In this document: positions 1 to 64,000 of the stretch, piece by piece
Layout: the number at the start of each line of letters is the position of its first letter
How positions within the stretch are numbered: the stretch's first letter is position 1
Assembly (NCBI RefSeq): GCF_022827545.1
Contig: NZ_CP094669.1
Location: 641,001 to 705,000, forward strand
Source: Hymenobacter tibetensis
Lineage (GTDB): Bacteria > Bacteroidota > Bacteroidia > Cytophagales > Hymenobacteraceae
Reading direction: 5' to 3'
DNA length: 64,000 nt
Translations under genes and position numbers: made by a program
Notes under the pieces: generated by a model
What the model was told of the DNA's origin: nothing
The model's database searches: none
The model's input: only the letters and a program-made list of their open reading frames with translations

Positions 1-4
1 TATA

Positions 5-724
5 CTAAGTTGTACTAGGAGGCATCTTATTTGATGCAATAGGCGACGCCAAGCCCCTTTTGGTGGGAATTTTTGCCACAGGAGCAACTTGGGTAGCATA
101 GTACTTGCACCAGCTAGTGAGCGGACAAATAGCGCATTTCGGCTGTCGAGCCACGCAGATGTAGCGGCCGTGCAGAATCAGCCAGTGGTGCGCCTTGGGA
201 ATCACTTCTTCAGGAATATACTTTACCAGCGCTTTCTCTACCGCTAGGGGGGTGGTTGCTGTGCGGGGCACCAAACCTAACCGATGCGACACTCGGAACA
301 CGTGTGTATCCACAGCCATAGCGGGTTGATTGTAGATAACCGACACCACTACGTTGGCCGTTTTGCGGCCCACACCCGGTAACCGCTGCAACTCCTCGAT
401 GCTGCTAGGTACTTCGCCACCAAACTCTTCAGTTAGCATCCGCCCAAGGCCAGCCAAGTGCTTTGCTTTGTTGTTGGGGTAGGATACGCTCCGGATGAAA
501 GGGAAAATGTCTTCGGCAGCAGCAGCGCCTAGATGGGCAGGCGTTGGAAACTGCTGGATCAAGGCCGGCATAATTTGGTTGACCCGTTTGTCGGTGCACT
601 GGGCGCTGAGCACTACCGCCACTATCAACTCGTAGGGGTTGGCGTACTGCAGCTCGGTTTGAGGCTGCGGAAAGTTGGTGGTGAAATAGTCGATGAAATA
701 GCGGAAACGCTCGGTCGTACGCAT
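5..724 (-). CDS. nth: Endonuclease III (DNA glycosylase/AP lyase)
   Basis: Base-excision repair enzyme that removes oxidised pyrimidines and cleaves at the abasic site. The 239-residue product matches the family. A helix-hairpin-helix LPGVGRKTA is at about residues 115-123, where Lys121 is the expected Schiff-base lysine. The catalytic Asp139 lies in AVDTHVFRVSHRLG. The C-terminal 4Fe-4S cluster loop has cysteines 190, 197, 200 and 206 with the usual C-x6-C-x2-C-x5-C spacing. The tail after the cluster is about 30 residues longer than in E. coli Nth and is poorly structured. The start MRTTERFRYF fits the family N-terminus. The gene reads toward the left edge of the window and sits downstream of a sigma-factor unit on the same strand, from which a strong hairpin separates it. 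Confidence 0.96.
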   Translation of the reverse strand: MRTTERFRYFIDYFTTNFPQPQTELQYANPYELIVAVVLSAQCTDKRVNQIMPALIQQFPTPAHLGAAAAEDIFPFIRSVSYPNNKAKHLAGLGRMLTEEFGGEVPSSIEELQRLPGVGRKTANVVVSVIYNQPAMAVDTHVFRVSHRLGLVPRTATTPLAVEKALVKYIPEEVIPKAHHWLILHGRYICVARQPKCAICPLTSWCKYYATQVAPVAKIPTKRGLASPIASNKMPPSTT

Positions 725-799
725 ACCAATAGAACTAAGGGGAGGGCGGCTCAGGAAAGAAGCTCAATACAAGCTTTTTCGGGTGGCTCAACAACAAAA

Positions 800-854
800 A
801 AGCGGAGCATCGTGCGAAGGTACCAGTTAGTGGCCTTCGCACGATGCTCCGCTT
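800..854 (-). terminator. Perfect 21-bp inverted repeat, terminator of sigma unit
   Basis: Arms at 800-820 and 834-854 are perfectly complementary, with a 13-nt loop. On the minus strand the stem is followed by a T-run (complement of the A-run just before 800), so this is a good intrinsic terminator for the sigma/76-residue unit. It would insulate that unit from nth. Confidence 0.8.
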
Positions 855-884
855 CGATGATTTCCCTTAGATACGTAGCAGCCT

Positions 885-1115
885 TTAAGCTGAGCGCAGA
901 AAAGTGCGTGAGTACTGTAAAATGGCCTCCGTGCTTCGCTGACTCGGGCTGCTGGTCAGGGCATTGAGGGTACGCTGGGCTAGAAGAAGATCAGCACAGG
1001 CTGCGGCCAACTCAGGGTCGTGCGCCAAGGCTTGTTCTACTTCGTGCTGCTCATTAACTGGCAATTCGTTGTACACGTACCGGAGCAGTTTCTCGTTGGG
1101 TAAGGTTTTGATCAT
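885..1115 (-). CDS. Small sigma-factor partner, putative anti-sigma-like protein
   Basis: A 76-residue acidic protein (MIKTLPNEKLLRYVYNELPV...) that I do not recognise as a named family. Its start lies inside the 3' end of the sigma-factor gene, overlapping by 62 bp in another frame, so the two are probably translationally coupled. The first 45 residues (E-K-L-L-R-Y-V-Y-N-E-L, then an acidic helix with E-Q-H-E-V-E-Q-A-L) resemble the N-terminal helical part of zinc-finger-type anti-sigma factors, which read 'LxxYLxGELsxxExxxVExHL'. No Cys or His zinc ligands and no membrane segment are visible. If it binds the sigma factor, it would have to act as a soluble, zinc-free anti-sigma or co-factor. 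The function is inferred from position only. Confidence 0.7.
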   Translation of the reverse strand: MIKTLPNEKLLRYVYNELPVNEQHEVEQALAHDPELAAACADLLLAQRTLNALTSSPSQRSTEAILQYSRTFLRSA

Positions 1116-1689
1116 AGAGAGTTGGTTGTACGGCCATCTTCTTCCGAAGGTTGATCAGCGCGTACCGCATCCGTCCGAGCGCAGTGTTGATGCTAACACC
1201 TGTTGCATCAGCTATTTCCTGGAAGCTCATGTCGCCGTAATGACGCATGATGAGCACTTCCTTCTGAGCTGTTGGCAGGTCCTGAATCAGTTCACGAAGC
1301 TGGGAGTAGGTTTCTTCTCGGGTCAGAGCAGACTCAACTCCTTCCTCGGCATGTGTGAGGGAGTTGAATGCATGGCTCGTGGTGTCGAGGTTGAGCAGCG
1401 GGCTGCGCTTTTCGCGACGGAAAAAATCAATGGCCAGGTTGTGGGCAATTCGGCAAATCCAGGAAGAGAACTTACCCTCTTCGTTGTATCGGCCGCTTTT
1501 CATGGTATGAATAGCCTTGATAAAGGTATCCTGCAGCAGATCATCCGCCACGTCTTCATCACGCACTATCAACATGATAGTGGTAAAGACGCGGGCTTTG
1601 TGGCGTTCGAGCAATAGCGCAAACGCCTCTTCTTTGCCGGCAATGTATAGTGAAATAAGAGCGGAGTCGCTCGGCTGCATGGTTTCCAT
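1054..1689 (-). CDS. RNA polymerase sigma-70 factor, ECF type
   Basis: Alternative sigma factor of about 211 residues. Region 2 contains DDLLQDTFIKAI and the following RIAHNLAIDFFRR. Region 4 has a helix-turn-helix around MSFQEIADATGVSINTALGRM. I place the start at the METMQPSD methionine (1689), with MQPSD at 1680 as the alternative. An open frame continues upstream to 1815, but those residues are unlike the family and overlap a promoter-like element at 1787-1817. The last 62 bp overlap the downstream 76-residue gene. The protein resembles the sigma factors that Bacteroidota pair with a short cytoplasmic partner, and no FecR or TonB receptor is adjacent. Its target genes are unknown. Confidence 0.9.
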   Translation of the reverse strand: METMQPSDSALISLYIAGKEEAFALLLERHKARVFTTIMLIVRDEDVADDLLQDTFIKAIHTMKSGRYNEEGKFSSWICRIAHNLAIDFFRREKRSPLLNLDTTSHAFNSLTHAEEGVESALTREETYSQLRELIQDLPTAQKEVLIMRHYGDMSFQEIADATGVSINTALGRMRYALINLRKKMAVQPTLYDQNLTQRETAPVRVQRIAS

Positions 1690-2294
1690 AAAGGCTACGA
1701 GTAAGGGAACGTAGAGCTTTAAGCCATATTGTGCAGTTGACGGTGAAATTCTATTATGAGCGGATGGTGAAGATTTCCTTCTGTACCAAATGTAGAGAAC
1801 TGCCGGGGCAAACACAATGCCTCAGAGGCGTTACGCGAAAATATTTTTCGCATAAGTGAAACCTAATTATATACAATATATAATACTTTATACTGTGTTG
1901 TTACGGCAAATTACTTTTCCAATAAAGGTCTAATGAGGCGCAGAAAAACCCGAAAAACTATTCGTTATGTCCAAACGGAGTGTACTGACCACTATTTACT
2001 TTTCAGGCACCATTTGTTGGAAAAGCACCCTAAGCTGAAGTGCTGATAGACTATGCTGAACTGATAGCACAAGGATGGGGCCAGTTCTTAAAATGAGTTG
2101 GTTGGCAAGTTGCTCTCAATGGAAGCGGAAGGATGATTTTTTTTGTCTTTTCAGAAAGACAATAGCCCATTACCGGTTGCGAGTTGAGCTAGGTGTGGTA
2201 AATACGCCGATGCACAAAGCAAGATTTTGTCGGGTCACATTCTGCGGGCTGGTCTACCTTTGGGGCTACGTTGTGTTTGTGTGTTTCCGTTAGT
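1690..2294. other. 605-bp divergent intergenic region
   Basis: This gap lies between the sigma-factor start and the MFS start. It holds the minus-strand promoter at 1787-1817 and an AT-rich tract near 1866-1900 with several TATA-like runs. A 72-codon open frame at 2075-2293 has no recognisable protein character and runs up to the MFS start; I treat it as chance. I see no RNA gene or repeat. Confidence 0.5.
1787..1817 (-). promoter_or_regulatory. Putative Bacteroidota-type promoter of the sigma unit
   Basis: On the minus strand TACATTTG (1794 to 1787) matches the -7 consensus TANNTTTG, and a TTG lies 20 bp further upstream (1817-1815). It would start transcription about 90-95 bp before the sigma-factor ATG at 1689. 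Confidence 0.5.
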
Positions 2295-3575
2295 ATGTCC
2301 TCTGCCTCTTCTCCGCGCCAAGATTCCTACGCTGCTTTGCGCATTCCTGACTTTCGCCGGCTGATTTCGGCGAGAGTTTTTCTGACTATTGCTTTGCGGG
2401 TGCAGGGGTTGGTAATCAGCTGGCAGATATTCAAGCTCACAAATGATCCGCTGGCCCTAGGTCTTATTGGGCTGGCTGAGGCTATTCCTAGTATTGGTGT
2501 CTCGTTGTACGCGGGGCACGTAGCGGATTCGGTGCGGCGCAAGAACATCATCGTGGCAGGTGTGGCCGCACTCCTGCTATGCGCCGCCGCTCTGTGGCTG
2601 TTTGCGTCGCCTATTGGAGTTGGATTGCTTGCAAAAGATTCTTTGTACACGCTGCCACTGTATGGGGTCATTTTTGTGAGCGGCATTGCGCGAGGATTTA
2701 TGGGGCCTGCGCTTTTTTCGTTTATGCCGCAGCTGCTGCCCAGCCGGGAGCAACTAGGCAATGCGGTGACGTGGAACAGCACTACGTATCAGGCAGCTTC
2801 GGTATTAGGGCCGGCTATTGGTGGGTACCTTATTGCGCATTTAGGCGTCGCCAACTCCTACACTGTATCTACGGGGCTATTGGCGCTGGCTTTGCTACAG
2901 TTTGTACAGATAGCGTCGCGTCCATTGCCGCCTTTGGAGGGGGAGCGGCTAGGCTTGAAGGATAGTGTGCTCAGTGGGCTCCACTTTATTTTCAACAATC
3001 AGTTGGTTCTGGCGGCTTTGTCGCTTGATCTGTTTGCGGTGCTGTTTGGAGGCGCAGTGGCCCTGTTGCCAGTTTTTGCGGTGGATATCCTTGAAGTTGG
3101 AGCTGCCGGACTCGGGCACCTAGAGTCGGCGCCGGCAGTGGGCTCTGTGTTAATGGCCGTGTTCCTAACCTACTTTCCGTTGCGCCGCCATGCTGGCCGT
3201 AAGCTACTGTGGGCTGTGGCTGGCTTTGGCTTGGTTACTATTTTGTTTGCCTGGTCGAGTAACTTCTGGCTGTCACTGCTGCTGTTGTTTATGACTGGAG
3301 TCTTCGACTCGGTATCGGTCATTGTGCGTTCTACGCTGCTGCACACGTTCACGCCCGAATACATGAAAGGCCGCGTGTCTGCAGTCAACAACATTTTCAT
3401 TGGCTCTAGCAACGAAATAGGAGCATTCGAGTCGGGAGCGGCAGCACGGATGCTGGGGGTGGTGCCGTCCGTGGTATTTGGCGGAGCCATGACTATGTTG
3501 GTAGTAGGTATTACGGCGTGGCGCGCCGACAAGCTACGGCAACTCGACCTGACTCCCGAAACGATAAAGGCGTAA
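2295..3575 (+). CDS. MFS transporter (EntS/MFS_3-like exporter)
   Basis: Inner-membrane major facilitator of about 426 residues with roughly 12 hydrophobic segments. The start MSSASSPRQD is chosen because the eight residues before it are not family-like. The first half has the typical loop 2-3 motif (GHVADSVRRKNIIV). A central segment SFMPQLLPSREQLGNAVTWN resembles the conserved loop of the MFS_3/EntS group, which exports siderophores and drugs. A later segment (YMKGRVSAVNNIFIGSSNEI) is the matching conserved patch in the second half. The substrate cannot be read from sequence. No siderophore biosynthesis gene is nearby, although an iron-type receptor operon lies 15 kb away. The gene appears to stand alone. 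Confidence 0.9.
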   Translation: MSSASSPRQDSYAALRIPDFRRLISARVFLTIALRVQGLVISWQIFKLTNDPLALGLIGLAEAIPSIGVSLYAGHVADSVRRKNIIVAGVAALLLCAAALWLFASPIGVGLLAKDSLYTLPLYGVIFVSGIARGFMGPALFSFMPQLLPSREQLGNAVTWNSTTYQAASVLGPAIGGYLIAHLGVANSYTVSTGLLALALLQFVQIASRPLPPLEGERLGLKDSVLSGLHFIFNNQLVLAALSLDLFAVLFGGAVALLPVFAVDILEVGAAGLGHLESAPAVGSVLMAVFLTYFPLRRHAGRKLLWAVAGFGLVTILFAWSSNFWLSLLLLFMTGVFDSVSVIVRSTLLHTFTPEYMKGRVSAVNNIFIGSSNEIGAFESGAAARMLGVVPSVVFGGAMTMLVVGITAWRADKLRQLDLTPETIKA

Positions 3576-3886
3576 GGGCTAGGGCTCGCGCTACGCTGAT
3601 ATAGGTCTGCGTGCCGCACAGGATTCATGTATTAGGTAAATAAAATATAGTAGTTTGTCTTGAGGGGTTATGGTACAAAGCTGTAGTTTAGCCCCGGCTT
3701 AGTTGGAAGTGTGTGGCAGCTCAACTGTGCGCTTAAGCTAGGCTACGGCCGTATAGGTAAGCGTAAAACGGGAGCTAGCTCACCTTCTCAACCACTTCCT
3801 TTTTCAATTGAGTTGGGTATGGCTAATGCTGCTGACAAACATTGCCTGACAGTCCAGAAACCGCAGCTTATTGTTCTGGCTTTCTC
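3576..3886. other. 311-bp intergenic region before the ECF signalling locus
   Basis: This region separates the MFS gene from the ECF sigma gene. A TTG near 3660 followed after about 21 bp by TAGTTTAG resembles a Bacteroidota promoter with one mismatch in the -7 box. A 73-codon open frame overlapping the sigma start is judged spurious. Nothing else is seen. Confidence 0.4.
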
Positions 3887-4477
3887 ATGCCCATTGCCAC
3901 CGAAACCGCTGATGCCTTTGAACTTCGCTTAGCGGAGTTGCAGCATACCAACGCGGAGGCATTTATGGAAGCGTTGTTTCGGGCGTATTACCGGCCGCTT
4001 GGCAACGCCGTGTTTCGGGTAGTGCAAGACCGGACTGTAGCCGAAGACCTGGTGCAGGACGTGCTGCTAAACGTGTGGAAAAACCGTGACACGCTATGTA
4101 TTACCACTACTTATAAATCCTACCTTTTTCGGGCTGCTCTCAATGGCGCATTTCGCTATACTGAGCGGCAGAAGCGGCAAGTGGCTTGGGAAGATGCGGC
4201 CATAGTTGAAGCGGGTACCAATTCAATTGCCGAGCAACTCGATGGACAGGAAGCTGAAGAAGCAGTGGCAACGGCTCTAGCGGCGTTGCCGCCTCAATGT
4301 CGGGCGGTGTTCCTACTCAGCCGGCAAGAAGGGCTAAGCTATCAGCAAATTGCTGACACGCTGGAAGTGGCCCCTAAAACCGTGGAAAACCAGATGGGCA
4401 AAGCCTTACGGCTATTGCGGCAGCACTTGAAAGGGTTTCTCTCGGGCCTGGCTGCGTTGCTGCTGGGGTGGTTTTAA
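3887..4477 (+). CDS. ECF sigma factor, FecI-like, with hydrophobic C-terminal tail
   Basis: A 196-residue RNA polymerase sigma factor of the Bacteroidota FecI-like group. Region 2 includes AEDLVQDVLLNVWKNRD and the downstream TYKSYLFRAALN. Region 4 includes ALPPQCRAVFLLSRQEGLSYQQIA and the recognition helix VAPKTVENQMGKALRLLR. I chose the start MPIATETADAF; an in-frame upstream methionine at 3842 adds 15 atypical residues. After region 4 the protein ends in a very hydrophobic stretch (GFLSGLAALLLGWF), which could contact the membrane or the anti-sigma protein. It is the first gene of the surface-signalling locus that continues with a GIN-domain lipoprotein and FecR. It is presumably held inactive by that FecR and released on a surface signal. 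Confidence 0.93.
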   Translation: MPIATETADAFELRLAELQHTNAEAFMEALFRAYYRPLGNAVFRVVQDRTVAEDLVQDVLLNVWKNRDTLCITTTYKSYLFRAALNGAFRYTERQKRQVAWEDAAIVEAGTNSIAEQLDGQEAEEAVATALAALPPQCRAVFLLSRQEGLSYQQIADTLEVAPKTVENQMGKALRLLRQHLKGFLSGLAALLLGWF

Positions 4478-4563
4478 ACTATTTTTTGTGGGGGCGTAGG
4501 GGTAGCCTGCCAGTTGTGGCTCTTATAGCAGAACCTAACCTCATACTCCCTTACATCATTACC

Positions 4564-5280
4564 ATGAAAACCTATTGGCTCCTTCTCCTTTTCGCGTTCT
4601 TGTCTGCCTGCGACAACGACATTACTGGCCCCCGGGTGCGCGGGACGGGCCCCACTGAATCCGAAGTGCGCACCGTCAGCAGCTTCAACCGAATTGATTT
4701 AAAGATCAACGCAGAAGTGGTTGTCACGCAGGGCAGCCCCCAGCAAGTACGCGTAGAAGCGCAGCGCAACGTGCTGGACGTACTAGAAACCGAGCTTAAC
4801 GGCGACGAGCTACAAATCGAATTTGGGAAAGTGAACATCCGCGACCATGACCCCATCAAAATATACATCACAACGCCGAGTCTCACGGAAGTACAGCTTT
4901 CAGGCTCTGGTAAAATCCGCAGTGGCGCGCCGCTGAACACCACCACTTGTGTGGTTGATGTGTCGGGCTCAGGCGAGGTGGAGTTGAATTTTGCACAAGC
5001 TACCAGCCTGCGCACCAACCTGTCGGGTTCGGGAGAGATGCGCTTGAGCGGCATCAGCCAAAGCCACAATAGCAGCACCAGCGGTTCGGGCCGGATAAGT
5101 GCTTATAATTTAGCTACGCAGGACACCTATGCCTCCATTACAGGGTCGGGGAGAAGCTACGTACAGGCCAGTCGCACCCTCAATGCCGAGATTAGCGGCA
5201 GCGGAACGGTGTACTACAGAGGCAACCCCAAGGTCAGCACCTGCATTACGGGTTCGGGCCGGGTGCTCGCGGGTGACTGA
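4564..5280 (+). CDS. GIN-domain (DUF2807) putative lipoprotein
   Basis: A 238-residue secreted protein. The start at the MKTYWLLLL methionine gives a lipoprotein signal with lipobox LSAC, Cys16 being lipidated. The open frame upstream of it is not signal-like. The mature part is a right-handed beta-helix-like GIN/auto-transporter-adhesin head domain (DUF2807). It has many 'SGSG' turns (SGSGKI, SGSGEV, SGSGEM, SGSGRI, TGSGRS, SGSGTV, TGSGRV), one per coil. Start FNRIDLKINAEVVVTQG is the family hallmark. Its biochemical role is unknown; the family is common beside Bacteroidota regulators. Its placement between the sigma factor and FecR, on the same strand, is unusual and suggests it belongs to the same signalling or envelope response. 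Confidence 0.9.
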   Translation: MKTYWLLLLFAFLSACDNDITGPRVRGTGPTESEVRTVSSFNRIDLKINAEVVVTQGSPQQVRVEAQRNVLDVLETELNGDELQIEFGKVNIRDHDPIKIYITTPSLTEVQLSGSGKIRSGAPLNTTTCVVDVSGSGEVELNFAQATSLRTNLSGSGEMRLSGISQSHNSSTSGSGRISAYNLATQDTYASITGSGRSYVQASRTLNAEISGSGTVYYRGNPKVSTCITGSGRVLAGD

Positions 5281-5389
5281 TGCCGCAAAAGTTTGCTTTG
5301 CTCTGGGCTAAGCGCTAAACTATCAGCTACGCTGCTAGATTTGGTCCGGAAATAATAGACTTTAGTGGGCGCAATTACCACTCTCATTC

Positions 5390-6454
5390 ATGCCTGACTT
5401 GTATTCCGACGCCGAGGAAGCCCCCTGGGAATTGCTGGCCAAGCACTTGGCTGGCGAAGCCTCTGCGTCGGAACAACGGGAACTGCATGCTTGGCTTACG
5501 GCCGCACCTGCTCGGTTGCCACTCCTTACTGACGCAACCCGCGCTTGGGAGCGGGGTGGGCTTGTCCCCGATGCGTTTGCTGAAGCTGATGTGGAACAGG
5601 CTTGGCAGCGCTTCAAGGTGGCAGCAGACCTAGCACCAGTCGCCAAGCCGACGATCAGACCAGAAGGCCAGGTGGTGCCCTTGTGGCCCGCGGCGCACCC
5701 GTGGCGGCGCGTGGCGGCGGTTCTGATGTTGCTGGTGGGTGCCTGGGCGATGCTGCGGCTAGTACTGCCTAGTGCCCCAGAGATGGTGACAGTAGCCGCC
5801 GGCGACCAGCGGCGGCAGGCCGCTTTGCCCGATGGCAGTCAGGTGTGGGTGAACCGGCATTCCACGTTACGGTATGCCACCAACTTCAACGAAGATTCCC
5901 GCGTGGTAGAACTGCAGGGTGAAGCCTTCTTTGAAGTGAAAAAAGACCACGGGCGGCCTTTCACAGTGCTAGCCAACGACACCCGGACGCGGGTGCTCGG
6001 TACTTCATTCAACGTACGCGCTTATTCTGCCGAGGACTCCGTGGAAGTATCGGTGGTGACGGGGCGGGTGGCGTTCAGCCCAGTGCCACACCTGAGTGGC
6101 ACCACTGATTCGGTGCTGCTAACGCCAGGCTTGCGCGGCGTTATTCGGCGGGCGGCTCCAGTAGCGGCCGTGCAGAAACCTATTGTGGACCCCAACTTCC
6201 GCGCCTGGCAGCGCGACGAGTTGGTATTCGACAATCAATCGTTGGCGCAGGTGGTTGAAACCATGAGCCGCTACTACGACACAACGGTGGTATTGGCTGA
6301 TCCTGCCCTCGCACGCTACCGATTCACGGGCACTTTTGTGCGCACAGACCTGCGCCAAGCCCTACGGGTGGTGAGTCTCTCGGCCAACCTTTCCGTCATC
6401 AATTCCACCGACGGGTCCATCCTGCTCATCGAACCCGTGCCTTCTACTCCCTAG
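5390..6454 (+). CDS. FecR family anti-sigma factor with DUF4974 domain
   Basis: A 354-residue single-pass inner-membrane regulator. Residues 1-100 are the cytoplasmic part (LAKHLAGEASASEQRELHAW) that binds the sigma factor. A single membrane helix follows at about 106-127. The periplasmic FecR domain (about 133-228, with ALPDGSQVWVNRHSTLRY and LQGEAFFEVKKD) precedes a DUF4974 domain (about 276-346, with VFDNQSLAQVVETMSRYY). In this family the C-terminal domain receives the signal from an STN domain in the outer membrane, leading to proteolysis and sigma release. The partner sigma factor is at 3887-4477, two genes upstream, and an STN-containing protein follows 42 bp downstream, so the signalling chain is physically complete. 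Confidence 0.95.
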   Translation: MPDLYSDAEEAPWELLAKHLAGEASASEQRELHAWLTAAPARLPLLTDATRAWERGGLVPDAFAEADVEQAWQRFKVAADLAPVAKPTIRPEGQVVPLWPAAHPWRRVAAVLMLLVGAWAMLRLVLPSAPEMVTVAAGDQRRQAALPDGSQVWVNRHSTLRYATNFNEDSRVVELQGEAFFEVKKDHGRPFTVLANDTRTRVLGTSFNVRAYSAEDSVEVSVVTGRVAFSPVPHLSGTTDSVLLTPGLRGVIRRAAPVAAVQKPIVDPNFRAWQRDELVFDNQSLAQVVETMSRYYDTTVVLADPALARYRFTGTFVRTDLRQALRVVSLSANLSVINSTDGSILLIEPVPSTP

Positions 6455-6496
6455 GACCTAGGCAACTTTCTTCTGACTTCAATCATCTACTTCGCT

Positions 6497-8170
6497 ATGC
6501 AAAAACGCATATGCCTAGGCGTAGCCTTGCTCTTTGCGCTGGCTAGCCAACCCATTTCGGCGCAAGTGCGACCTGGCTCCGTGCTGGAGCGTAAGGTAAC
6601 CGTCACGTTCCAGCAGGCGCCCCTCGAATCGGTGCTGCACACGTTGCGCCGGCAGTACGGAGTGCGTATTTCTTACAGCAACACCGCTCTTAATCTGCAA
6701 CAGCCCGTGACGCTACACGTGCAGAACCAGCCGTTGCGTTCTGTGCTCAACACGCTGTTAGCCGATAAGAATATCGGCTATGAGCTGGTGGGCGACCAAG
6801 TTGTACTGCATCCGGCGAGAGCCACGAAAAGCCGGCCCGTTTTAAAATCTTCCCCTGCCTCCTCACCCACTAAACCTGCTTCAAGCAAACCCACAGCCAC
6901 TAAAGCAACAGCCTCCAAAGTACCGGTGGTAGTTGCTACTAGTTCCAGCCAGCCACAAGCCAAAGCCAAACCGACTGAGGGAATGCCAGCGGCAACCACG
7001 CAACCCAATACGCCAGACCCAGTAACCCCAACAACACCTGCGTCGGATTCTACGGCTGCACCCACTACGGAAAGCGAGGAGCCCATCCGAACTACCCTTA
7101 CTAAAAAGGCGCAGGTATCGTTTCTGGGGCCTTTGGGCTCGAACGGTTTGCGCGCCGGGCAAACCGTCAACCATGTGTCATTGAATGTGTTGGGTGGGTA
7201 CGCAGCAGGGGTGGATGGCTTCGAAGCAGCGGGCCTCTTCAACGTGGACCGTGACACTGTGGCTGGCGTGCAGGTAGCTGGCTTGGCCAACGTGGTAGGC
7301 CGCCATTTAGAGGGCTTCCAGGGCGCTGGCTTGTTGAACGTACTGGGCGGAACAGGTACGGGTTGGCAAGCAGCAGGCCTACTCAACGTTGCTGCCCGCC
7401 CCGTAAACGGTATTCAGACCGCTGGGCTGTTCAATTACGCAGGTCCAGTGAAACCCAACGCGGCTGCTCCTGATCCGGCAAGCGCCGCTACTGATGTAGC
7501 GCCCAGACGAGCCACGGTGCAGGCAGCCGGATTGTTCAATGTGTCTTTGAATGAGGTACGAGGCATACAGGCAGCGGGCTTGTTTAATGCAGCCGGTACC
7601 GTACATGGTGTGCAACTGGCTGGTTTGCTTAACGTAGCCGATTCAGTTGATGGCGTCAGTATTGCGCCACTCAACTTCGTGCGCCACGGCTACCATCGGT
7701 TCGAGGCAACAAATACCGAGTCTTGGCCGGTAGGGGCTAGCCTGAAACTGGGCGGCTCGGCAGCTTTCTACACGTTTTTCGCTGGCGCCTACGATGATTT
7801 CGGTAGTGGCAGCCGGCGCTGGGCGCTGGGCTATGGCGCCGGCACCGAGCTCCTAACCCAGCGCCGGATAAGTGTGGGCCTCGACGCCGTCGCGCTGCAC
7901 GTAAACGAGGAGCAGCGCGGCTGGACCGACAACCTCAATCTGCACAATCAATTGCGTTTGTTGGTAGGATTTGCTCCTTTCAAAGCAGGCGGCCACTTGC
8001 GCCTGATTGCCGGCCCTACGGTGAGCGTACTCGTGACGCAGCGCTACGACTCCGAGCGCGGGCAAGTGTATTCACACCTCGGTGAAAACCGTCGGCTCTG
8101 GCTGGAAGAGGGCAGTGCTACCACCCGCGTACTTGGCTGGTTTGGCTACTGCGCTGGAGTGCGCTTCTAG
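6497..8170 (+). CDS. Secreted STN-domain protein fused to LA_2272-type repeat solenoid
   Basis: A 557-residue exported protein. It has a signal peptide (about residues 1-22, ending SA before Q). A secretin/TonB short N-terminal (STN) domain follows at about 32-105 (FQQAPLESVLHTLRRQYGV...). Next is a Pro/Thr/Ala/Ser-rich linker to about 200, then tandem repeats of roughly 19-20 residues with the core AGL-x-N (AAGLFNV, VAGLANV, GAGLLNV, AAGLLNV, TAGLFNY). These repeats recall the LA_2272 surface-repeat family. The last 160 residues alternate hydrophobic and polar positions like a membrane barrel. In FecR systems the STN domain is normally the N-terminus of a TonB receptor. Here it is on a separate protein, and the next gene's receptor lacks it. 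I infer that this protein is the signal-input component. Confidence 0.85.
   Translation: MQKRICLGVALLFALASQPISAQVRPGSVLERKVTVTFQQAPLESVLHTLRRQYGVRISYSNTALNLQQPVTLHVQNQPLRSVLNTLLADKNIGYELVGDQVVLHPARATKSRPVLKSSPASSPTKPASSKPTATKATASKVPVVVATSSSQPQAKAKPTEGMPAATTQPNTPDPVTPTTPASDSTAAPTTESEEPIRTTLTKKAQVSFLGPLGSNGLRAGQTVNHVSLNVLGGYAAGVDGFEAAGLFNVDRDTVAGVQVAGLANVVGRHLEGFQGAGLLNVLGGTGTGWQAAGLLNVAARPVNGIQTAGLFNYAGPVKPNAAAPDPASAATDVAPRRATVQAAGLFNVSLNEVRGIQAAGLFNAAGTVHGVQLAGLLNVADSVDGVSIAPLNFVRHGYHRFEATNTESWPVGASLKLGGSAAFYTFFAGAYDDFGSGSRRWALGYGAGTELLTQRRISVGLDAVALHVNEEQRGWTDNLNLHNQLRLLVGFAPFKAGGHLRLIAGPTVSVLVTQRYDSERGQVYSHLGENRRLWLEEGSATTRVLGWFGYCAGVRF
7190..7680 (+). repeat. Tandem AGL-x-N protein-coding repeats
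   Basis: This stretch of the preceding gene encodes about eight units with the pattern G-x-x-x-AGL-x-N, about 19-20 residues each. They are interrupted once by a Pro/Ala-rich insert (about 7440-7510). The pattern suggests a beta-solenoid with the AGL-x-N turn stacked on one face. Confidence 0.7.
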
Positions 8171-8399
8171 GAGCCTATACCAGCGCAACAGCGCCAACAA
8201 GAAGCGTAACTACATTTCTTCTACTGTGCGCGTAGGGGCGCTGCGCCTCTACTGCGTCTTACAAGCGGAACGTTCCTTCTGCTGCTGGCAGTACCCCCTG
8301 CCTTAGTTCTCGCGAGCTGTAGCTAGCTCATACTCCTGATTTTCTGACTTTTAGCCGACAGCTGCCTAGGCTGTGCCATGTCCTTTTACCTCAACTTAT

Positions 8400-10763
8400 A
8401 TGCGTTTCATTTTCGTATTTTTTCTGGCGCTGCTCCTCACCACTGCAGCAAATGCGCAAGGCCTGAATCAGACCATCCGGGGCCGTATTCTCGACCGAGA
8501 GTCGCAGCAGCCGTTGGTGGGCGCTACGGTGGTAGTGCTTGACCTAGCTACACCGCTGGCTGCTACCGCCGATGCCACGGGTACTTTCAAGCTAGAGAAG
8601 GTGCCAGTAGGCCGCCACACGCTCAAGGTCAGCTTCATCGGCTACGAAGAGCAAACCATTCCGGAACTACTGCTGGGTTCGGGTAAGGAGTTGGTGCTCA
8701 ACCTTGGCCTGACGGAGTCCTTCACCAGCCTCACGGAAGTAACTGTTACAGGCGAGCGGGAAAAAGGCACTGCTCGCAACGAAATGGCTACTGTCTCGGC
8801 CCGCTCCATTTCGGTGGAAGAAAGCAAGCGCTATGCGGCCAGCCTTTCTGATCCGGCGCGTACGGCCCAAACGCTGGCGGGCGTGTCTGGCACATCGAGC
8901 GGCGACTTAAACAATGAAATTGTGGTGCGCGGCAACTCGCCGCGGGGGCTGCTCTGGCGCATAGAAGGCGTGGAAGCTCCCAACCCCAACCACTTCTCGG
9001 ATGCCGGGGCCAGCGGGGGCGCCGTGAGCGTGCTCAGCACCAATGTGCTCAGCAACTCCGATTTCTTTACGGCTGCTTTTCCGGCCGAGTACGGCAATGC
9101 TCTCTCAGGAGTATTTGATGTGAAGCTGCGGACTGGCAACAACGAAAAGCGTGAATATGCCTTTCAGGCTGGGGTATTGGGTGTTGAAGCTGCCGCGGAA
9201 GGTCCGTTGAGTGCGCGTTCGAAAGGCTCGTACCTGCTAAACTATCGGTATTCCTCGCTGGCTTTGCTCAACAACCTAGGGCTCGACGTGACGGGTAATG
9301 GCGGCGTGCCCAAGTACCAAGACCTCGCCTTCAAACTCAACCTGCCGCTTGGGCGCCACAACCTTGTGCTGTGGGGCATTGGGGGCCTGAGCAGTAGCAG
9401 CTCCCGTGCCACCCGCGACTCTTCGCAGTGGGAGCGGTATTATGAGCGGTTCGATGACCGTTCCTCGTCGGATGTGGCCGTAGGCGGGCTCACGTACACC
9501 CATTCTCTCAACGACCACGCCTACATCGAAACGGCACTTACGGCCTCGGGCGACCGACATGCCTATCAGGCCTACGAGTTGTCGGAGAGCTATAATCGGG
9601 TGCTCGATACAGAGCAGCGCTACGAAAACACTGCCCTGCGTGCATCGGTGCTTTACAACCATAAAATCAACGCCCACCACACAGTACGGACGGGTGCTGT
9701 TCTTAGCCGGTTGGGCTTCACGGCCGACAATGGCTTCCGCGACGATGACTATGGCGGCCAGTACGTTCAGTTCTTGCAGGGTACGGGGCATGCCACCACC
9801 ACGCAGCTATATAGCCAGTGGAAATACCGCGCCACCGAACAGCTCACCTTTACCAGCGGCGTACATTTTCTGCATTTCAGTTTGAATGGCAACGCGGCAG
9901 TGGAGCCGCGTGCGGGTGCGAGGTGGGCTTTCGCGCCGAGGCAGTCGTTGTCAGCGGGCGTGGGGCTGCACAGTCGCTTGGAAGCGCCTTTCTCTTATTA
10001 CACCCGTGTACCAAACACTACCGGCGGCTACACCGAACCCAACCGCAACCTGGGGCTGGCGCGCGCCGTGCACTATGTGCTCAGCTACGACAACCAACTG
10101 CGCGAGGACCTACGTCTGCGGGTGGAGCCCTACTATCAATACCTGTACAACGTGGCCATTAGCCCGGACCGCGCAAGCACCTTTGCGGCTCTTAACTATG
10201 GCGGTGGGGCACCCTCGGAAGCACTGGTGGCTCGTGGCTTGGGTCAGAACTACGGTTTGGATGTAACGCTCGAAAAGTTCTTTACCAGCCAGAATTACTT
10301 CCAGCTCACCGGCTCGCTCTACGACTCTCGCTACCGTGCCATTGATGGCAAATGGCGCAACACCCGCTACAATGGCAACTTCGTGGCTAATGCTTTGGGT
10401 GGGCGCGAATTCAAGGTGGGCCGCGCCAACAACAACTTGGTGGGGCTGAACCTGCGCTTACTTTGGGCTGGTGGCAACCGCTATACTCCCATCGATTTGG
10501 CTGCCTCTCGTCAAGCCGGCTATGGTGTCACCCTTGAAGATGAAGCGTGGTCCGAACAGGGGCCCTCGTACTTCCGCTTAGATGTGCGCGCTAGCTACCG
10601 CAAGAACCGGCCGCACGCCTCGCACATTATCTCCCTGGACCTACAAAACGCTACCAACAACCAGAACATCTTCGGCCGCTTCTACGACCGGTATTCCCAA
10701 CAACTCGAAACATCGTACCAAACCTCTCTGGTGCCATTCCTGAACTACCGAGTGGAGTTCTGA
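8400..10763 (+). CDS. TonB-dependent receptor with carboxypeptidase-regulatory-like domain
   Basis: Outer-membrane receptor of 787 residues. The start MRFIFVFFLALLL gives a clean signal peptide ending NAQ; an upstream in-frame methionine at 8373 only adds nine residues. The N-terminal CarboxypepD_reg-like beta-sandwich (IRGRILDRESQQPLVGATVV) is followed by a plug domain (LAGVSGTSSGDLNNEIVVRG and RIEGVEAPNPNHF). A long beta-barrel follows and ends in an aromatic terminal strand (YRVEF). No STN domain precedes the plug. It is the last gene of the sigma/FecR/STN locus and probably both the target and the partner of that system. The substrate is unknown. A large palindrome lies just downstream, between this gene and the convergent hydrolase. 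Confidence 0.92.
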   Translation: MRFIFVFFLALLLTTAANAQGLNQTIRGRILDRESQQPLVGATVVVLDLATPLAATADATGTFKLEKVPVGRHTLKVSFIGYEEQTIPELLLGSGKELVLNLGLTESFTSLTEVTVTGEREKGTARNEMATVSARSISVEESKRYAASLSDPARTAQTLAGVSGTSSGDLNNEIVVRGNSPRGLLWRIEGVEAPNPNHFSDAGASGGAVSVLSTNVLSNSDFFTAAFPAEYGNALSGVFDVKLRTGNNEKREYAFQAGVLGVEAAAEGPLSARSKGSYLLNYRYSSLALLNNLGLDVTGNGGVPKYQDLAFKLNLPLGRHNLVLWGIGGLSSSSSRATRDSSQWERYYERFDDRSSSDVAVGGLTYTHSLNDHAYIETALTASGDRHAYQAYELSESYNRVLDTEQRYENTALRASVLYNHKINAHHTVRTGAVLSRLGFTADNGFRDDDYGGQYVQFLQGTGHATTTQLYSQWKYRATEQLTFTSGVHFLHFSLNGNAAVEPRAGARWAFAPRQSLSAGVGLHSRLEAPFSYYTRVPNTTGGYTEPNRNLGLARAVHYVLSYDNQLREDLRLRVEPYYQYLYNVAISPDRASTFAALNYGGGAPSEALVARGLGQNYGLDVTLEKFFTSQNYFQLTGSLYDSRYRAIDGKWRNTRYNGNFVANALGGREFKVGRANNNLVGLNLRLLWAGGNRYTPIDLAASRQAGYGVTLEDEAWSEQGPSYFRLDVRASYRKNRPHASHIISLDLQNATNNQNIFGRFYDRYSQQLETSYQTSLVPFLNYRVEF

Positions 10764-10821
10764 GCCCGCACGCATCCTTTATCATTCAAGCTGACCCCAA
10801 GAACTATAGCTACGATATAGG

Positions 10822-10906
10822 GTAACCACCAAGGCTCTTGGTTATCAGCGCAGTTATCCACATGATGTGGATAACTGCGCTGATAACCAAGAGCCTTGGT
10901 GGTTAC
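10822..10906. repeat. 42-bp perfect palindrome with two inverted DnaA-box-like 9-mers
   Basis: Left arm 10822-10863 and right arm 10865-10906 are perfectly complementary around a single base at 10864. Near the centre TTATCCACA (10854-10862) and its reverse complement TGTGGATAA (10866-10874) are exact matches to the strong E. coli DnaA box, TTATNCACA. Neither flank has a T-run, so it is not a typical intrinsic terminator. It lies between two convergent genes. Confidence 0.9.
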
Positions 10907-10991
10907 TAAAAGGAAAATTGCTTGTAACGATTTGTCTTGCTTGGTGTTCAGCGCTGGTTGTCAGGTAGTTTGACTACTGAATAGCCGGGCC

Positions 10992-12473
10992 TTAACGGCT
11001 TGCTGCAGGGCTAGAGCCTTGGGTACTGCGCTCTTGCTTGCTTGCCTTTGTGTGCGCAGCCCGCTTCACTGTTGTTGGTTCAATGCTAGTTTGAGTGGTT
11101 TGGGCAGCTATCCAAGAGCGCATCACGTCTAGCGCCTTAGGCGAAAAGGTAGGTTGCTGCTCTCCATTAACTATGGCCCATTCTTCTGAAAGAGGCTGCA
11201 GCCAGTGGTTGACTCCTGCCAGCTTCTGGGTCTTTACGCTCTTGCTGTTACGCAAGCCACGCCGCAGCATAGACAGGTTGCCCGAGGCCTCCACTTGCAA
11301 ATCAAGCGCACCGTTGAGTGCTAATACTGGGCATTTCACTTTGTGCAATTCACGGGCTGGCTCGAAGTCAATGAAATAACGGGACCAAGGCGACGTGAGT
11401 TGAATAGCGCGGGCCCGGGCCATATGGGGGTCGAGGTCGGTATTGCTGTTGCGCAGTGTGCCAGCCACCTTGCCGCGAGCTTGCGCGTCGTTGGGCGTTT
11501 GCCGGATTATGTCAATCATCTCCACATGCAAAGCCAACGCAGCTTTTACTTGTGCTGGGGAGGCCCCAATCAGGCGCATGATTTCCAACTGTTGCTGCAC
11601 CAAAACATGACGCCCAGGCAACCCGTAGCCCGCCAGTGAAACTACAAAGGCTGGCGTTGCAGCATTTGCGTCGGCAGCAGCCAGCAGCGCTACATTGGCT
11701 CCTTCTCCATGACCGATAAAGCCTATCTCTTGCGGATTGATCAAGTCACGGGTACGTAAGAAGCTCATGGCAGCTTGCGCATCACTTACCATATCAATGG
11801 TAGTGGTGTTGAAATAGCTGCCCTGTGACTTGCCCACTCCCCGGTCATCGAAGCGCAGTACGGCCGTTCCGCGGCGGGTCAAGTAATCAGCAAGAATGCT
11901 GAACATGCGGTATTCCTGTTCGCCAGCGTCACGGTCTTGGGGGCCGGAATCAGAAAGCAGGACTACGGCCGGGAAAGGACCCGGTCCGGCTGGTACTGTC
12001 AGGGTACCTGAGAGGCGCAGCTTGGCGCTGGGGTTGGTGAAGCTTACCTCGTCTTCGCGGTAGGGTGGAGTCAGGCGAACTTTGCCTGATGCTGTGGCAG
12101 CCGAGCTGGCACGCTGCATCTCTAGCGTCCCCGAAAGACCGGGCTGTTTCCAAAAACCCGAAAGTACGGCGCCATCTTTTAGCACCTTGCCCTTAAAGCT
12201 ACTGCCCGCCTGCTCGATTTGCAGGGTGAGGTCACTACCTTTCAACACTACTTCAACGGGCATCCGGTAGATGCGCTGCTGAGGTACGTCGAGAGCTGCA
12301 TAGTAAGTGCCGTTTGTGAGGGGCACGATGGTAACGATAAGCTCCAATGTGCCGCCAGGTACTTTTAGAGGCCCCCGCCATTGCCCGTTCAGAGTAGGTG
12401 GGGTAGCGGCTACTGAGGAGAAGGCTGCCAGTATAAGCCAGAGGAATATAAGAATGTGTAAACTTTTCTTCAT
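10992..12473 (-). CDS. Secreted alpha/beta-hydrolase-fold protein with nucleophile Ser replaced by Gly
   Basis: A 493-residue exported protein with a signal peptide (MKKSLHILIFLWLILAAFSS, cleaved near VAA). An N-terminal beta-rich domain of about 130 residues is followed by an alpha/beta hydrolase domain. Oxyanion and strand motifs are VVLLSDSGPQDRDAG and VLRFDDRGVGKS. The nucleophile elbow reads IGHGEGAN with Gly256 (codon GGA at 11708-11706), where relatives have IGHSEG. The later acid (GALDLQV) and base (GVNHWLQP) regions look intact. As read, the catalytic serine is missing, so the protein may be inactive, or use another residue, or the base may be an error. Lys/Ser/Thr-rich residues form the C-terminus. 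The gene stands alone. TAATTTTG (12540 to 12533, minus strand) is a possible -7 promoter box. Confidence 0.88.
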   Translation of the reverse strand: MKKSLHILIFLWLILAAFSSVAATPPTLNGQWRGPLKVPGGTLELIVTIVPLTNGTYYAALDVPQQRIYRMPVEVVLKGSDLTLQIEQAGSSFKGKVLKDGAVLSGFWKQPGLSGTLEMQRASSAATASGKVRLTPPYREDEVSFTNPSAKLRLSGTLTVPAGPGPFPAVVLLSDSGPQDRDAGEQEYRMFSILADYLTRRGTAVLRFDDRGVGKSQGSYFNTTTIDMVSDAQAAMSFLRTRDLINPQEIGFIGHGEGANVALLAAADANAATPAFVVSLAGYGLPGRHVLVQQQLEIMRLIGASPAQVKAALALHVEMIDIIRQTPNDAQARGKVAGTLRNSNTDLDPHMARARAIQLTSPWSRYFIDFEPARELHKVKCPVLALNGALDLQVEASGNLSMLRRGLRNSKSVKTQKLAGVNHWLQPLSEEWAIVNGEQQPTFSPKALDVMRSWIAAQTTQTSIEPTTVKRAAHTKASKQERSTQGSSPAASR

Positions 12474-12688
12474 AAAGTTTTATAGAACAGAGCACAGGGG
12501 GCTATAGGGGGCTTTTTAAAGCCGAAAATTACCAAAATTACCGCAGTGTACCGTCGATTATTTGCTAGAATAGTTAAATGTTATTTGATAAGTGCAGTAT
12601 ACGCGTTTCGGTGAGTTTGTAAGCTGGTCTGTAGTTCATTGAAACTTAACGCTTACATTAGGAGGCGTAGTAACTTCCGCATTTATGT

Positions 12689-13378
12689 ATGCTTAAGCGA
12701 AAATTTCTGCTGTTGAGTGCCGCCTTGCTGCTCATAGTACTTGGCTGGCGGACCTCCTATCAAACGGCTGTACCGCCTATTAACCCGGGGCAGTGGAAAG
12801 ACGAGCTACGAGCATTTACGCAACAGGATAGGCTGATTAAGCCACCTGCAGCACCGCTGCTGTTTTATGGTAGCTCCTCTATTAGGATGTGGAAAACACT
12901 GGCCGCTGATTTCGCGGGTAAACCCGTTTTGAATCGGGGGTTCGGGGGGTCTCGTTTCCCCGATGCCATCTATTTCTTCGATACGCTGGTTGTGCGCTAC
13001 CAGCCGCGGCAGGTAATCCTATACGAAGGCGACAACGACATTGCAGCTGGTGCCACCCCAGCACAAGTATTCGAGTCGTTTCAGCAGTTCGAGAAACTTA
13101 TGCGTCAGAAGCTGCCCAATACAGAACTGCTCTTTCTGTCTATCAAGCCTAGCCTGGCCCGGTGGAAGCTAGACCCTGAAATACGCGAGGCGAACACGCT
13201 TATCCGGAAGTATATCGAGGCCCATCCGCAGCAACTGCGTTTTGTGGATGTAGGCTCTCCTATGCTGGGTTCTGATAGAAAGCCCCGCCCCGAACTGTAT
13301 GTGGAGGACGGCCTGCACATGACCCATGCCGGCTACAAAATTTGGACGCGGGTGCTGGCTCCTTATTTGGCGAAATAG
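12689..13378 (+). CDS. SGNH/GDSL-family hydrolase
   Basis: A 229-residue protein with an N-terminal hydrophobic helix (residues 5-22), so it is exported or membrane-tethered. Block I is FYGSSSIRMW, with the nucleophile serine in GSSS instead of the textbook GDS; this variant is common in Bacteroidota members. Block II follows as NRGFGGSRFPD. Block III is YEGDNDIAAGATP, and block V is EDGLHMTHAGY, carrying the Asp-x-x-His pair. These are the four conserved blocks of SGNH hydrolases, enzymes that hydrolyse esters, including acetyl esters of sugars and lipids. The substrate is not predictable. It has its own upstream region of 215 bp, divergent from the alpha/beta hydrolase. Confidence 0.92.
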   Translation: MLKRKFLLLSAALLLIVLGWRTSYQTAVPPINPGQWKDELRAFTQQDRLIKPPAAPLLFYGSSSIRMWKTLAADFAGKPVLNRGFGGSRFPDAIYFFDTLVVRYQPRQVILYEGDNDIAAGATPAQVFESFQQFEKLMRQKLPNTELLFLSIKPSLARWKLDPEIREANTLIRKYIEAHPQQLRFVDVGSPMLGSDRKPRPELYVEDGLHMTHAGYKIWTRVLAPYLAK

Positions 13379-13464
13379 CAGAAAAGTAAAAGCCGAGTTA
13401 GCAAGCACGAAACGACCACCAAAGGTCCAGTGGCTGCACTCATACTCCTATATACAAGCAGGCA

Positions 13465-13968
13465 TCAGACAGGAGGGAGGCAATGCGTGGGGTTGTGGGG
13501 GCAGAGGGCTAGGCGTGTACAGACGGCTTCGGCACGAGTTACCTTTTGTTGGTCGGTGGGGGCAGAGGCTACCCAGGCCACCCAGGCGTGTTGTGCTGAC
13601 AACGGCAGCTGCTTATAGCTTTCCAGGGCGCCGGCAACCCCAGCCAAACATTCCTCGAAATCATCAGTGGATACGAGCAGAGGGGCATCTTCCTCCGCGT
13701 GGAAAAGTACGAGCCTAACTGTATCACCTGCCTGCTTGCCCAACTGGTTGCGAAGGGCGGCATTCACTGGCAAAAACAACCGTCCTTGCCCCATCGACAT
13801 TAGGTGAAGGTTTTCAAGCGCGAGGTCATCGATGCTCCCACTGACCCGCATTTTGTTGAAGTACGTGTTGGGTGCGGTTACCTGTGTGGGTAGAGGAGCA
13901 TAAGTCCAGCCGCCTTTGCCAGAAAACTTAGCCAGCGTCACGAGTGCGTTCAGGAGTTGAATAGGCAT
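13465..13968 (-). CDS. DUF1905 domain protein
   Basis: A 167-residue cytosolic protein. The start MPIQLLNALV is chosen because the 12 residues upstream are unlike the family. The N-terminal half (FSGKGGWTYAPLP ... VSGSIDDL ... LMSMGQGRLFLPVNAALRNQLG) has the DUF1905 pattern, a small double-psi-like beta-barrel. The C-terminal third (FEECLAGVAGALESYKQLP ... HAWVAWVASAPT) looks like the YdeI/OmpD-associated helical tail often joined to it, here followed by a short Cys-rich end. The biochemical role is unknown. It is transcribed divergently from uvrA, and its neighbours give no clue. Confidence 0.8.
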   Translation of the reverse strand: MPIQLLNALVTLAKFSGKGGWTYAPLPTQVTAPNTYFNKMRVSGSIDDLALENLHLMSMGQGRLFLPVNAALRNQLGKQAGDTVRLVLFHAEEDAPLLVSTDDFEECLAGVAGALESYKQLPLSAQHAWVAWVASAPTDQQKVTRAEAVCTRLALCPHNPTHCLPPV

Positions 13969-14012
13969 AATAGGGAGGTGAGCAGCCGTTGTACTGCAGA
14001 CCAAAAGATAAA

Positions 14013-14048
14013 GAAGTTAGCAGCAGCTAACCCTATGCCGTACCTTCG
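14013..14048 (+). promoter_or_regulatory. Putative uvrA promoter
   Basis: TTAG at about 14013 is followed after about 20 bp by TACCTTCG (14041-14048), one mismatch from TANNTTTG. This would start transcription near 14055 and favours the uvrA start at 14107 over upstream in-frame methionines at 13957 and 14035. Confidence 0.4.
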
Positions 14049-14106
14049 CGCAGGCAAACCGCACTGCTTGGAAACCAAACCCCCGGTTGCGGCTGTTACC
14101 CCGTCT

Positions 14107-16944
14107 ATGGCCGAAAATTCCGCTTTGCAGATGGCCGCTCCGGCGGCCGACCCGATTGATCAGCTCGATCCGCGCGAGTACATCCTCATAAAGAATGCCC
14201 GGGTTCATAATCTGAAGAACCTGAGCGTCGCGCTGCCGCGCAATAAATTTATTGTTGTCACTGGCCTGTCAGGCTCGGGCAAATCATCGTTGGCCTTCGA
14301 CACGCTGTATGCCGAAGGGCAGCGGATGTACGTGGAAAGCCTGAGCAGCTACGCCCGCCAGTTCCTGGGCCGGATGGACAAACCGGATGTGGATTACATC
14401 CGGGGCATTTCGCCGGCTATTGCTATCGAGCAGAAGGTAAGCATCAAGAATAACCGCTCGACCGTTGGCACCAGCACCGAAATCTACGATTACCTGAAGC
14501 TGCTGTTTGCCCGTGTAGGCCGCACGTACTCCCCCGTCAGTGGGGAGCAGGTACGCAAAGACAACGTGGCCGATGTAGTGGATTACCTCATGCAGCTGCC
14601 CGCCGATACGCGCGTGATGCTGCTGGCACCTCTGTTCCGTTCCGAAGACAATCGGCCGATGAGCAAGGAGCTGGATCTGCTGCTGCAAAAGGGCTACAGC
14701 CGGGTGGTGGTCAACAACGAAACCGCCTTCATTGAGGAGCTCATCGCCGAAGGCCAGCCCGAGGTGAAAGGGGAGGTGTTCATTATGATAGACCGCGCCG
14801 TTATTCACCCCGGCGACGAGGACTTGACGTTCCGGCTTTCCGACTCGGTGCAAACGGCTTTCTTCGAGGGCCACGGTACGTGCATTGTGAAGCTGGACGA
14901 CGAAACTCGCACCTTCTCCGACCGGTTCGAGCTGGATGGGTTGGTGTTCGAGGAGCCTAGTGTCAACTTCTTCTCCTTCAACAACCCGTACGGGGCCTGC
15001 CAGACCTGCGAGGGATTCGGCTCAGTGCTCGGTATTGATGAGGACTTGGTAATCCCCGACAAGAGCCTGACGGTGTACGAAGGAGCTATTGCGCCCTGGC
15101 GTACCGACAAGCAGAGCGAGTGGCTGAAGCCGCTGCTTAAAAATGGGATTCGATTCGATTTTCCGATCCACCGTCCTTACAATGAGCTAAGCGAAGCCGA
15201 GCGCACCTTGCTCTGGAAAGGCAACAAGTACTTCGACGGCCTCGACGACTACTTTAAGTGGGTGGCCACCCAAACACACAAAATCCAGTACCGCGTGCTG
15301 CAAAGCCGCTACCGGGGTCGCACTACCTGCCCCGATTGCCGAGGCACGCGGCTGCGCAAGGATGCGCAATACGTGAAAATCACGGGTCAAAGCATCACTG
15401 ACCTAGTGTTGTTGCCCGTGAGCCGGGCGCTGGAGTTTTTCCAGAACATGAACCTGGACGAGCACGACGCCAAAGTAGCGGAGCGGCTAGCCACGGAAAT
15501 CACCAACCGCTTAGAATACCTGAACCGGGTTGGGTTGGGCTACCTGACGCTAAACCGACTAAGCAGCACGCTGTCGGGTGGGGAAAGCCAGCGGATTTCG
15601 TTGGCTACCTCGCTGGGTTCGGCGCTGGTCGGCTCGATGTATATTCTCGATGAGCCCAGCATTGGCTTGCACCCCAAAGACGCCGAGCAACTGATTGGTG
15701 TACTGCGTTCCTTGCAGCAACTCGGCAACACCGTTATTGTGGTAGAGCACGAAGAGAAGATGATGGAAGTGGCCGACCAGATTCTCGATATCGGGCCGGA
15801 AGCGGGTAGCGGCGGTGGCAACCTGATGTTTCAGGGCACTTACGACGAACTGCTGGAGAACACCAACACCTATACCGGCGACTACCTGAGCGGCCGGCGC
15901 GAAGTGTCAGTGCCCACCACGCGCCGCCCCTGGCGCAATGCGCTGGAACTGACAGGCGCGCGTGAAAACAACCTAAAGAATGTGTCGGTGAAGTTTCCGC
16001 TGAACGTGATGACAGTGGTGACCGGCGTATCAGGTTCAGGTAAGTCCACGTTGATACGCCGGATTTTGGCGCCGGCACTGCTCAAGCAGTTGGGAGGCGG
16101 AGCTGGCGAGGCTACGGGCAAGTTCGACCGCCTTACTGGCGTGAACGGGCAGGTGACCCACGTGGAGTTCGTGGACCAGAACCCCATCGGCAAAAGCAGC
16201 CGCTCCAACCCGGTGACCTACGTGAAAGCCTATGACGCTATCCGGAGCCTGTTTGCCGACCAGCCGCTGGCCAAGGCGCGCGGCTTCAAACCTTCGCACT
16301 TCTCGTTCAACATCGACGGGGGCCGCTGTGAGGTGTGCCAGGGCGAAGGGCAGGTGAAGATTGAAATGCAGTTTATGGCCGACATCTACCTGACGTGCGA
16401 AGCCTGCGAGGGCCGCAAGTTCAAGCAGGATATTCTGGACGTAAAATTCCAGGAGAAGGCCATCAACGAAGTGCTGGAAATGACCATTGAGGACAGCATC
16501 ACGTTCTTCAAAGGCCAGCCTAAAATAGTGGAGCGTCTGAAGCCACTCGACGACGTGGGCCTGGGCTATATCCGACTAGGACAGTCAGCTAATACCCTCT
16601 CGGGTGGGGAAGCCCAGCGCGTAAAGCTCGCCTCGTTCCTAACCAAAGGAGCCACGCTGCAAAACGATAAAATCCTGTTCATCTTCGATGAGCCGAGCAC
16701 CGGCTTGCACTTCCACGACATCAACAAGCTGATGCTGGCCCTGAATGCACTGGTGGAACAAGGCAACTCGGTGCTTATCATCGAGCACAACATCGACATT
16801 ATCAAGTGTGCCGATTGGGTGATTGACCTGGGCCCGGAAGGTGGTATCAATGGCGGCCACCTCCTGTTCGAGGGTACACCCGAAGACATGGTGAAGCTCA
16901 AGGATAGCAACCATACCGCCCGGTTCCTGGCCGAGAAACTGTAA
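14107..16944 (+). CDS. uvrA: Excinuclease ABC subunit A
   Basis: DNA-damage recognition ATPase of nucleotide-excision repair, about 945 residues. Two ABC modules are visible. The first Walker A is [10 protein letters not shown] with UvrA-specific [16 protein letters not shown]. The first zinc-binding region contains CQTCEGFG and CPDCRGTRL, and the first signature is [12 protein letters not shown]. The second Walker A is [13 protein letters not shown], the second zinc module is CEVCQGEGQ...CEACEGRKF, and the second signature is [12 protein letters not shown]. The ATG at 14107 (MAENSALQM) is used because a promoter-like box lies at 14041-14048. The frame stays open back to 13957, with starts at 13957 and 14035 as alternatives. 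A symmetrical terminator follows at 16994-17033. Confidence 0.97.
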
Positions 16945-16993
16945 GGAATGCTACGCCTCCGCTGAGCCTGTTGTCTCGGAAGCTGGTGAAAAA

Positions 16994-17033
16994 GCAAAAA
17001 GGCCCGAACGAGGAATCGTTCGGGCCTTTTTGC
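16994..17033. terminator. Bidirectional terminator
   Basis: Perfect 18-bp arms (16994-17011 and 17016-17033) with a 4-nt GGAA loop, and A-run and T-run ends on both strands. It lies between the convergent uvrA and PepSY genes and can stop both. Confidence 0.9.
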
Positions 17034-17075
17034 ATTCGCTGAGAATCTTACTTACAAGCTAATCGGCTACTCTGT

Positions 17076-18221
17076 TCAGGCGGTAGCTACTGCTGCTACG
17101 GGCCGGGCTTTGCGCTTGGTCTTGTTGCGCCGGCCCCACCAAATAACGGTGCCCGTAACGGGTAAGCTAGCGGAAATCAAGCTGCCCAAGAAGGCGACAA
17201 TCTTACCGCCAAACCCTAAAATCTGGCCGGTATGGAGGTCATAGTTCATGTCGGAGAACTTGGTGCCGGTACTCTTGGTGGCGTGGAAACGAGACTCCAG
17301 CAACTGGCCCGAAACAGGGTGGAAAGCATATTCGTCGCGGTGGTAGTAGTGCAGGGCTTTCTGGTAGGTCCAGCAATACGCGGGGGTCTTGCCGGTGCCA
17401 GAAGGCCCAATCAGGACCATCTCGTTTGTGGGCGACAGACGGCGCACGTTGCGGTACACAATGTCGGGGAGGGGTTGAACGGCGGCCGGTACAATTTGCA
17501 AGGTATCCAGCTTGGTTTTCATGATCTCCTGCGGAGCCGCTTTGCCACCATCCACCACGAACACAATCGACTCCAGCATCCAGGGGTAAATCATGAACAG
17601 GCCAGACAAGGCCAGCACCATGCCAATGCTGGCCGCGTAGAAGCCCAGCACGTTGTGCAAATCGTAGTTGACGCGGCGCCAGCGTGCGCCCCACTTAATG
17701 GTGAAGCGCTGCTTACGCTCTTGCTTGCGCTTTGGCCACCACAATACCAAGCCAGTGAGCAGCATCACCACAAAAATGGAAATGCTGATGCCAACCACCC
17801 AGGTAGCTACCTCTTCGGGCAGCAGCAGGTGCATATGAATCTCCTGGATGATGGTGAAAAAGTGCGTGCGTAGGTTTTGTTCGTGCAGCACCTGGCCCGT
17901 GTAGGGGTTTAGGTACACCTGAATAGGCAAGCCGGCCTGGTCTATGAAAAACACGGTGGCCGAGCGGTCGGCAGCAAAGTAAGTCACCCAGGAAGTTTCT
18001 GCTTTCACCCCCGGATGGGAAGCCAGCGCGGCGGCCTGCAAGCGTGAGGGCAACACTGGCGCTGTGGCCTGTGCTTCCACTTTGCGCCACGGCTCGGTCA
18101 GGTCCCGGATGTCATCCTGAAACGTGAAAATAGCGCCCGTGATGCTCACGATAAACACCACCAGCCCGGACGCTAGTCCGAGCCAGAGGTGCATTTTGCC
18201 GACGGCTTGCTTGAAAGTCAT
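17076..18221 (-). CDS. PepSY-associated transmembrane protein (iron-uptake associated)
   Basis: Inner-membrane protein of 381 residues. The start at MTFKQAVGKMHLWLG is chosen; residues before it in the open frame are Cys-rich and atypical. The N-terminal helix is followed by a periplasmic PepSY domain. Helices with the conserved histidines of the family follow (HMHLLLPEEVATWVVGIS, then LWWPKRKQ, then VNYDLHNVLGFYAA), and a last helix (SASLPVTGTVIWWG) closes the protein. Members are thought to act as haem-binding ferric-siderophore reductases partnering TonB receptors. Here the gene follows a siderophore-type TonB receptor on the same strand with a 77-bp gap that holds a hairpin, so the two probably form an iron-acquisition operon. 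Confidence 0.92.
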   Translation of the reverse strand: MTFKQAVGKMHLWLGLASGLVVFIVSITGAIFTFQDDIRDLTEPWRKVEAQATAPVLPSRLQAAALASHPGVKAETSWVTYFAADRSATVFFIDQAGLPIQVYLNPYTGQVLHEQNLRTHFFTIIQEIHMHLLLPEEVATWVVGISISIFVVMLLTGLVLWWPKRKQERKQRFTIKWGARWRRVNYDLHNVLGFYAASIGMVLALSGLFMIYPWMLESIVFVVDGGKAAPQEIMKTKLDTLQIVPAAVQPLPDIVYRNVRRLSPTNEMVLIGPSGTGKTPAYCWTYQKALHYYHRDEYAFHPVSGQLLESRFHATKSTGTKFSDMNYDLHTGQILGFGGKIVAFLGSLISASLPVTGTVIWWGRRNKTKRKARPVAAVATA

Positions 18222-18247
18222 AGGAAACGGCGAACAGTGTAGTAAGC

Positions 18248-18284
18248 AGAACGTCATGCTTCGGCCCGCGCAGCATGACGTTCT
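18248..18284. repeat. 13-bp inverted repeat inside the iron-uptake operon
   Basis: Perfect arms at 18248-18260 and 18272-18284 (core GAACGTCATGC) flank an 11-nt GC-rich loop. It lies between the receptor stop and the PepSY start. No T-run follows on the minus strand, so read-through is possible. It may be an mRNA-processing or stabilising hairpin, or a dispersed palindromic repeat. Confidence 0.75.
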
Positions 18285-18298
18285 CTCAAACAAAATTA

Positions 18299-20782
18299 TC
18301 AGAACTTATAGCTCACGCTGCCGATGATGCTGCGCAGTTTCTGGGGGCTCATGGTGGTGTAGCCTACCCAGTACTGCTGGTCGGTGATGTTGTCTACTTT
18401 AGCCGACAGGCGGAACTTGGGCTGGTCGTAGAATACGCTGGCGTTGAGCACTGTGTAGCTAGGCAGGGTGAACACGCTGAGGGTCGTGTTCTGCACGCGG
18501 TTGTCGCTGGCGTAGTTGCCCCCGAAGCCCACGCCTAAGCCCTTCAGCGTGCCTGTAGGCTGGCGGTAGCTCACCCAGGCGTTGGCTAGGTAAGGCGAGG
18601 AAGCGGTGTTCGGCCGCCGGCCGTTTTCAATTTCACTGGAATTTTTCCACTCCGAGTGGTTGTAGGCAAAGCCGGCCACCACGTTCAGGCCTGTTACGGG
18701 GTTAGCCGTCAGGTTCAGTTCTACGCCACGGCTCATTTGCGTGCCGTTCTGGGTTTGTGCGTTCGGAATGCCGTCGTTGGCTCCTAGAGTACTTTCTGGT
18801 ACTGGCGTAGACCGCAACAAGTCCTGCACTTGAATATCGTAGTAGCTCACTGTAGCACTTACCCGGCCGTCGGCTGCGTCAAGCTTCACGCCGCCTTCCC
18901 ACTGGTTGGCTTGCTCGATTTTCGAGGTCCGAGCCTGGCGGTTCACGTCGATGTACGTACCGTCGGTGGGGTTCTTGAAGCTGTTCTGGTAGTTGGCAAA
19001 CAGAGCTACCCGGTCTTTCACTGGCTGATATACCAGGCCAAACTTAGGCGACAACGACGTTTGCGAGTACGCCATGTTAGGACTGTAGGAAATACCGCCT
19101 TTGTTGTCGAAGTGGTCGAGGCGCAGAGCGGCCAGCACGCTGAGTTTGTCGGTCAGGTTGAGCACGTCCGAAACGAAGGCGCTGTAGGTGTTCGATTTGG
19201 TGGTAACCAAATAGTGAGGCGGCGGGGTGGTAGCGTAGAGCGCAGCCAAAGCCGTCCCGTTGAACGTGCGGTAGTTGTAGCCTGGCACGTTCACCACGGG
19301 CACTGCATCGAAGCCGCCGCCCAGGAAATTCACGTCCGCATCAACGCGCAGGAAGTCCAGGCCCAGCACCACGCGGTTGCGTAGGCTGCCTAGGTTGAAG
19401 TCGCCGTTGAACAACTGCTGTACTTCCCAAATCTGCCGCTTGCTGTTCTGCGTGGATTGGTCGGCGCGCGAGAGGGTTACCGCGTTGGTAGCACTATCAA
19501 CCGGATTCAGATAGAAGTAGGGGCCCGCACCATCGGAGAAGCTGTGGCTGGACGTCAGGAAGGTAGTAGAAGTGAGGTTAGGCGAAATACGGTACTGCAC
19601 CTGCCCGAACAGGTTAGTGCTGCGCGAGTCCTGAATCAGGCCCGGCCCCATGTACGACTGGCGGTAGTCCAGCGGCGCTTTGTCGGCCCGGTCGAAGCCC
19701 AGCGCCGACGAGGGGAAGTAGAAGAAGATAAGCTGCTTGCCTACGCCTCGGCCCTGGTACACTTCGGCATCAACGTTGACAGTCAATTTATCAGAGGGGC
19801 GCCATTGCAGGCTGGGAGCTACGGCCAGGTTCTTGTTGAAGCCGGTGTACCCTGCGTTTTGGAAGTTGTCTTCGTAGGTGTAGGCTGTGTTCAGGCGGAA
19901 GGCTAGTTTTTTAGGCTGGTCGGCGGGCGCATTAGGGTTTACTAGGTTCACGTCGGCACTTACGCGGTGGAAGCCGTAGCTGCCAGCGGCCACCGTGGCT
20001 TCGCCTCCAAAGGTATCTGAGGGCTTCTTGGTCACGCGGTTCAGCAGGCCACCATACGAGGTCAACGACGAGCCGAATAGGGTAGCCGACGGGCCTTTGA
20101 TGACTTCCAGCTTCTCTAGGTTCACCGCATCAATGTCGCTAGTTACGTTGCCGGCCACGCCGTTGCGTAGCTGGCTCGACAGCACGAAGCCCCGCGAAGC
20201 GTAGAAAGCGCCGCCGTCGCCACCGCGGCCGGTGGCATCCCACATTTTCTGGAGGCCGGGCACGTTGCGCGTGGCGTCGTCCACGGTAAACACCAACTGC
20301 TCAGTCAGGAGCTCCTTGCCCACAGTAGCATATACCTGCGGGTTTTCCAGATTCTTAAGCGGCATCTTGCCCACGTATTCCGATTCCTTACGGGCAAACT
20401 TGTTGGTTTGAGTGCCTTGCACCACCACTTCCTTCAGTTGTTCGGTGCTGGCTTCCAGCTGAAAATCTTGCGCACTAACCTGACCGGCTGTTACCTGTAC
20501 CTGCCGTTCCTGGGTGCTAAAGCCTACCAGCCGCACTCCGAGCGTGTAAGTGCCGGGCTGCAAGCCCGCAATGCGGTAGTTGCCGCTGTTGTCGGTGTTG
20601 GCTCCCTTGCCTGTTCCCTTGATACCAACTGAAACCCCCACAACGGACTGGCCATCTGAGGCAGTAATATGGCCTTGGATGATGCCTCTCTGTGCTTGCG
20701 CAGAAAGAGAAAGCATAGCGGACACTAAAACAAGAAGGAAAGTGAGAGACTGGCGTACTAGACCAGTGGCAAGTGGTTTCAT
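18299..20782 (-). CDS. TonB-dependent siderophore-type receptor
   Basis: Outer-membrane receptor of 827 residues. The start MKPLATGLVRQSL opens a signal peptide that ends near SAQAQR. A carboxypeptidase-regulatory-like domain (IQGHITASDGQSVVGVSVGI) precedes a plug domain with DDATRNVPGLQKMWDATGRG, FYASRGFVLSSQLRNGV and EVIKGPSATLFG. These are the motifs typical of ferric-siderophore receptors. The barrel ends with the aromatic strand IIGSVSYKF. The downstream PepSY membrane protein supports a role in iron uptake. The 186-bp region upstream, shared with the divergent TspO-like gene, is AT-rich with a repeated TATTTAGA, but I could not identify a convincing Fur box. Confidence 0.94.
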   Translation of the reverse strand: MKPLATGLVRQSLTFLLVLVSAMLSLSAQAQRGIIQGHITASDGQSVVGVSVGIKGTGKGANTDNSGNYRIAGLQPGTYTLGVRLVGFSTQERQVQVTAGQVSAQDFQLEASTEQLKEVVVQGTQTNKFARKESEYVGKMPLKNLENPQVYATVGKELLTEQLVFTVDDATRNVPGLQKMWDATGRGGDGGAFYASRGFVLSSQLRNGVAGNVTSDIDAVNLEKLEVIKGPSATLFGSSLTSYGGLLNRVTKKPSDTFGGEATVAAGSYGFHRVSADVNLVNPNAPADQPKKLAFRLNTAYTYEDNFQNAGYTGFNKNLAVAPSLQWRPSDKLTVNVDAEVYQGRGVGKQLIFFYFPSSALGFDRADKAPLDYRQSYMGPGLIQDSRSTNLFGQVQYRISPNLTSTTFLTSSHSFSDGAGPYFYLNPVDSATNAVTLSRADQSTQNSKRQIWEVQQLFNGDFNLGSLRNRVVLGLDFLRVDADVNFLGGGFDAVPVVNVPGYNYRTFNGTALAALYATTPPPHYLVTTKSNTYSAFVSDVLNLTDKLSVLAALRLDHFDNKGGISYSPNMAYSQTSLSPKFGLVYQPVKDRVALFANYQNSFKNPTDGTYIDVNRQARTSKIEQANQWEGGVKLDAADGRVSATVSYYDIQVQDLLRSTPVPESTLGANDGIPNAQTQNGTQMSRGVELNLTANPVTGLNVVAGFAYNHSEWKNSSEIENGRRPNTASSPYLANAWVSYRQPTGTLKGLGVGFGGNYASDNRVQNTTLSVFTLPSYTVLNASVFYDQPKFRLSAKVDNITDQQYWVGYTTMSPQKLRSIIGSVSYKF

Positions 20783-20968
20783 GTGGCGTTGCAATAGTTG
20801 GATCGGCTGCAAAGCTCGGGAGTAAATTTGATTATTTAGAATGTTTACAAATAATATTTAGATGTAGTATAAACAATTAACTAGGTCCGGGAGCTTTCTG
20901 CGGAGTGCTATTCTTCTCAACTCCCTGCGCAAGAGAGCGTATTGTACCCCAGCAACGCACGTTCAATT

Positions 20969-21775
20969 ATGGCACCTTCATTTACGCATACGCACTCTCA
21001 TTCTTTCGCTGATTCTGCCCCAAGCCGCTTGTGGCGGTGGCTAGCTGCCATCAGCGTACTCGGCAATATTGCCCTCAACTACTACTCCAATGCCTTTCCG
21101 TTCAATGGGCAAAGCATGGGTACGGTGTCGGCAAAATATCCCACGCTGCTAACGCCAGCGGGCTATGCTTTCTCTATCTGGGGGCTGATTTTTCTGGCCC
21201 TGACGGTGTATGTAGTCTGGCAGCTCTTGCCGGCGCAACGTACCAGCATACTGCCCGATGCCGTAGCACAGCCGCTCACGCTGGCCAGCGTAGCTACTGC
21301 TTCATGGGTAGTGCTGTTTGCGTATGAGCAGCTGCTCCTGAGCTTGTTGGTAATGCTGCTTATTCTGGGCTCCCTTATTATAGCCTATGGCCGCGCCCGG
21401 CGGTTGGTGCTAGCCGATGCTGCTCCGCGCTGGACTAGCTTGCCCTTCGCGTTATACCTAGGCTGGATTTCGGTGGCTGCCACCATCAACAGTATTATCG
21501 GGCTCCAACGCATCGGATGGCAGCCAGCGCTCAACCTATCCATGCTGCTGGGGCTGCTGCTGCTGGCCGTGGTAGTGGGGCTGGGGCTGCTCATTAGCCG
21601 GGAGTTTCGGGAAGTGGCTTTTCCGCTGGTGGTGGCTTGGGCGTTGGTAGCCATCTGGGTAGCCCAGCGCTACGCTTATCCGGAACTGGGCTGGGCCGCT
21701 CTGATAGGCGCCGGTATTGTGGCACTAGGAGGCTTGGTACTGGCTTCTGGGCGGGGCCGAGTGGCGGAGATCTAG
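20969..21775 (+). CDS. TspO/MBR-like multi-pass membrane protein
   Basis: A 268-residue integral membrane protein with about eight predicted helices and a His-rich start (FTHTHSHSF). The ATG at 20969 is preferred; the frame also opens at a TTG at 20942. The segment LTPAGYAFSIWGLIFLALTV resembles the 'PxxxFxxxW' core of tryptophan-rich sensory (TspO/MBR) proteins. WISVAATINSI is the second recognisable patch. The protein is longer than classical TspO (about 160 residues), as in the extended family seen in Bacteroidota. TspO proteins bind tetrapyrroles and act in oxidative and porphyrin stress. The divergent position opposite an iron receptor is compatible with that but does not prove it. Confidence 0.7.
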   Translation: MAPSFTHTHSHSFADSAPSRLWRWLAAISVLGNIALNYYSNAFPFNGQSMGTVSAKYPTLLTPAGYAFSIWGLIFLALTVYVVWQLLPAQRTSILPDAVAQPLTLASVATASWVVLFAYEQLLLSLLVMLLILGSLIIAYGRARRLVLADAAPRWTSLPFALYLGWISVAATINSIIGLQRIGWQPALNLSMLLGLLLLAVVVGLGLLISREFREVAFPLVVAWALVAIWVAQRYAYPELGWAALIGAGIVALGGLVLASGRGRVAEI

Positions 21776-21857
21776 CGGGGCCTTGCATAAAAAGACCGGT
21801 TAGCTTGGCCAGACCAACTAACTTGCGCCCATCTTCTTCCACCTCAATTTGCTCTTC

Positions 21858-22625
21858 ATGCGTAAGAATATCGTTGCCGGCAACTGGAAAATGAACACCA
21901 CTTACCAAGATGGACTCGCCTTGGTATCGGAAATCACCAACATGGTGCAGGACGAAGTCACGGGCCCCAACGAGGTGCAAGTGGTAATATGCCCACCGTT
22001 TCCGTTTCTGGCCGCCATTGGCAAGCAACTCCCCGCAAGCAGCCGCTTCCATTTGGGCGCGCAGAATTGCAGCCAAAAGGAAAGTGGCGCCTACACCGGC
22101 GAAGTATCGGCCAAGATGCTTGAATCAGTGGGGTGCGAGTACGTGATTCTGGGTCACTCCGAGCGGCGGCAGTATTTCCGCGAAGACGACGAACTGCTAA
22201 GCCAGAAGCTAAAAGCAGTGTTGGCCGCCGGCTTGAAGCCGATTTTCTGCGTAGGCGAGTCGTTGGAGACGCGCGAGGCTGACGACACGTTCACCTTTAT
22301 CGGCAAGCAACTGCAAGACGGCCTTTTTCACCTCTCCAACGAGGAATTCGAGCAGGTGGTAATAGCCTATGAGCCTATCTGGGCCATCGGGACGGGCAAA
22401 ACTGCTACCAGCGCGCAGGCGCAGGAAGTCCATGCCTTCATCCGGGAGCAAATTGCCCGTGCCTACGACGCCGAAGCCGCCTCCAACACCTCTATCCTAT
22501 ACGGTGGCTCGGCCAATGCGCAAAACGCCCGCGAATTGTTCAGCCAGCCCGACGTAGATGGTGGCCTTATCGGCGGTGCCTCCCTCAAGTCGCGCGACTT
22601 CACCGAGATTATCAAGTCGTTCTAA
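21858..22625 (+). CDS. tpiA: Triosephosphate isomerase
   Basis: Glycolytic enzyme interconverting dihydroxyacetone phosphate and glyceraldehyde 3-phosphate; 255 residues, the standard length. The N-terminal NWKMN carries the substrate-binding Asn and Lys. The electrophile His lies in ILGHSERRQYF, and the catalytic Glu in IAYEPIWAIGTGKTA (mobile loop). The phosphate-binding ILYGGSAN and DGGLIGGASL are near the C-terminus. The ATG at 21858 gives the canonical MRKNIVAGNWK start, with a methionine three codons earlier as an alternative. It is followed by a small secreted-protein gene on the same strand with a 140-bp gap. Confidence 0.98.
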   Translation: MRKNIVAGNWKMNTTYQDGLALVSEITNMVQDEVTGPNEVQVVICPPFPFLAAIGKQLPASSRFHLGAQNCSQKESGAYTGEVSAKMLESVGCEYVILGHSERRQYFREDDELLSQKLKAVLAAGLKPIFCVGESLETREADDTFTFIGKQLQDGLFHLSNEEFEQVVIAYEPIWAIGTGKTATSAQAQEVHAFIREQIARAYDAEAASNTSILYGGSANAQNARELFSQPDVDGGLIGGASLKSRDFTEIIKSF

Positions 22626-22765
22626 CCCTGTTGTTTCAAGCAGTACGAATTCTTGTTTGTGTTCACGCAACGGACCCAACTATTCTTCGCTTTGCTTGGG
22701 ACGGTTACGAACCAAAACCGGCCGGATAATTGTCCGGTAGCCAGCACTGTCTCTTCTGATTTTAT

Positions 22766-23146
22766 ATGCTCGCTGAACTCCTTGTATCTGGCTTGCTGGC
22801 GCTCAACCCGTTTGCAACTCCCGCGCCTCGCGTACCCTTTGTGGCAGCACCACTAACTTCTTTGGAGCCGTGCCGCATCTACGGTACCATCTATTTGGAG
22901 CGCGACCCCCGCCGCCGGGGTTTCTGCTTCGGGGTTATATACGAGGAGCCGGAAGAAGGCTTCGCAGACGTAATGGTGTTTGCGGAAGATAACAAGCTGT
23001 TTGCCGACAAACCCGGCCTCTGGTATTTCACGGAAGCCCGCGACTTTGCCGACTACGTGCTGTTCGTAAGCAACCAGCGCGGCATGGCTGATTTCAGCGT
23101 CCATTACACCAAAGTGCGCTCCTTCGCTGGCTGTCGAAAGCAGTAA
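22766..23146 (+). CDS. Small secreted protein, DUF6150-like
   Basis: A 126-residue protein with a hydrophobic N-terminus (MLAELLVSGLLALNPFAT), likely a signal sequence. The mature part carries a repeated theme in which F-A-D or M-A-D is followed by a beta strand: EGFADVMVFAED, KLFADKPGLWYF, DFADYVLFVSN, GMADFSVHYT, ending SFAGC. I recall this strand-repeat pattern from a Bacteroidota family labelled DUF6150, of unknown function. Two cysteines (CRIYG and the C-terminal AGC) could form a disulphide linking the ends. A clear terminator follows at 23165-23197, so this is the end of the tpiA-containing stretch. Confidence 0.78.
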   Translation: MLAELLVSGLLALNPFATPAPRVPFVAAPLTSLEPCRIYGTIYLERDPRRRGFCFGVIYEEPEEGFADVMVFAEDNKLFADKPGLWYFTEARDFADYVLFVSNQRGMADFSVHYTKVRSFAGCRKQ

Positions 23147-23164
23147 CATACTCTGTTGCCATTG

Positions 23165-23197
23165 AAAAGCCCCACTACATCACGTAGTGGGGCTTTT
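23165..23197 (+). terminator. Intrinsic terminator
   Basis: Perfect 14-bp stem (23165-23178 with 23184-23197), a 5-nt loop and a T-run. It ends the small secreted-protein gene. Confidence 0.88.
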
Positions 23198-23426
23198 TTG
23201 ATGCGGTTAGCCTAAAGTAGTGCTAGACTCTACGCCTTAGGATTGTTTTTCCTCAGGGCGTACCAGAAAACGATGATGCAAACAGCCAGTCAAGTAGTGT
23301 CCTTGTTGCTGAGTAGCGCAAAGGGTAGTAGGCTTTTGCTACCCGTATCGGTTTGGCTGGCTTTTCCTGCGAACTTTGTGGCCCGGCACGCTGGACTCAC
23401 TTGCGTTTCCCCTCTGTTTATTGACT

Positions 23427-24257
23427 ATGGATTTTGTAGAAGTGCGCGTAGTCGCGCCGCGCGAATTGGCCGACATACTAGTAGCCGAGTTGGCCGAAGT
23501 AGGGTATAATACCTTCGAGGACAACGACGAAGGCTTTTGCGCCTATATCGACGAAGATCAATTTGCTGCCGATGCTGTGGCCGAAATCATGAGCCGCTAC
23601 GAAGGGCTTGGTGAGGTAGGGTACGAACACCGCGTCATTACGCGCCAAAACTGGAACGCCGAGTGGGAGAAGAACTTCGAGCCCCTGGTAATTGCCGACA
23701 AGGTATCGGTGCGGGCGCCTTTCCACGCCGCCCGGCCCGATTTGGAATACGAAATCGTAATCATGCCGCGCATGTCGTTCGGTACGGGCCACCACGACAC
23801 TACCGCCCTCATGATTACCAACCAGCTTGACATCGACCACCAAAACAAGCGGGTGCTGGACATGGGCTGCGGTACCGGCATCTTGGCCATTATGGCGGTG
23901 CATCTCGGGGCCAGCTACGTGCTAGCCGTGGACGTAGAGCCCTGGACCGCTGAAAATGCCGCCGATAATGCGCAGGAAAACAATGTGCAAGACAAGGTAG
24001 AGGCCCGGCTCGGTGATATTAGCGCCTTGGAAGGGGAGGAGCCTTTTGATATCATCTTAGCCAACATCAACCGCAACGTGTTGCTGGAAGACATGGCAGC
24101 GTATGGGCAGTACCTGAAGCCCAACAGCCCCATCCTGTTTTCTGGGTTCTACGAGGAAGACTTGCCCCTGATTCGGGAGGCAGCCGAACAGCATGGCTTA
24201 CGGTATGAAAGCCACCGCGTACAGAACCATTGGGTTTCGGCAATATGTAGAAAATAG
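23427..24257 (+). CDS. prmA: Ribosomal protein L11 methyltransferase
   Basis: SAM-dependent enzyme that trimethylates ribosomal protein L11; 276 residues. The start MDFVEVRVVAP is chosen because upstream residues do not match. The N-terminal substrate-binding domain is followed by a linker with WEKNFEPLVIADKVSVRAPF. Next is the Rossmann methyltransferase core, with MPRMSFGTGHHDTTALM and motif I VLDMGCGTGILAIMA, then motif II-like VDVEPWTAENAADN. The catalytic-loop motif ILANINRNVLLEDM is the PrmA version of the N-P-P-Y region. It is convergent with a small unknown gene across a bidirectional hairpin. Confidence 0.96.
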   Translation: MDFVEVRVVAPRELADILVAELAEVGYNTFEDNDEGFCAYIDEDQFAADAVAEIMSRYEGLGEVGYEHRVITRQNWNAEWEKNFEPLVIADKVSVRAPFHAARPDLEYEIVIMPRMSFGTGHHDTTALMITNQLDIDHQNKRVLDMGCGTGILAIMAVHLGASYVLAVDVEPWTAENAADNAQENNVQDKVEARLGDISALEGEEPFDIILANINRNVLLEDMAAYGQYLKPNSPILFSGFYEEDLPLIREAAEQHGLRYESHRVQNHWVSAICRK

Positions 24258-24278
24258 ATTGCCGAGCGGTGGAAAGAC

Positions 24279-24324
24279 GAGCTAGAAGGGTTTGCCGAAC
24301 TATAGTTGGCAATTTTTCTAGCTC
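24279..24324. terminator. Composite bidirectional hairpin
   Basis: An outer 9-bp stem (24279-24287 with 24316-24324) encloses an inner stem of TTGCC and GAAC complements around a TATA loop. It lies between the convergent prmA and the 113-residue gene and probably ends both. Confidence 0.7.
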
Positions 24325-24329
24325 TTATT

Positions 24330-24671
24330 TTATAAACACAGCGCCAGCCATTCTTCATCGGACAGGCCGTAGTCTATGGGGTTTTCATGCACCAACGACC
24401 GGCTGCTCAATTGGGGCAGTACGTTTTGAGGGGCAACCAAATAGTGACTAGCCAGACGGTCGAGGGCGGCTCGGCCGCGGCGCACTATAATAGTACCGCA
24501 CTCTGGTCGTTCCTGTATAACAGGGTCAACGAGTAACAGCAAGTCGCGCCATTCGGCTACGGTAGCCGAAGACTTTCCTAAGCGTTGCGTGATGTCGTCA
24601 CGTAGATTTTGTACCACGCGCAGCAGCGCGTTCGGGGCAAGGGCGGATAGCCGGGAAGCAGCGGTATGCAT
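24330..24671 (-). CDS. Small hypothetical protein
   Basis: A 113-residue protein I do not recognise. It is soluble and mostly helical by composition, without signal peptide, cysteine motif or membrane segment. The first half is basic (LRVVQNLRDDITQRLGKSSATVAEWRDLL). The second half is acidic at the end (YGLSDEEWLALCL). The reading frame is intact with codon use like its neighbours. A good hairpin lies directly past its stop, so it appears to be a real gene transcribed alone and convergent to prmA. Confidence 0.65.
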   Translation of the reverse strand: MHTAASRLSALAPNALLRVVQNLRDDITQRLGKSSATVAEWRDLLLLVDPVIQERPECGTIIVRRGRAALDRLASHYLVAPQNVLPQLSSRSLVHENPIDYGLSDEEWLALCL

Positions 24672-24986
24672 AGCAGTTGGAAAGGTGAGTACTCGTAAAG
24701 AATACGAAGTTGACGTTTGGAAAGATACCTTTTCAAAACGCTACCTCCCAGAGGTAGTAAATAAATAATGTGCAGGTAGCTGAGCTTTTTCCTAAAACGG
24801 CTTGTTGCCTCGGTTTGCAGAGTGAAATGCTGAACAATTTTGCGGCGTCTGCCAGATTAGTAGGACGGTAGCCGACAGGAATAGTGCAAAACCATAAAAA
24901 TCAATGCTGTCTGCAACCTAGGTCCAATAGTGTGGCGACTATTACCGAAATTGTAGACGACTAATCAGGTTCCGACGGAATTATCT
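24672..24986. other. 315-bp divergent intergenic region
   Basis: This is the upstream region shared by the 113-residue gene (minus) and the giant secreted-protein gene (plus). It is AT-richer than its surroundings. It contains a short hairpin, CTACCTC-CCA-GAGGTAG, near 24743. I could not place a convincing promoter. No open frame or RNA gene is seen. Confidence 0.4.
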
Positions 24987-27900
24987 ATGAAGCAAGCTAT
25001 TCTCCAATGGCTTTGCTTGGTGCTGTTAGGGGTGAGTGCCCCGGTCCTGGCCCAGCAAAATAAGCCCCAACCAACTAAAGCGCAGCCCGCCAATCCGGCT
25101 GCGGCTGCGGCTACGGCTGCACCCAAATTCTCGGGCAAACTTGCCTCTGACCCTGCTCAGTTCATGCAGGACGTACAATTGATGATGGCCACCACCAAAA
25201 ATGCGGCCGCCATCAGTTCCGGTGTTCGGCTGCAACAGCTGTGGGCTAGCAACAAGCTGACGGCAACACAGCAAGGCAAAGTCGTGGCTTTGTCGCAGCA
25301 GATGCTGGCGCTGGGTTTCAGGCCGCGGCCTCACTTCGAGTCGATGTTCTCGGGGCTGGTGGCTGGTGCTACAGTGCAAAATATGTCGGATCAGCAGATG
25401 GACGGTTTGCTGGATGTGCTGAGCAAAACGGTGCGCAATATTCCTGGTCCGGAAGCCGCTAAGTTCATAACGGTTACCACGCAGTTCCTAGAAAACAAGG
25501 TGCTCTACAGCTCCCGCTACAACAAGCTGCGGGTATCGGGTGGTACCTTCTCGTTTGCTTACAACGAGCAGGATATGCCGAGCTTGGCTCCCGCTGCCGC
25601 GCCGGTAGTGGCGCCCACCCCCGAGCCGGTTGCTGCTCCTGCAGCAACCAAGCCCGGCGCTAAGCCAGCAGCTAAACCCAAAGCCGCGGCTAAGAAGAAG
25701 AGCAGCGACGGCTGGGACACCGCCGACCTTTGGAGCGGCGGCAGCGGCTGGGGCGACAGCAACGATGGTTGGAGCACACCGGTCAAGAAAGCGCCTGCCA
25801 AAGCTGCTCCCGCCAACGGTGCTGCTCAACCAGAACCAGAGCCTGCGGCCGTCTACACACCGGCTCCTTACTACGATAGCTATATGGCGCCCCCAACGCG
25901 TGGGCCCGTACTTGTGCTCAAGGACGCTGACTTAACTATTTCGGCCAATTCCGATTCCGTCACTATTCGGAAAACTAGCGGCGCCGTAGTGCCTCTTACC
26001 AACAAGTTTGTGGGATACGGAGGGCAGTACGTGTGGCAAGTGAATGCCTCACCTGCCACTGCCGACCTGAATAGCTATGATTTCGACCTCAACAAGGCGG
26101 AGTTTACGGCTGAGCCTGTAATGCTTACCTATCCGGCTGTGCTGGAAGCTCCCATCAAAGGGGCGTTGGCGTATAAAAGCATAAAGAAGAAGCCAGGCTC
26201 TACAGATTCAGGCTATCCGCGCTTTATCTCGCTCACTAATGATGCGCGCATAAAAAACATCGGCGACAATATTCGCTACTACGGAGGCTTTTCGTTGGCA
26301 GGCTCCAAGATGTTGTCTGCTTCGCTCGACGGATCGTTGTCGCGCATTTACGTGGACATGGATGGGAAACCTAAGTTTCGCGCTTCCAGCCGCGCCTACG
26401 TACTCGGCGATTCGCTGATTACTGCCGAGCGAGCCGCTATTACCATCTTCGAAGACAAGGTGGATTCGCTCACGCATCCTGGCGTAAGACTGAAGTTTTC
26501 CAAGAAGCGCCAAATCCTGCAGCTAGCTCGTGAAAACGGCCTCTATAAAACTACGCCTTACTTCGACTCTTATCACCAAATGGAAATCACGTCGGAACTG
26601 CTGACGTGGCCCATCAGCACCCCTACCATCGACTTTGCTATTCTCACGGCCAAGAACCAGGTAACCGCAGGCTTTGAAAGCAAAGAGTTTTACACCAATA
26701 CCCGCTACCAGCAGATCAAAGCCATCAACAAGCTGCATCCCTTGCAGATGATAGTGGGCTACAGCCTCGAGAACAACAACGCGCGCCGCTTCACGGTGCA
26801 GGAGGTAGCTACGTTCCGCAAGTTGCAGCCGGCCAACGTGCGGTCGGCCGTTGCGGGCTTGGCCCGCGACGGGTACGTGGACTGGAACCCCCAAACCCAG
26901 CAAATTACGCTACGGCCCAAGGCGCTGCACTACGTGAACTCGTCTAGAGGCAAGAAAGACTACGACCACATTGCCATCAAGAGCCTTTCGCCAGCCGGTA
27001 AAAACGCCACGCTCAACCTGGCTACCAACGACCTGCTGGTGCGAGGCGTAGACCGATTCAACTTCTCCGACGATTCGGTGACGGTGTTTGTGAAGCCTGA
27101 CTCCAGCGTCATTCACATTCAGAAGAACCGGACCATTCTGTTCAACGGTACGGTAGTGGCCTCTGCCTTCGTATTCAAAGGCAAAGAGTTCAAGTTCGAC
27201 TATGATGGGTTCTTTATTGACTTGGCGAAGATTGACTCCATCATTGTAAAAGGCAAAGGCTCGAAAGGGTCGGTGATGAAGGCCAAGGCCACGGACTTTA
27301 CCCTTACCAACAAGAAGAAGGAATCGTCCGGTAAGCTTTACATCAACCACCCCAACAACAAGTCGGGGCGCAAGAAGCTGGGCGCCTATCCTTCATTCGA
27401 CGCCAGTACCGGTGCGTACGTGTACTTCGACAAGCCTGAGGTGCTAGGCGGTGCCTACGATACCACGGTTTACTTCGACATTCCGCCGTTCAAACTTGAC
27501 TCGCTCAACAACAAGAACCGGTCGGCAGTAGGCTTCAAAGGCACGTTCGTGTCGGGCGGTATCATGCCCGACTTCAAAACCAAGCTAGCCTTGCAGGAAG
27601 ACGGGTCGTTGGGCTTTGTCTATGACTTGCCCAAAGAAGGTGTGCCTGTATACGGTGGCAAAGCCCGGCTCTTCAATAGAGTGAAGATGAGCAACCAGGG
27701 TATCCAGGGTGTGGGAGACTTGAAATACCTGACCAGCACGTTGCAAAGCGACCAGTTCGTCTTTTATAGAGACTCGGTCGTGACGGTGGGGAAATCGGGG
27801 GTGGTTCAGCCAGGGCCGCTCAACGGGGTTGAGTTTGCGAAAGTGAACTTGCCGGTTGGCTACCAGATGAAATGGGCCGTAAAGTCGGATTCCATGTACC

Positions 27901-30413
27901 TGAGCAGCCAGCCGAACGGACAGCCACTAAAATTCTACGGCGACCAATACGGCTTCAAAGGTACCGCCACGCTCACGCCCGGTGGCCTCTACGGCGACGG
28001 CCGGATGGAAGGACCACAGTCATTTATCCGGTCCACCCAAATGGCGTTCAAGCCAACCAGTTATTCCGGTAAGAAATCGACGTTGAGCATTAAGTCGGCG
28101 GAAGTAAACAAGCCTGCCCTGACGGCCAACAACGTGGAATTCGCCTTCGACGTGAAAGGGGCAAATGCTTCGTTCTCGCGTGAGGAAGGAGACAACAAAT
28201 CCAGTATCGACCTGCCGTATTCCGACTACCGCACCACGCTGTCGGGGGGTAAGTGGGATTTCAAGAAAAAGACCGTACAGCTGAAAGTGGCACCCGGTGC
28301 CGACTCCACCCGGTCGTATTTCTATTCCACCAAGCCCGAGCAGAACGGCTTGCGGTTCCGGGCTGCCACCGGGACATACGATTTGGCCCGCTACCGCTTA
28401 GTAGCAGGTGGAGTTCCGCACATTGCCGCGGCTGATGCATGGATTGAGCCTGACTCCAACAAGGTGTACGTGCTGGCCAACGCGCAAATGCGCGGTTTCA
28501 AGAACGCCAACATCGTGATGGACACGCTGGCCAAATTCCACAGTCTCTACAAGGGCGATGTGCAGGTGGTGTCGCGCAATGCCTTCACGGGTAATGCCCT
28601 CTACAGCTACAAAAACGCCGCTGCCGACTCGTTTGCCATCAAGTTTGCCAACTTCCAAGTGGATTCCACGGGCACGGGGCAGGTGGCTGGAAAGGCAGCG
28701 AAAGGTGGCAAAAGCTTGCTAAAGAAACGCCCGGCCGATGCGCCACTATCACCAGCAACGGTAGCAGTAGCTAGCATTCAAGCCACCGAGAAGTTCCACT
28801 TGGCTCCGCGGATTGCGTACCGGGGTGGTATCAATATGAGTTCCAAGCGGCGAGGCTTCACTTTTGATGGACAGGCTCGGCTGGAGTTCAGCGAGAAGCC
28901 TAGCTCAGCAGAGTGGTTTGCGGTGCAGGATAGTATCGACCCGAAAGCGGTGCGTATCAAACTGCTAGAGCCCAAAACCGAGGAAGGTCTGCCGATGATG
29001 ACCGGCCTGTTTGTCTCGGATGCGACCAGCAAGGTGTATCCGCTGTTTGTGGCTGGCAAACCCACTGCCACGGATATGAACCTGTTCACAACCAACGGCT
29101 ACCTCACCTTTGACAGCAAGAAGCGCCTGTTCACCATCGCCAACCACGACCTAGCAGACCCCAACATCTACGAGGGTTCGGTGCTGACCTTCAATGATTC
29201 GACGGCGGCTATGAAGTTCCGTGGCAAGTTCAACTTCATCAACTCTACCAAGGACTATGGTATCACCGCTTCGGGTGTCGGCACGGCCAAGCCTGATAGC
29301 AACATTTACGCGCTGGACGCCTTCATGGCGTTTGACATCAACTTGCCGGAGAAGGCCATAGAGGCCATGGCTACCGACATGACTACCAACACCAAGGGGG
29401 CACCCGAGGCGTTGAATGGCTCGCAAGAGGAACTCTACAAACTCGGTGAGTTTATGGGTAGCAAAGGCGTGCAGACCTATGCCGAGCGGCGGGGTAAGTA
29501 TGAGCCGTTGCAGAAACTCTCGCCCAAGTTCCTGCATACCGTTGTGCTGAACAAGGTGGATCTGCGTTGGAACAACAAGCTGAACGCGTGGTATTCGGTG
29601 GGTAAGATTGGCTTGGTGAGCATCGGCAAGAAGGATATCAATGCCCTGATTGATGGGCACATCGAGATTCGCAAGGAGGCTGGTGCCGACTTGGTAGAGC
29701 TGTATCTGGAAGCGGAGCCGCAAACGTGGTACTACCTCAAGTACTCTGGGTCGGCGTTGCTGGCAAAGGCGCAGCACGGCTCCTTCGACGAAATTGTGGG
29801 TTACAAAGCCAAGGGTGACTACAACACGGCCACGCAATACGGCTTCTACCTCGGCGACGACCAGGAGGTGCAGCAGTTCCTGACCCACTTCCGCAAAGAC
29901 TACTTGAAGGCTGACCCCAAAAAGAAAATCGTGGTTTCTTCGGCCGTGCCGGGTGACAACAACTTCGAGGTAGATGCCGACGCCAACAAGAAGAAAAAGA
30001 AGAAAGGCAACGAGCCAGCTTTCGATGCGGACGGGATGCCAATCGACGACGCTCCTGTTGACGCCAAGAAAAAGAAGAGCAAGAAAGAGCTGGCCGCCGA
30101 TGCTGCTGATGCTGACGCATTCGGTGGAGATGCTGCGGCTCCAGCTCCGGCCGACACCAAGAAGAAGAAAAAGGAAGAGGCTGCTCCAGTTGCGGAGCCT
30201 GCTGAAGACACCAGCAAAAAGAAGAAGGCTGAGCCAGCCGCCGCCGATCCTATTCCTGCCGACGAGCCCCCTGTTGACGCCAAGCAAGCCAAAAAGGAAG
30301 AAGAGCGCCAAGCTAAGGAAGCCGAAAAGCTAAAGAAGGAGGAAGGGAAAAAGGCCAAGGAAAACGAGAAGAAAAAGAAAGCCAAAGAGGATGACCCCTT
30401 CGGTGATTCTTAA
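24987..30413 (+). CDS. Giant secreted protein of unknown function with Lys-rich C-terminus
   Basis: An 1808-residue protein beginning with a signal peptide (about residues 1-22, cleaved after VLA). I recognise no named domain. In order: an Ala/Pro/Gln-rich linker; a helical region (about 45-190); a Pro/Ala/Lys linker with a Trp/Gly-rich patch (DLWSGGSGWGDSNDGW, about 245-262); then about 1350 residues of beta-rich sequence with recurring strands such as RFNFSDDSVTVFVKPDSSV and AKIDSIIVKGKG. A segment at about 601-655 (FTVQEVATFRKLQPANVRSA, then GYVDW) reads like a winged-helix DNA-binding fold. Residues from about 1666 on alternate poly-Lys blocks with Asp/Ala/Pro-rich spacers. A terminator follows directly. 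No interruption is seen. An envelope or surface role is inferred from the signal peptide only. Confidence 0.88.
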   Translation: MKQAILQWLCLVLLGVSAPVLAQQNKPQPTKAQPANPAAAAATAAPKFSGKLASDPAQFMQDVQLMMATTKNAAAISSGVRLQQLWASNKLTATQQGKVVALSQQMLALGFRPRPHFESMFSGLVAGATVQNMSDQQMDGLLDVLSKTVRNIPGPEAAKFITVTTQFLENKVLYSSRYNKLRVSGGTFSFAYNEQDMPSLAPAAAPVVAPTPEPVAAPAATKPGAKPAAKPKAAAKKKSSDGWDTADLWSGGSGWGDSNDGWSTPVKKAPAKAAPANGAAQPEPEPAAVYTPAPYYDSYMAPPTRGPVLVLKDADLTISANSDSVTIRKTSGAVVPLTNKFVGYGGQYVWQVNASPATADLNSYDFDLNKAEFTAEPVMLTYPAVLEAPIKGALAYKSIKKKPGSTDSGYPRFISLTNDARIKNIGDNIRYYGGFSLAGSKMLSASLDGSLSRIYVDMDGKPKFRASSRAYVLGDSLITAERAAITIFEDKVDSLTHPGVRLKFSKKRQILQLARENGLYKTTPYFDSYHQMEITSELLTWPISTPTIDFAILTAKNQVTAGFESKEFYTNTRYQQIKAINKLHPLQMIVGYSLENNNARRFTVQEVATFRKLQPANVRSAVAGLARDGYVDWNPQTQQITLRPKALHYVNSSRGKKDYDHIAIKSLSPAGKNATLNLATNDLLVRGVDRFNFSDDSVTVFVKPDSSVIHIQKNRTILFNGTVVASAFVFKGKEFKFDYDGFFIDLAKIDSIIVKGKGSKGSVMKAKATDFTLTNKKKESSGKLYINHPNNKSGRKKLGAYPSFDASTGAYVYFDKPEVLGGAYDTTVYFDIPPFKLDSLNNKNRSAVGFKGTFVSGGIMPDFKTKLALQEDGSLGFVYDLPKEGVPVYGGKARLFNRVKMSNQGIQGVGDLKYLTSTLQSDQFVFYRDSVVTVGKSGVVQPGPLNGVEFAKVNLPVGYQMKWAVKSDSMYLSSQPNGQPLKFYGDQYGFKGTATLTPGGLYGDGRMEGPQSFIRSTQMAFKPTSYSGKKSTLSIKSAEVNKPALTANNVEFAFDVKGANASFSREEGDNKSSIDLPYSDYRTTLSGGKWDFKKKTVQLKVAPGADSTRSYFYSTKPEQNGLRFRAATGTYDLARYRLVAGGVPHIAAADAWIEPDSNKVYVLANAQMRGFKNANIVMDTLAKFHSLYKGDVQVVSRNAFTGNALYSYKNAAADSFAIKFANFQVDSTGTGQVAGKAAKGGKSLLKKRPADAPLSPATVAVASIQATEKFHLAPRIAYRGGINMSSKRRGFTFDGQARLEFSEKPSSAEWFAVQDSIDPKAVRIKLLEPKTEEGLPMMTGLFVSDATSKVYPLFVAGKPTATDMNLFTTNGYLTFDSKKRLFTIANHDLADPNIYEGSVLTFNDSTAAMKFRGKFNFINSTKDYGITASGVGTAKPDSNIYALDAFMAFDINLPEKAIEAMATDMTTNTKGAPEALNGSQEELYKLGEFMGSKGVQTYAERRGKYEPLQKLSPKFLHTVVLNKVDLRWNNKLNAWYSVGKIGLVSIGKKDINALIDGHIEIRKEAGADLVELYLEAEPQTWYYLKYSGSALLAKAQHGSFDEIVGYKAKGDYNTATQYGFYLGDDQEVQQFLTHFRKDYLKADPKKKIVVSSAVPGDNNFEVDADANKKKKKKGNEPAFDADGMPIDDAPVDAKKKKSKKELAADAADADAFGGDAAAPAPADTKKKKKEEAAPVAEPAEDTSKKKKAEPAAADPIPADEPPVDAKQAKKEEERQAKEAEKLKKEEGKKAKENEKKKKAKEDDPFGDS

Positions 30414-30420
30414 AATTGAC

Positions 30421-30447
30421 AACGCCCCGGTCACTGATCGGGGCGTT
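30421..30447 (+). terminator. Intrinsic terminator of the giant gene
   Basis: Perfect 9-bp GC-rich stem (30421-30429 with 30439-30447), a 9-nt loop and following T's, eight bases after the stop codon. Confidence 0.85.
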
Positions 30448-30501
30448 TCTTTTATAAGGAAAGCTACGTAGCAACAGAAGTCAGCATATTACTCGTACTT
30501 C

Positions 30502-30509
30502 TATCTTTG
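30502..30509 (+). promoter_or_regulatory. Putative -7 box of plsY
   Basis: TATCTTTG matches TANNTTTG exactly, 28 bp before the plsY ATG. A clear upstream TTTG at the expected distance is not visible. Confidence 0.4.
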
Positions 30510-30537
30510 GCGTATTGCCCTCCCATCTCTGCCCCGA

Positions 30538-31179
30538 ATGAACCTACCTCTCGTCCTTGGCCTACTTGTGGCCGCCTACTTACTCGGCTCCATTCCTACC
30601 GCCCTGTGGGTAGGCCAGCGTTTCTTCGGCCTCGATATTCGGGAGCATGGCTCAGGCAACGCCGGGGCCACCAACACGTTCCGGGTGCTAGGGAAAAAGC
30701 CGGGTTCCTTTGTGATGGCAATAGATGTGCTCAAGGGCTGGGCCGCCACGTCTCTTGCACAGGTGATGCTAAACCAAGGGGCTATTCAAGCCGAGCAACT
30801 GCTGTATTTCCAGTTAGCGTGCGGCATCCTGGCTATCGTGGGGCACATTTACCCGATATTCGCAGGGTTCAGGGGCGGCAAAGGAGTGGCTACGGTGCTG
30901 GGCATGATGCTAGCCATTGCCCCAGCCACGGTCGGCGTCTGCATCCTGGTGTTTCTGGCGGTGCTGGCCGTTTCGCAGTACGTTTCTCTCTCTTCTATGA
31001 CGGCCGGTGTCACCTTCGCGTTGCTACAGCTGCTGCCTGCCTTTCGCCCGCAAAACTCGTTGTTGCTGTGGTTCGGTTTCATTTTGGCCGCTTTGCTCAT
31101 CTATACTCACCGCGCCAATATCGGGCGGCTGCGGGCCGGCACTGAAAGCCGCGTGCCGCTGCCTTGGAAACGGAAGTAG
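30538..31179 (+). CDS. plsY: Acyl-phosphate:glycerol-3-phosphate acyltransferase
   Basis: Integral membrane enzyme of 213 residues that transfers an acyl chain from acyl-phosphate to glycerol-3-phosphate, the first step of phospholipid synthesis. Family motifs are in order: YLLGSIPTALWVGQRFFGLDIR, the glycine-rich HGSGNAGATNTFRVLG (with the usual Arg before it in the preceding loop), GHIYPIFAGFRGGKGVAT, and the C-terminal YTHRANIGRLRAGTE. About seven hydrophobic helices are apparent. The ATG at 30538 gives the standard N-terminus. It precedes an M20 peptidase on the same strand with a 166-bp gap, so separate transcription is likely. Confidence 0.97.
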   Translation: MNLPLVLGLLVAAYLLGSIPTALWVGQRFFGLDIREHGSGNAGATNTFRVLGKKPGSFVMAIDVLKGWAATSLAQVMLNQGAIQAEQLLYFQLACGILAIVGHIYPIFAGFRGGKGVATVLGMMLAIAPATVGVCILVFLAVLAVSQYVSLSSMTAGVTFALLQLLPAFRPQNSLLLWFGFILAALLIYTHRANIGRLRAGTESRVPLPWKRK

Positions 31180-31345
31180 AAGCACAGATGAGCTAGCTAA
31201 GAGCAGACTGCTGTTTTATAATCTGCTGACGGCTTGTTTCGAATAAGACTACAGTAATGCTTGGAGAACAGTAAGGCTGAAAAGCAGTGTTTATGGAAGC
31301 CATACTACCTTTACTCTCGCATTCCCAACTAACCCCATTGCCCGC

Positions 31346-32713
31346 ATGGCTTCTTACCTCGCAAGCAACCAAGAGCGTTTCCTCACCGAACTAATCGACT
31401 GGCTTTGTATTCCCTCTGTTTCCGCCGACCCGAAGTTTCAGGCCGATGTGCGGAAAGCCGCCGACTACCTGGCCGACCGCCTGCGGGAAGTAGGCTTGGA
31501 AAACGTGGAACTGTGCGAAACTGCCGGCAACCCCATCGTCTACGCCGACAAAATCATTGACCCCAGCCTGCCTACGGTGCTCGTATACGGCCACTACGAC
31601 GTGCAGCCCGCCGACCCGTATGAGCTGTGGGATTCGCCGCCGTTTGAGCCCGTTATCAAAGACGGCAACATCTACGCCCGGGGTGCCTGCGACGACAAAG
31701 GCCAGGTGTACATGCACGTCAAGGCCTTTGAGGTGATGATGCAGGAAGACGGTGGGGTGCCGTGCAACGTGAAGGTGATGTTTGAAGGCGAAGAGGAAAT
31801 CGGCTCCAACAACCTGGGCATCTTCGTGAAAGCCAACAAGGAGAAACTGGCCGCTGACGTTATACTGATTTCGGATACCGGCATCTTGGCCAACGATACG
31901 CCTAGCATCGAAGTGGGCTTGCGTGGCTTGAGCTACCATGAAGTGGAAGTGACTGGCCCGAACCGCGACCTACACTCCGGCCTCTATGGCGGTGCCGTGC
32001 CGAACCCCATCAACGTGCTATGCAAGATGATTGCTAGCCTGCACGACGAGAACAATCACATCACCATTCCCGCCTTCTACAACAACGTAGCGGAGCTCAG
32101 CGCCGAAGAACGGGCGGAAATGGCCAAAGCTCCGCACTCAGACGAGGAGTTCAAAAAGAGCATTGGCCTCTCCAACATCTACGGCGAAAAAGGCTACTCC
32201 ACAATGGAGCGCACCAGCATCCGGCCTACGCTCGACGTAAATGGTATTTGGGGCGGTTACACTGGCGAAGGCGCTAAAACCGTTATTGCCTCCAAGGCCT
32301 ACGCCAAGATTTCCATGCGCTTGGTACCCCACCAGACTTCCGACGAAATAACGGCCCTCTTCCAGCAGCATTTCGAAAGCATTGCGCCTAGTGGCGTGCA
32401 AGTGAAAGTAACGCCTCACCACGGTGGCGAGCCCGTTGTAACGCCAACCGACTCGGTGGCTTACAGAGCCGCCGCCGATGCCATGGAAACCACCTTCGGC
32501 AAGCGCCCTATTCCTACGCGCGGCGGCGGTTCTATCCCTATCGTGGCTATGTTCAAAACGGAACTCGGCTTGGACACCGTGCTGCTTGGTTTCGGCTTGG
32601 ATTCCGATGCTATCCACTCGCCCAACGAGCACTATGGCGTATTCAACTTCCTGAAAGGCATTGAAACCATTCCGCATTTCTACCGCAACTATGCGGCGGC
32701 CATGCAGAAGTAG
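31346..32713 (+). CDS. M20 family dipeptidase
   Basis: Zinc metallopeptidase of 455 residues, probably cytosolic. Metal-binding motifs are evident: VLVYGHYDVQPADPYELW (His and Asp after it), then IYARGACDDKGQVYMHVKAF with the bridging Asp, FEGEEEIGSNNL with the catalytic and metal Glu pair, and ISDTGILAND. The dimerisation (lid) domain follows, containing DLHSGLYGGAVPNPINVL. The C-terminal metal ligand lies in FGLDSDAIHSPNEHYGV. Family members hydrolyse dipeptides and related amide substrates; exact specificity is not predictable. TACCTTTA near 31305 resembles a -7 promoter box. A strong terminator follows at 32737-32782. Confidence 0.95.
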   Translation: MASYLASNQERFLTELIDWLCIPSVSADPKFQADVRKAADYLADRLREVGLENVELCETAGNPIVYADKIIDPSLPTVLVYGHYDVQPADPYELWDSPPFEPVIKDGNIYARGACDDKGQVYMHVKAFEVMMQEDGGVPCNVKVMFEGEEEIGSNNLGIFVKANKEKLAADVILISDTGILANDTPSIEVGLRGLSYHEVEVTGPNRDLHSGLYGGAVPNPINVLCKMIASLHDENNHITIPAFYNNVAELSAEERAEMAKAPHSDEEFKKSIGLSNIYGEKGYSTMERTSIRPTLDVNGIWGGYTGEGAKTVIASKAYAKISMRLVPHQTSDEITALFQQHFESIAPSGVQVKVTPHHGGEPVVTPTDSVAYRAAADAMETTFGKRPIPTRGGGSIPIVAMFKTELGLDTVLLGFGLDSDAIHSPNEHYGVFNFLKGIETIPHFYRNYAAAMQK

Positions 32714-32736
32714 TTCTGTGTGTAGTAATGCATCTA

Positions 32737-32782
32737 AAAAAGCAAAAGGGGTTCCGCCATAGTGGAACCCCTTTTGCTTTTT
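32737..32782. terminator. Strong bidirectional terminator
   Basis: Perfect 19-bp arms (32737-32755 and 32764-32782), an 8-nt loop, A-run before and T-run after. It ends the M20 gene. The convergent barrel gene ends about 160 bp further on. Confidence 0.9.
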
Positions 32783-32943
32783 GCAGTGGTCTAGGAGCTA
32801 GCGTGAGTGGTGCCAACTCGGTTTTGGCTGGCACCTGCTTCTCTTTTGCCTATGGCACATACACGTTTGGCAGGGCCCGTGTAGAACAAGAGCTTACTGC
32901 TTTTCTAGGCAAGCTCACCGTCGCCTAGGGTCGCGTGGCCAAA

Positions 32944-33540
32944 CTACTTCGGCTTGATGAGGGCACCCAAGTAAAACTGCATCGTGCTGTTTCGGATGCG
33001 CGTTTGAACAATGTCTCCGGAAAAGTTGATGTCACGATACAAGTAGATGAGGTCTGCATTGTAACGCCAGCCAACCTGAATGCCGGTTTCGTCTTGGTAG
33101 CCGAAGCCGAGGGCAAAGCCATAGAGTTGGCTCTTGAACGGCTGCTTACCCACGTTGTCCAACCCTTCCACATTCGACTTCGCAGAAAGCAACCAACTGT
33201 AGCGCGGACCTACTTCCACAAATAGGTCGTCCAAGGTGTACTGAGCCACCACTGGGATATCGAGGTAGGCGAGGTGGTGCATAATGCTTGGCCCGTATAT
33301 CAAAGAATTATCGCCTTTCAACGAGTATTGAGCCTCAGCTTGCACGCCCACGTGCTTTGTAAACTCAACCTGCACCATACCGCCCGCATGCCCGCCCAGC
33401 CGAATAGCACTGTCGTTTACGTCGGCTCCAACGCCATTTGAGACGTTGCCTCCCATCTTTGCGCCTATTTTCACCTGCTGCGCGACACCAACCGAACTAG
33501 TTGCGCACAACAATACAGCAAGCAATTGGCTTGTCTTCAT
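32944..33540 (-). CDS. Outer-membrane beta-barrel protein, PorT-like (paralogue 5 of 5)
   Basis: A 198-residue exported barrel. The start MKTSQLLAVLLCATSSV gives a signal peptide; six residues upstream are excluded. The mature protein begins QQVKIGAKMGGNVSN, the 'GxKxGxxxSN' start typical of the OMP_b-brl_2/PorT-like group. Strands alternate throughout, with YSLKGDNSLIYG, HHLAYLDIPVVAQY and FVEVGPRYSWLLSAK, the same order of blocks as in the four upstream paralogues. It is the shortest variant along with the next gene. It is the last of five tandem same-strand copies. Despite the family nickname, a role in type IX secretion cannot be claimed for it. Confidence 0.9.
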   Translation of the reverse strand: MKTSQLLAVLLCATSSVGVAQQVKIGAKMGGNVSNGVGADVNDSAIRLGGHAGGMVQVEFTKHVGVQAEAQYSLKGDNSLIYGPSIMHHLAYLDIPVVAQYTLDDLFVEVGPRYSWLLSAKSNVEGLDNVGKQPFKSQLYGFALGFGYQDETGIQVGWRYNADLIYLYRDINFSGDIVQTRIRNSTMQFYLGALIKPK

Positions 33541-33796
33541 CCTAGTTGAATAAATCACGGTAACAAGTTGCTGATTAGTGGAATCTCACTGGCCACCTAG
33601 GCCCTTCTTACACCAAGCCGCACCTGTTGGAGCCTAGCCAAGCGAATACCACCAACAGCAGCTGATAATAACAGATCAACTGGAAGAAACCGCATAGCCG
33701 CAGGGGACAAATAGTGCCAGTGAATATGCTCAATAACTAGTATTCAACTCAATTATTGTTGTGCACAGAGAAGCCCACGCAGTGGATGTGGCGTGC

Positions 33797-34387
33797 CTAG
33801 CGTCCGTTGAACGAATAGGTAAGGTAGAGCTGAAAAGCACTGTTACGAAGATTGTCTTGGTATGTGATGTTTCCTACTGTGTATGACTTATCTACTTTGG
33901 TAATGCCGCCATTGTAGCGTAGCCCAATGCCAATACCACTTTTGCGTTGATAACCTAAGCCAAACAAGTAGCCAAAATCAACAGTGTTATAAGCATCTTT
34001 AGAGTCGATACTAGTGTTAGTAGTTTTGTTCTGAGCAGCTAACAAGAACCCAACCTGCGGCCCAGCTTCAAAAAATAAACCATCAGCATTGACATGAAAT
34101 GCCAGAGGTACATCTAGATAGCTTAAGCGTTGGGTAAAGGCATTCTTAATCTTTGCTCCTTTCTGTGAGTAGATGAGTTCTGGCTGGAATGCGAACAGCT
34201 TGGTAAACCCAATATTGGCGAAAGCACCTCCATGAAAGCCAAAAACACTTTCGTAGTTATTTACCTCCTTGCCAGCGAAAGACGAGAGAGTACCACCAGC
34301 TTTCAACCCCAGGGATACATCACTTTGTGCCTGAGCCGCGCCTGCTAAACCAAGAAGCAAGGAGAAAGAGAAAAGTAGTTTCTTCAT
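33797..34387 (-). CDS. Outer-membrane beta-barrel protein, PorT-like (paralogue 4 of 5)
   Basis: A 196-residue exported barrel. The start MKKLLFSFSLLLGLAGAAQA is a perfect signal peptide, and the 32 residues upstream in the open frame are not part of it. The mature part starts QSDVSLGLKAGGTLSSFAG and contains LIYSQKGAKI, RLSYLDVPLAFHV, FFEAGPQVGFLLAAQ and GIGLRYNGGI, the shared blocks of this array. The coding sequence is visibly more AT-rich than most neighbours. It ends in the aromatic barrel strand YLTYSF followed by NGR. The upstream 129 bp include the hairpin that ends the previous paralogue, so it needs its own promoter. Confidence 0.9.
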   Translation of the reverse strand: MKKLLFSFSLLLGLAGAAQAQSDVSLGLKAGGTLSSFAGKEVNNYESVFGFHGGAFANIGFTKLFAFQPELIYSQKGAKIKNAFTQRLSYLDVPLAFHVNADGLFFEAGPQVGFLLAAQNKTTNTSIDSKDAYNTVDFGYLFGLGYQRKSGIGIGLRYNGGITKVDKSYTVGNITYQDNLRNSAFQLYLTYSFNGR

Positions 34388-34469
34388 AAATAGTAGTCGG
34401 TGAAAAGCCGTGCAATAAAGGCGCGAAGCTATAACGAAAACCCATGACGGTTCTGTATTGCCCACCAAA

Positions 34470-34498
34470 AAGCCTCTTCCCAATACGGAAAGAGGCTT
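34470..34498 (-). terminator. Terminator of barrel paralogue 3
   Basis: An 11-bp stem (34470-34480 with 34487-34498, one bulged A) with a T-run on the minus strand, just past the stop of the 233-residue paralogue. Confidence 0.8.
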
Positions 34499-34516
34499 CA
34501 GAAGTGCTCAGGATAG

Positions 34517-35218
34517 TTATTTATTCGGAATCAGGTAACCAAGCGACAGCTGGAATGCAGAGTGGCGGGCGTTGGCCAAATCACCGTTGAAGTACGAGGC
34601 GTTGTCGCTCTTCACAAAGTCGCTGAGGGCACCGGTATAGCGTAGGTTCAAGCTTACGCCGTTGTCGGCTTGGTAGCCAAGGCCGGCCACGTACCCTAGC
34701 TCGCTCCGATTAAGGCCGCTCACGTCTTTTTTGTCTTGTACTTGCGTAACCTCCGGCGTACCGTTGGGCTGGCGGGTACGGGTAACTTTGGTTTCGTTGT
34801 TGGCACTCAGCAGATACGAGTACTGTGGTCCGGCTTCCACCACAAAGCCACCGGCATTGATCTTCAGCAGCACCGGCACATCCAGGTAATTGTAGTTGAC
34901 GTTGCCTTCCCGTTTATCGGTGTACCCGATACCCAGAATAGTGTTGGTGTACTCTGTAGGCTTGTTCTCGAAGCCCTTCTGCGAATACAGGATTTCCGGC
35001 TGTATCGAGAAGAAGCCGTCGCCGGTAATGTCGGCGTTCAACAGTACACCGCCCAGAAAACCAATTTTGTTGTTGTAAGTGGTTTCGTTCCTGACGTTGC
35101 CGGCCAAGTTGGAGTAGTTGGCGCCGGCCCGCAAACCCAGCCGTACGCCCTGTGCCCGCACAACCGAAACAGAAGATAAAGTCAGCAAAGCGGCCAGTGT
35201 AAAAAAGGTCTTTTTCAT
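34517..35218 (-). CDS. Outer-membrane beta-barrel protein, PorT-like (paralogue 3 of 5)
   Basis: A 233-residue exported barrel with signal peptide MKKTFFTLAALLTLSSVSVV. The mature part begins QGVRLGLRAGANYSNLAGNV. Shared blocks are GFLGGVLLNADITGDGFFSI, EILYSQKGFENK, YNYLDVPVLLKINAGGFV, EAGPQYSYLLSANN and LNLRYTGALSDFVKSDN. The end is FQLSLGYLIPNK. It is closest to the next paralogue upstream (35366-36034): block order and many residues are the same, which points to a recent duplication. A loop with TRTRQPNGTPEVTQVQ is specific to it. Its own terminator sits at 34470-34498. Confidence 0.92.
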   Translation of the reverse strand: MKKTFFTLAALLTLSSVSVVRAQGVRLGLRAGANYSNLAGNVRNETTYNNKIGFLGGVLLNADITGDGFFSIQPEILYSQKGFENKPTEYTNTILGIGYTDKREGNVNYNYLDVPVLLKINAGGFVVEAGPQYSYLLSANNETKVTRTRQPNGTPEVTQVQDKKDVSGLNRSELGYVAGLGYQADNGVSLNLRYTGALSDFVKSDNASYFNGDLANARHSAFQLSLGYLIPNK

Positions 35219-35318
35219 GAGTGCGAAGAGAAAGTGTAGTTAGACTTGATGCACATGAGCGGCCAAAATCTAAAAGTGTGCCAAGCGTGTTGTTGAGCTT
35301 GGGAAAGGGCATAAAAAA

Positions 35319-35345
35319 AGCCTCATCTGCAAACCAGATGAGGCT
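35319..35345 (-). terminator. Terminator of barrel paralogue 2
   Basis: An 11-bp perfect stem (35319-35329 with 35335-35345), a 5-nt loop and a T-run on the minus strand (complement of the A-run before 35319). Confidence 0.85.
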
Positions 35346-35365
35346 CTTAAAATTTTAGCTAATTG

Positions 35366-36034
35366 TTACTTGCTCCCTAGCAGATAGCCCACCGAAGCCT
35401 GGAATACCGAGTTGCGGGCGTTCCGTGTATCGTCATCCTGGTAGCCATCCTTCCCAAAATCTGTGAAGGAGCCGTTGTAGCGCAAGCCCAGCACCAAGCC
35501 ACCATCTGACTGGTAACCTAAACCGGCAGCGTAGCCAATTTCGTTGCGGTTGACGTTGTCGAGGTTGATCGTGTTATTGTATTCAATTACAGTGTTACCA
35601 TTTGATGTGGACTTGTAATCGTTCTTGGCCTTCAGTAGGTAGCTATACTGTGGTCCAGCTTCGAAATACACGTTGCCTGCCTTAATTTTTAGCAGTACAG
35701 GCACGTCGATGTAATTGTACGTAACGCTACCGTCGTCTTTTCTTCTAACGGTTCCAAAAGTGAATTCCTGATCAGCATACGTGTATCCTTTCTGCGAAAA
35801 CAGCACTTCTGGTTGAACCGAGAGAAAGCCGTCGTCAAGCAGACCTATGTTGAGCATTACTCCACCGTGGAAGCCAATCTTATTTTCAAATCGGTCTTCG
35901 TTGACAAGGTCGCCGGAGAGATTGGAAAGGTTGGCGCCTGCTTTCACACCCAACCGGATACCCTGAGCGTGGGCAGCGGGAGCGGCTGCTAAAGCAGCAA
36001 AAGCAGTGGCAAGAATGAGGGTTGTCTTTTTCAT
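35366..36034 (-). CDS. Outer-membrane beta-barrel protein, PorT-like (paralogue 2 of 5)
   Basis: A 222-residue exported barrel with signal peptide MKKTTLILATAFAALAAAPA, cleaved near HAQ. The mature start is GIRLGVKAGANLSNLSGDLV. Shared blocks are IGFHGGVMLNIGLLDDGFLSV, EVLFSQKGYTY, YNYIDVPVLLKIKAGNVYF, AGPQYSYLLKAKN and LVLGLRYNGSFTDFGKDGY. The end is FQASVGYLLGSK. It is most similar to paralogue 3. The upstream start at 36079 adds 15 residues without signal character and is rejected. It has its own terminator at 35319-35345. Confidence 0.92.
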   Translation of the reverse strand: MKKTTLILATAFAALAAAPAAHAQGIRLGVKAGANLSNLSGDLVNEDRFENKIGFHGGVMLNIGLLDDGFLSVQPEVLFSQKGYTYADQEFTFGTVRRKDDGSVTYNYIDVPVLLKIKAGNVYFEAGPQYSYLLKAKNDYKSTSNGNTVIEYNNTINLDNVNRNEIGYAAGLGYQSDGGLVLGLRYNGSFTDFGKDGYQDDDTRNARNSVFQASVGYLLGSK

Positions 36035-36139
36035 GACAGTGAGAAAATAAAAGGGGGAAGACAGATGTGCGGGAACCACGCTGTCTTACGTATTCCCATA
36101 CTGTGCAGTTTATGAGGTGTACAAAAACTTAACAAATAA

Positions 36140-36169
36140 AAAAGGCCGCTCCCTTAAGAGCGGCCTTTT
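36140..36169 (-). terminator. Terminator of barrel paralogue 1
   Basis: A 12-bp perfect stem (36140-36151 with 36158-36169), a 6-nt loop and an A/T-run on each side. It ends the 248-residue paralogue on the minus strand. Confidence 0.88.
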
Positions 36170-36187
36170 CGTAAGGTTGTGTTAGTA

Positions 36188-36934
36188 CTACTTGGTAGGA
36201 ATCAGGTAGCCGAGTTGCAGCGTGAAAGCATTGTTGAATGCTTTGGGCTCGTTGTCGGTGTCTTTCGTGTCAAGCAAAGAGTTGAAACCCCGAGCATAAC
36301 GCAGGCCTAAGCTGATACCACCTTCGGTCATATAACCAACACCTGCTACACCGCTGATGTCGAACTGCGCCAAGTCAGACTTGTATGAATCGCCACGAGC
36401 GACACCTGAATAGTCAAGGAAGCTGCCATCAGCATCCACTTTGTCTTTAGTGTTGTCCGTGTATTTGGTAGTTGTCTGCGATTTGTTTTTTGAACCGAAC
36501 AAATAGCTTACCTGTGGTCCTAGCTCGAAAAACAATCCGCCAGCGTTGATTTTAGCGAGCAGGGGCACATCTATGTAATGTAGCACACGCTTCTGCTCTT
36601 GCTCTACTGACTTGATGTTCGCAGGCAAACCTGATTTCTGTTCTGTTTCAATCTCATAGCCTTTGCGGTTATAAAGCAACTCGGGAGCAAAAGAGAAGAA
36701 ACCATCGCTGGTCAGCGGAATAGAGAAGCTCAGACCAGCATTGTAGCCTATCTTATAGTCTCCTATTTTGGAGCTGTAGTTTGCGCCGGTGATCTGGGTC
36801 ACTTCATCACCAGAAACGTTGGAATAAGTACCACCAACTTTAACGCCGAGGCGGAATCCGCCGGCATCCTGAGCTTGGGCGAACGAAATAGAAGCAACAG
36901 CTGCTGCTGCAGTAAGAGTGAGAAACTTTTTCAT
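36188..36934 (-). CDS. Outer-membrane beta-barrel protein, PorT-like (paralogue 1 of 5)
   Basis: A 248-residue exported barrel, the longest and first of the array. The signal peptide starts MKKFLTLTAAAAVASISF and is cleaved near AQA. The mature start is GGFRLGVKVGGTYSNVSG. Blocks are KIGYNAGLSFSIPLTSDGFFS, ELLYNRKGYEIE, VLHYIDVPLLAKINAGGLFF, LGPQVSYLFGSKN and SLGLRYARGFNSLLD. The end is FTLQLGYLIPTK. It has an expanded Lys/Asp/Thr-rich extracellular-type loop (TTTKYTDNTKDKVDADGS). It is divergent from the PagL-like gene, with about 200 bp between the two starts. Confidence 0.92.
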   Translation of the reverse strand: MKKFLTLTAAAAVASISFAQAQDAGGFRLGVKVGGTYSNVSGDEVTQITGANYSSKIGDYKIGYNAGLSFSIPLTSDGFFSFAPELLYNRKGYEIETEQKSGLPANIKSVEQEQKRVLHYIDVPLLAKINAGGLFFELGPQVSYLFGSKNKSQTTTKYTDNTKDKVDADGSFLDYSGVARGDSYKSDLAQFDISGVAGVGYMTEGGISLGLRYARGFNSLLDTKDTDNEPKAFNNAFTLQLGYLIPTK

Positions 36935-37132
36935 GAAAAAGGGGTGGTGAGGTAGCAAACACAAATCAACAGCACAGCTCTGGGCCAGAGGGCCCCGATG
37001 GGCCGCACATCTGGCTTTCTATCGCACAAACTCCTTATTTTGTTACATAAAAACAGAAAAATAATCTTACGTCGAGCTACATCACAGGCTGTTAACACAA
37101 TGCATATTTTTGTGTTGCCTTCAGTTTGTAGT

Positions 37133-38251
37133 ATGCTATTTTCAAGATATTCAGTTTTTCTTTTCGTTTCATTAAGCTTGTTACGCTGGGTTCCGGCTTG
37201 GGCTCAGGCGCCAACTCAAGCGCTACCATCGGGCCCTGTAATTCTGGGTGCTTATGCACAGGGGAGCTTTATTGTGGCCCATACTCCCTCCGTCAAGCAT
37301 TTGGCTGTATCGCATCCAACGGGAGTGGAGCTAAATATGCAGCGGCAAACCAATGGCTCACAGCCCTGGCATGCTTGGTACCGTTATCCACGTATTGGGC
37401 TGGCGCTAGTATACTACAACTACCATAACCCCGTCTTAGACCGCTCGTATGCGGCCACTGTGTATATCAGCAAAAGCCTGTTTCGGAAGCCACAGCAGGA
37501 GCTAAATTTCCGCTTGGGTACCGGACTGGCCTACTTCTCCAATCCGTTCGACCTGGATACAAACCATAAAAACAGTATTGTCAGCTCGCGGATTAGTGCC
37601 ACGCTCCAAATGCGCTTCGACTATGACGTGGCGGTGACGGAGCACCTTGGGGTGCTGCTGGGCCTTGGGCTGAACCATTACTCCAATGGCGCGACCACCA
37701 AGCCAAATTTGGGCATCAACTTACCTACTATTTTTCTAGGCTTCAATTACCACCAGCAGCGCCCATTTGTGCCTTTGGTGGCTTCCCCCAGTGGCCTGCC
37801 CGCCGACCTAGGACGCAATTTCTTGAACCTGAGCACCAGTCTGGGCTTCAAACAGCTCAACCCCGCTAACAAGCAGAAGTACCTAGTGCAATCCGTTTCG
37901 GTGCTGGGAGGGCGGCGAGTGAGCCGCAAGAGCAACTTGCTGATAGGAGCAGAAGGGTTCTATGACCGGAGCTTGGTAGCGCAACTCCGTGATACTGCCC
38001 GGACCAGCGAAAAACTGCCTGACGTAAAAAAAGCTGGTGTACTCATAGGGCATGAGTTGCTGTTTGGACAGCTAGCGTTTGTTACGCACCTAGGTTTCTA
38101 CCTCTACAATCCCTACAAATCCAACGACTTCTATTACGAGCGGCTTGGCTTGAAGTACCACTTCACCAACAACCTATTCGGGGCAATTGACTTGAAAGTA
38201 CACCGCGGTTCCGCCGACGTGTTGGAGTTCAAAGCGGGTCTCAAATTATAG
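37133..38251 (+). CDS. Acyloxyacyl hydrolase family, PagL-like lipid A deacylase
   Basis: A 372-residue outer-membrane protein with a signal peptide (MLFSRYSVFLFVSLSLL, cleaved near AWAQ). Methionines upstream at 36998 and 37100 are in frame but precede the signal. A motif LGLNHYSNGATTKPNLGIN matches the PagL-type catalytic region, where His and Ser two residues apart act with a downstream acid. The rest is amphipathic strand. The enzyme would remove an acyl chain from lipid A at the outer leaflet. It is longer than PagL (about 170 residues), as usual for Bacteroidota members. It stands beside five barrel genes on the opposite strand and is convergent with pyrD. Confidence 0.82.
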   Translation: MLFSRYSVFLFVSLSLLRWVPAWAQAPTQALPSGPVILGAYAQGSFIVAHTPSVKHLAVSHPTGVELNMQRQTNGSQPWHAWYRYPRIGLALVYYNYHNPVLDRSYAATVYISKSLFRKPQQELNFRLGTGLAYFSNPFDLDTNHKNSIVSSRISATLQMRFDYDVAVTEHLGVLLGLGLNHYSNGATTKPNLGINLPTIFLGFNYHQQRPFVPLVASPSGLPADLGRNFLNLSTSLGFKQLNPANKQKYLVQSVSVLGGRRVSRKSNLLIGAEGFYDRSLVAQLRDTARTSEKLPDVKKAGVLIGHELLFGQLAFVTHLGFYLYNPYKSNDFYYERLGLKYHFTNNLFGAIDLKVHRGSADVLEFKAGLKL

Positions 38252-38359
38252 GTAGTCGAGACCAACATCTGTCTACACCGGAGAAGCACCTCCCGAAAAC
38301 CTACTTATACAGGGCGCCATCGGCTGATTGCCGTTGAGCTCAATACGTTCTAGGGTAAG

Positions 38360-39412
38360 CTAGCTGGCTCGCCCTGATAGGGCGTTGGCCACCCCTTGGT
38401 TTATCCGTTTCACCAGCCCTGGGCCTTCGTAGATGAACCCGCTGTAAAGCTGCACCAGTGAGGCTCCTGCAGCTAGCTTTTCCTGGGCATCTTCAGGAGA
38501 GTGAATGCCACCGACCCCAATGATTGGTAGTGCACCACCAGAATGGCGGTGCAGGTACCGAATCACTTCGGTGGCGCGCTGGCGCAATGGCCGACCGCTA
38601 AGACCACCTGCTCCCAAGGCTGCTACGTGAGCCTCGCCCGTACGCAAACCCGCGCGGCTGATGGTTGTGTTAGTCGCTACGAGGCCGCTGAGCTTGGTTT
38701 CCCGTGCTATCAGCAGAATATCGTCGAGTTGGGAATCCGTCAGATCGGGCGCAATCTTAAGTAGCAAGGGGCGGGGCACCGGCAGCGACGCGTTGCGTTC
38801 CTGCACGGCTTGGAGTAGCTGGATAAGCGGCTCTCGTTCCTGTAATTCACGCAGGTTGGGGGTGTTCGGAGACGACACGTTCACTACGAAGTAATCAACC
38901 ACTTCGTGCAGCGCTTCCACGCAGGCCACGTAATCGTCGGCCGCTTGGGCGTTGGGAGTGTTCTTGTTCTTCCCGATGTTGCCCCCGATGATAAGGTTTC
39001 GGTTGCGGCGCTGGCGCAAGCGGATAGCAGCAGCAACAGCACCACTGTTGTTGAACCCCATACGGTTCACTAGCGCCTCATCTTGCGGTAGCCGGAACAA
39101 CCGCGGCTGTGGGTTGCCAGGCTGTGGCTGCGGCGTGACGGTGCCTATTTCCACAAAGCCAAACCCCAATGCCGATAGCTCGTCCGTTAGCTCGGCGTTC
39201 TTGTCGAAGCCGGCCGCCAACCCTACTGGGTTTCGGAAGCGCAAGCCAAATACCTCCCGTTCCAAATCTGGATGTTGAAAGTCGTAGAGCTGGCGCAGCA
39301 ATGCAGCCGTACCCGGCAGGCGGTGGGCCCGCTTTAGGTTATCGAAAACCAGATGATGGGCTTGCTCGGCGTCAAGCTTAAAAAACAGCGGTTTGAGAAA
39401 AGCTTTGTACAT
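38360..39412 (-). CDS. pyrD: Dihydroorotate dehydrogenase (quinone), class 2
   Basis: Membrane-associated flavoenzyme of pyrimidine synthesis, 350 residues, oxidising dihydroorotate to orotate with quinone. The N-terminal helices (MYKAFLKPLFFKLDAEQAHH) are the class 2 membrane-docking part. FMN and substrate motifs follow: NPVGLAAGFDKNAE, RMGFNNSGA, NVSSPNTPNLRELQ (with the catalytic-base Ser of class 2 in this loop), LLKIAPDLT, LVATNTT, GGLSGRPL, IIGVGGI and GASLVQLYSGFIYEGPGLV. Start and length agree with the family. It appears to stand alone, with its start about 240 bp from the tRNA-Lys gene. Confidence 0.97.
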   Translation of the reverse strand: MYKAFLKPLFFKLDAEQAHHLVFDNLKRAHRLPGTAALLRQLYDFQHPDLEREVFGLRFRNPVGLAAGFDKNAELTDELSALGFGFVEIGTVTPQPQPGNPQPRLFRLPQDEALVNRMGFNNSGAVAAAIRLRQRRNRNLIIGGNIGKNKNTPNAQAADDYVACVEALHEVVDYFVVNVSSPNTPNLRELQEREPLIQLLQAVQERNASLPVPRPLLLKIAPDLTDSQLDDILLIARETKLSGLVATNTTISRAGLRTGEAHVAALGAGGLSGRPLRQRATEVIRYLHRHSGGALPIIGVGGIHSPEDAQEKLAAGASLVQLYSGFIYEGPGLVKRINQGVANALSGRAS

Positions 39413-39576
39413 GTCAGGCCCGAATGTATCCAGATTGCAAAGCTCTTACTTATTCTGGAAGTATAGCACCCCAAGAAAGTTATTGCCGCATAGATTTATT
39501 TGTATGTATAGGTGGCTGACAGAGAGAACTATGTCTAAGAGTTTGGGAGTGATGTTGAATTAATATGTGCTTGAGA

Positions 39577-39608
39577 TTTGGAGGTTGTAAAAGCGTTTCC
39601 TACTTTTG
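39577..39608 (+). promoter_or_regulatory. tRNA-Lys promoter
   Basis: TTTG (39577-39580), a 20-bp spacer and TACTTTTG (39601-39608) fit the Bacteroidota consensus exactly, 41 bp before the tRNA. Confidence 0.75.
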
Positions 39609-39648
39609 CCATCCCTTCCAGAAAATAGGTATCTGGGACAGGGAAACT

Positions 39649-39724
39649 GATTCTGTAGCTCAGCTGGTAGAGCAATACACTTTTAATGTATGGGTCCTGG
39701 GTTCGAATCCCAGCGGGATCACCA
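39649..39724 (+). tRNA. tRNA-Lys (anticodon TTT)
   Basis: The cloverleaf folds by eye. The acceptor GATTCTG pairs with CGGGATC, including three G-U pairs. The D-stem is GCTC/GAGC. The anticodon loop CTTTTAA carries TTT. The T-arm is CTGGG-TTCGAAT-CCCAG. The CCA end is encoded (39722-39724). Confidence 0.97.
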
Positions 39725-39755
39725 AAACCCTCCTTGCAAGCTGCGAGGAGGGTTT
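39725..39755 (+). terminator. Terminator after tRNA-Lys
   Basis: A perfect stem of AAACCCTCCT with AGGAGGGTTT, an 11-nt loop and a T-run, directly after the CCA end. Confidence 0.88.
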
Positions 39756-39785
39756 TTTGTTGCTAGTCAGCCGCAACTACGGGTG

Positions 39786-41324
<1,539 letters not shown>

Positions 41325-41626
41325 AAAGCAGTAACGTAAATGGAATAGAATTTAACGAAGATACTAGAAATAGTGTGTGAGCTTGTAGTGTATAGGTAGT
41401 CATAGCGTATAAACACTACATAAACACCTCGCCCAACGCTAACTGCTTTGAAGTGCAGCTACCATTGGGCGAGGTTCTTAGTGGTTTCGAGGTAGCCATA
41501 AAGCAGCAAACCCTGGAACCTGAAGTAGGATACAACCGCTAGAAGGCGGATAGCAAGACAAGCAAATTGCTAGCAGTGCGCCATCTGAACAAGGACAGCA
41601 GCATAGCGCACTATACTACGTGCTAC
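41325..41626. other. 302-bp intergenic region
   Basis: This gap holds an 11-bp inverted repeat (41426-41436 with 41465-41475) enclosing a smaller stem. It could terminate the small-membrane-protein run that ends at 41627 or act in the comM leader. No gene or promoter is evident. Confidence 0.4.
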
Positions 41627-42046
41627 CTATACCAGCGGCGCATTGTCGCGGTCGGAGGTGAGCGGGCGGGCGGGTGGTACGGGGGTAGGAGGGGTATAGC
41701 CCTCAGGGTGCACCGTGGTACCAGTGCGGGGGGCTCCTATACCGGCGCTGCTAGTGGTGCGTTGCTCTAATTGCTGATCGTATAGGCGGGCTTTGAGTTC
41801 GTTGATCTTGCCTTCTCGCGAAGCTACATCACGGCGCAAGAGCACACTGTCTAGGTTTTCAGTGATGAGCTGCAAGGTCAATAATACAGCACCAGCCAGA
41901 AACAAGCCAAAGTAGAAGTTGGTAGGATTGCTACCAGCCGTCACCGATATCAGACTGTCGCGCGAACCAGGACTCAAGATGATCAGCAGCGCGAGCAGCA
42001 GATATACCATGACGAGAACAGTAACTAAGCGTTTCAGAGCGAGCAT
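41627..42046 (-). CDS. Small membrane protein with coiled-coil tail
   Basis: A 139-residue protein, not a named family to me. It has two membrane helices (about 7-25 and 44-62: VLVMVYLLLALLIILS and FYFGLFLAGAVLLTLQLI). A charged helical stretch follows (LLRRDVASREGKINELKARLYDQQLEQR) that can form a short coiled coil. A Pro/Thr-rich disordered tail ends the protein. The topology is similar to LapA-like small envelope proteins, but I see no decisive motif. It is the last of three small same-strand membrane proteins downstream of an MsbA-type exporter, with a 140-bp gap from the middle one. Confidence 0.7.
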   Translation of the reverse strand: MLALKRLVTVLVMVYLLLALLIILSPGSRDSLISVTAGSNPTNFYFGLFLAGAVLLTLQLITENLDSVLLRRDVASREGKINELKARLYDQQLEQRTTSSAGIGAPRTGTTVHPEGYTPPTPVPPARPLTSDRDNAPLV

Positions 42047-42186
42047 AAGATGAAAATGCTAAAGTGAGAGAGCGATGCCCGTCGTACGCAAAAAGGTGGG
42101 GGGCGGGTTAAATATAGGCTTTCGCTGATTGTAATTCTCTGGTACGGTCGAGCTTTGCTGCAAGCGCACTCTGTACCGGCCTGCGG

Positions 42187-42540
42187 TTATGGAGCTGTGG
42201 CAGTGGAGCGAACAGAGTCTAGGCGTAGAGTAGTTGTCCGTAGTTTTTGCAGTTCAATAGGAAACAAACCGCTTGTAGGCTGTTGCCGGAGTGAGTCTAA
42301 CAGATGGCTGGCCGCGGTGGTGTCTTGCCGGTCGAGCAAGCTATTGGCTCGTAACAGCTGGTTGTCGTAGGCGTGGCTGGCCGCTATTTTGCGTTGCAAA
42401 GCGGCTTCGGCTACTTGCTGAGGCGTAGGGCCCTGCAACCGCCGATACGTGCGCCACAACCAGTTGCCTGCTTGTATCGCGAAGAGCACAGCAAGCAGCG
42501 TGGCTACCCAGCGGCGGGTGTTGTTAGCGGGTTCTGCCAT
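42187..42540 (-). CDS. Small single-pass membrane protein
   Basis: A 117-residue protein of unknown family. The start MAEPANNTRRW is chosen (a methionine two codons earlier is possible). One membrane helix spans about residues 12-30 (WVATLLAVLFAIQAGNWLW). A basic patch follows (RTYRRLQ), then about 80 helical residues (QQVAEAALQRKIAASHAYDNQLLRA), presumably periplasmic or cytosolic. It starts 14 bp after the stop of the 88-residue gene upstream, so the two are very likely cotranscribed. Confidence 0.65.
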   Translation of the reverse strand: MAEPANNTRRWVATLLAVLFAIQAGNWLWRTYRRLQGPTPQQVAEAALQRKIAASHAYDNQLLRANSLLDRQDTTAASHLLDSLRQQPTSGLFPIELQKLRTTTLRLDSVRSTATAP

Positions 42541-42554
42541 GCACAAACAAGTGT

Positions 42555-42821
42555 TTAGTGTTGCGCCCCCATAGTGTCGGCCAGTAAAGTGGAATCAGCT
42601 ACCACTACGGGCCCTGAATTGCCTGCTTGGGAAGCGCGTATTTGTTCTTCCAAATTCTTGGAACGCGCATTCAGTTGTTCCATACGCGTTTTCGCGCTAG
42701 GATTCTCGTCGTGGCGCTTGATTTTGTAGCCTATCCGCACACCAAGCACTAGCAATGCCAGCAACCAGAACCAGGGCGCTCGGTACCAAGGAGTTTTAGG
42801 AGTTGAGGTCGTAGTTGTCAT
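42555..42821 (-). CDS. Small single-pass membrane protein
   Basis: An 88-residue protein of unknown family. The start MTTTTSTPKTPWY is chosen over a methionine nine codons earlier. It has one membrane helix (WFWLLALLVLGVRIGY, about 17-32), then a charged heptad-like stretch (AKTRMEQLNARSKNLEEQIRAS) and an Ala/Asp-rich end. It follows the MsbA-type gene by 116 bp on the same strand and is followed after 14 bp by another single-pass protein of similar layout. The repeated layout suggests related envelope roles, but there is no detectable sequence similarity by eye. Confidence 0.65.
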   Translation of the reverse strand: MTTTTSTPKTPWYRAPWFWLLALLVLGVRIGYKIKRHDENPSAKTRMEQLNARSKNLEEQIRASQAGNSGPVVVADSTLLADTMGAQH

Positions 42822-42937
42822 AGGTACAGCGCAATAGGTTAGCAACAAGAAATACAGACTGCATCTAAATAGGCTGAGGATACAGCTGCATAGCTGGCGT
42901 TGTGCTACTACGGTTCAGCAGGGCGCGTGCCTGTACC

Positions 42938-44785
42938 TTATACCAAAGCCGCGTTGGTTGCTTGAAGCTGGCTTAAACGCTGGTAGAGTCCGCCAGGACG
43001 CCGTAAAAGCTCGTCGTGGGTGCCACGCTCGGCAATGCGTCCTTGATGGAGCACAATGATTTCATCGGCGTGCTGCACAGTGCTTAATCGGTGCGCAATA
43101 ACCAAGGAGGTCCGATGCTGCATCAGGCGTGTTAAGGCTTCCTGCACTAGTTTCTCACTTTCGGTATCCAAGGCCGAGGTAGCTTCGTCGAGGATAAGAA
43201 TGGGCGGGTTGCGTAGGATGGCTCGGGCAATGCTCAGGCGCTGCCGTTGCCCTCCTGATAACCGGCCGCCCCGGTCACCAATCATGGTCTGATAGCCGTC
43301 GGGAGTTGCTAGAATGAACTCGTGCGCATTGGCAATACGAGCGGCCTCTATGACCTGCTCTTCCGTAGCCTCGGTATTGAAGCGAATATTGTTGTAGATG
43401 GTATCGTTGAAGAGGATGCTTTCCTGCGTCACGATGCCCATTTGGTTTCGTACCGAATGCACGGTACAGTCGCGCACATCGTGGCCATCCACTAGGATCT
43501 GGCCACCCGTAGGGTCGTAGAAACGGGGTAGCAGATCAGCCAAGGTGCTTTTGCCCGAACCGGAAGGCCCAACCAGCGCCACCGTTTTTCCTTTCTCGAT
43601 GGTCAGATTAATGTCTTGCAATACGGGAGCGTCGCCGTACGCAAACTGCAGGCTCCGTAATTCTATTTGATGCTTGAAAGGGGGCAGCACTTCTGCACCA
43701 GGCTTATCCCGAATGGCGGGCTGCGTGTCGATAATGTTCAGTACTCTTTCGCCAGCTACTAAGCCGCGCTGGATATTGCCAAACGACGACGATAATGCTT
43801 TGGCTGGTGTGAGCACCTGTGAGAAGAGAATAACGTAACCAATAAAGGTTTCACCATCTAAGCTAGACTGCCCCCCGAGCACCAGAGTGCCGCCGTAATA
43901 GAGCAGGCCTACTACCACTAGCACGCCAGCAAATTCCGAGAAGGGGGAAGCCAAGTCACGGGTATTATCAATGGCGCGCGACGTACGAGCATACTGCTCG
44001 TTCTGGCTCTCGAACTTGCCTTTGATGTACTCCTGGGCGTTGAAGGCCTTAATGACCCGAATGCCACCCAGCGTCTCGTCAATTACGGAAAGCATGGTGC
44101 CGAGCGTGCTTTGGCTTTGCTTAGCTTGGTTGCGCAGGCGCTTAGCCACTCCCGCAATCAGGCCACCAGAAATCGGCAGTAGGATGAGCGCAAAAAGCGT
44201 GAGCGGAACCGATATGTAGAACAGAACCGAAAAGTAAGCCACAATCTTGAGCGGCTCTTGAATAACGGCCGTCATGGTATTAACCACTGAAGTTTCCACC
44301 TCCTGCACGTCGGATGTGAAGCGCGACATCAAGTCACCTTTTCGCTCGCCCCCAAAAAAGCCTAGTTGCAGCCCAATGATGTGGTGGTATAAGTCGCGGC
44401 GCAAATTGCGGATAACGCGGGCCCGCACTGTGGCTAGCAGCCGTAGGCCCAAGTAGCGAAATAGATTACTCAGGAGCACTGATAGCACTACCACCGCGCA
44501 CACAAACGTGAGGGCGCCCATCTCGCCATACGCGGCCAAGGCATCGGCGAAGTAATAGTTGAAGGTGTCTTTCACCCAACTGATGCCGAAGTGAAAAGCA
44601 GGAAGCTGAGTTGGGGCTTTCAGGGCTACTGCATTGGTCTTCTCGAATAGAACAGACAGCAGCGGAATAACTAGCGTAAAATTGGCCAAGCCAAAAACGG
44701 TGCCCGATACCGTGTACAGTAAGTACTGTGGCAGAAAATTAGCCAGCGGCCGGGCGTATTGCAGAATGCGCAGGTAGGTCTTCAT
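42938..44785 (-). CDS. ABC exporter, MsbA-like half-transporter
   Basis: A 615-residue fusion of a six-helix transmembrane domain and a nucleotide-binding domain. The second half has Walker [21 protein letters not shown], the Q-loop region NQMGIVTQESILFNDT, signature LSGGQRQRLSIARAIL, Walker B ILILDEATSALD and switch His in LVIAHRLSTVQHAD. The first half includes the coupling-helix region ERKGDLMSRFTSDVQEVE and DETLGGIRVIKAFNAQE, as in lipid A flippase MsbA and related exporters. The substrate cannot be fixed, although a lipid is plausible given the lipid A deacylase nearby. Two or three small membrane proteins follow on the same strand. Confidence 0.95.
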   Translation of the reverse strand: MKTYLRILQYARPLANFLPQYLLYTVSGTVFGLANFTLVIPLLSVLFEKTNAVALKAPTQLPAFHFGISWVKDTFNYYFADALAAYGEMGALTFVCAVVVLSVLLSNLFRYLGLRLLATVRARVIRNLRRDLYHHIIGLQLGFFGGERKGDLMSRFTSDVQEVETSVVNTMTAVIQEPLKIVAYFSVLFYISVPLTLFALILLPISGGLIAGVAKRLRNQAKQSQSTLGTMLSVIDETLGGIRVIKAFNAQEYIKGKFESQNEQYARTSRAIDNTRDLASPFSEFAGVLVVVGLLYYGGTLVLGGQSSLDGETFIGYVILFSQVLTPAKALSSSFGNIQRGLVAGERVLNIIDTQPAIRDKPGAEVLPPFKHQIELRSLQFAYGDAPVLQDINLTIEKGKTVALVGPSGSGKSTLADLLPRFYDPTGGQILVDGHDVRDCTVHSVRNQMGIVTQESILFNDTIYNNIRFNTEATEEQVIEAARIANAHEFILATPDGYQTMIGDRGGRLSGGQRQRLSIARAILRNPPILILDEATSALDTESEKLVQEALTRLMQHRTSLVIAHRLSTVQHADEIIVLHQGRIAERGTHDELLRRPGGLYQRLSQLQATNAALV

Positions 44786-44852
44786 TGGAAGCGGTAAAGG
44801 TAAGGCATTCCAATTGGTCGGTTCAGGTGGTTCCCAAACGAAGCCCGTAGGC

Positions 44853-45212
44853 TTACTCGGCCTTGAAAACAGCTACTACTTCAATCTGCCCCATAATGTG
44901 GCGGTTGAAGTCGGCTAATTCTTCGGCTGGCACCCATAACTCCTCGTGCTCCTGGTTGCCTACATTTTGCACCGGGAACGAAGCCGCGTACTCGGCTTCC
45001 ACCGCAAAGCGCAGTACATAGCCAACGCCATAGTAAGGCACATTCCAGTCGCGCGCAATCTGGGCGGCATATTGCTCGTTCAGCACCGGATAAAAAATGG
45101 GCTGCTCCGGTAAGCGCGGCGGAAACTCCAGCCAACCCGAAGCGGCTATCAAATCCAGTTCCTGCTGATTAACGGGCCGGTACAGCAGCAACGCTTCGGG
45201 TTCGTGGCGCAT
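44853..45212 (-). CDS. Small conserved protein (labelled ADP-ribosylation/crystallin J1 in Bacteroidota)
   Basis: A 119-residue soluble protein. Recognisable blocks are LLYRPVNQQELDLIAASGW, PRLPEQPIFYPVLNEQYA, ARDWN and QNVGNQEHEELWVPAEELADFN. I recall close relatives in Bacteroidota carried in databases as 'ADP-ribosylation/crystallin J1', but the length and motifs are not those of ADP-ribosylglycohydrolases, so the label is probably inherited. The compact alpha/beta pattern with R-P-V near the start, I-F-Y-P-V-L and H-E-E-L-W-V-P recalls small toxin-like ADP-ribosyltransferase folds in outline only. It stands between the MsbA-type gene and the Wzi-like gene on the same strand. Confidence 0.75.
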   Translation of the reverse strand: MRHEPEALLLYRPVNQQELDLIAASGWLEFPPRLPEQPIFYPVLNEQYAAQIARDWNVPYYGVGYVLRFAVEAEYAASFPVQNVGNQEHEELWVPAEELADFNRHIMGQIEVVAVFKAE

Positions 45213-45322
45213 GGGACGAGTGATAATTGCTAATAGATGATTATTAAGCGGTAACTGTATGACTGATAAAGGCTTTCAGCTTTGGGGATAGCAACACTGA
45301 ATCAGCACTTGACAGGCGCCAA

Positions 45323-47149
45323 TTAAAACTCGTGTAGGCGCTGCGCAATATTCCAGCGCAATGCCACCGAAGGGTACACGGTGTTTTGGGTAGCCAAATC
45401 GGTGTAGGACTGGCGGCGCACGATCAGCTTTGCATCCAGCCACAGGTTGTGCCGCGGCTGGTAGGTGGCAGTAAGGTCGGTGTGCACCAAGCGCGTTCGA
45501 TTGCCTTGGCCGGTGCTATTGCCGTACTCGCTTACGCGAGGATCATAGGGCAGTAGCACGTTGCCGCCGTAGTTGACAATAGAGCCGTCGTCGTTGGTTC
45601 GGTCTAGGCCCTGCACGGTGTAAAACAGCTTGCCTACAAGCTGCAAGCGTGGAATAGGCTGGTAGCTCAGGATGCCCAGCAACTCATAAATGTTAGCACC
45701 CATCGGGTGAGCGAGGGGCTGCTGGTAGTGCTGGTAATTCGTGTAGCTGTCTTCGTGCTGATACGTGAAGGGGCGGATATAATTGAACTCCACCTGCGCG
45801 TCGAGCGTCCGAATACCAGCCACATCCACATACTTGGCGCCCAACTGGAAAGCTTGTTTATTGGCCCACCACCCATCACGGGCACGTATCTCGCTCAGCT
45901 TAAACTCGTCCAGCATCAACTGCCCGTAAAGTTGTGCGGTACGTTTGAAATTCCACTTGAAGTCCAGTCCCAACACCGTGTTGTCAGCGGAGCCGACATG
46001 CTGCTCAACAGCACGATAGAAGATAAGCGGGTTCAAGTATTCCAGTTCGAAGCCACGGCGTTGGCTGCCGGGTATGTTCTGGCCTGTACTGTCTCTCCTA
46101 AAACTGCGGCCCCCTAGGATGGTGCTTTCAAATACGCCCACGTTGAAAGTAGGCGTCACATCGAAGCTAAGATGATGGAGCGCCATGTACTTCTTTCGGT
46201 ACACTTCATCTATCGGGCTGCCGTTTCCGTCGTAGCTGCGGTCCGCAATCATTTCCGTGAACAGGTTCTGGTAGTTGAGCTTCCAGATGCGCGTGTTCAG
46301 CTTCAGAAAGAAATACGGGGCACTATAGTCGGAGAGGATGAGGGAGCGGTAGCCGTTGCCGATGAAGTTTCGGTCGTGGCCCAGCTGGGCGCTGATGTGC
46401 TTGGTGGCAGCGTACGTGATGTACCCACGAGCCGTAAAGAAGTCGTACTGGTTGCCGCCTACCGTTTTGAAATCCTTCCAATAGCCTTCGTGGGGCACTA
46501 TTCTGTCGCGCCGCACCCGGTCCTGCACGTAAAGGGGTACTCCCTGTTGGTTGTCGGCGAGGAACGTGTAGAAGCCCAGCCGCTCGTCAATCGTCCCTTC
46601 CACCTGCACACCGCGCGTGTTCACATAGCGCAGCCCATCCGTCTCCGAGTCTTTACCCGCCGAAAGGCCCAGTACGGGGTTCACGCGCAAGGTAAAATCA
46701 GGAATACTAAGGCTATAGAGGTCAGATTGGCGCTGATAGAAGTTCTTGAGCAGCGGCCGACGTCCTTGGTTGTAAGCGGCGTTGGCTTGGTTGGTGAAGT
46801 TCCAGTTGTCGCGCAATAAGTACTCGGCGTTGAAACGGTCCTGCGCCGACAGATTGGCGCTATCGGCTAGCATCTGGTTGGCCAGCCGCACCACCGCAGA
46901 ACGGGTGTAGGGGCGGACGGATGTGTGCAGGCTACTACCAACCGAGTCGCTGCCGTACTTAATGGCATACCGGTCGATGAGCCGATACACATCCGAGTCG
47001 AGGGATACCGTAACGGGTGCTGTGGGCACGTCGGCCGTTGGGATAGTGGGGGGAGGCACCGGCCCATCAAACTGAAACGACATACTCTGGCCAGCCACTT
47101 GGCTAGCTGATAAAGCGCAAAACGCTACAAAAAGAAGATGTTTTTTCAT
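45323..47149 (-). CDS. Capsule-assembly Wzi / RemB-like outer-membrane protein
   Basis: A 608-residue outer-membrane protein. The start MKKHLLFVAFCALSASQVA gives a clean signal peptide; the seven residues before it are excluded. The N-terminal helical region (LIDRYAIKYGSDSVGSS, RLANQMLADSANLSAQDRF) is followed by a large barrel. Motifs include SAQLGHDRNFIGNGYRSLILSD, the family hallmark, and KLNYQNLFTEMIADRS. The end strand is RWNIAQRLHEF. Wzi anchors capsule polysaccharide at the surface in enterobacteria; a Bacteroidota relative, RemB, is linked to gliding. No capsule or gliding gene is adjacent, so I keep both readings. It is divergent from the GNAT-like gene. Confidence 0.82.
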   Translation of the reverse strand: MKKHLLFVAFCALSASQVAGQSMSFQFDGPVPPPTIPTADVPTAPVTVSLDSDVYRLIDRYAIKYGSDSVGSSLHTSVRPYTRSAVVRLANQMLADSANLSAQDRFNAEYLLRDNWNFTNQANAAYNQGRRPLLKNFYQRQSDLYSLSIPDFTLRVNPVLGLSAGKDSETDGLRYVNTRGVQVEGTIDERLGFYTFLADNQQGVPLYVQDRVRRDRIVPHEGYWKDFKTVGGNQYDFFTARGYITYAATKHISAQLGHDRNFIGNGYRSLILSDYSAPYFFLKLNTRIWKLNYQNLFTEMIADRSYDGNGSPIDEVYRKKYMALHHLSFDVTPTFNVGVFESTILGGRSFRRDSTGQNIPGSQRRGFELEYLNPLIFYRAVEQHVGSADNTVLGLDFKWNFKRTAQLYGQLMLDEFKLSEIRARDGWWANKQAFQLGAKYVDVAGIRTLDAQVEFNYIRPFTYQHEDSYTNYQHYQQPLAHPMGANIYELLGILSYQPIPRLQLVGKLFYTVQGLDRTNDDGSIVNYGGNVLLPYDPRVSEYGNSTGQGNRTRLVHTDLTATYQPRHNLWLDAKLIVRRQSYTDLATQNTVYPSVALRWNIAQRLHEF

Positions 47150-47399
47150 AAAAGCAGGGCGGCCTCCCAAAAACTAGCGCGCAGTTCAACAAACCTACGC
47201 ACTTGCCGCAAGAGTAGGGCGCAACAACGTGGCTGTTTGCGTATTTGGTGTGCAACGGCCGCAAGAATCCTGCAAGTAAGAGGAAAGCCATTAAGCATGA
47301 TAAGTGCCTTTCCCTCGGCTTATACAGCAGCAGATTGCTCTAAGGCAGGCTATTGGTAGCAATACCGCCCACACTGTCTTCTGGAGTGGCCTCCCCGAC

Positions 47400-47407
47400 T
47401 ACCTTTG
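47400..47407 (+). promoter_or_regulatory. Putative -7 box four bases before a start codon
   Basis: TACCTTTG matches TANNTTTG exactly and lies only 4 nt before the GTG at 47412. If used, the transcript would be leaderless. No strong TTTG is seen about 20 bp upstream. Confidence 0.4.
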
Positions 47408-47411
47408 TGCT

Positions 47412-48359
47412 GTGCCACTTCGTTTGCTCCGCCATTCTGAACTAGACCTTGCTGCCTGGGATGCCTGCGTGGAGCAGGCGCAGCAGGTGGTGCCTTACGC
47501 ACAAAGCTGGTGGCTTCAAGCTACTGCTGGCCGCTGGGATGCGCTGGTGGAAATAGAGGCGGGCACTGGCCGGTATCTGTCGGTGGTGCCGCTGCCCGTC
47601 AAGTGGCGCCCATGGGGCCGGGAGGTACACCAGCCGCCTTTCACGCAGCAGCTAGGAGTGCTAACCGTTGCGGGAAGCACAGTGGAGAGTGCCATGCAGC
47701 ACCTACTAGCCCTTCCAACCCGTTACGCCCACTTCTATACCCAACTCAACGACCAAACTGAGTTTCCTGCGGCTGCCTTACCGCTATCATGCCATTTGCG
47801 GCATACGTACCACTTGCCTCTAGATCGTTCTTACGCGGTGTTGCGAGCGGGATATTTCACTGATAATCGGCGCCGTTTGCGCCAGAATTCCGAGGCCGCA
47901 GTGCCCTTGGTTGTAGCGGCCACGCAGGAAATAGATTCCATGATGAAGCTGTTCCGGCAAACCAAGGGCGCGGCGGCGGGCCTGCGCTGGTATCACTATA
48001 CGATGCTACGCCAACTGGTAGCCGCCGGGCAACAACGAGGGGAGGCCATGGAACTACTGGAGGTACGGGCGCCCGATACCGGCGAATTGCTAGCTGGCGC
48101 TTTTTTCGTGCGGTTTCGTACCAAGCTCGTGTACTTGTTTGCCGCCGCTTCCCCAGCCGGTAAGAAAGCCGGTGCCCCGGTGCTCTTGCTCGACCATGCC
48201 ATCCAGCGCCACGCCAATACACCGGAACTCGTACTAGATTTCGAGGGCAGTATGATTCCATCTATTGCCCGTTTTTTCGCCAACTTCGGGGCCAAACCCG
48301 TAGCCTACGCGGCCCTTTCCTTCACTCAACGCCCCTGGTATCTGCAATGGACTCGCTAA
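47412..48359 (+). CDS. GNAT/FemAB-like acyltransferase
   Basis: A 315-residue protein with two GNAT-like halves. The first half (VPLRLLRHSELDLAAWDACVEQA ... YAQSWWLQATAGRWDALVE) and the second (AYAVLRAGYFTDNRRRL-like segment, then GELLAGAFFVRFRTKLVYLFAA and VLDFEGSMIPSIARFFANFGA) follow the Acetyltransf_6/FemAB pattern. Enzymes of this kind add amino-acid or acyl groups to cell-wall or lipid substrates; the substrate here is unknown. I favour the GTG at 47412 because similarity to the family begins there and a promoter-like box sits just before it. An ATG at 47304 would add 36 unconvincing residues. It overlaps upp by 13 bp, so the two are translationally coupled. Confidence 0.8.
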   Translation: MPLRLLRHSELDLAAWDACVEQAQQVVPYAQSWWLQATAGRWDALVEIEAGTGRYLSVVPLPVKWRPWGREVHQPPFTQQLGVLTVAGSTVESAMQHLLALPTRYAHFYTQLNDQTEFPAAALPLSCHLRHTYHLPLDRSYAVLRAGYFTDNRRRLRQNSEAAVPLVVAATQEIDSMMKLFRQTKGAAAGLRWYHYTMLRQLVAAGQQRGEAMELLEVRAPDTGELLAGAFFVRFRTKLVYLFAAASPAGKKAGAPVLLLDHAIQRHANTPELVLDFEGSMIPSIARFFANFGAKPVAYAALSFTQRPWYLQWTR

Positions 48360-49039
48360 CTCCTGCCACCCCCGACCTACCCGCCACCGAGCCTGCGCGC
48401 GTGCACGTGGTATGCGCCGAACCCTCGGTTGCCAACCACTTCCTAGCTGAGCTGCGCGATGTGGAAGTGCAGCGCGACTCCCTGCGTTTCCGTCGTAACC
48501 TGCAGCGCCTCGGTGAAATAATGGCCTACCGCATTAGCGCGCACCTCAGCTACACCGACAAAACGGTGAAAACCCCTCTGGGGGAGTCCAGCAGCAAGCA
48601 ACTCCATGACTTTCCAATTCTGGCCACGGTGCTTCGAGCGGGCCTGCCTTTTCACCAAGGCTTCCTAAATTACTTCGACCAGTCGCCTAGCGCGTTCGTG
48701 GCCGCTTACCGCATTGAGGGTACGGCCCAAGTGCAAGTGCAGGTAGACTACCTATCGGCGCCGCGGCTCGATGAGCGGGTATTGATTTTGGCTGATCCGA
48801 TGCTGGCTTCCGGTAAGTCGCTGGTCCAAACATACCGGGCCATGCTGCGCTTCGGCACGCCTCGGCAAGTGCATATTGCCGCCGTTATTGCCAGCCCCGA
48901 AGGAGTAGCGCACGTTACCCGCGAAATTCCAGAGGCAACGCTTTGGGTAGCCGCCATCGACGAGAAGCTCAATGCGCAGGCGTATATAGTGCCCGGCCTC
49001 GGCGACGCCGGCGACTTATCGTACGGCAGCAAATTATAG
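48347..49039 (+). CDS. upp: Uracil phosphoribosyltransferase
   Basis: Pyrimidine-salvage enzyme making UMP from uracil and PRPP; 230 residues, about 20 longer than E. coli Upp through an N-terminal extension. Motifs are RDVEVQRDSLRFRRNLQRLGEIMAYR, VLRAGLPFHQGFLNYF, the PRPP-binding DPMLASGKSL (GGS in E. coli is GKS here) and the C-terminal uracil loop YIVPGLGDAGDLSYGSKL. The active-site loop Y-x-G/S motif is covered by KTPLGESSSKQLHDF and YRIEGTAQVQVQV. It overlaps the GNAT-like gene by 13 bp. The partner for this coupling is unexpected, since the two enzymes have no known pathway link. Confidence 0.93.
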   Translation: MDSLTPATPDLPATEPARVHVVCAEPSVANHFLAELRDVEVQRDSLRFRRNLQRLGEIMAYRISAHLSYTDKTVKTPLGESSSKQLHDFPILATVLRAGLPFHQGFLNYFDQSPSAFVAAYRIEGTAQVQVQVDYLSAPRLDERVLILADPMLASGKSLVQTYRAMLRFGTPRQVHIAAVIASPEGVAHVTREIPEATLWVAAIDEKLNAQAYIVPGLGDAGDLSYGSKL

Positions 49040-49261
49040 GGTGAACGGCACGTGTAGAGCTGCGTATTGAACAGCCTGAAGTGGTATGGTAGCATACGCA
49101 CAGAATACTTTGTAGCCTACTTGCTGTGCGCAGCAGACACAGTGCTTCTGAGCTGTATCAACTCGGTGTTACTTTTTGGAGTTGAACCAATAAGGTGCTT
49201 GTCTTCTTTGTAACTTCGGGTTCGGCTACTGCTCTTCTCCTTTTTACCCGCTGCACACCTC

Positions 49262-49714
49262 GTGTTAACTCATCTTTTCAAATACGCTTCCGTTTTCTTG
49301 CTGGGGATGGTCAAGTTTGTGGCAGCCCCAGTTGCGGGCATTGCCGCCGGGTTGTCGTTTCCTCTCATCTGGGCTCTGTCAGTGGCAGGCATGATGACCA
49401 CGGTGGTGCTCGTTTCGGGAGTGGGCAAGATGTGGGCACTGCACCTGCGGCGCAAACGTGAAGAAAAAGGCAAACCTCTGTTCAGCCGAAAGAGCCGGCG
49501 CATTGTAGGCATTTTCCGCCGCTTCGGCATGGGCGGTATTGCGTTTCTAACGCCTATTCTGTTCAGCCCCATCGGGGGCACCGTCATTGCCACGCAGCTT
49601 CATGTTCCTCGCTGGCGCATTCTGTTACACATGCTTTGGAGCGCGGTGCTGTGGGGAGCGGCTTTTACCATGCTAGCCATACGCTTCAGCCACTTGGCTA
49701 TTTTTCACCATTAA
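49262..49714 (+). CDS. Predicted inner-membrane protein
   Basis: A 150-residue protein starting at a GTG (49262); no better in-frame start is seen. It has about four hydrophobic segments: 9-30, 33-52, 95-115 and 122-143. A strongly basic cytosolic loop (HLRRKREEKGKPLFSRKSRR) lies between the second and third, followed by FGMGGIAFLTPILFSPIGG. The Gly/Pro-rich re-entrant-looking segment recalls small-multidrug-export or DedA-like membrane proteins, but no diagnostic residues allow a choice. It is convergent with the DEAD-box helicase gene, and its stop codon lies inside the outer arm of a nested palindrome. Confidence 0.7.
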   Translation: MLTHLFKYASVFLLGMVKFVAAPVAGIAAGLSFPLIWALSVAGMMTTVVLVSGVGKMWALHLRRKREEKGKPLFSRKSRRIVGIFRRFGMGGIAFLTPILFSPIGGTVIATQLHVPRWRILLHMLWSAVLWGAAFTMLAIRFSHLAIFHH

Positions 49715-49886
49715 ACCACGGATGTAGTGTAGACGAGGGTTTCGGATTATACGGATTTCGCGAACCATACAAAACGAGCAAGGCTTGCCAGATGGCAAGC
49801 CTTGCTCGTTTTGTATGTAGCTCCTAAGCCTAACATCTCCTATGCCATCCGTATAATCTGGAAAACCAGGCTACATCCGTGGTTTA
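49712..49886. repeat. Nested three-part inverted repeat joining two convergent stop codons
   Basis: Three complementary pairs nest about one centre. The outer pair is 49712-49727 with 49871-49886 (16 bp perfect, each including the stop codon of a convergent gene). The middle pair is 49745-49756 with 49847-49858. The inner pair is 49766-49789 with 49794-49817 (24 bp perfect, 4-nt loop). No T-run follows. The CGGAT and ATCCGT spacing resembles dispersed intergenic repeats seen in Bacteroidota (recollection, not tested). Confidence 0.85.
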
Positions 49887-51311
49887 TTTGCGCTTGCCTT
49901 TCGAGCGGGCAATAGCCGCTTTCACTGCTTTTACCGCGGGTTTGGAAGCACTGCCTTTCGAAGGGCGGGCCTTGTTGCCTTTCTGGCTGCGGTTAGGACC
50001 TTCCACGTACGTGCGGCCAGTGCGCTTGTCAATCGTAACACCAGGCTTAACGTACTCCTTACGCTCGTGGAAAGCACCCTGGAAGTTCGGGTCTTCGCGG
50101 CGGCGGCGCTCGTCTTGCTCTCGGTTCATGCTTTGCTGCTCCTCGAACGGGGTTTCCGCTACTTCCACCTCGGCTGGAAACGGTACCAACGGAATAGGCT
50201 GCTTGATAAGCTCCTCGATGCGCGCTATGTGGTGCATTTCCGCTTCGTTGGCGAAAGTGATGGCCGCGCCCGTGTGCTTCGCCCGGCCCGTACGCCCAAT
50301 CCGGTGCACATAGTCGTCGTAGATCAAAGGCACGTCGAAGTTGATAACGTGGCTTACTTCAGGCACATCAATGCCACGCGCCGCCACATCGGTAGCCACC
50401 AGAAAGCGTACTTCGCCCGCCTTAAAGGCTTCCATAGCATTGATGCGTGCATTCTGGCCCTTGTTGCCATGAATGGCGCGTACTTCGCCGGCTATCTTAC
50501 GGCCCAAAAAATGCGCCACGTTCTCAGCGTGCATCTTGCTGCGCGTGAAAATCATAACTCGGTTGAAAGTGGCCTGGTCGCGGAGCAGGTACCCCAGCAA
50601 GTTGATCTTGGTTACGAGGTTGGGAACCTCGTACAGGCTCTGCACCACATTCTGAGCCGAAGTAGCCGATGGGGTTACTTCCACGCGCATCGGAAACTCC
50701 AGAAACTCCTCGCTCAGCGAGGTTACCTTGTCCGCCATGGTGGCGGAAAACAGTGCGTTTTGGCGCTTGCTCGGAATAATCTCCAGAATACGACGGATCT
50801 GCGGCATAAAGCCCATATCCATCATCTTGTCGGCCTCATCCAAAACCAGCGTTTTCAACTCCTTCAGCACCAAGTCGCCGCGCAGGTAGAGTTCCAGCAA
50901 GCGCCCGGGCGTAGCAATCAGGATGTCTACACCTTTGGCAATGGTTTCAATTTGGGTTTTAGGCCCCAGTCCGCCATAAATGGCAAAAATGCGCAGGTCG
51001 GTATAGGTGGCGAGACGCTTGAGGTGCGTCTCGATCTGCATGGCCAATTCACGAGTTGGAGCCAAAATCAGGGCCCGCGGATTGGTGCCTTGCGCGTACT
51101 TCACTTTCATGAGTAGGGGCAAGCCGAACGCGGCCGTTTTGCCGGTTCCGGTTTGCGCGATGCCTAGCACATCGTGGCCGGAGAGCAACAGCGGAATTGT
51201 TTGCACCTGCACGGGCGTCGGCTCCGTGAAGCCCGCCTCAGCCGCGGCCGTGAGTAATTGTTTATTGAGCTTGAAATCGGCGAAGGAGGCCGGTTGCGGC
51301 GTATCGGACAT
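49884..51311 (-). CDS. DEAD-box ATP-dependent RNA helicase (RhlE-like)
   Basis: RNA helicase of 475 residues. The Q motif (FADFKLNKQLLTAAAEAGFTEPTPVQ region) leads to motif I AQTGTGKTAAF, Ia PTRELAMQ, GG-type Ib (TPGRLLEL), II VLDEADKMMDMGF, III FSATM, IV VMIFTRSKMH, V VATDVAARGIDVPEV and VI HRIGRTGRA. All motifs are intact. The C-terminal 75 residues are basic and low-complexity (Lys/Ala/Ser-rich), likely an RNA-binding tail. Relatives assist ribosome assembly and RNA decay in the cold. Its stop codon overlaps the outer arm of the nested palindrome at 49712-49886. Confidence 0.96.
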   Translation of the reverse strand: MSDTPQPASFADFKLNKQLLTAAAEAGFTEPTPVQVQTIPLLLSGHDVLGIAQTGTGKTAAFGLPLLMKVKYAQGTNPRALILAPTRELAMQIETHLKRLATYTDLRIFAIYGGLGPKTQIETIAKGVDILIATPGRLLELYLRGDLVLKELKTLVLDEADKMMDMGFMPQIRRILEIIPSKRQNALFSATMADKVTSLSEEFLEFPMRVEVTPSATSAQNVVQSLYEVPNLVTKINLLGYLLRDQATFNRVMIFTRSKMHAENVAHFLGRKIAGEVRAIHGNKGQNARINAMEAFKAGEVRFLVATDVAARGIDVPEVSHVINFDVPLIYDDYVHRIGRTGRAKHTGAAITFANEAEMHHIARIEELIKQPIPLVPFPAEVEVAETPFEEQQSMNREQDERRRREDPNFQGAFHERKEYVKPGVTIDKRTGRTYVEGPNRSQKGNKARPSKGSASKPAVKAVKAAIARSKGKRK

Positions 51312-51506
51312 GACAAAGAGGGTATTACGAAACGCAAAGGTACGGAACCCCTAACGGCTGCGACACGAAAACTCGTTCCGTTAAGTGGTGCGCGACTACC
51401 TACGCGTTAGGCAGATAGGTGCCAAGGCACTAGCTTACGCAACAGATTATGCCACTCACTTGGATGTTGCAACTGTGGAGGTCCGACAAAAAAATCCTCA
51501 TTAAAC

Positions 51507-51536
51507 TTGCAAATTCAACTCCATGCGCTACTTTTG
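51507..51536 (+). promoter_or_regulatory. tRNA-His promoter
   Basis: TTG (51507-51509), a 19-bp spacer and TACTTTTG (51529-51536). The -7 box is identical to that of the tRNA-Lys gene and lies about 20 bp before the tRNA. Confidence 0.72.
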
Positions 51537-51555
51537 TGGCTCTATTACCAAACAC

Positions 51556-51630
<75 letters not shown>

Positions 51631-51636
51631 CTCCCT

Positions 51637-51667
51637 AAAAGCCTCAAGCATTGTGCTTGAGGCTTTT
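51637..51667 (+). terminator. Terminator after tRNA-His
   Basis: Perfect 14-bp arms (51637-51650 and 51654-51667), a 3-nt loop and a T-run. Confidence 0.9.
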
Positions 51668-51827
51668 TCTTTTTAGGTTAGCCGTTATTTGTCTGAGGGT
51701 TAAGAACCGAAACGGGCTGTTTCCAAACCCTCCGTTCAACAAAATTCAGTGTAGTGCGGAAGGATTTGGATATTTGTGACGTTGCAAGACAAATTCTCTG
51801 TTTGAATCATTCTTACCCCTTCTAAAT

Positions 51828-52763
51828 ATGAGCTTGGTCGTAATCGGCTCCGTAGCCTTCGATGCCCTAGAAACGCCGTTTGGCAAAACCGATAAGATTA
51901 TCGGTGGTGCTGCCACATACATCACCCTCTCGGCCAGCTATTCGCTGAAGCCCGTAAAGCTGGTGGCCGTAGTAGGCGACGATTTCCCGCAATCCGATAT
52001 TCTGTTGCTGGAAGAGCACGGGGTGGATACCGAAGGGTTGCAGATCAAAGAAGGGGAGAAGTCGTTCTTCTGGTCGGGCAAGTATTCCAACGACCTGAAC
52101 TCGCGCGAGACGCTGGTAACCGAACTCAATGTACTAGCCAACTTCGACCCTGTTCTGCCCGACAGCTACCAGGATTGCAAGTATTTGATGCTGGGCAATC
52201 TGGCGCCGCAAGTACAGCGCCTCGTTATTCAGCGCCTAGTTAACCGTCCTAAGCTCATCGTGATGGACACCATGAACTTCTGGATGGATGTGGCACTAGA
52301 TGAGCTAAAAACGACCATTGAAATGGTGGACGTGCTTAGCATCAACGACGAAGAGGCGCGCCAGCTTTCGGGGCAGCATTCGTTGGTAAAGGCCGCTAAA
52401 ATCATCATGGGTATGGGTCCCAAGACGGTTATCATCAAGAAAGGAGAGCACGGCGCTTTGCTGTTTTGCAAAAACAAAGTGTTTTTCGCGCCAGCTCTTC
52501 CCCTGGAAGAAGTATTTGACCCCACCGGCGCCGGCGACACCTTCGCGGGGGGCTTCATCGGCTACCTCGCCGCCACCGACGATATTAGCTTCGAAAACAT
52601 GAAACGCGCCGTAGTACACGGCTCGGCCATGGCTTCTTTCTGCGTCGAGAAGTTCGGTACGGAGCGTCTGTTGAATCTAACGGCTGAAGAAGTGGAGGCT
52701 AGGGAGCAGAAATTTGCTGATTTGGTGGCGGTTATGCCTGCCACGGCAACCCAAAACGCCTAG
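51828..52763 (+). CDS. PfkB-family sugar/nucleoside kinase
   Basis: Cytosolic ribokinase-fold kinase of 311 residues. The N-terminal glycine pair is seen in IIGGAATYITLSASY, followed by KLVAVVGDDFPQSDILLLEEHGV. The second PfkB signature DPTGAGDTFAGGFIGYLAA carries the catalytic Asp and anion hole. The ATP-site NDEEARQLSG and the TVIIKKGEHGALLF strand are present. Family members phosphorylate sugars or nucleosides; the substrate is not clear, though the 'VIGSVAFDALETPFGK' start is like Bacteroidota proteins often annotated as sugar kinase. It is followed by a long hairpin at 52782-52859. Confidence 0.92.
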   Translation: MSLVVIGSVAFDALETPFGKTDKIIGGAATYITLSASYSLKPVKLVAVVGDDFPQSDILLLEEHGVDTEGLQIKEGEKSFFWSGKYSNDLNSRETLVTELNVLANFDPVLPDSYQDCKYLMLGNLAPQVQRLVIQRLVNRPKLIVMDTMNFWMDVALDELKTTIEMVDVLSINDEEARQLSGQHSLVKAAKIIMGMGPKTVIIKKGEHGALLFCKNKVFFAPALPLEEVFDPTGAGDTFAGGFIGYLAATDDISFENMKRAVVHGSAMASFCVEKFGTERLLNLTAEEVEAREQKFADLVAVMPATATQNA

Positions 52764-52781
52764 CCAAACAGGCGTATACTG

Positions 52782-52859
52782 AGGCGAACTTCACGAAGAA
52801 GCCGGTAAGAACTGCGAGGATATCTCCCGTTCTTACCGGCTTCTTCGTGAAGTCCGCCT
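52782..52859 (+). terminator. 31-bp hairpin after the PfkB gene
   Basis: Arms at 52782-52812 and 52829-52859 pair with one mismatch around a 16-nt loop. The flanking T content is low (TTTATT), so it may serve as an mRNA 3'-end stabiliser as well as a terminator. Confidence 0.75.
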
Positions 52860-52938
52860 TTATTATGTATAACCCTATGCCCGACAAAACGGTAAAAGAA
52901 ACCATAAGGCAATCATCTCACCTTTAGCTTCTACCGTC

Positions 52939-53208
52939 ATGTCTAAGCATAAAAAAGAAAACCCCGCCTCGAATCAAAAAGTTAACTCGCCTATGGGCCC
53001 AGATGCCCTAAACGGTATGCCTGCTTCCATGGATCCTAGCACAGAGGCAGATGCAAGTGGCGTTCAAAACTTGAATCAAAACCATATCACCGAAACCGGC
53101 AACCAAATCAAGAACAATACGCCGGGCGGTAATTTCAACGAGGTACGGAGCAGCCGTATCAACAAGCCTCGCAACAGCCCGAACCCTAGCCAGCAAAATC
53201 AGAAGTAG
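52939..53208 (+). CDS. Small hydrophilic protein
   Basis: An 89-residue protein of unknown family, extremely rich in Asn, Gln, Lys and Pro and almost without hydrophobic runs. It starts SKHKKENPASNQKVN, has a Met/Gly/Pro-rich middle (SPMGPDALNGMPASMDPS), and continues through NLNQNHITETGNQIKNN to a basic end. The composition predicts an intrinsically disordered soluble protein. No cysteine, signal or motif is seen. A clear terminator follows the stop by 12 bp, which supports it as a real gene. A desiccation- or stress-type hydrophilin is a guess. Confidence 0.7.
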   Translation: MSKHKKENPASNQKVNSPMGPDALNGMPASMDPSTEADASGVQNLNQNHITETGNQIKNNTPGGNFNEVRSSRINKPRNSPNPSQQNQK

Positions 53209-53220
53209 CGCTGGCCGCAC

Positions 53221-53259
53221 AAAAAAAGCCCCGGATGAAGTTCATTCGGGGCTTTTTTT
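53221..53259. terminator. Bidirectional terminator
   Basis: An 18-bp stem with one wobble pair (53221-53238 with 53242-53259), a 3-nt loop, A-run before and T-run after. It lies between the small hydrophilic gene and the convergent lipoprotein gene. Confidence 0.9.
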
Positions 53260-53295
53260 GTGCTCTGAATTCAACACGGGCATGCCGAACAGAAT

Positions 53296-54108
53296 CTATG
53301 GTACCACCGTCAGGCGAACCACACGCGTATCGACGTCACCATGGTCAAAAAAGTCTTGCTCGAAGAGAATGGTCTTGTTGTCGAGCCAGCGCGGTTGGTT
53401 GCATCCCCATTCGGTTTGACGTTCCCACAGCAGCCGAACATTGCCATCCTCCACGGTCCAGAGTTGTAAGCCATTGGGTTCGTAGCGAGCCAGTACATCG
53501 GAGTTGCCACACACAAAGTGGCGTCCATCGGGAGAAACGGCCGGCGGACTCCATATGCGGGTACGTCGGCCTGTGCGTTGGTCGACCAACAAATAGTATC
53601 CTCCTTCATAAAGCCGCACGGCCACCAGCCATTGTCGGATAGCAGGTATCGACGTGATATACTCGTAGGCCGTGTTGGTTTCGTCTTCCGCTGGGTTATT
53701 GACAAGCCGAATTGGTTTAGTCCGTGAGGGCTGCAGCCAGAGTGTGCGGCTCGTGCGTCGTACCAACGGACCCGCCGTGCGCAGGCGCATGCGTTCCTCG
53801 GCTTCAAAGTCGAACGATTCTTCTTCTTCGGCTGAAGAAGGCACTACCGGAAGTTTGAGAGGCTTTGGTAGTTTTTCATACACCCCCCGCGATGCATGAT
53901 GAATAGGAAGCACGCGGCCTGCTACCTGCACCAGCGTATCCAAATGGCCAAGTCGGTAGATGCGCGGCGGCTTAGGTCGTGGCAACGGCGCAACTGGGGC
54001 CGTAGTAGATACGCCCGGCTGGCCCCGTTCTGCGGGGCCTCGGAAAGAACAAGCCAATAGGAGTATCGCCAACGGCAGCACTACTATCACCGCACGAAGC
54101 CGGAACAT
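53296..54108 (-). CDS. Hypothetical lipoprotein
   Basis: A 270-residue exported protein of unknown family. The start MFRLRAVIVVLPLAILLLAC supplies a lipoprotein signal with lipobox LLAC, Cys20 lipidated. A Pro-rich linker follows. The remainder has the look of a small beta-propeller or WD-like sensor: repeated short strands such as YEYITSIPAIRQWLVAVRLYE, VSPDGRHFVCGNSD, GLQLWTVEDGNVRLLWERQ and PRWLDNKTILFE. It starts 30 bp after the stop of the M61 peptidase gene on the same strand, so the two are likely cotranscribed and may act together in the envelope. Confidence 0.75.
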   Translation of the reverse strand: MFRLRAVIVVLPLAILLLACSFRGPAERGQPGVSTTAPVAPLPRPKPPRIYRLGHLDTLVQVAGRVLPIHHASRGVYEKLPKPLKLPVVPSSAEEEESFDFEAEERMRLRTAGPLVRRTSRTLWLQPSRTKPIRLVNNPAEDETNTAYEYITSIPAIRQWLVAVRLYEGGYYLLVDQRTGRRTRIWSPPAVSPDGRHFVCGNSDVLARYEPNGLQLWTVEDGNVRLLWERQTEWGCNQPRWLDNKTILFEQDFFDHGDVDTRVVRLTVVP

Positions 54109-54137
54109 GGTATGAACTGAAAAACTGAACGCTCTAC

Positions 54138-55874
54138 TTAAAAATCCTGCTTCAACCAACTCCGAAAGCTAGCCTGTTGCTCGGGAGTTGCCTCGGGTAA
54201 CTTTTCAATGGTAATCTTCTGCCAGTATCGTTGCTCGGTTTGGCCGCTTAAAAGCACTGTTAGCAACCGGTTCTGGCGGAACACGCTGACTTCGTATTGC
54301 TGATCTTCGCGGGTGGAAAGCAGGCTGTGCAAGTTCATATCAACTCGCCGGCCATTTACGGCCACTAGCTCGTCATCAACGGTGAGGGCTGCTGCTGCGG
54401 GTGAACCAGGTAAAATATCCGTGACTTCGGTGCGCTCATTCTTGACGGTTGTCCGAAAGCCAAATAGGCCTTCGGAAGCAGAAGTGTTTTCCTGAATTCG
54501 AAGCGTACAGCCCACAAAGCTCAACGCTTTGTCGAGAGGTTCTTCCAGAGACGCAACGCCATAGATGAACTTGTCGAAATAAGCCTGCATGTCGCGCCCG
54601 GCAACCTCGTTCACAATACGGATGTAGTCTTGCTCGGTATAGCCTACGCCAGTCTGGCCGAACTCTTCCCATAGCCGACGCATCACTTCGTCGAGGCTGC
54701 GGGCATGGTTGGAAAGGCGGCGCAAAGTGATGTCAAGCAGTAGAGCTACCAAGGCGCCTTTGTGGTACACCGATACTTTACGGTCGGGCACACCAGCTTT
54801 ATAGCCGTCTAGCCACAGGTCCATGCTAGCATCGGCTAAAGAGAGGTTGAAGCGGCCATAGTCATCGTAATGCTTGCGCAGTACGGTATTCAGTTCGGCA
54901 AAGTATTGAGCTGCAGTACGAACCCCGGCTCGTGCTAATAGATACTCACCGTAGTACGTGGTAATACCTTCCGCAATAAAGCAGGTGCGGAAGTAGTTCT
55001 CCTTGGAGTAGTCGTACGGCTGCATTTCCGCTGGCCGAATGCTCTTGATGTTCCAGGCATGAAACAACTCATGGCAACTAACCCCCAACAGCTCCTTGTA
55101 TAACCCCTCGGTCATCAGCAGCTCCGCTGGCCCAATCGTAATGACAGTGGAATTGAGGTGCTCTACGCCGTGGTAGTACTTGTAGGGCAAAACCTGATTC
55201 AGGAAGTGGTAGTCTTGCGCCGGAAATGAGCCAAACAGGGCCAATTGTTCTGCGCTGAATGCCCGAAAGTCAGCCACTAGCCGCGACCAGTCCACGGGGC
55301 ACTCCCCTTGGATCCAGATGTAAAAGGGGAGGCCTTGCACCTCGTAGTTGCGGTATTGTAGGGTAGGGCTGGCAATAAGGGGTGAATCAGCTAGGTGGTC
55401 GAAGCTCTGCGCTTGCAGTGTGTTGGGTCCAGTTTGGGGAAGTCCGCAGGCAAGTTGCCAGCCTTCGGGCAACAGTAGCTGCACCTGGCACGGCTCCTGC
55501 TGGCGTCCCTCAATGTATAGGAAGCCCTGCACGGGGTTCAGGTAAAGTTGGGTTTCATCAAGCCATGACCCTCCCGCATCCATTTGGTGTGCGTAGAAGT
55601 TGTAATGCACTTGCACCGTCCGGCCTTGGGCGCCACTTACTTCCCACCGGTCTTTGGTGAGCTTACGGGTAGCCAGCAATTCTTGTGAGGATGCGTCGGT
55701 TACTTCTACTCGTTGGATTTTTTGAGCGAAGTTCTGTAGCTCGTAGCGTCCGGGCCGCCAGGCAGGCAATTGCAATTCCAACGGCTCTGTAGTGTCTTTC
55801 GACACCTCAAAGGTCATTTGCAGCTGCACATAAAAGGTAAGCGGGTTCTCGAACGAAACGTAATAGTGAATCAT
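54138..55874 (-). CDS. M61 family metallopeptidase (glycyl aminopeptidase type)
   Basis: Zinc peptidase of 578 residues. The catalytic motif HELFHAWNIKSIRP contains the HExxH zinc ligands. The third ligand Glu is in CFIAEGITTYYGEYLL downstream. The N-terminal beta-sandwich is M61-like (WRPGRYELQNFAQKIQRVEV). The C-terminal PDZ domain (LGF-x structure near GLFGFRTTVKNERTEVTDILPG, then AVNGRRVDMNLHSLL) is standard for the family. There is no obvious signal peptide, so the location is uncertain. It is followed after 30 bp by the lipoprotein gene. It is divergent from rpmH, and the region between holds the rpmH promoter. Confidence 0.93.
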   Translation of the reverse strand: MIHYYVSFENPLTFYVQLQMTFEVSKDTTEPLELQLPAWRPGRYELQNFAQKIQRVEVTDASSQELLATRKLTKDRWEVSGAQGRTVQVHYNFYAHQMDAGGSWLDETQLYLNPVQGFLYIEGRQQEPCQVQLLLPEGWQLACGLPQTGPNTLQAQSFDHLADSPLIASPTLQYRNYEVQGLPFYIWIQGECPVDWSRLVADFRAFSAEQLALFGSFPAQDYHFLNQVLPYKYYHGVEHLNSTVITIGPAELLMTEGLYKELLGVSCHELFHAWNIKSIRPAEMQPYDYSKENYFRTCFIAEGITTYYGEYLLARAGVRTAAQYFAELNTVLRKHYDDYGRFNLSLADASMDLWLDGYKAGVPDRKVSVYHKGALVALLLDITLRRLSNHARSLDEVMRRLWEEFGQTGVGYTEQDYIRIVNEVAGRDMQAYFDKFIYGVASLEEPLDKALSFVGCTLRIQENTSASEGLFGFRTTVKNERTEVTDILPGSPAAAALTVDDELVAVNGRRVDMNLHSLLSTREDQQYEVSVFRQNRLLTVLLSGQTEQRYWQKITIEKLPEATPEQQASFRSWLKQDF

Positions 55875-56044
55875 AGAAACGCGAAGCGGGTAGGCAGAAA
55901 CCTGGTGTAAAGCTACGGCTATCCGACTGAAAAACGCGGATGAATAGCCGCCTTTGATACGGGAAAACAGCGGTTTCGATTAGGATAAATAGTCGAAAAT
56001 CGGACAGTTCTCAGAAGTTGCAAACAGAAAAAAGTGACTGTGGC

Positions 56045-56076
56045 TTTGATGTTTCAAAGTCAAGCTCGTACCTTTG
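56045..56076 (+). promoter_or_regulatory. rpmH-rnpA promoter
   Basis: TTTG (56045-56048), a 20-bp spacer and TACCTTTG (56069-56076), a full match to the Bacteroidota consensus, 35 bp before the rpmH start. Confidence 0.75.
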
Positions 56077-56111
56077 CCGGCCTTACCTGTCACTGAGTCA
56101 CTACATATACC

Positions 56112-56270
56112 ATGAAACGTACCTTCCAGCCTTCGCAGCGCAAACGCCGCAACAAGCATGGCTTCCGCTCCCGCATGGAAACCGCCAACGGCCGCAACGT
56201 GTTGGCCCGCCGCCGTGCCAAGGGCCGCAAGCGTCTAACCGTATCCGACGAAGGCCGTCACAAGCGCTAA
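56112..56270 (+). CDS. rpmH: 50S ribosomal protein L34
   Basis: A 52-residue, very basic ribosomal protein of the large subunit. The sequence [20 protein letters not shown] followed by [21 protein letters not shown] is the universal L34 pattern, continued by the Bacteroidota-type end [10 protein letters not shown]. The ATG at 56112 is 35 bp after the -7 box, and the gene is followed 6 bp later by rnpA, the classic rpmH-rnpA pair. dnaA and the origin, which neighbour this pair in many other bacteria, are not seen here. Confidence 0.98.
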
Positions 56271-56276
56271 GCGCCT

Positions 56277-56750
56277 GTGAGTAACCTGTTGCCGTCTGGT
56301 GTTTCGCCCCTGGGGTCGAAGCCAGAGGATAGGGTTCGTTCCTACTCGTTTTCAAAAGAAGAACACTTATGCCGCAAGAAGCTCATTGACGAGCTTTTCG
56401 GCCAGGGTTCTTCTTTTGGTTTATACCCATTGCGTTTGGTATGGCTGCCGGCTGCCGCGCCTACCGCTACGCCTCCACAAGTGCTGGTTAGCGTAAGCAA
56501 ACGCAGCTTCAAGCGCGCTGTTGACCGAAATAACTTGAAGCGCCTCATGCGCGAAGCTTATCGGCTCAACAAGCACCACCTCACGGAGGCAGTAGATGGC
56601 CACCCCATTGGCTTGTTAGCAATTATCTACACCGGCAAAGAAAAAAAGCCTTTCGCGCTGGTTGAAAAAAAATTAATTTCAGGGCTGGAGCGTTTACTTA
56701 CCGAACCCTTTGTCGCGCCCGCAACAAAGGACCGAAAAAAGCGTCCTTGA
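56277..56750 (+). CDS. rnpA: Ribonuclease P protein component
   Basis: Protein subunit that helps the RNase P RNA to trim tRNA 5' leaders; 157 residues, somewhat long through an N-terminal extension. The RNR-type motif is SKRSFKRAVDRNNLKRLMREAYR, with the conserved Arg/Lys-rich helix. The N-terminal FSKEEHLCRKKLIDELFGQG block is typical of the Bacteroidota form. It starts at GTG (56277), six bases after the rpmH stop, so translation is coupled. A later in-frame start would truncate the protein and is less likely. Confidence 0.95.
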   Translation: MSNLLPSGVSPLGSKPEDRVRSYSFSKEEHLCRKKLIDELFGQGSSFGLYPLRLVWLPAAAPTATPPQVLVSVSKRSFKRAVDRNNLKRLMREAYRLNKHHLTEAVDGHPIGLLAIIYTGKEKKPFALVEKKLISGLERLLTEPFVAPATKDRKKRP

Positions 56751-56853
56751 ACTAGTTGCGGCTTCAGTGACTTCCGCGGCACCATTTCTCTTTGTTCTCT
56801 GGTTCCTGCCCCTTATTTAGGAGCCAAAGACGAGGTTCTACCAGCCTTCGTTT

Positions 56854-58551
56854 ATGCGTAAAAAGTCTATTGTGGCCGGTTTCCTTCTGGGAGGAGCCAC
56901 CCTATTATCCGTTGCCGCCACTTCAGCCGACAACGAGCGGTATTTCGAAATCGCAAAGAACCTCGACATATTCGCAACCCTTTTCAAGGAAGTCAATACG
57001 TACTACGTAGATGAGATACCGCCTGCCAAATTGGTAAAGACGGGCATCGACGCTATGTTGAAGTCGCTTGATCCGTATACCAATTATATTCCTGAAGATG
57101 ATATCGAGGATTTCCGCACGCTCACTACAGGGCAGTATGGTGGTATTGGGGCGGTAGTCATCAAGCGCGGCGGCAAAACAGTGGTGCAAGCCGCCTACGA
57201 AGGCTACCCCGCTCAAAAAGCTGGTTTGCTGCCCGGCGACGAAATCATGACAATCAACGGTGTCAACGTTGAAAAAAAGAACAACAGCGACATCAGCAAG
57301 CTGCTCAAAGGGCAAGCCAACTCGCTAGTGAAACTGATGGTAACGCGCTACGGCCAAGATGCGCCCGTGGAAATCAACATCACCCGCGACAAAATCCAGG
57401 TTGACAATGTGCCTTACTATGGCATGCTTACTACGGATATCGGGTACTTCCAATTAGCAGGCTTCACTGTTGATGCGGGCAAGGAGGTTCGGATGGCTCT
57501 CACCAAACTCAAAGAGCAGGGGGCGAAGAAAATAGTATTTGACATTCGCGACAATCCCGGCGGCTTGCTCAACGAGTCTGTCAATATTTCCAACCTGTTT
57601 GTAGATAAGGGCCTTGATATCGTAAGCACCAAGGGCAAAGTAACCGAGTGGAATAAAACGTATAAGGCCCTCGATGTGCCTTTTGATACGCAGATTCCGG
57701 TAGCCATCATCACGTCCAACCGCTCAGCGTCAGCTTCTGAAATCGTATCGGGTGTGCTGCAAGACTATGACCGGGCTGTAGTAATAGGGGAGCGGACGTT
57801 CGGCAAAGGCCTAGTGCAAGCAACGCGGCCCTTGAGTTATAACTCACAACTGAAAGTGACCACCGCGAAGTACTACATTCCAAGCGGCCGTTGCATCCAA
57901 GAAATTGACTACGCTCACCGCTCCGAGGATGGTACGCTTGGTAAGGTGCCCGATTCATTGCGCACTGCGTTCAAAACCCAAGCCGGCCGTACTGTGTACG
58001 ATGGCGGTGGTGTGGCGCCTGATATAGAAGTGATGGACCGCGAAATTGCAGACATCACCCGCGTGTTGCTCCAAAAAAGCTACCTCTTCGACTATGCTAC
58101 CCGCTACCGCGCTACGCACCCTACTATAGTGCCCGCTCGGCAGTTCAAGATCAATGACGCCGAGTATCAAAAATTCGTGGATTACCTGAAAGGCAAAGAC
58201 ATCAGCTACAGCACCGATGCTGAAAAGTCATTGGCTGACCTCACCAAAAAGGTGAAGGACGAAAAGCACTATGACGACGTAAAAGCTGAATTGGAGGCAA
58301 TGCGCCGCAAGGTATCCACCAACAAGAGCAACGACTTAACGCGTTTCAAGCCGGAAATAAAGGATCTGTTGGAGCAGGAGATTATATCGCGGTACTACTT
58401 CCAGAAAGGCCAGATAGAAGCCACCTTCGATGATGATCCTAACATCTTGATGGCAATGAATGTCCTCAACGATCCTAACCGGTATGCTGCTCTGCTGCGC
58501 CCGAGTGGCCGAGCTGCCAGCAGCACCAAGGGCGCCGGTACGTCGAAGTAG
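56854..58551 (+). CDS. S41 family C-terminal processing peptidase
   Basis: Serine protease of 565 residues with an N-terminal membrane or signal helix (MRKKSIVAGFLLGGATLLSV). A PDZ domain (about residues 75-165: TTGQYGGIGAVVIKRGGKTV, LPGDEIMTINGVNVEK) is followed by the catalytic S41 domain (about 180-380). The nucleophile Ser lies in SNRSASASEIVSGVL, and the general base Lys is in GERTFGKGLVQATRPL. The NPGGLLNE strand marks the active-site pocket. The C-terminal extension is Ala/Ser/Lys-rich. The enzyme acts on periplasmic proteins, removing C-terminal regions. A hairpin at 58565-58610 ends this gene and abuts the next one. Confidence 0.95.
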   Translation: MRKKSIVAGFLLGGATLLSVAATSADNERYFEIAKNLDIFATLFKEVNTYYVDEIPPAKLVKTGIDAMLKSLDPYTNYIPEDDIEDFRTLTTGQYGGIGAVVIKRGGKTVVQAAYEGYPAQKAGLLPGDEIMTINGVNVEKKNNSDISKLLKGQANSLVKLMVTRYGQDAPVEINITRDKIQVDNVPYYGMLTTDIGYFQLAGFTVDAGKEVRMALTKLKEQGAKKIVFDIRDNPGGLLNESVNISNLFVDKGLDIVSTKGKVTEWNKTYKALDVPFDTQIPVAIITSNRSASASEIVSGVLQDYDRAVVIGERTFGKGLVQATRPLSYNSQLKVTTAKYYIPSGRCIQEIDYAHRSEDGTLGKVPDSLRTAFKTQAGRTVYDGGGVAPDIEVMDREIADITRVLLQKSYLFDYATRYRATHPTIVPARQFKINDAEYQKFVDYLKGKDISYSTDAEKSLADLTKKVKDEKHYDDVKAELEAMRRKVSTNKSNDLTRFKPEIKDLLEQEIISRYYFQKGQIEATFDDDPNILMAMNVLNDPNRYAALLRPSGRAASSTKGAGTSK

Positions 58552-58564
58552 AGGCTACGTTTAC

Positions 58565-58610
58565 ATAAAACAAGAAAGCCGCTCATATTGGGGCGGCTTT
58601 CTTGTTTTAT
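58565..58610 (+). terminator. 18-bp hairpin ending the S41 gene and touching the next start
   Basis: Perfect 18-bp arms (58565-58582 and 58593-58610), a 10-nt loop and T-rich right arm. The following gene's ATG at 58613 lies two bases after the stem, so no room is left for a ribosome-binding site between the stem and the start. Confidence 0.85.
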
Positions 58611-58612
58611 AT

Positions 58613-59191
58613 ATGAATGACTTTGTGCTGCGGGCAAAATACTGGCAGGTATTCTTGTGCTTGTTGGCTCCGCGTTTTGCTTCTTGGTTCGTAACCGATA
58701 ACGATGTTGACACTGCTTTGACATTTAGCAGTGTCTTGATAATGTTGCTTTGGCTAACCCTGCTTGTGAGTGCATTAAGTCGAATGCAATATGACATTCG
58801 AGGTTGCAATTACAAGTTCTTGTTGATCAATGTATTCCTGGTTTCAATTGCTTTCGGCTACAGCGCTGTAGCCGATGATCCTGACTTCCAGTTGTCCTCT
58901 AGCAGCTTTAAAGCTTCTGGTATAGGCTCCTTAATCATTCTTTACATTTTGTTTGCTTATATGCATGCTCATTGGTTTCCAGCTTCGTTGCTTGTTGCGA
59001 AGGAAACCGGGAACCGGCCAGACGTGAGCCAAGTTGTAGTCCCTTTTTTAGCATTATTTTTCTGGCCAATTGGTATTTGGTTTGTTCAGCCTAGGGTGAA
59101 TAAGCTATGGAACGATAAACAATGGGAAAAGCAAGCAATAACTAGATTAGGTTCTCAGGATACCATAGACGAGAATGACAGTAGTGGGTAA
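58613..59191 (+). CDS. Predicted four-helix membrane protein
   Basis: A 192-residue membrane protein of unknown function. The start MNDFVLRAKYWQVF is used; an open frame upstream to 58460 lies inside the S41 gene and is rejected. Four or five hydrophobic helices are seen, with a polar Asp/Ser-rich loop (ADDPDFQLSSSSFKAS). A C-terminal block FFWPIGIWFVQPRVNKLW resembles a segment common to small Bacteroidota membrane proteins. The base composition is visibly more AT-rich than the flanking genes, consistent with acquisition or relaxed selection. Its stop lies 14 bp before tsaB, so the two could be cotranscribed. Confidence 0.75.
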   Translation: MNDFVLRAKYWQVFLCLLAPRFASWFVTDNDVDTALTFSSVLIMLLWLTLLVSALSRMQYDIRGCNYKFLLINVFLVSIAFGYSAVADDPDFQLSSSSFKASGIGSLIILYILFAYMHAHWFPASLLVAKETGNRPDVSQVVVPFLALFFWPIGIWFVQPRVNKLWNDKQWEKQAITRLGSQDTIDENDSSG

Positions 59192-59193
59192 CG

Positions 59194-59201
59194 TAACTTT
59201 G
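59194..59201 (+). promoter_or_regulatory. Putative -7 box four bases before tsaB start
   Basis: TAACTTTG matches TANNTTTG exactly and ends 4 nt before the tsaB ATG at 59206. This spacing predicts a leaderless transcript. The upstream -33 element is not obvious. Confidence 0.4.
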
Positions 59202-59205
59202 CTCC

Positions 59206-59904
59206 ATGCCTAGCCTGATCCTCTCCCTAGAAACCTCTTCCTCTGTTTGCTCCGTAGCCTTGCATCAGCTAGCGGATGGCAATTTAGTAGGCCAGACAGA
59301 GCTACGATTGGAGAAGTCGCATTCCTCCCACTTGAGCGTATTGATTAGTCAGTTGCTTGAAAACAGCCAGCATAACTTGCAGGACGTCGCTGCTGTGGCG
59401 GTTTCCGACGGACCAGGTTCTTACACAGGACTGCGCATTGGAGCAGCAGCTGCCAAAGGGCTCTGCTATGCGTTGGATATTCCGTTGGTAGCCATAAGTA
59501 CCTTGCAGGCGTTGGCGCGGCAGGTAGCTGTTAGCACTGCGTATTCCGAAAACACATTGTTTTGCCCCATGCTCGATGCTCGTCGGATGGAAGTGTACGC
59601 CGCTGTGTACACTCACGACGGACAGCAGGTAGTAGCCCCCACGCCGTTGCTACTCGATTCCGACACCTTGGCCGAACAATTAGCCCACCATCGGGTGTTA
59701 TGCTTTGGTAGCGGCGCATCGAAATTCCAACCATTGGTAGCCAACAATTCCAACGCTATGTTTCTGACAGGTATTGAGCCTTCAGCTATAGCCGTGGGGG
59801 CGCTGGGACTGGAAGCTTACCAACGCCAGGACTTTCGGGATGTGGCTTACTACGAGCCTTTTTACTTGAAAGAGGTGTACACTACCACACCCAAACCAAA
59901 GTAA
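59206..59904 (+). CDS. tsaB: tRNA threonylcarbamoyladenosine biosynthesis protein TsaB
   Basis: A 232-residue Kae1/Hsp70-fold protein that partners TsaD and TsaE in making the t6A37 modification of tRNAs reading ANN codons. The phosphate-1 region LILSLETSSSVCSVAL, the HSSHLSVLISQLL helix and the conserved AVSDGPGSYTGLRIGAAAAKGLCYA block are intact. The C-terminal half (CPMLDARRMEVYAAVYTHDG) has the TsaB form. The ATG at 59206 gives the standard N-terminus. It lies 14 bp after the upstream membrane protein and has its own promoter-like box. Confidence 0.95.
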   Translation: MPSLILSLETSSSVCSVALHQLADGNLVGQTELRLEKSHSSHLSVLISQLLENSQHNLQDVAAVAVSDGPGSYTGLRIGAAAAKGLCYALDIPLVAISTLQALARQVAVSTAYSENTLFCPMLDARRMEVYAAVYTHDGQQVVAPTPLLLDSDTLAEQLAHHRVLCFGSGASKFQPLVANNSNAMFLTGIEPSAIAVGALGLEAYQRQDFRDVAYYEPFYLKEVYTTTPKPK

Positions 59905-60006
59905 GTTGTAGTTTCTGTTGGGCAGACCACAGAGGCTTCTTTGGTTGTTCATTTATATTCTCTTCTCTACAGATTCACCAAGCATGACTTGGCATCATTA
60001 CATAGC

Positions 60007-60522
60007 ATGGAAGACATACTTGTTAACCGCGTAGCGCAAAGCGCCCTCACCTCTCTGAATCTCGAGGAGCTTATTCACCCCGGTGAGCGGGTGGTGTATG
60101 ATATCAAAGAAAATCTTTTTCATGGCTTGATGCTGCGCGAAAAGGATTTTCGTGAATTCATCAAAAGCCACGATTGGAGCCAATATGATGGCAAGAATGT
60201 GGCTATCGTATGCTCCGCTGACGCTATTGTGCCTACTTGGGCCTACATGCTGTTGGCTAGCAAACTTCAAAACCACGCTCACCGCTACGTATTTGGTAAT
60301 TTTGAAGCACTAGAGCAAGAGTTGTTTCACGAAGCCATTGCTGCTATAAACGCCGAAGACTATCGGGAAGCGAAAGTGGTAGTGAAAGGGTGTGGCGAAA
60401 AGCCAGTACCTACGTATGCGTATGTGGCCATCATGCAGAAGTTGCTGCCAGTCACATCCAGCATTATGTATGGCGAACCGTGCAGTACAGTGCCGCTCTA
60501 CAAGCGTCCTAAAGCAGTTTAG
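60007..60522 (+). CDS. DUF2480 family protein
   Basis: A 171-residue cytosolic protein of a Bacteroidota family without assigned function. The start MEDILVNRVAQSALTSLNLEE is chosen over a methionine 22 codons earlier. Blocks are GERVVYDIKENLFHGLMLREKDFREFIKSHDW, NVAIVCSADAIVPTWAYMLLASKL and the final VVKGCGEKPVPTYAYVAIMQKLLP with SIMYGEPCSTVPLYKR. The two conserved cysteines near the C-terminus could bind metal or iron-sulphur. Relatives often lie near iron-sulphur assembly genes (recollection, untested). A terminator follows at 60558-60594. Confidence 0.9.
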   Translation: MEDILVNRVAQSALTSLNLEELIHPGERVVYDIKENLFHGLMLREKDFREFIKSHDWSQYDGKNVAIVCSADAIVPTWAYMLLASKLQNHAHRYVFGNFEALEQELFHEAIAAINAEDYREAKVVVKGCGEKPVPTYAYVAIMQKLLPVTSSIMYGEPCSTVPLYKRPKAV

Positions 60523-60557
60523 CAGCGCCTGCTTACCTATCCCGTATCCTTTTTTAG

Positions 60558-60594
60558 CAAGCCTCTCTTGCCTGTTTTAGGCAGGAGAGGCTTG
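60558..60594 (+). terminator. Terminator after DUF2480 gene
   Basis: A 15-bp stem with one wobble pair (60558-60572 with 60580-60594), a 7-nt loop and T's following. Confidence 0.8.
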
Positions 60595-60683
60595 TTGCCT
60601 TACTAAGGGTGTTTGGTGTATGATTGAATCCCACGGATACAGTCAGCACAACTTTGCATCTTTAGCCCCTCAATCTGCTTTTC

Positions 60684-61988
60684 ATGCCCCCTACTGCCAG
60701 CTATAAAATTAGCCCTATTACTGGTGTTGCCATTGTTGTAGCCAATATGGTAGGGACGGGAGTTTTCACCAGCCTAGGCTTTCAAGTAGTAGATATTCAA
60801 AGCGGATTTACGCTGTTAATGCTCTGGGCGGTTGGCGGACTGATTGCCTTGTGTGGGGCCTTAAGCTACGGAGAGCTAGCAGCCGCCATGCCCCGTTCGG
60901 GTGGGGAGTACCACTTCCTCTCCCGTATCTATCACCCAGCGGTAGGTTTTCTCTCAGGGTGGGTCTCGGCTACGGTAGGTTTTGCTGCTCCCACAGCACT
61001 TGCGGCTATGGCTCTCGGCAAGTACGCCAAAAGCGTATGGCCAGCCTTGCAGCCAGAATGGCTGTCAATAGGAGTGGTGGTGGCTTTCACGGCTGTGCAT
61101 GCTACAAGTCGGCAGGCAGGCAGCCGACTGCAGGTAGCCGTTACGGCTATCAAAGTTGTAGTGCTGGTTGTCTTCATCGGGGTCGGGTTGCTGGCTGCTT
61201 CTCCGCAGTCTATTCCGTTTGCACCCACTGCCAGTAGTTGGCAAGAACTATTGAGCCCAGCTTTTGCGGTTTCGTTGGTATATGTTTCCTACGCCTATTC
61301 TGGCTGGAACGCCGCAGTGTACATGACCGGTGAAGTGGATGCACCACAACGTAACCTGCCCCGCATCCTCATCATCGGAACTGCCGCCGTACTCTTATTA
61401 TACATCGGGTTGAATTTCGTGTTTCTGTACTCCACTCCCCTCAACAAACTGAAGGGACAAGTGGAAGTAGGGTTTGTGGCTGCAACGGAACTCTTCGGCC
61501 CGATAGGAGGGAGGCTGATGGGCGGTATTATTTCTGTGCTGCTGTTGTCCACTATCAGTTCTATGATTTTTGCTGGCCCCCGGGTCGTGCAAGTAATGGG
61601 CGAAGATTTGCCTACCCTAGGTGGGTTGGCGAAGCTCAGCAAAAACGACATTCCTGTGCGAGCCACGCTGTTTCAAACCGCTTTAACACTGTTTTTCATT
61701 GTTACTGCCACGTTCGACCAGGTGCTGCTATATGCAGGCTTTGTGCTGAGCTTGTTCACGTTCCTGACAGTGTTGGGCCTTTTTATATTGCGTCTGCGTC
61801 AGCCAGAACTCCCCCGGCCTTACCGAGCGTGGGGTTACCCAGTTACTCCGCTAATCTTCCTGCTGCTGAACGCCTGGACTCTCTGGTTCATCGTTCATGA
61901 CAAGCCAATGGAATCACTGTATGGGTTGCTGACCGTGCTGGTGGGCTTGGGGGTGTACTTTATAAGCCGGCGTCAAGAAGTGGCGTAG
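60684..61988 (+). CDS. APC-superfamily amino acid permease
   Basis: Inner-membrane transporter of 434 residues with about 12 helices. The first helix has the APC substrate motif GVAIVVANMVGTGVFTSLGF. Then come SYGELAAAMPRSGGEYHFLSRIYHPAVGFL, the conserved block of the second helix and loop, and YVSYAYSGWNAAVYMTGEVD (helix 6 region). These match the APA/LAT branch; the substrate is not predictable. A possible promoter (TTG at 60624, spacer 22, CAACTTTG at 60649-60656) lies upstream. It stands alone between terminators and the next lipoprotein gene. Confidence 0.93.
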   Translation: MPPTASYKISPITGVAIVVANMVGTGVFTSLGFQVVDIQSGFTLLMLWAVGGLIALCGALSYGELAAAMPRSGGEYHFLSRIYHPAVGFLSGWVSATVGFAAPTALAAMALGKYAKSVWPALQPEWLSIGVVVAFTAVHATSRQAGSRLQVAVTAIKVVVLVVFIGVGLLAASPQSIPFAPTASSWQELLSPAFAVSLVYVSYAYSGWNAAVYMTGEVDAPQRNLPRILIIGTAAVLLLYIGLNFVFLYSTPLNKLKGQVEVGFVAATELFGPIGGRLMGGIISVLLLSTISSMIFAGPRVVQVMGEDLPTLGGLAKLSKNDIPVRATLFQTALTLFFIVTATFDQVLLYAGFVLSLFTFLTVLGLFILRLRQPELPRPYRAWGYPVTPLIFLLLNAWTLWFIVHDKPMESLYGLLTVLVGLGVYFISRRQEVA

Positions 61989-62176
61989 CGAAAACTGTTG
62001 CTCGGGCATCTCCTTGTGAAAGGAACGCACAAAGCATAAGAGCAGCGCTGTAGTGAAATGCTTTATCCAAGCAGGAATGAAGGCAATTAGGGCTCTCACC
62101 TCTCTTCTTGATCTGATATCTCAATTCGGCCTCAGTCACTATTAAGTATTTTCGCCTCTCATCAACGTCTTTTCCA

Positions 62177-63457
62177 ATGCGCTTCCCGGTTTGTAGCCTC
62201 GTTCTGTCGGCCGCTTTTCTAGTATTCACGGCTTGTACTGAACAAAAAAAACCTGAAACCAAAGAGTACCAAGCCACAGCACCTTCTGAGCCGTCTGATA
62301 CGGTTGCGGCTGCTCCACCCGCTCCAGCGCGCCCTGATACAGCGTATGCGCAAGATGTAGCTGCTTATCTTGCTGGCCAGACTGTGAGCGGTAAAAGCAC
62401 GTTGAAGCCGCTCACGGCGCAGCCCGCCTGGCAAGCTTTTGCAGCCGAAGCCAACAAAAGCTGGACAACGTATCATACCACACGCACCAGCAAGATTGAA
62501 GAGTGGGCTGCCACCGAACTTGATTCTGTTCGTGCCAGCAGCCCTACCGTCTTTTATCCGTTTAGCGGCCCCGACTTGCTGAACGTTGTGACCATGTTCC
62601 CGGATAGCAAAACGTATGTGCTGCTAGGCTTAGAACCAGTAGGCTCGATACCACAACGTAGCACGCTCGAAGACCCTAATTTATTCCCGGCAGTAAAAGC
62701 ATCACTTTGGTCGGTGCTCAACTTCAGCTTCTTTCGCACCAATGACATGGCCGTGGAACTGAAGTCAGCTGCAGCAGCGAGCAAGCAAGTCAAAGCGCAG
62801 CCCGGCGACACGCTAGTAAAGGCCAGAAAGGTCCCAAAGTTAGATGGAGTGTTGCCCCTGATTTTACTTTTCGCAGCCCGTACCGACCACCAAGTGCAGA
62901 CAGTGCGCTATGTCCAGCTTGATAAACAAGGACAACTCATCGATGCCGACAGTGCTGTTGTGCAGAAGCCAAGCCCCAAAGTTGTTCCTGGTGTCGAAAT
63001 AACTATGGTTAGCAAAGCAGGAAAAGAGCAGCGAGTGTATTACTTCTCAGCTGATATAAGCGACTGGAAAATGGGTTCTACCAATGATGCCGTTATCCAA
63101 TACGCCCAAAGTCTTGGGGAACTGACCACCTATGTGAAGTCTGCCACCTACCTCATGCACAAGCCCTACTTCAGCAAAGTGCGCAACCTTATCTTGGAAC
63201 GTAGTAACTATATTTTACAAGATGACTCGGGTATTGCTCTGAAGTATTTCCGCCCGGCCGATTGGCAGCTAACATACTATGGCACGTACAAGCGCCCTAT
63301 CAATCTATTTGCTAAACACTATCAACCAGCTATGGCCACAGCCTACGCCGATACAGCTAATCGTTCACGCCCATTGCCATTCGGAACTGGCTATAACTGG
63401 CGTCAGAATGATTCCAATCTTCTGCTGGCACGTCGTCAAAAGCCATTGAGCTTGTAG
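62177..63457 (+). CDS. Hypothetical lipoprotein
   Basis: A 426-residue exported protein. The signal MRFPVCSLVLSAAFLVFTAC gives lipobox FTAC, with Cys20 lipidated. A Pro/Ala/Thr-rich linker (to about 55) is followed by an alpha/beta region with YPFSGPDLLNVVTMFPDSKT and LLGLEPVGSIPQRSTL, the only blocks I can call conserved. No catalytic motif is recognised. The C-terminal half (KSATYLMHKPYFSKVRNLI, DDSGIALKYFRPADWQLTYYGTYKRP) looks globular and secreted. TATTTTCG near 62145 resembles a -7 promoter box. It is transcribed with, or just ahead of, the serine hydrolase gene. Confidence 0.8.
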   Translation: MRFPVCSLVLSAAFLVFTACTEQKKPETKEYQATAPSEPSDTVAAAPPAPARPDTAYAQDVAAYLAGQTVSGKSTLKPLTAQPAWQAFAAEANKSWTTYHTTRTSKIEEWAATELDSVRASSPTVFYPFSGPDLLNVVTMFPDSKTYVLLGLEPVGSIPQRSTLEDPNLFPAVKASLWSVLNFSFFRTNDMAVELKSAAAASKQVKAQPGDTLVKARKVPKLDGVLPLILLFAARTDHQVQTVRYVQLDKQGQLIDADSAVVQKPSPKVVPGVEITMVSKAGKEQRVYYFSADISDWKMGSTNDAVIQYAQSLGELTTYVKSATYLMHKPYFSKVRNLILERSNYILQDDSGIALKYFRPADWQLTYYGTYKRPINLFAKHYQPAMATAYADTANRSRPLPFGTGYNWRQNDSNLLLARRQKPLSL

Positions 63458-63644
63458 GTGCGCTATCATTTTGTACCCACATATGAGCCGTACCCCATGG
63501 TTGCGGCTCTTTGTGTTAAGTAGTGTTTCACACTTCAAGCAGCAAGTGAGAGCATTAAGGAACTTTGCTGCAGTATGCCTTTGATACTGTCAGCATAACC
63601 TAGGTTCAGGTGGAGTTATCTTTCCTGTCTTTATTCGCCTGTAC

Positions 63645-64000
63645 ATGCCTCGCCAATTTCTACTTGCGCTTTTAATAGCACCTCTGCTAGTGCTAGTGAT
63701 GTGGCCTACGTTGCCTAACAAAGCGCAAACGCTTGCGCCCCCTAAGCAAACTCTACAACAAACCAGACGCGTAGCCAACAGTCCTCTCCTCGATAGCCTG
63801 CTGCGCTCTGACAGCCGTTTGGCAACTGTCGTAAACCATGCTGCCAACTATGAACTACAGATTATCTACACTCAAATCATGCGAGATACGCTGGGACGGC
63901 CACATTTCACGCAGCATGACTTTCGGCTCGATGCCAGGCAGTATTTCAATCCGGCTAGCTTAGTCAAGCTTCCTGTTGCCGCTTTGGCACTAGAGAAACT
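63645..64000 (+). CDS. Serine hydrolase, beta-lactamase class A-like (partial, cut by window end)
   Basis: Only the first 118 codons are in the window. The start MPRQFLLALLIAPLLVLVMW is a signal or membrane helix. Then a polar region, and finally FNPASLVKLPVAALALEKL, which contains an S-x-x-K active-site pattern (Ser105, Lys108). It sits in the context NPASLVKLPV found in class A beta-lactamase-like serine hydrolases of Bacteroidota. These are not necessarily beta-lactamases. The rest of the gene, including the SxN and KTG motifs, is beyond the right edge, so the call rests on one motif and the signal. Confidence 0.75.
   Translation, partial: MPRQFLLALLIAPLLVLVMWPTLPNKAQTLAPPKQTLQQTRRVANSPLLDSLLRSDSRLATVVNHAANYELQIIYTQIMRDTLGRPHFTQHDFRLDARQYFNPASLVKLPVAALALEK

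Follow-up and report, generated by a model that had tools for sequence, protein, structure and literature searches.

A palindrome with facing DnaA boxes between convergent genes in Hymenobacter, a candidate DnaA-binding locus and two-way transcript end

The window (the whole 64-kb stretch of Hymenobacter DNA analysed here) contains a perfect palindrome that lies between two convergent genes and carries two exact, facing DnaA boxes at its tip. The explanation that we favour, with somewhat more confidence than doubt, is that the element belongs to a conserved candidate DnaA-binding locus whose inverted form doubles as a two-way 3′ end. Specifically, some members of the genus would keep, between a gene for an MFS transporter and a gene for a hydrolase, a chromosomal locus to which DnaA binds. 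In the inverted form, the strong boxes face each other with 3 or 4 bp between them (N3 or N4), and DnaA would bind as facing units. The inverted element would replace an intrinsic terminator and end transcripts arriving from either direction. It could do so through its hairpin, through DnaA molecules in both orientations that obstruct RNA polymerase as a roadblock, or through both. We infer DnaA occupancy, transcript ending and effects on DnaA activity or replication timing; the explanation is based on sequence, synteny, box conservation, paired changes in the palindrome arms and the finding of no other strong terminator. Points against it are the 91 of 112 surveyed loci without boxes, a terminator test that was loosened after a stricter first pass had found fewer terminators, gap lengths that differ among the groups, the non-independence of the genomes, outer boxes that match at 6/9 positions in the window, and direct-type boxes that adjoin the start of an NlpE-like gene in two genomes.

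The palindrome and its DnaA boxes

The palindrome sits between the 3′ ends of a (+) strand ORF that ends at 10763 and a (−) strand ORF whose stop ends at 10992 (Table 1), a position that would fit a DnaA roadblock terminator. A repeat search bore out the preliminary description of 42-bp perfect arms around a single central base, and the two inverted exact TTATCCACA boxes 3 bp apart at the centre were likewise found; they are the sole exact copies in the window. Because a weak box-like 9-mer is located 3 bp outside each exact box, the order of boxes in the window is -> N3 -> N3 <- N3 <-. In all six genomes that carry the inverted form, the tetranucleotide TTAT occurs where the outer weak box lies, on one side or on both.

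The arrangement can be set beside the double DnaA box of E. coli, where DnaA is described in an excerpt of PMC11317965 as favouring pairs of boxes 2–3 bp apart. Same-orientation boxes 2–3 bp apart are found, as exact pairs, in 13 Hymenobacter genomes of the direct type described below. The window differs in that one box of each unit is exact and its same-orientation partner matches at 6/9 positions, and in that two such units face each other.

Folding of the palindrome gives a z of about −18 on either strand. A DNA search located it at one place only in its own genome (G000, where the window spans C1:641001-705000), a second match being the opposite-strand reading of the first, which rules out a repeat family. 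A chance palindrome is ruled out by the 42-nt arms, the folding score and recurrence in two other species. A comparison with known RNAs returned just three matches to miRNA hairpins, all under the curators' scores.

Table 1. Features of the palindrome locus in window coordinates.
Feature	Position	Strand	Details	Source
Perfect palindrome	10822..10906	.	Arms 10822–10863 and 10865–10906, 42/42 (100% complementary); 1-nt centre at 10864	Repeat search
Exact DnaA box TTATCCACA	10854..10862	+		Motif search
Exact DnaA box TTATCCACA, inverted	10866..10874	-	3 bp from first box	Motif search
Outer weak box-like 9-mer TTATCAGCG	10842..10850	+	6/9 match; same orientation as, and 3 bp from, exact box	Sequence reading
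Mirror copy of outer weak box TTATCAGCG	10878..10886	-		Sequence reading
ORF converging on palindrome	8373..10763	+	N-terminal carboxypeptidase-regulatory-like domain; probably outer-membrane-receptor-like	ORF list and family check
Alpha/beta hydrolase ORF converging from opposite side	10992..12473	-		ORF list and family check
MFS transporter match	2316..3560	+	About 7.3 kb from boxes	

Perfect hairpins elsewhere in the genome

The preliminary description judged the palindrome too long to have arisen by chance. The folding score and the recurrence agree with this, but the length is less special than it appeared, since perfect hairpins are frequent in this genome. A census took in the window and 40 stretches of 20 kb, together 864,000 bases, including 3,290 that were covered twice. 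It yielded 73 perfect hairpins whose arms reach 14 bp or more, with one hairpin from an overlap entering this count twice; after overlap removal, 42 have arms of 18 bp or longer. The window palindrome is the longest of the census. Nevertheless, with 42 such hairpins in about 860 kb, palindrome length alone is weak evidence, and the boxes, rather than the length, are the signal. In the 40 stretches (L036–L075), convergent gene junctions hold numerous perfect hairpins of great length, with arms reaching 38 bp.

Two-way terminators formed by perfect hairpins in this genome resemble the window palindrome in their location between convergent genes and in their near-perfect pairing. They differ from it at the tip, which is GC-rich and accompanied by a T-run in those terminators and carries DnaA boxes in the palindrome. 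The likeness bears on a simpler reading, in which the element is an ordinary bidirectional hairpin terminator and the match of its centre to the DnaA box is fortuitous; the preliminary description had raised a similar one, with an unusual terminator. Consistent with this reading, 32 of the 42 longer hairpins (arms of 18 bp or more) are at convergent junctions (with ORFs called mechanically), and ten of the 42, the window palindrome included, lack a T-run of at least 3 in the 3′ arm. However, other species that lack this hairpin have exact boxes at the syntenic position, and of the 20 exact, tightly spaced box pairs in 120 genomes of the genus, 19 are at the MFS/hydrolase locus, which makes a fortuitous match very unlikely. 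The chance part of the simpler reading is accordingly not supported, and its terminator part survives in altered form, as a likely 3′-end role together with DnaA binding.

Conservation of the boxes in Hymenobacter

The 3′ flank of the MFS gene was surveyed in 112 genomes; an MFS match is present in 115, of which G036, G123 and G128 were left out. The flank covered was just 1.5 kb in 19 genomes and about 1.9 kb in G071. Genomes were counted as carriers if the locus held at least two boxes, at least one of them exact and the others within one mismatch. By this definition there are 20 carriers among the 112, six of the inverted and 14 of the direct type. No boxes were found at the locus in 91 genomes, including the two with the best hydrolase matches (G130 and G140), and G061, which has an N16 pair with one weak box, stands outside the 20 carriers. 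Conservation across the genus is ruled out by the 91 genomes, and the candidate DnaA site is lineage-restricted within Hymenobacter.

The strong boxes of the inverted type are separated by N3 in G000 and G009 and by N4 in G002, G023, G111 and G119, and in inverted-type genomes one or both of the strong boxes are flanked on the outside, at 3 bp, by a weaker box, which is the 'double box' spacing. All 14 direct-type genomes have their boxes at N3, and ten of them have a third box (at most one mismatch) in the opposite orientation at N8. In 11 of the 20 carriers, no more than 130 bp separate the boxes from the MFS gene 3′ end; the distance is 926–947 bp in eight, all of which are of the direct type, and about 7.3 kb in G000, because other genes intervene there. 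Longer stretches were used for 20 relatives, and in 13 of them at least two boxes lie in the interval from the MFS gene to the hydrolase gene. All six exact inverted N3–N5 pairs in 120 genomes of the genus, and 13 of the 14 exact direct N2–N3 pairs, are at this locus. In a tree of 30 of the 120 hydrolase proteins, which includes 18 of the 20 carriers, the direct type and the inverted type each cluster, and the inverted genomes occupy a single region of the tree, interspersed with box-less genomes. This tree implies several gains or losses of boxes.

The hairpin has a narrower range than the boxes. When 59 genomes were searched at the DNA level, the palindrome core turned up in G000, G009 and G023 only, and the long hairpin was likewise found in these three only; the arms are about 12 bp in G002, G111 and G119. 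In G009 and G023, the arms are about 24 bp, the boxes are exact and each arm has two compensated changes. Two other species therefore share the inner 24 bp of each arm of the window's palindrome, apart from changes that are paired. Boxes that are kept while the arms drift had been named beforehand as support for DnaA binding, and this is the pattern seen: exact boxes with compensated arms in G009 and G023, and a direct layout not based on this palindrome in 14 genomes. Because some related species keep the boxes at the same place without the palindrome, the box sites are probably real. DnaA very probably binds the boxes of the palindrome. Of the DnaA reading offered in the preliminary description, therefore, the persistence of the boxes beyond the arms and their syntenic recurrence in direct layout are observed, and the binding is predicted from sequence.

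A further claim, that the site titrates DnaA, fared less well. Strong exact boxes with no promoter nearby, as in the window and the nearest carriers, would suit a site that merely lowers the amount of free DnaA. Nonetheless, just two of the 26 exact boxes of the genome are located here, leaving a titrant few binding places, and exact TTATCCACA boxes are not commoner genome-wide than a reversed control word (26 versus 35). In addition, many relatives manage without boxes at the locus. Titration as the sole function is probably not the explanation, and we regard it as improbable.

Transcript ends and terminators

No intrinsic terminator (a GC-rich hairpin followed by a T-run) was detected in the window's gap by three tests. 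One of these, a simple scan of 10500–11300, gave no T-run terminator, in agreement with the earlier remark that the flanks have no T-run. A first test for hairpins with T-runs was applied to 17 genomes with longer stretches, and recovered terminators in three of five direct-type, one of six box-less and none of six inverted-type gaps. Because this pass missed hairpins with larger loops, the test was widened by loosening the limits on loop, wobble pairs and gap, and was applied to 21 such genomes. Separate T-run hairpins, all with stems of at least 11, were then found in all eight direct-type and six of seven box-less loci. Among the six inverted-type genomes, three gave no hit in the widened test. 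In G009 and G023 it picked up the box hairpin itself, and in G002 a stem of 8 bp located at the MFS stop; none of the six shows a separate strong intrinsic terminator. The widened test also gives hits in 30 of 200 shuffled windows and 37 of 200 random genome windows, and in five of 200 shuffled windows when stems of at least 11 are required. Since gap lengths differ among the groups and the genomes are related, the contrast is support and not proof. Still, the lack of another strong terminator in the inverted-type genomes makes a 3′-end role besides DnaA binding likely.

How DnaA itself might contribute is suggested by the asnC gene of E. coli, at whose transcript end DnaA bound to a DnaA box reportedly acts as a roadblock, as later papers describe with reference to work of 1988 and 1989. 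A 1989 title speaks of an active orientation, and for this reason an inverted pair could block transcription in both directions. Both systems have DnaA boxes at gene 3′ ends, whereas the Hymenobacter element is two-way, palindromic and kept across species. A description of DnaA as a roadblock to RNA polymerase also appears in an excerpt of PMC11317965.

Boxes near genes might alternatively form a DnaA-controlled promoter element for a neighbouring gene, and two observations point in that direction. In G121 and G078, the two distant-box genomes looked at, the boxes are located just upstream of an NlpE-like ORF and not between 3′ ends, and another Hymenobacter box pair adjoins the gene for the small chain of ribonucleotide reductase. 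The gaps of the window and of the inverted-type genomes, however, face two 3′ ends, and no sigma-70-like site was found at 10500–11300, where the consensus used may not fit this phylum. We consider a promoter role distinctly improbable.

Host DnaA, origin and other box pairs

The host DnaA is identical to that of E. coli at eight of ten positions that we take to be the recognition residues. The TTATCCACA 9-mer recurs in the probable oriC at C1:5711630-5712150, which is beside an ORF taken for mnmG by eye. GC skew, computed at 41 places, changes sign broadly near 2.8–2.9 Mb, with a few exceptions, and not at 0.65 Mb, which rules out a terminus or second origin at the palindrome.

Other inverted TTATCCACA pairs were observed as well. 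Among 75 listed pairs with 0–20 bp between the boxes (45 genomes), at least 40 are at 7 bp, at least 33 at 17 bp and at least two at 4 bp, so that two spacings one helical turn apart dominate. In G000, a pair with 17 bp between the boxes is located at C1:5713357-5713391 (L054), about 1.3 kb from the probable oriC, and is possibly a second part of the origin. Pairs with this spacing were found in the loci of 16 relatives (among L005–L034), with a PHO4-family phosphate transporter gene beside all 16 fetched. A pair with 7 bp between the boxes adjoins the ribonucleotide reductase small-chain gene at C1:5614495-5614519 of G000 (L052 9495) and in eight relatives; an excerpt of PMC11317965 places E. 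coli DnaA at nrdA too. Another 7-bp pair lies inside a YjeF_N/Carb_kinase ORF in L040 (9849, G000, with one box mismatched), L012, L021, L023 and L027, where L040 was assigned by a family check and the other four by similar starts. This pair may reflect coding constraint. G000 also has direct pairs with 3 bp between the boxes and one mismatched box each, at L054 17005-17025 and, inside an ORF, at L051 13363-13383.

Comparison with E. coli regulatory loci

The best-known examples of DnaA control at a distance from oriC come from E. coli. The cores of DARS1 and DARS2, measured on MG1655, both have the order -> N5 <- N3 <-. They share with the Hymenobacter element an intergenic position and facing boxes with a further box 3 bp outside, where the third box matches at 7/9 positions in G002, G111 and G119 (order -> N4 <- N3 <-) and at 6/9 in the window. 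A DARS-like site would bring facing DnaA molecules into head-to-head contact, release ADP and recharge the protein for the next initiation, making the 3′-end role secondary. This would accord with an excerpt of PMC8682772, in which DARS boxes I and II are opposed and act through head-to-head ADP-DnaA. It would also accord with a genome search that found no second PF00308 protein, and hence no Hda candidate in this genome. On the other hand, the facing boxes are spaced by 3–4 bp in Hymenobacter and by 5 bp in both E. coli cores, none of the six inverted-type genomes has the order -> N5 <- N3 <-, and three Hymenobacter genomes have a symmetric palindrome. Furthermore, the third box of the 14 direct-type loci is on the other side, at N8, and points away (at most one mismatch in ten of the 14). 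Distance from oriC is not diagnostic and is ruled out as special evidence, being 10–12% of the contig in seven carriers versus 6–14% in 11 box-less genomes. The likeness is real, but because the spacing differs we do not assign the element as DARS, and we rate a primarily DARS-like function as unlikely.

The datA locus of E. coli is similar in being a non-coding DnaA-box locus distant from oriC. Excerpts describe it as five boxes plus an IHF site (PMC4585315), with one box overlapping a terminator (PMC10950094). The window has two strong and two weak boxes instead of five, and no datA-like cluster of five was found; besides the two exact boxes, there is none within one mismatch between 4082 and 12888.

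In the open-licence literature, which leaves most subscription papers outside, we found no paper that joins Hymenobacter with 'DnaA box' and none that joins 'DnaA-reactivating sequence' with 'Bacteroid-'; the combination of 'DnaA box' and 'perfect palindrome' returned only a baculovirus paper. The locus would connect binding of the initiator to the ending of transcripts in a way that is open to test, and the occurrence of direct and inverted forms in sister species provides a natural experiment on box orientation.

Occurrence of the core outside the locus and genus

Exact inverted pairs are rare. Pairs with N3–N5 spacing were found in eight of 204 genomes of the family, two of which belong to other genera, and pairs with N2–N6 spacing in six of 396 genomes of the class, G000 included. 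GTDB species genomes were scanned for exact matches to TTATCCACAT-N0-3-ATGTGGATAA, which gave 104 stretches, of which 80 were listed. Among the matches listed, four of 84 sites have arms of at least 18 bp, namely one in Hymenobacter telluris, two in Pedobacter and one in Dictyobacter. Again among these matches, all four long-arm sites are between convergent ORFs, versus eight of the 80 with shorter arms. The two Pedobacter sites adjoin the same dipeptidase-like ORF (named by eye), and their outer arms differ in sequence and are still perfect. The gaps that hold the long palindromes in Pedobacter and Dictyobacter yielded no other terminator.

Such palindrome sites may tie replication control to transcript ending. 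As a tentative and on balance doubtful generalization, they could be DnaA-gated two-way terminators, in which palindromes with facing boxes stop transcripts in both directions and hold DnaA head to head. The state of the initiator would set the level of read-through, crossing transcription would reset DnaA, and the sites would have separate origins in Hymenobacter, Pedobacter and Dictyobacter.

Dense arrays of DnaA boxes that include inverted pairs were also observed at L148 3466-4262 (Ktedonobacter) and L114 440-960 (a Cytophagales MAG), and one of the L148 sites has up to 30 boxes within one mismatch around it.
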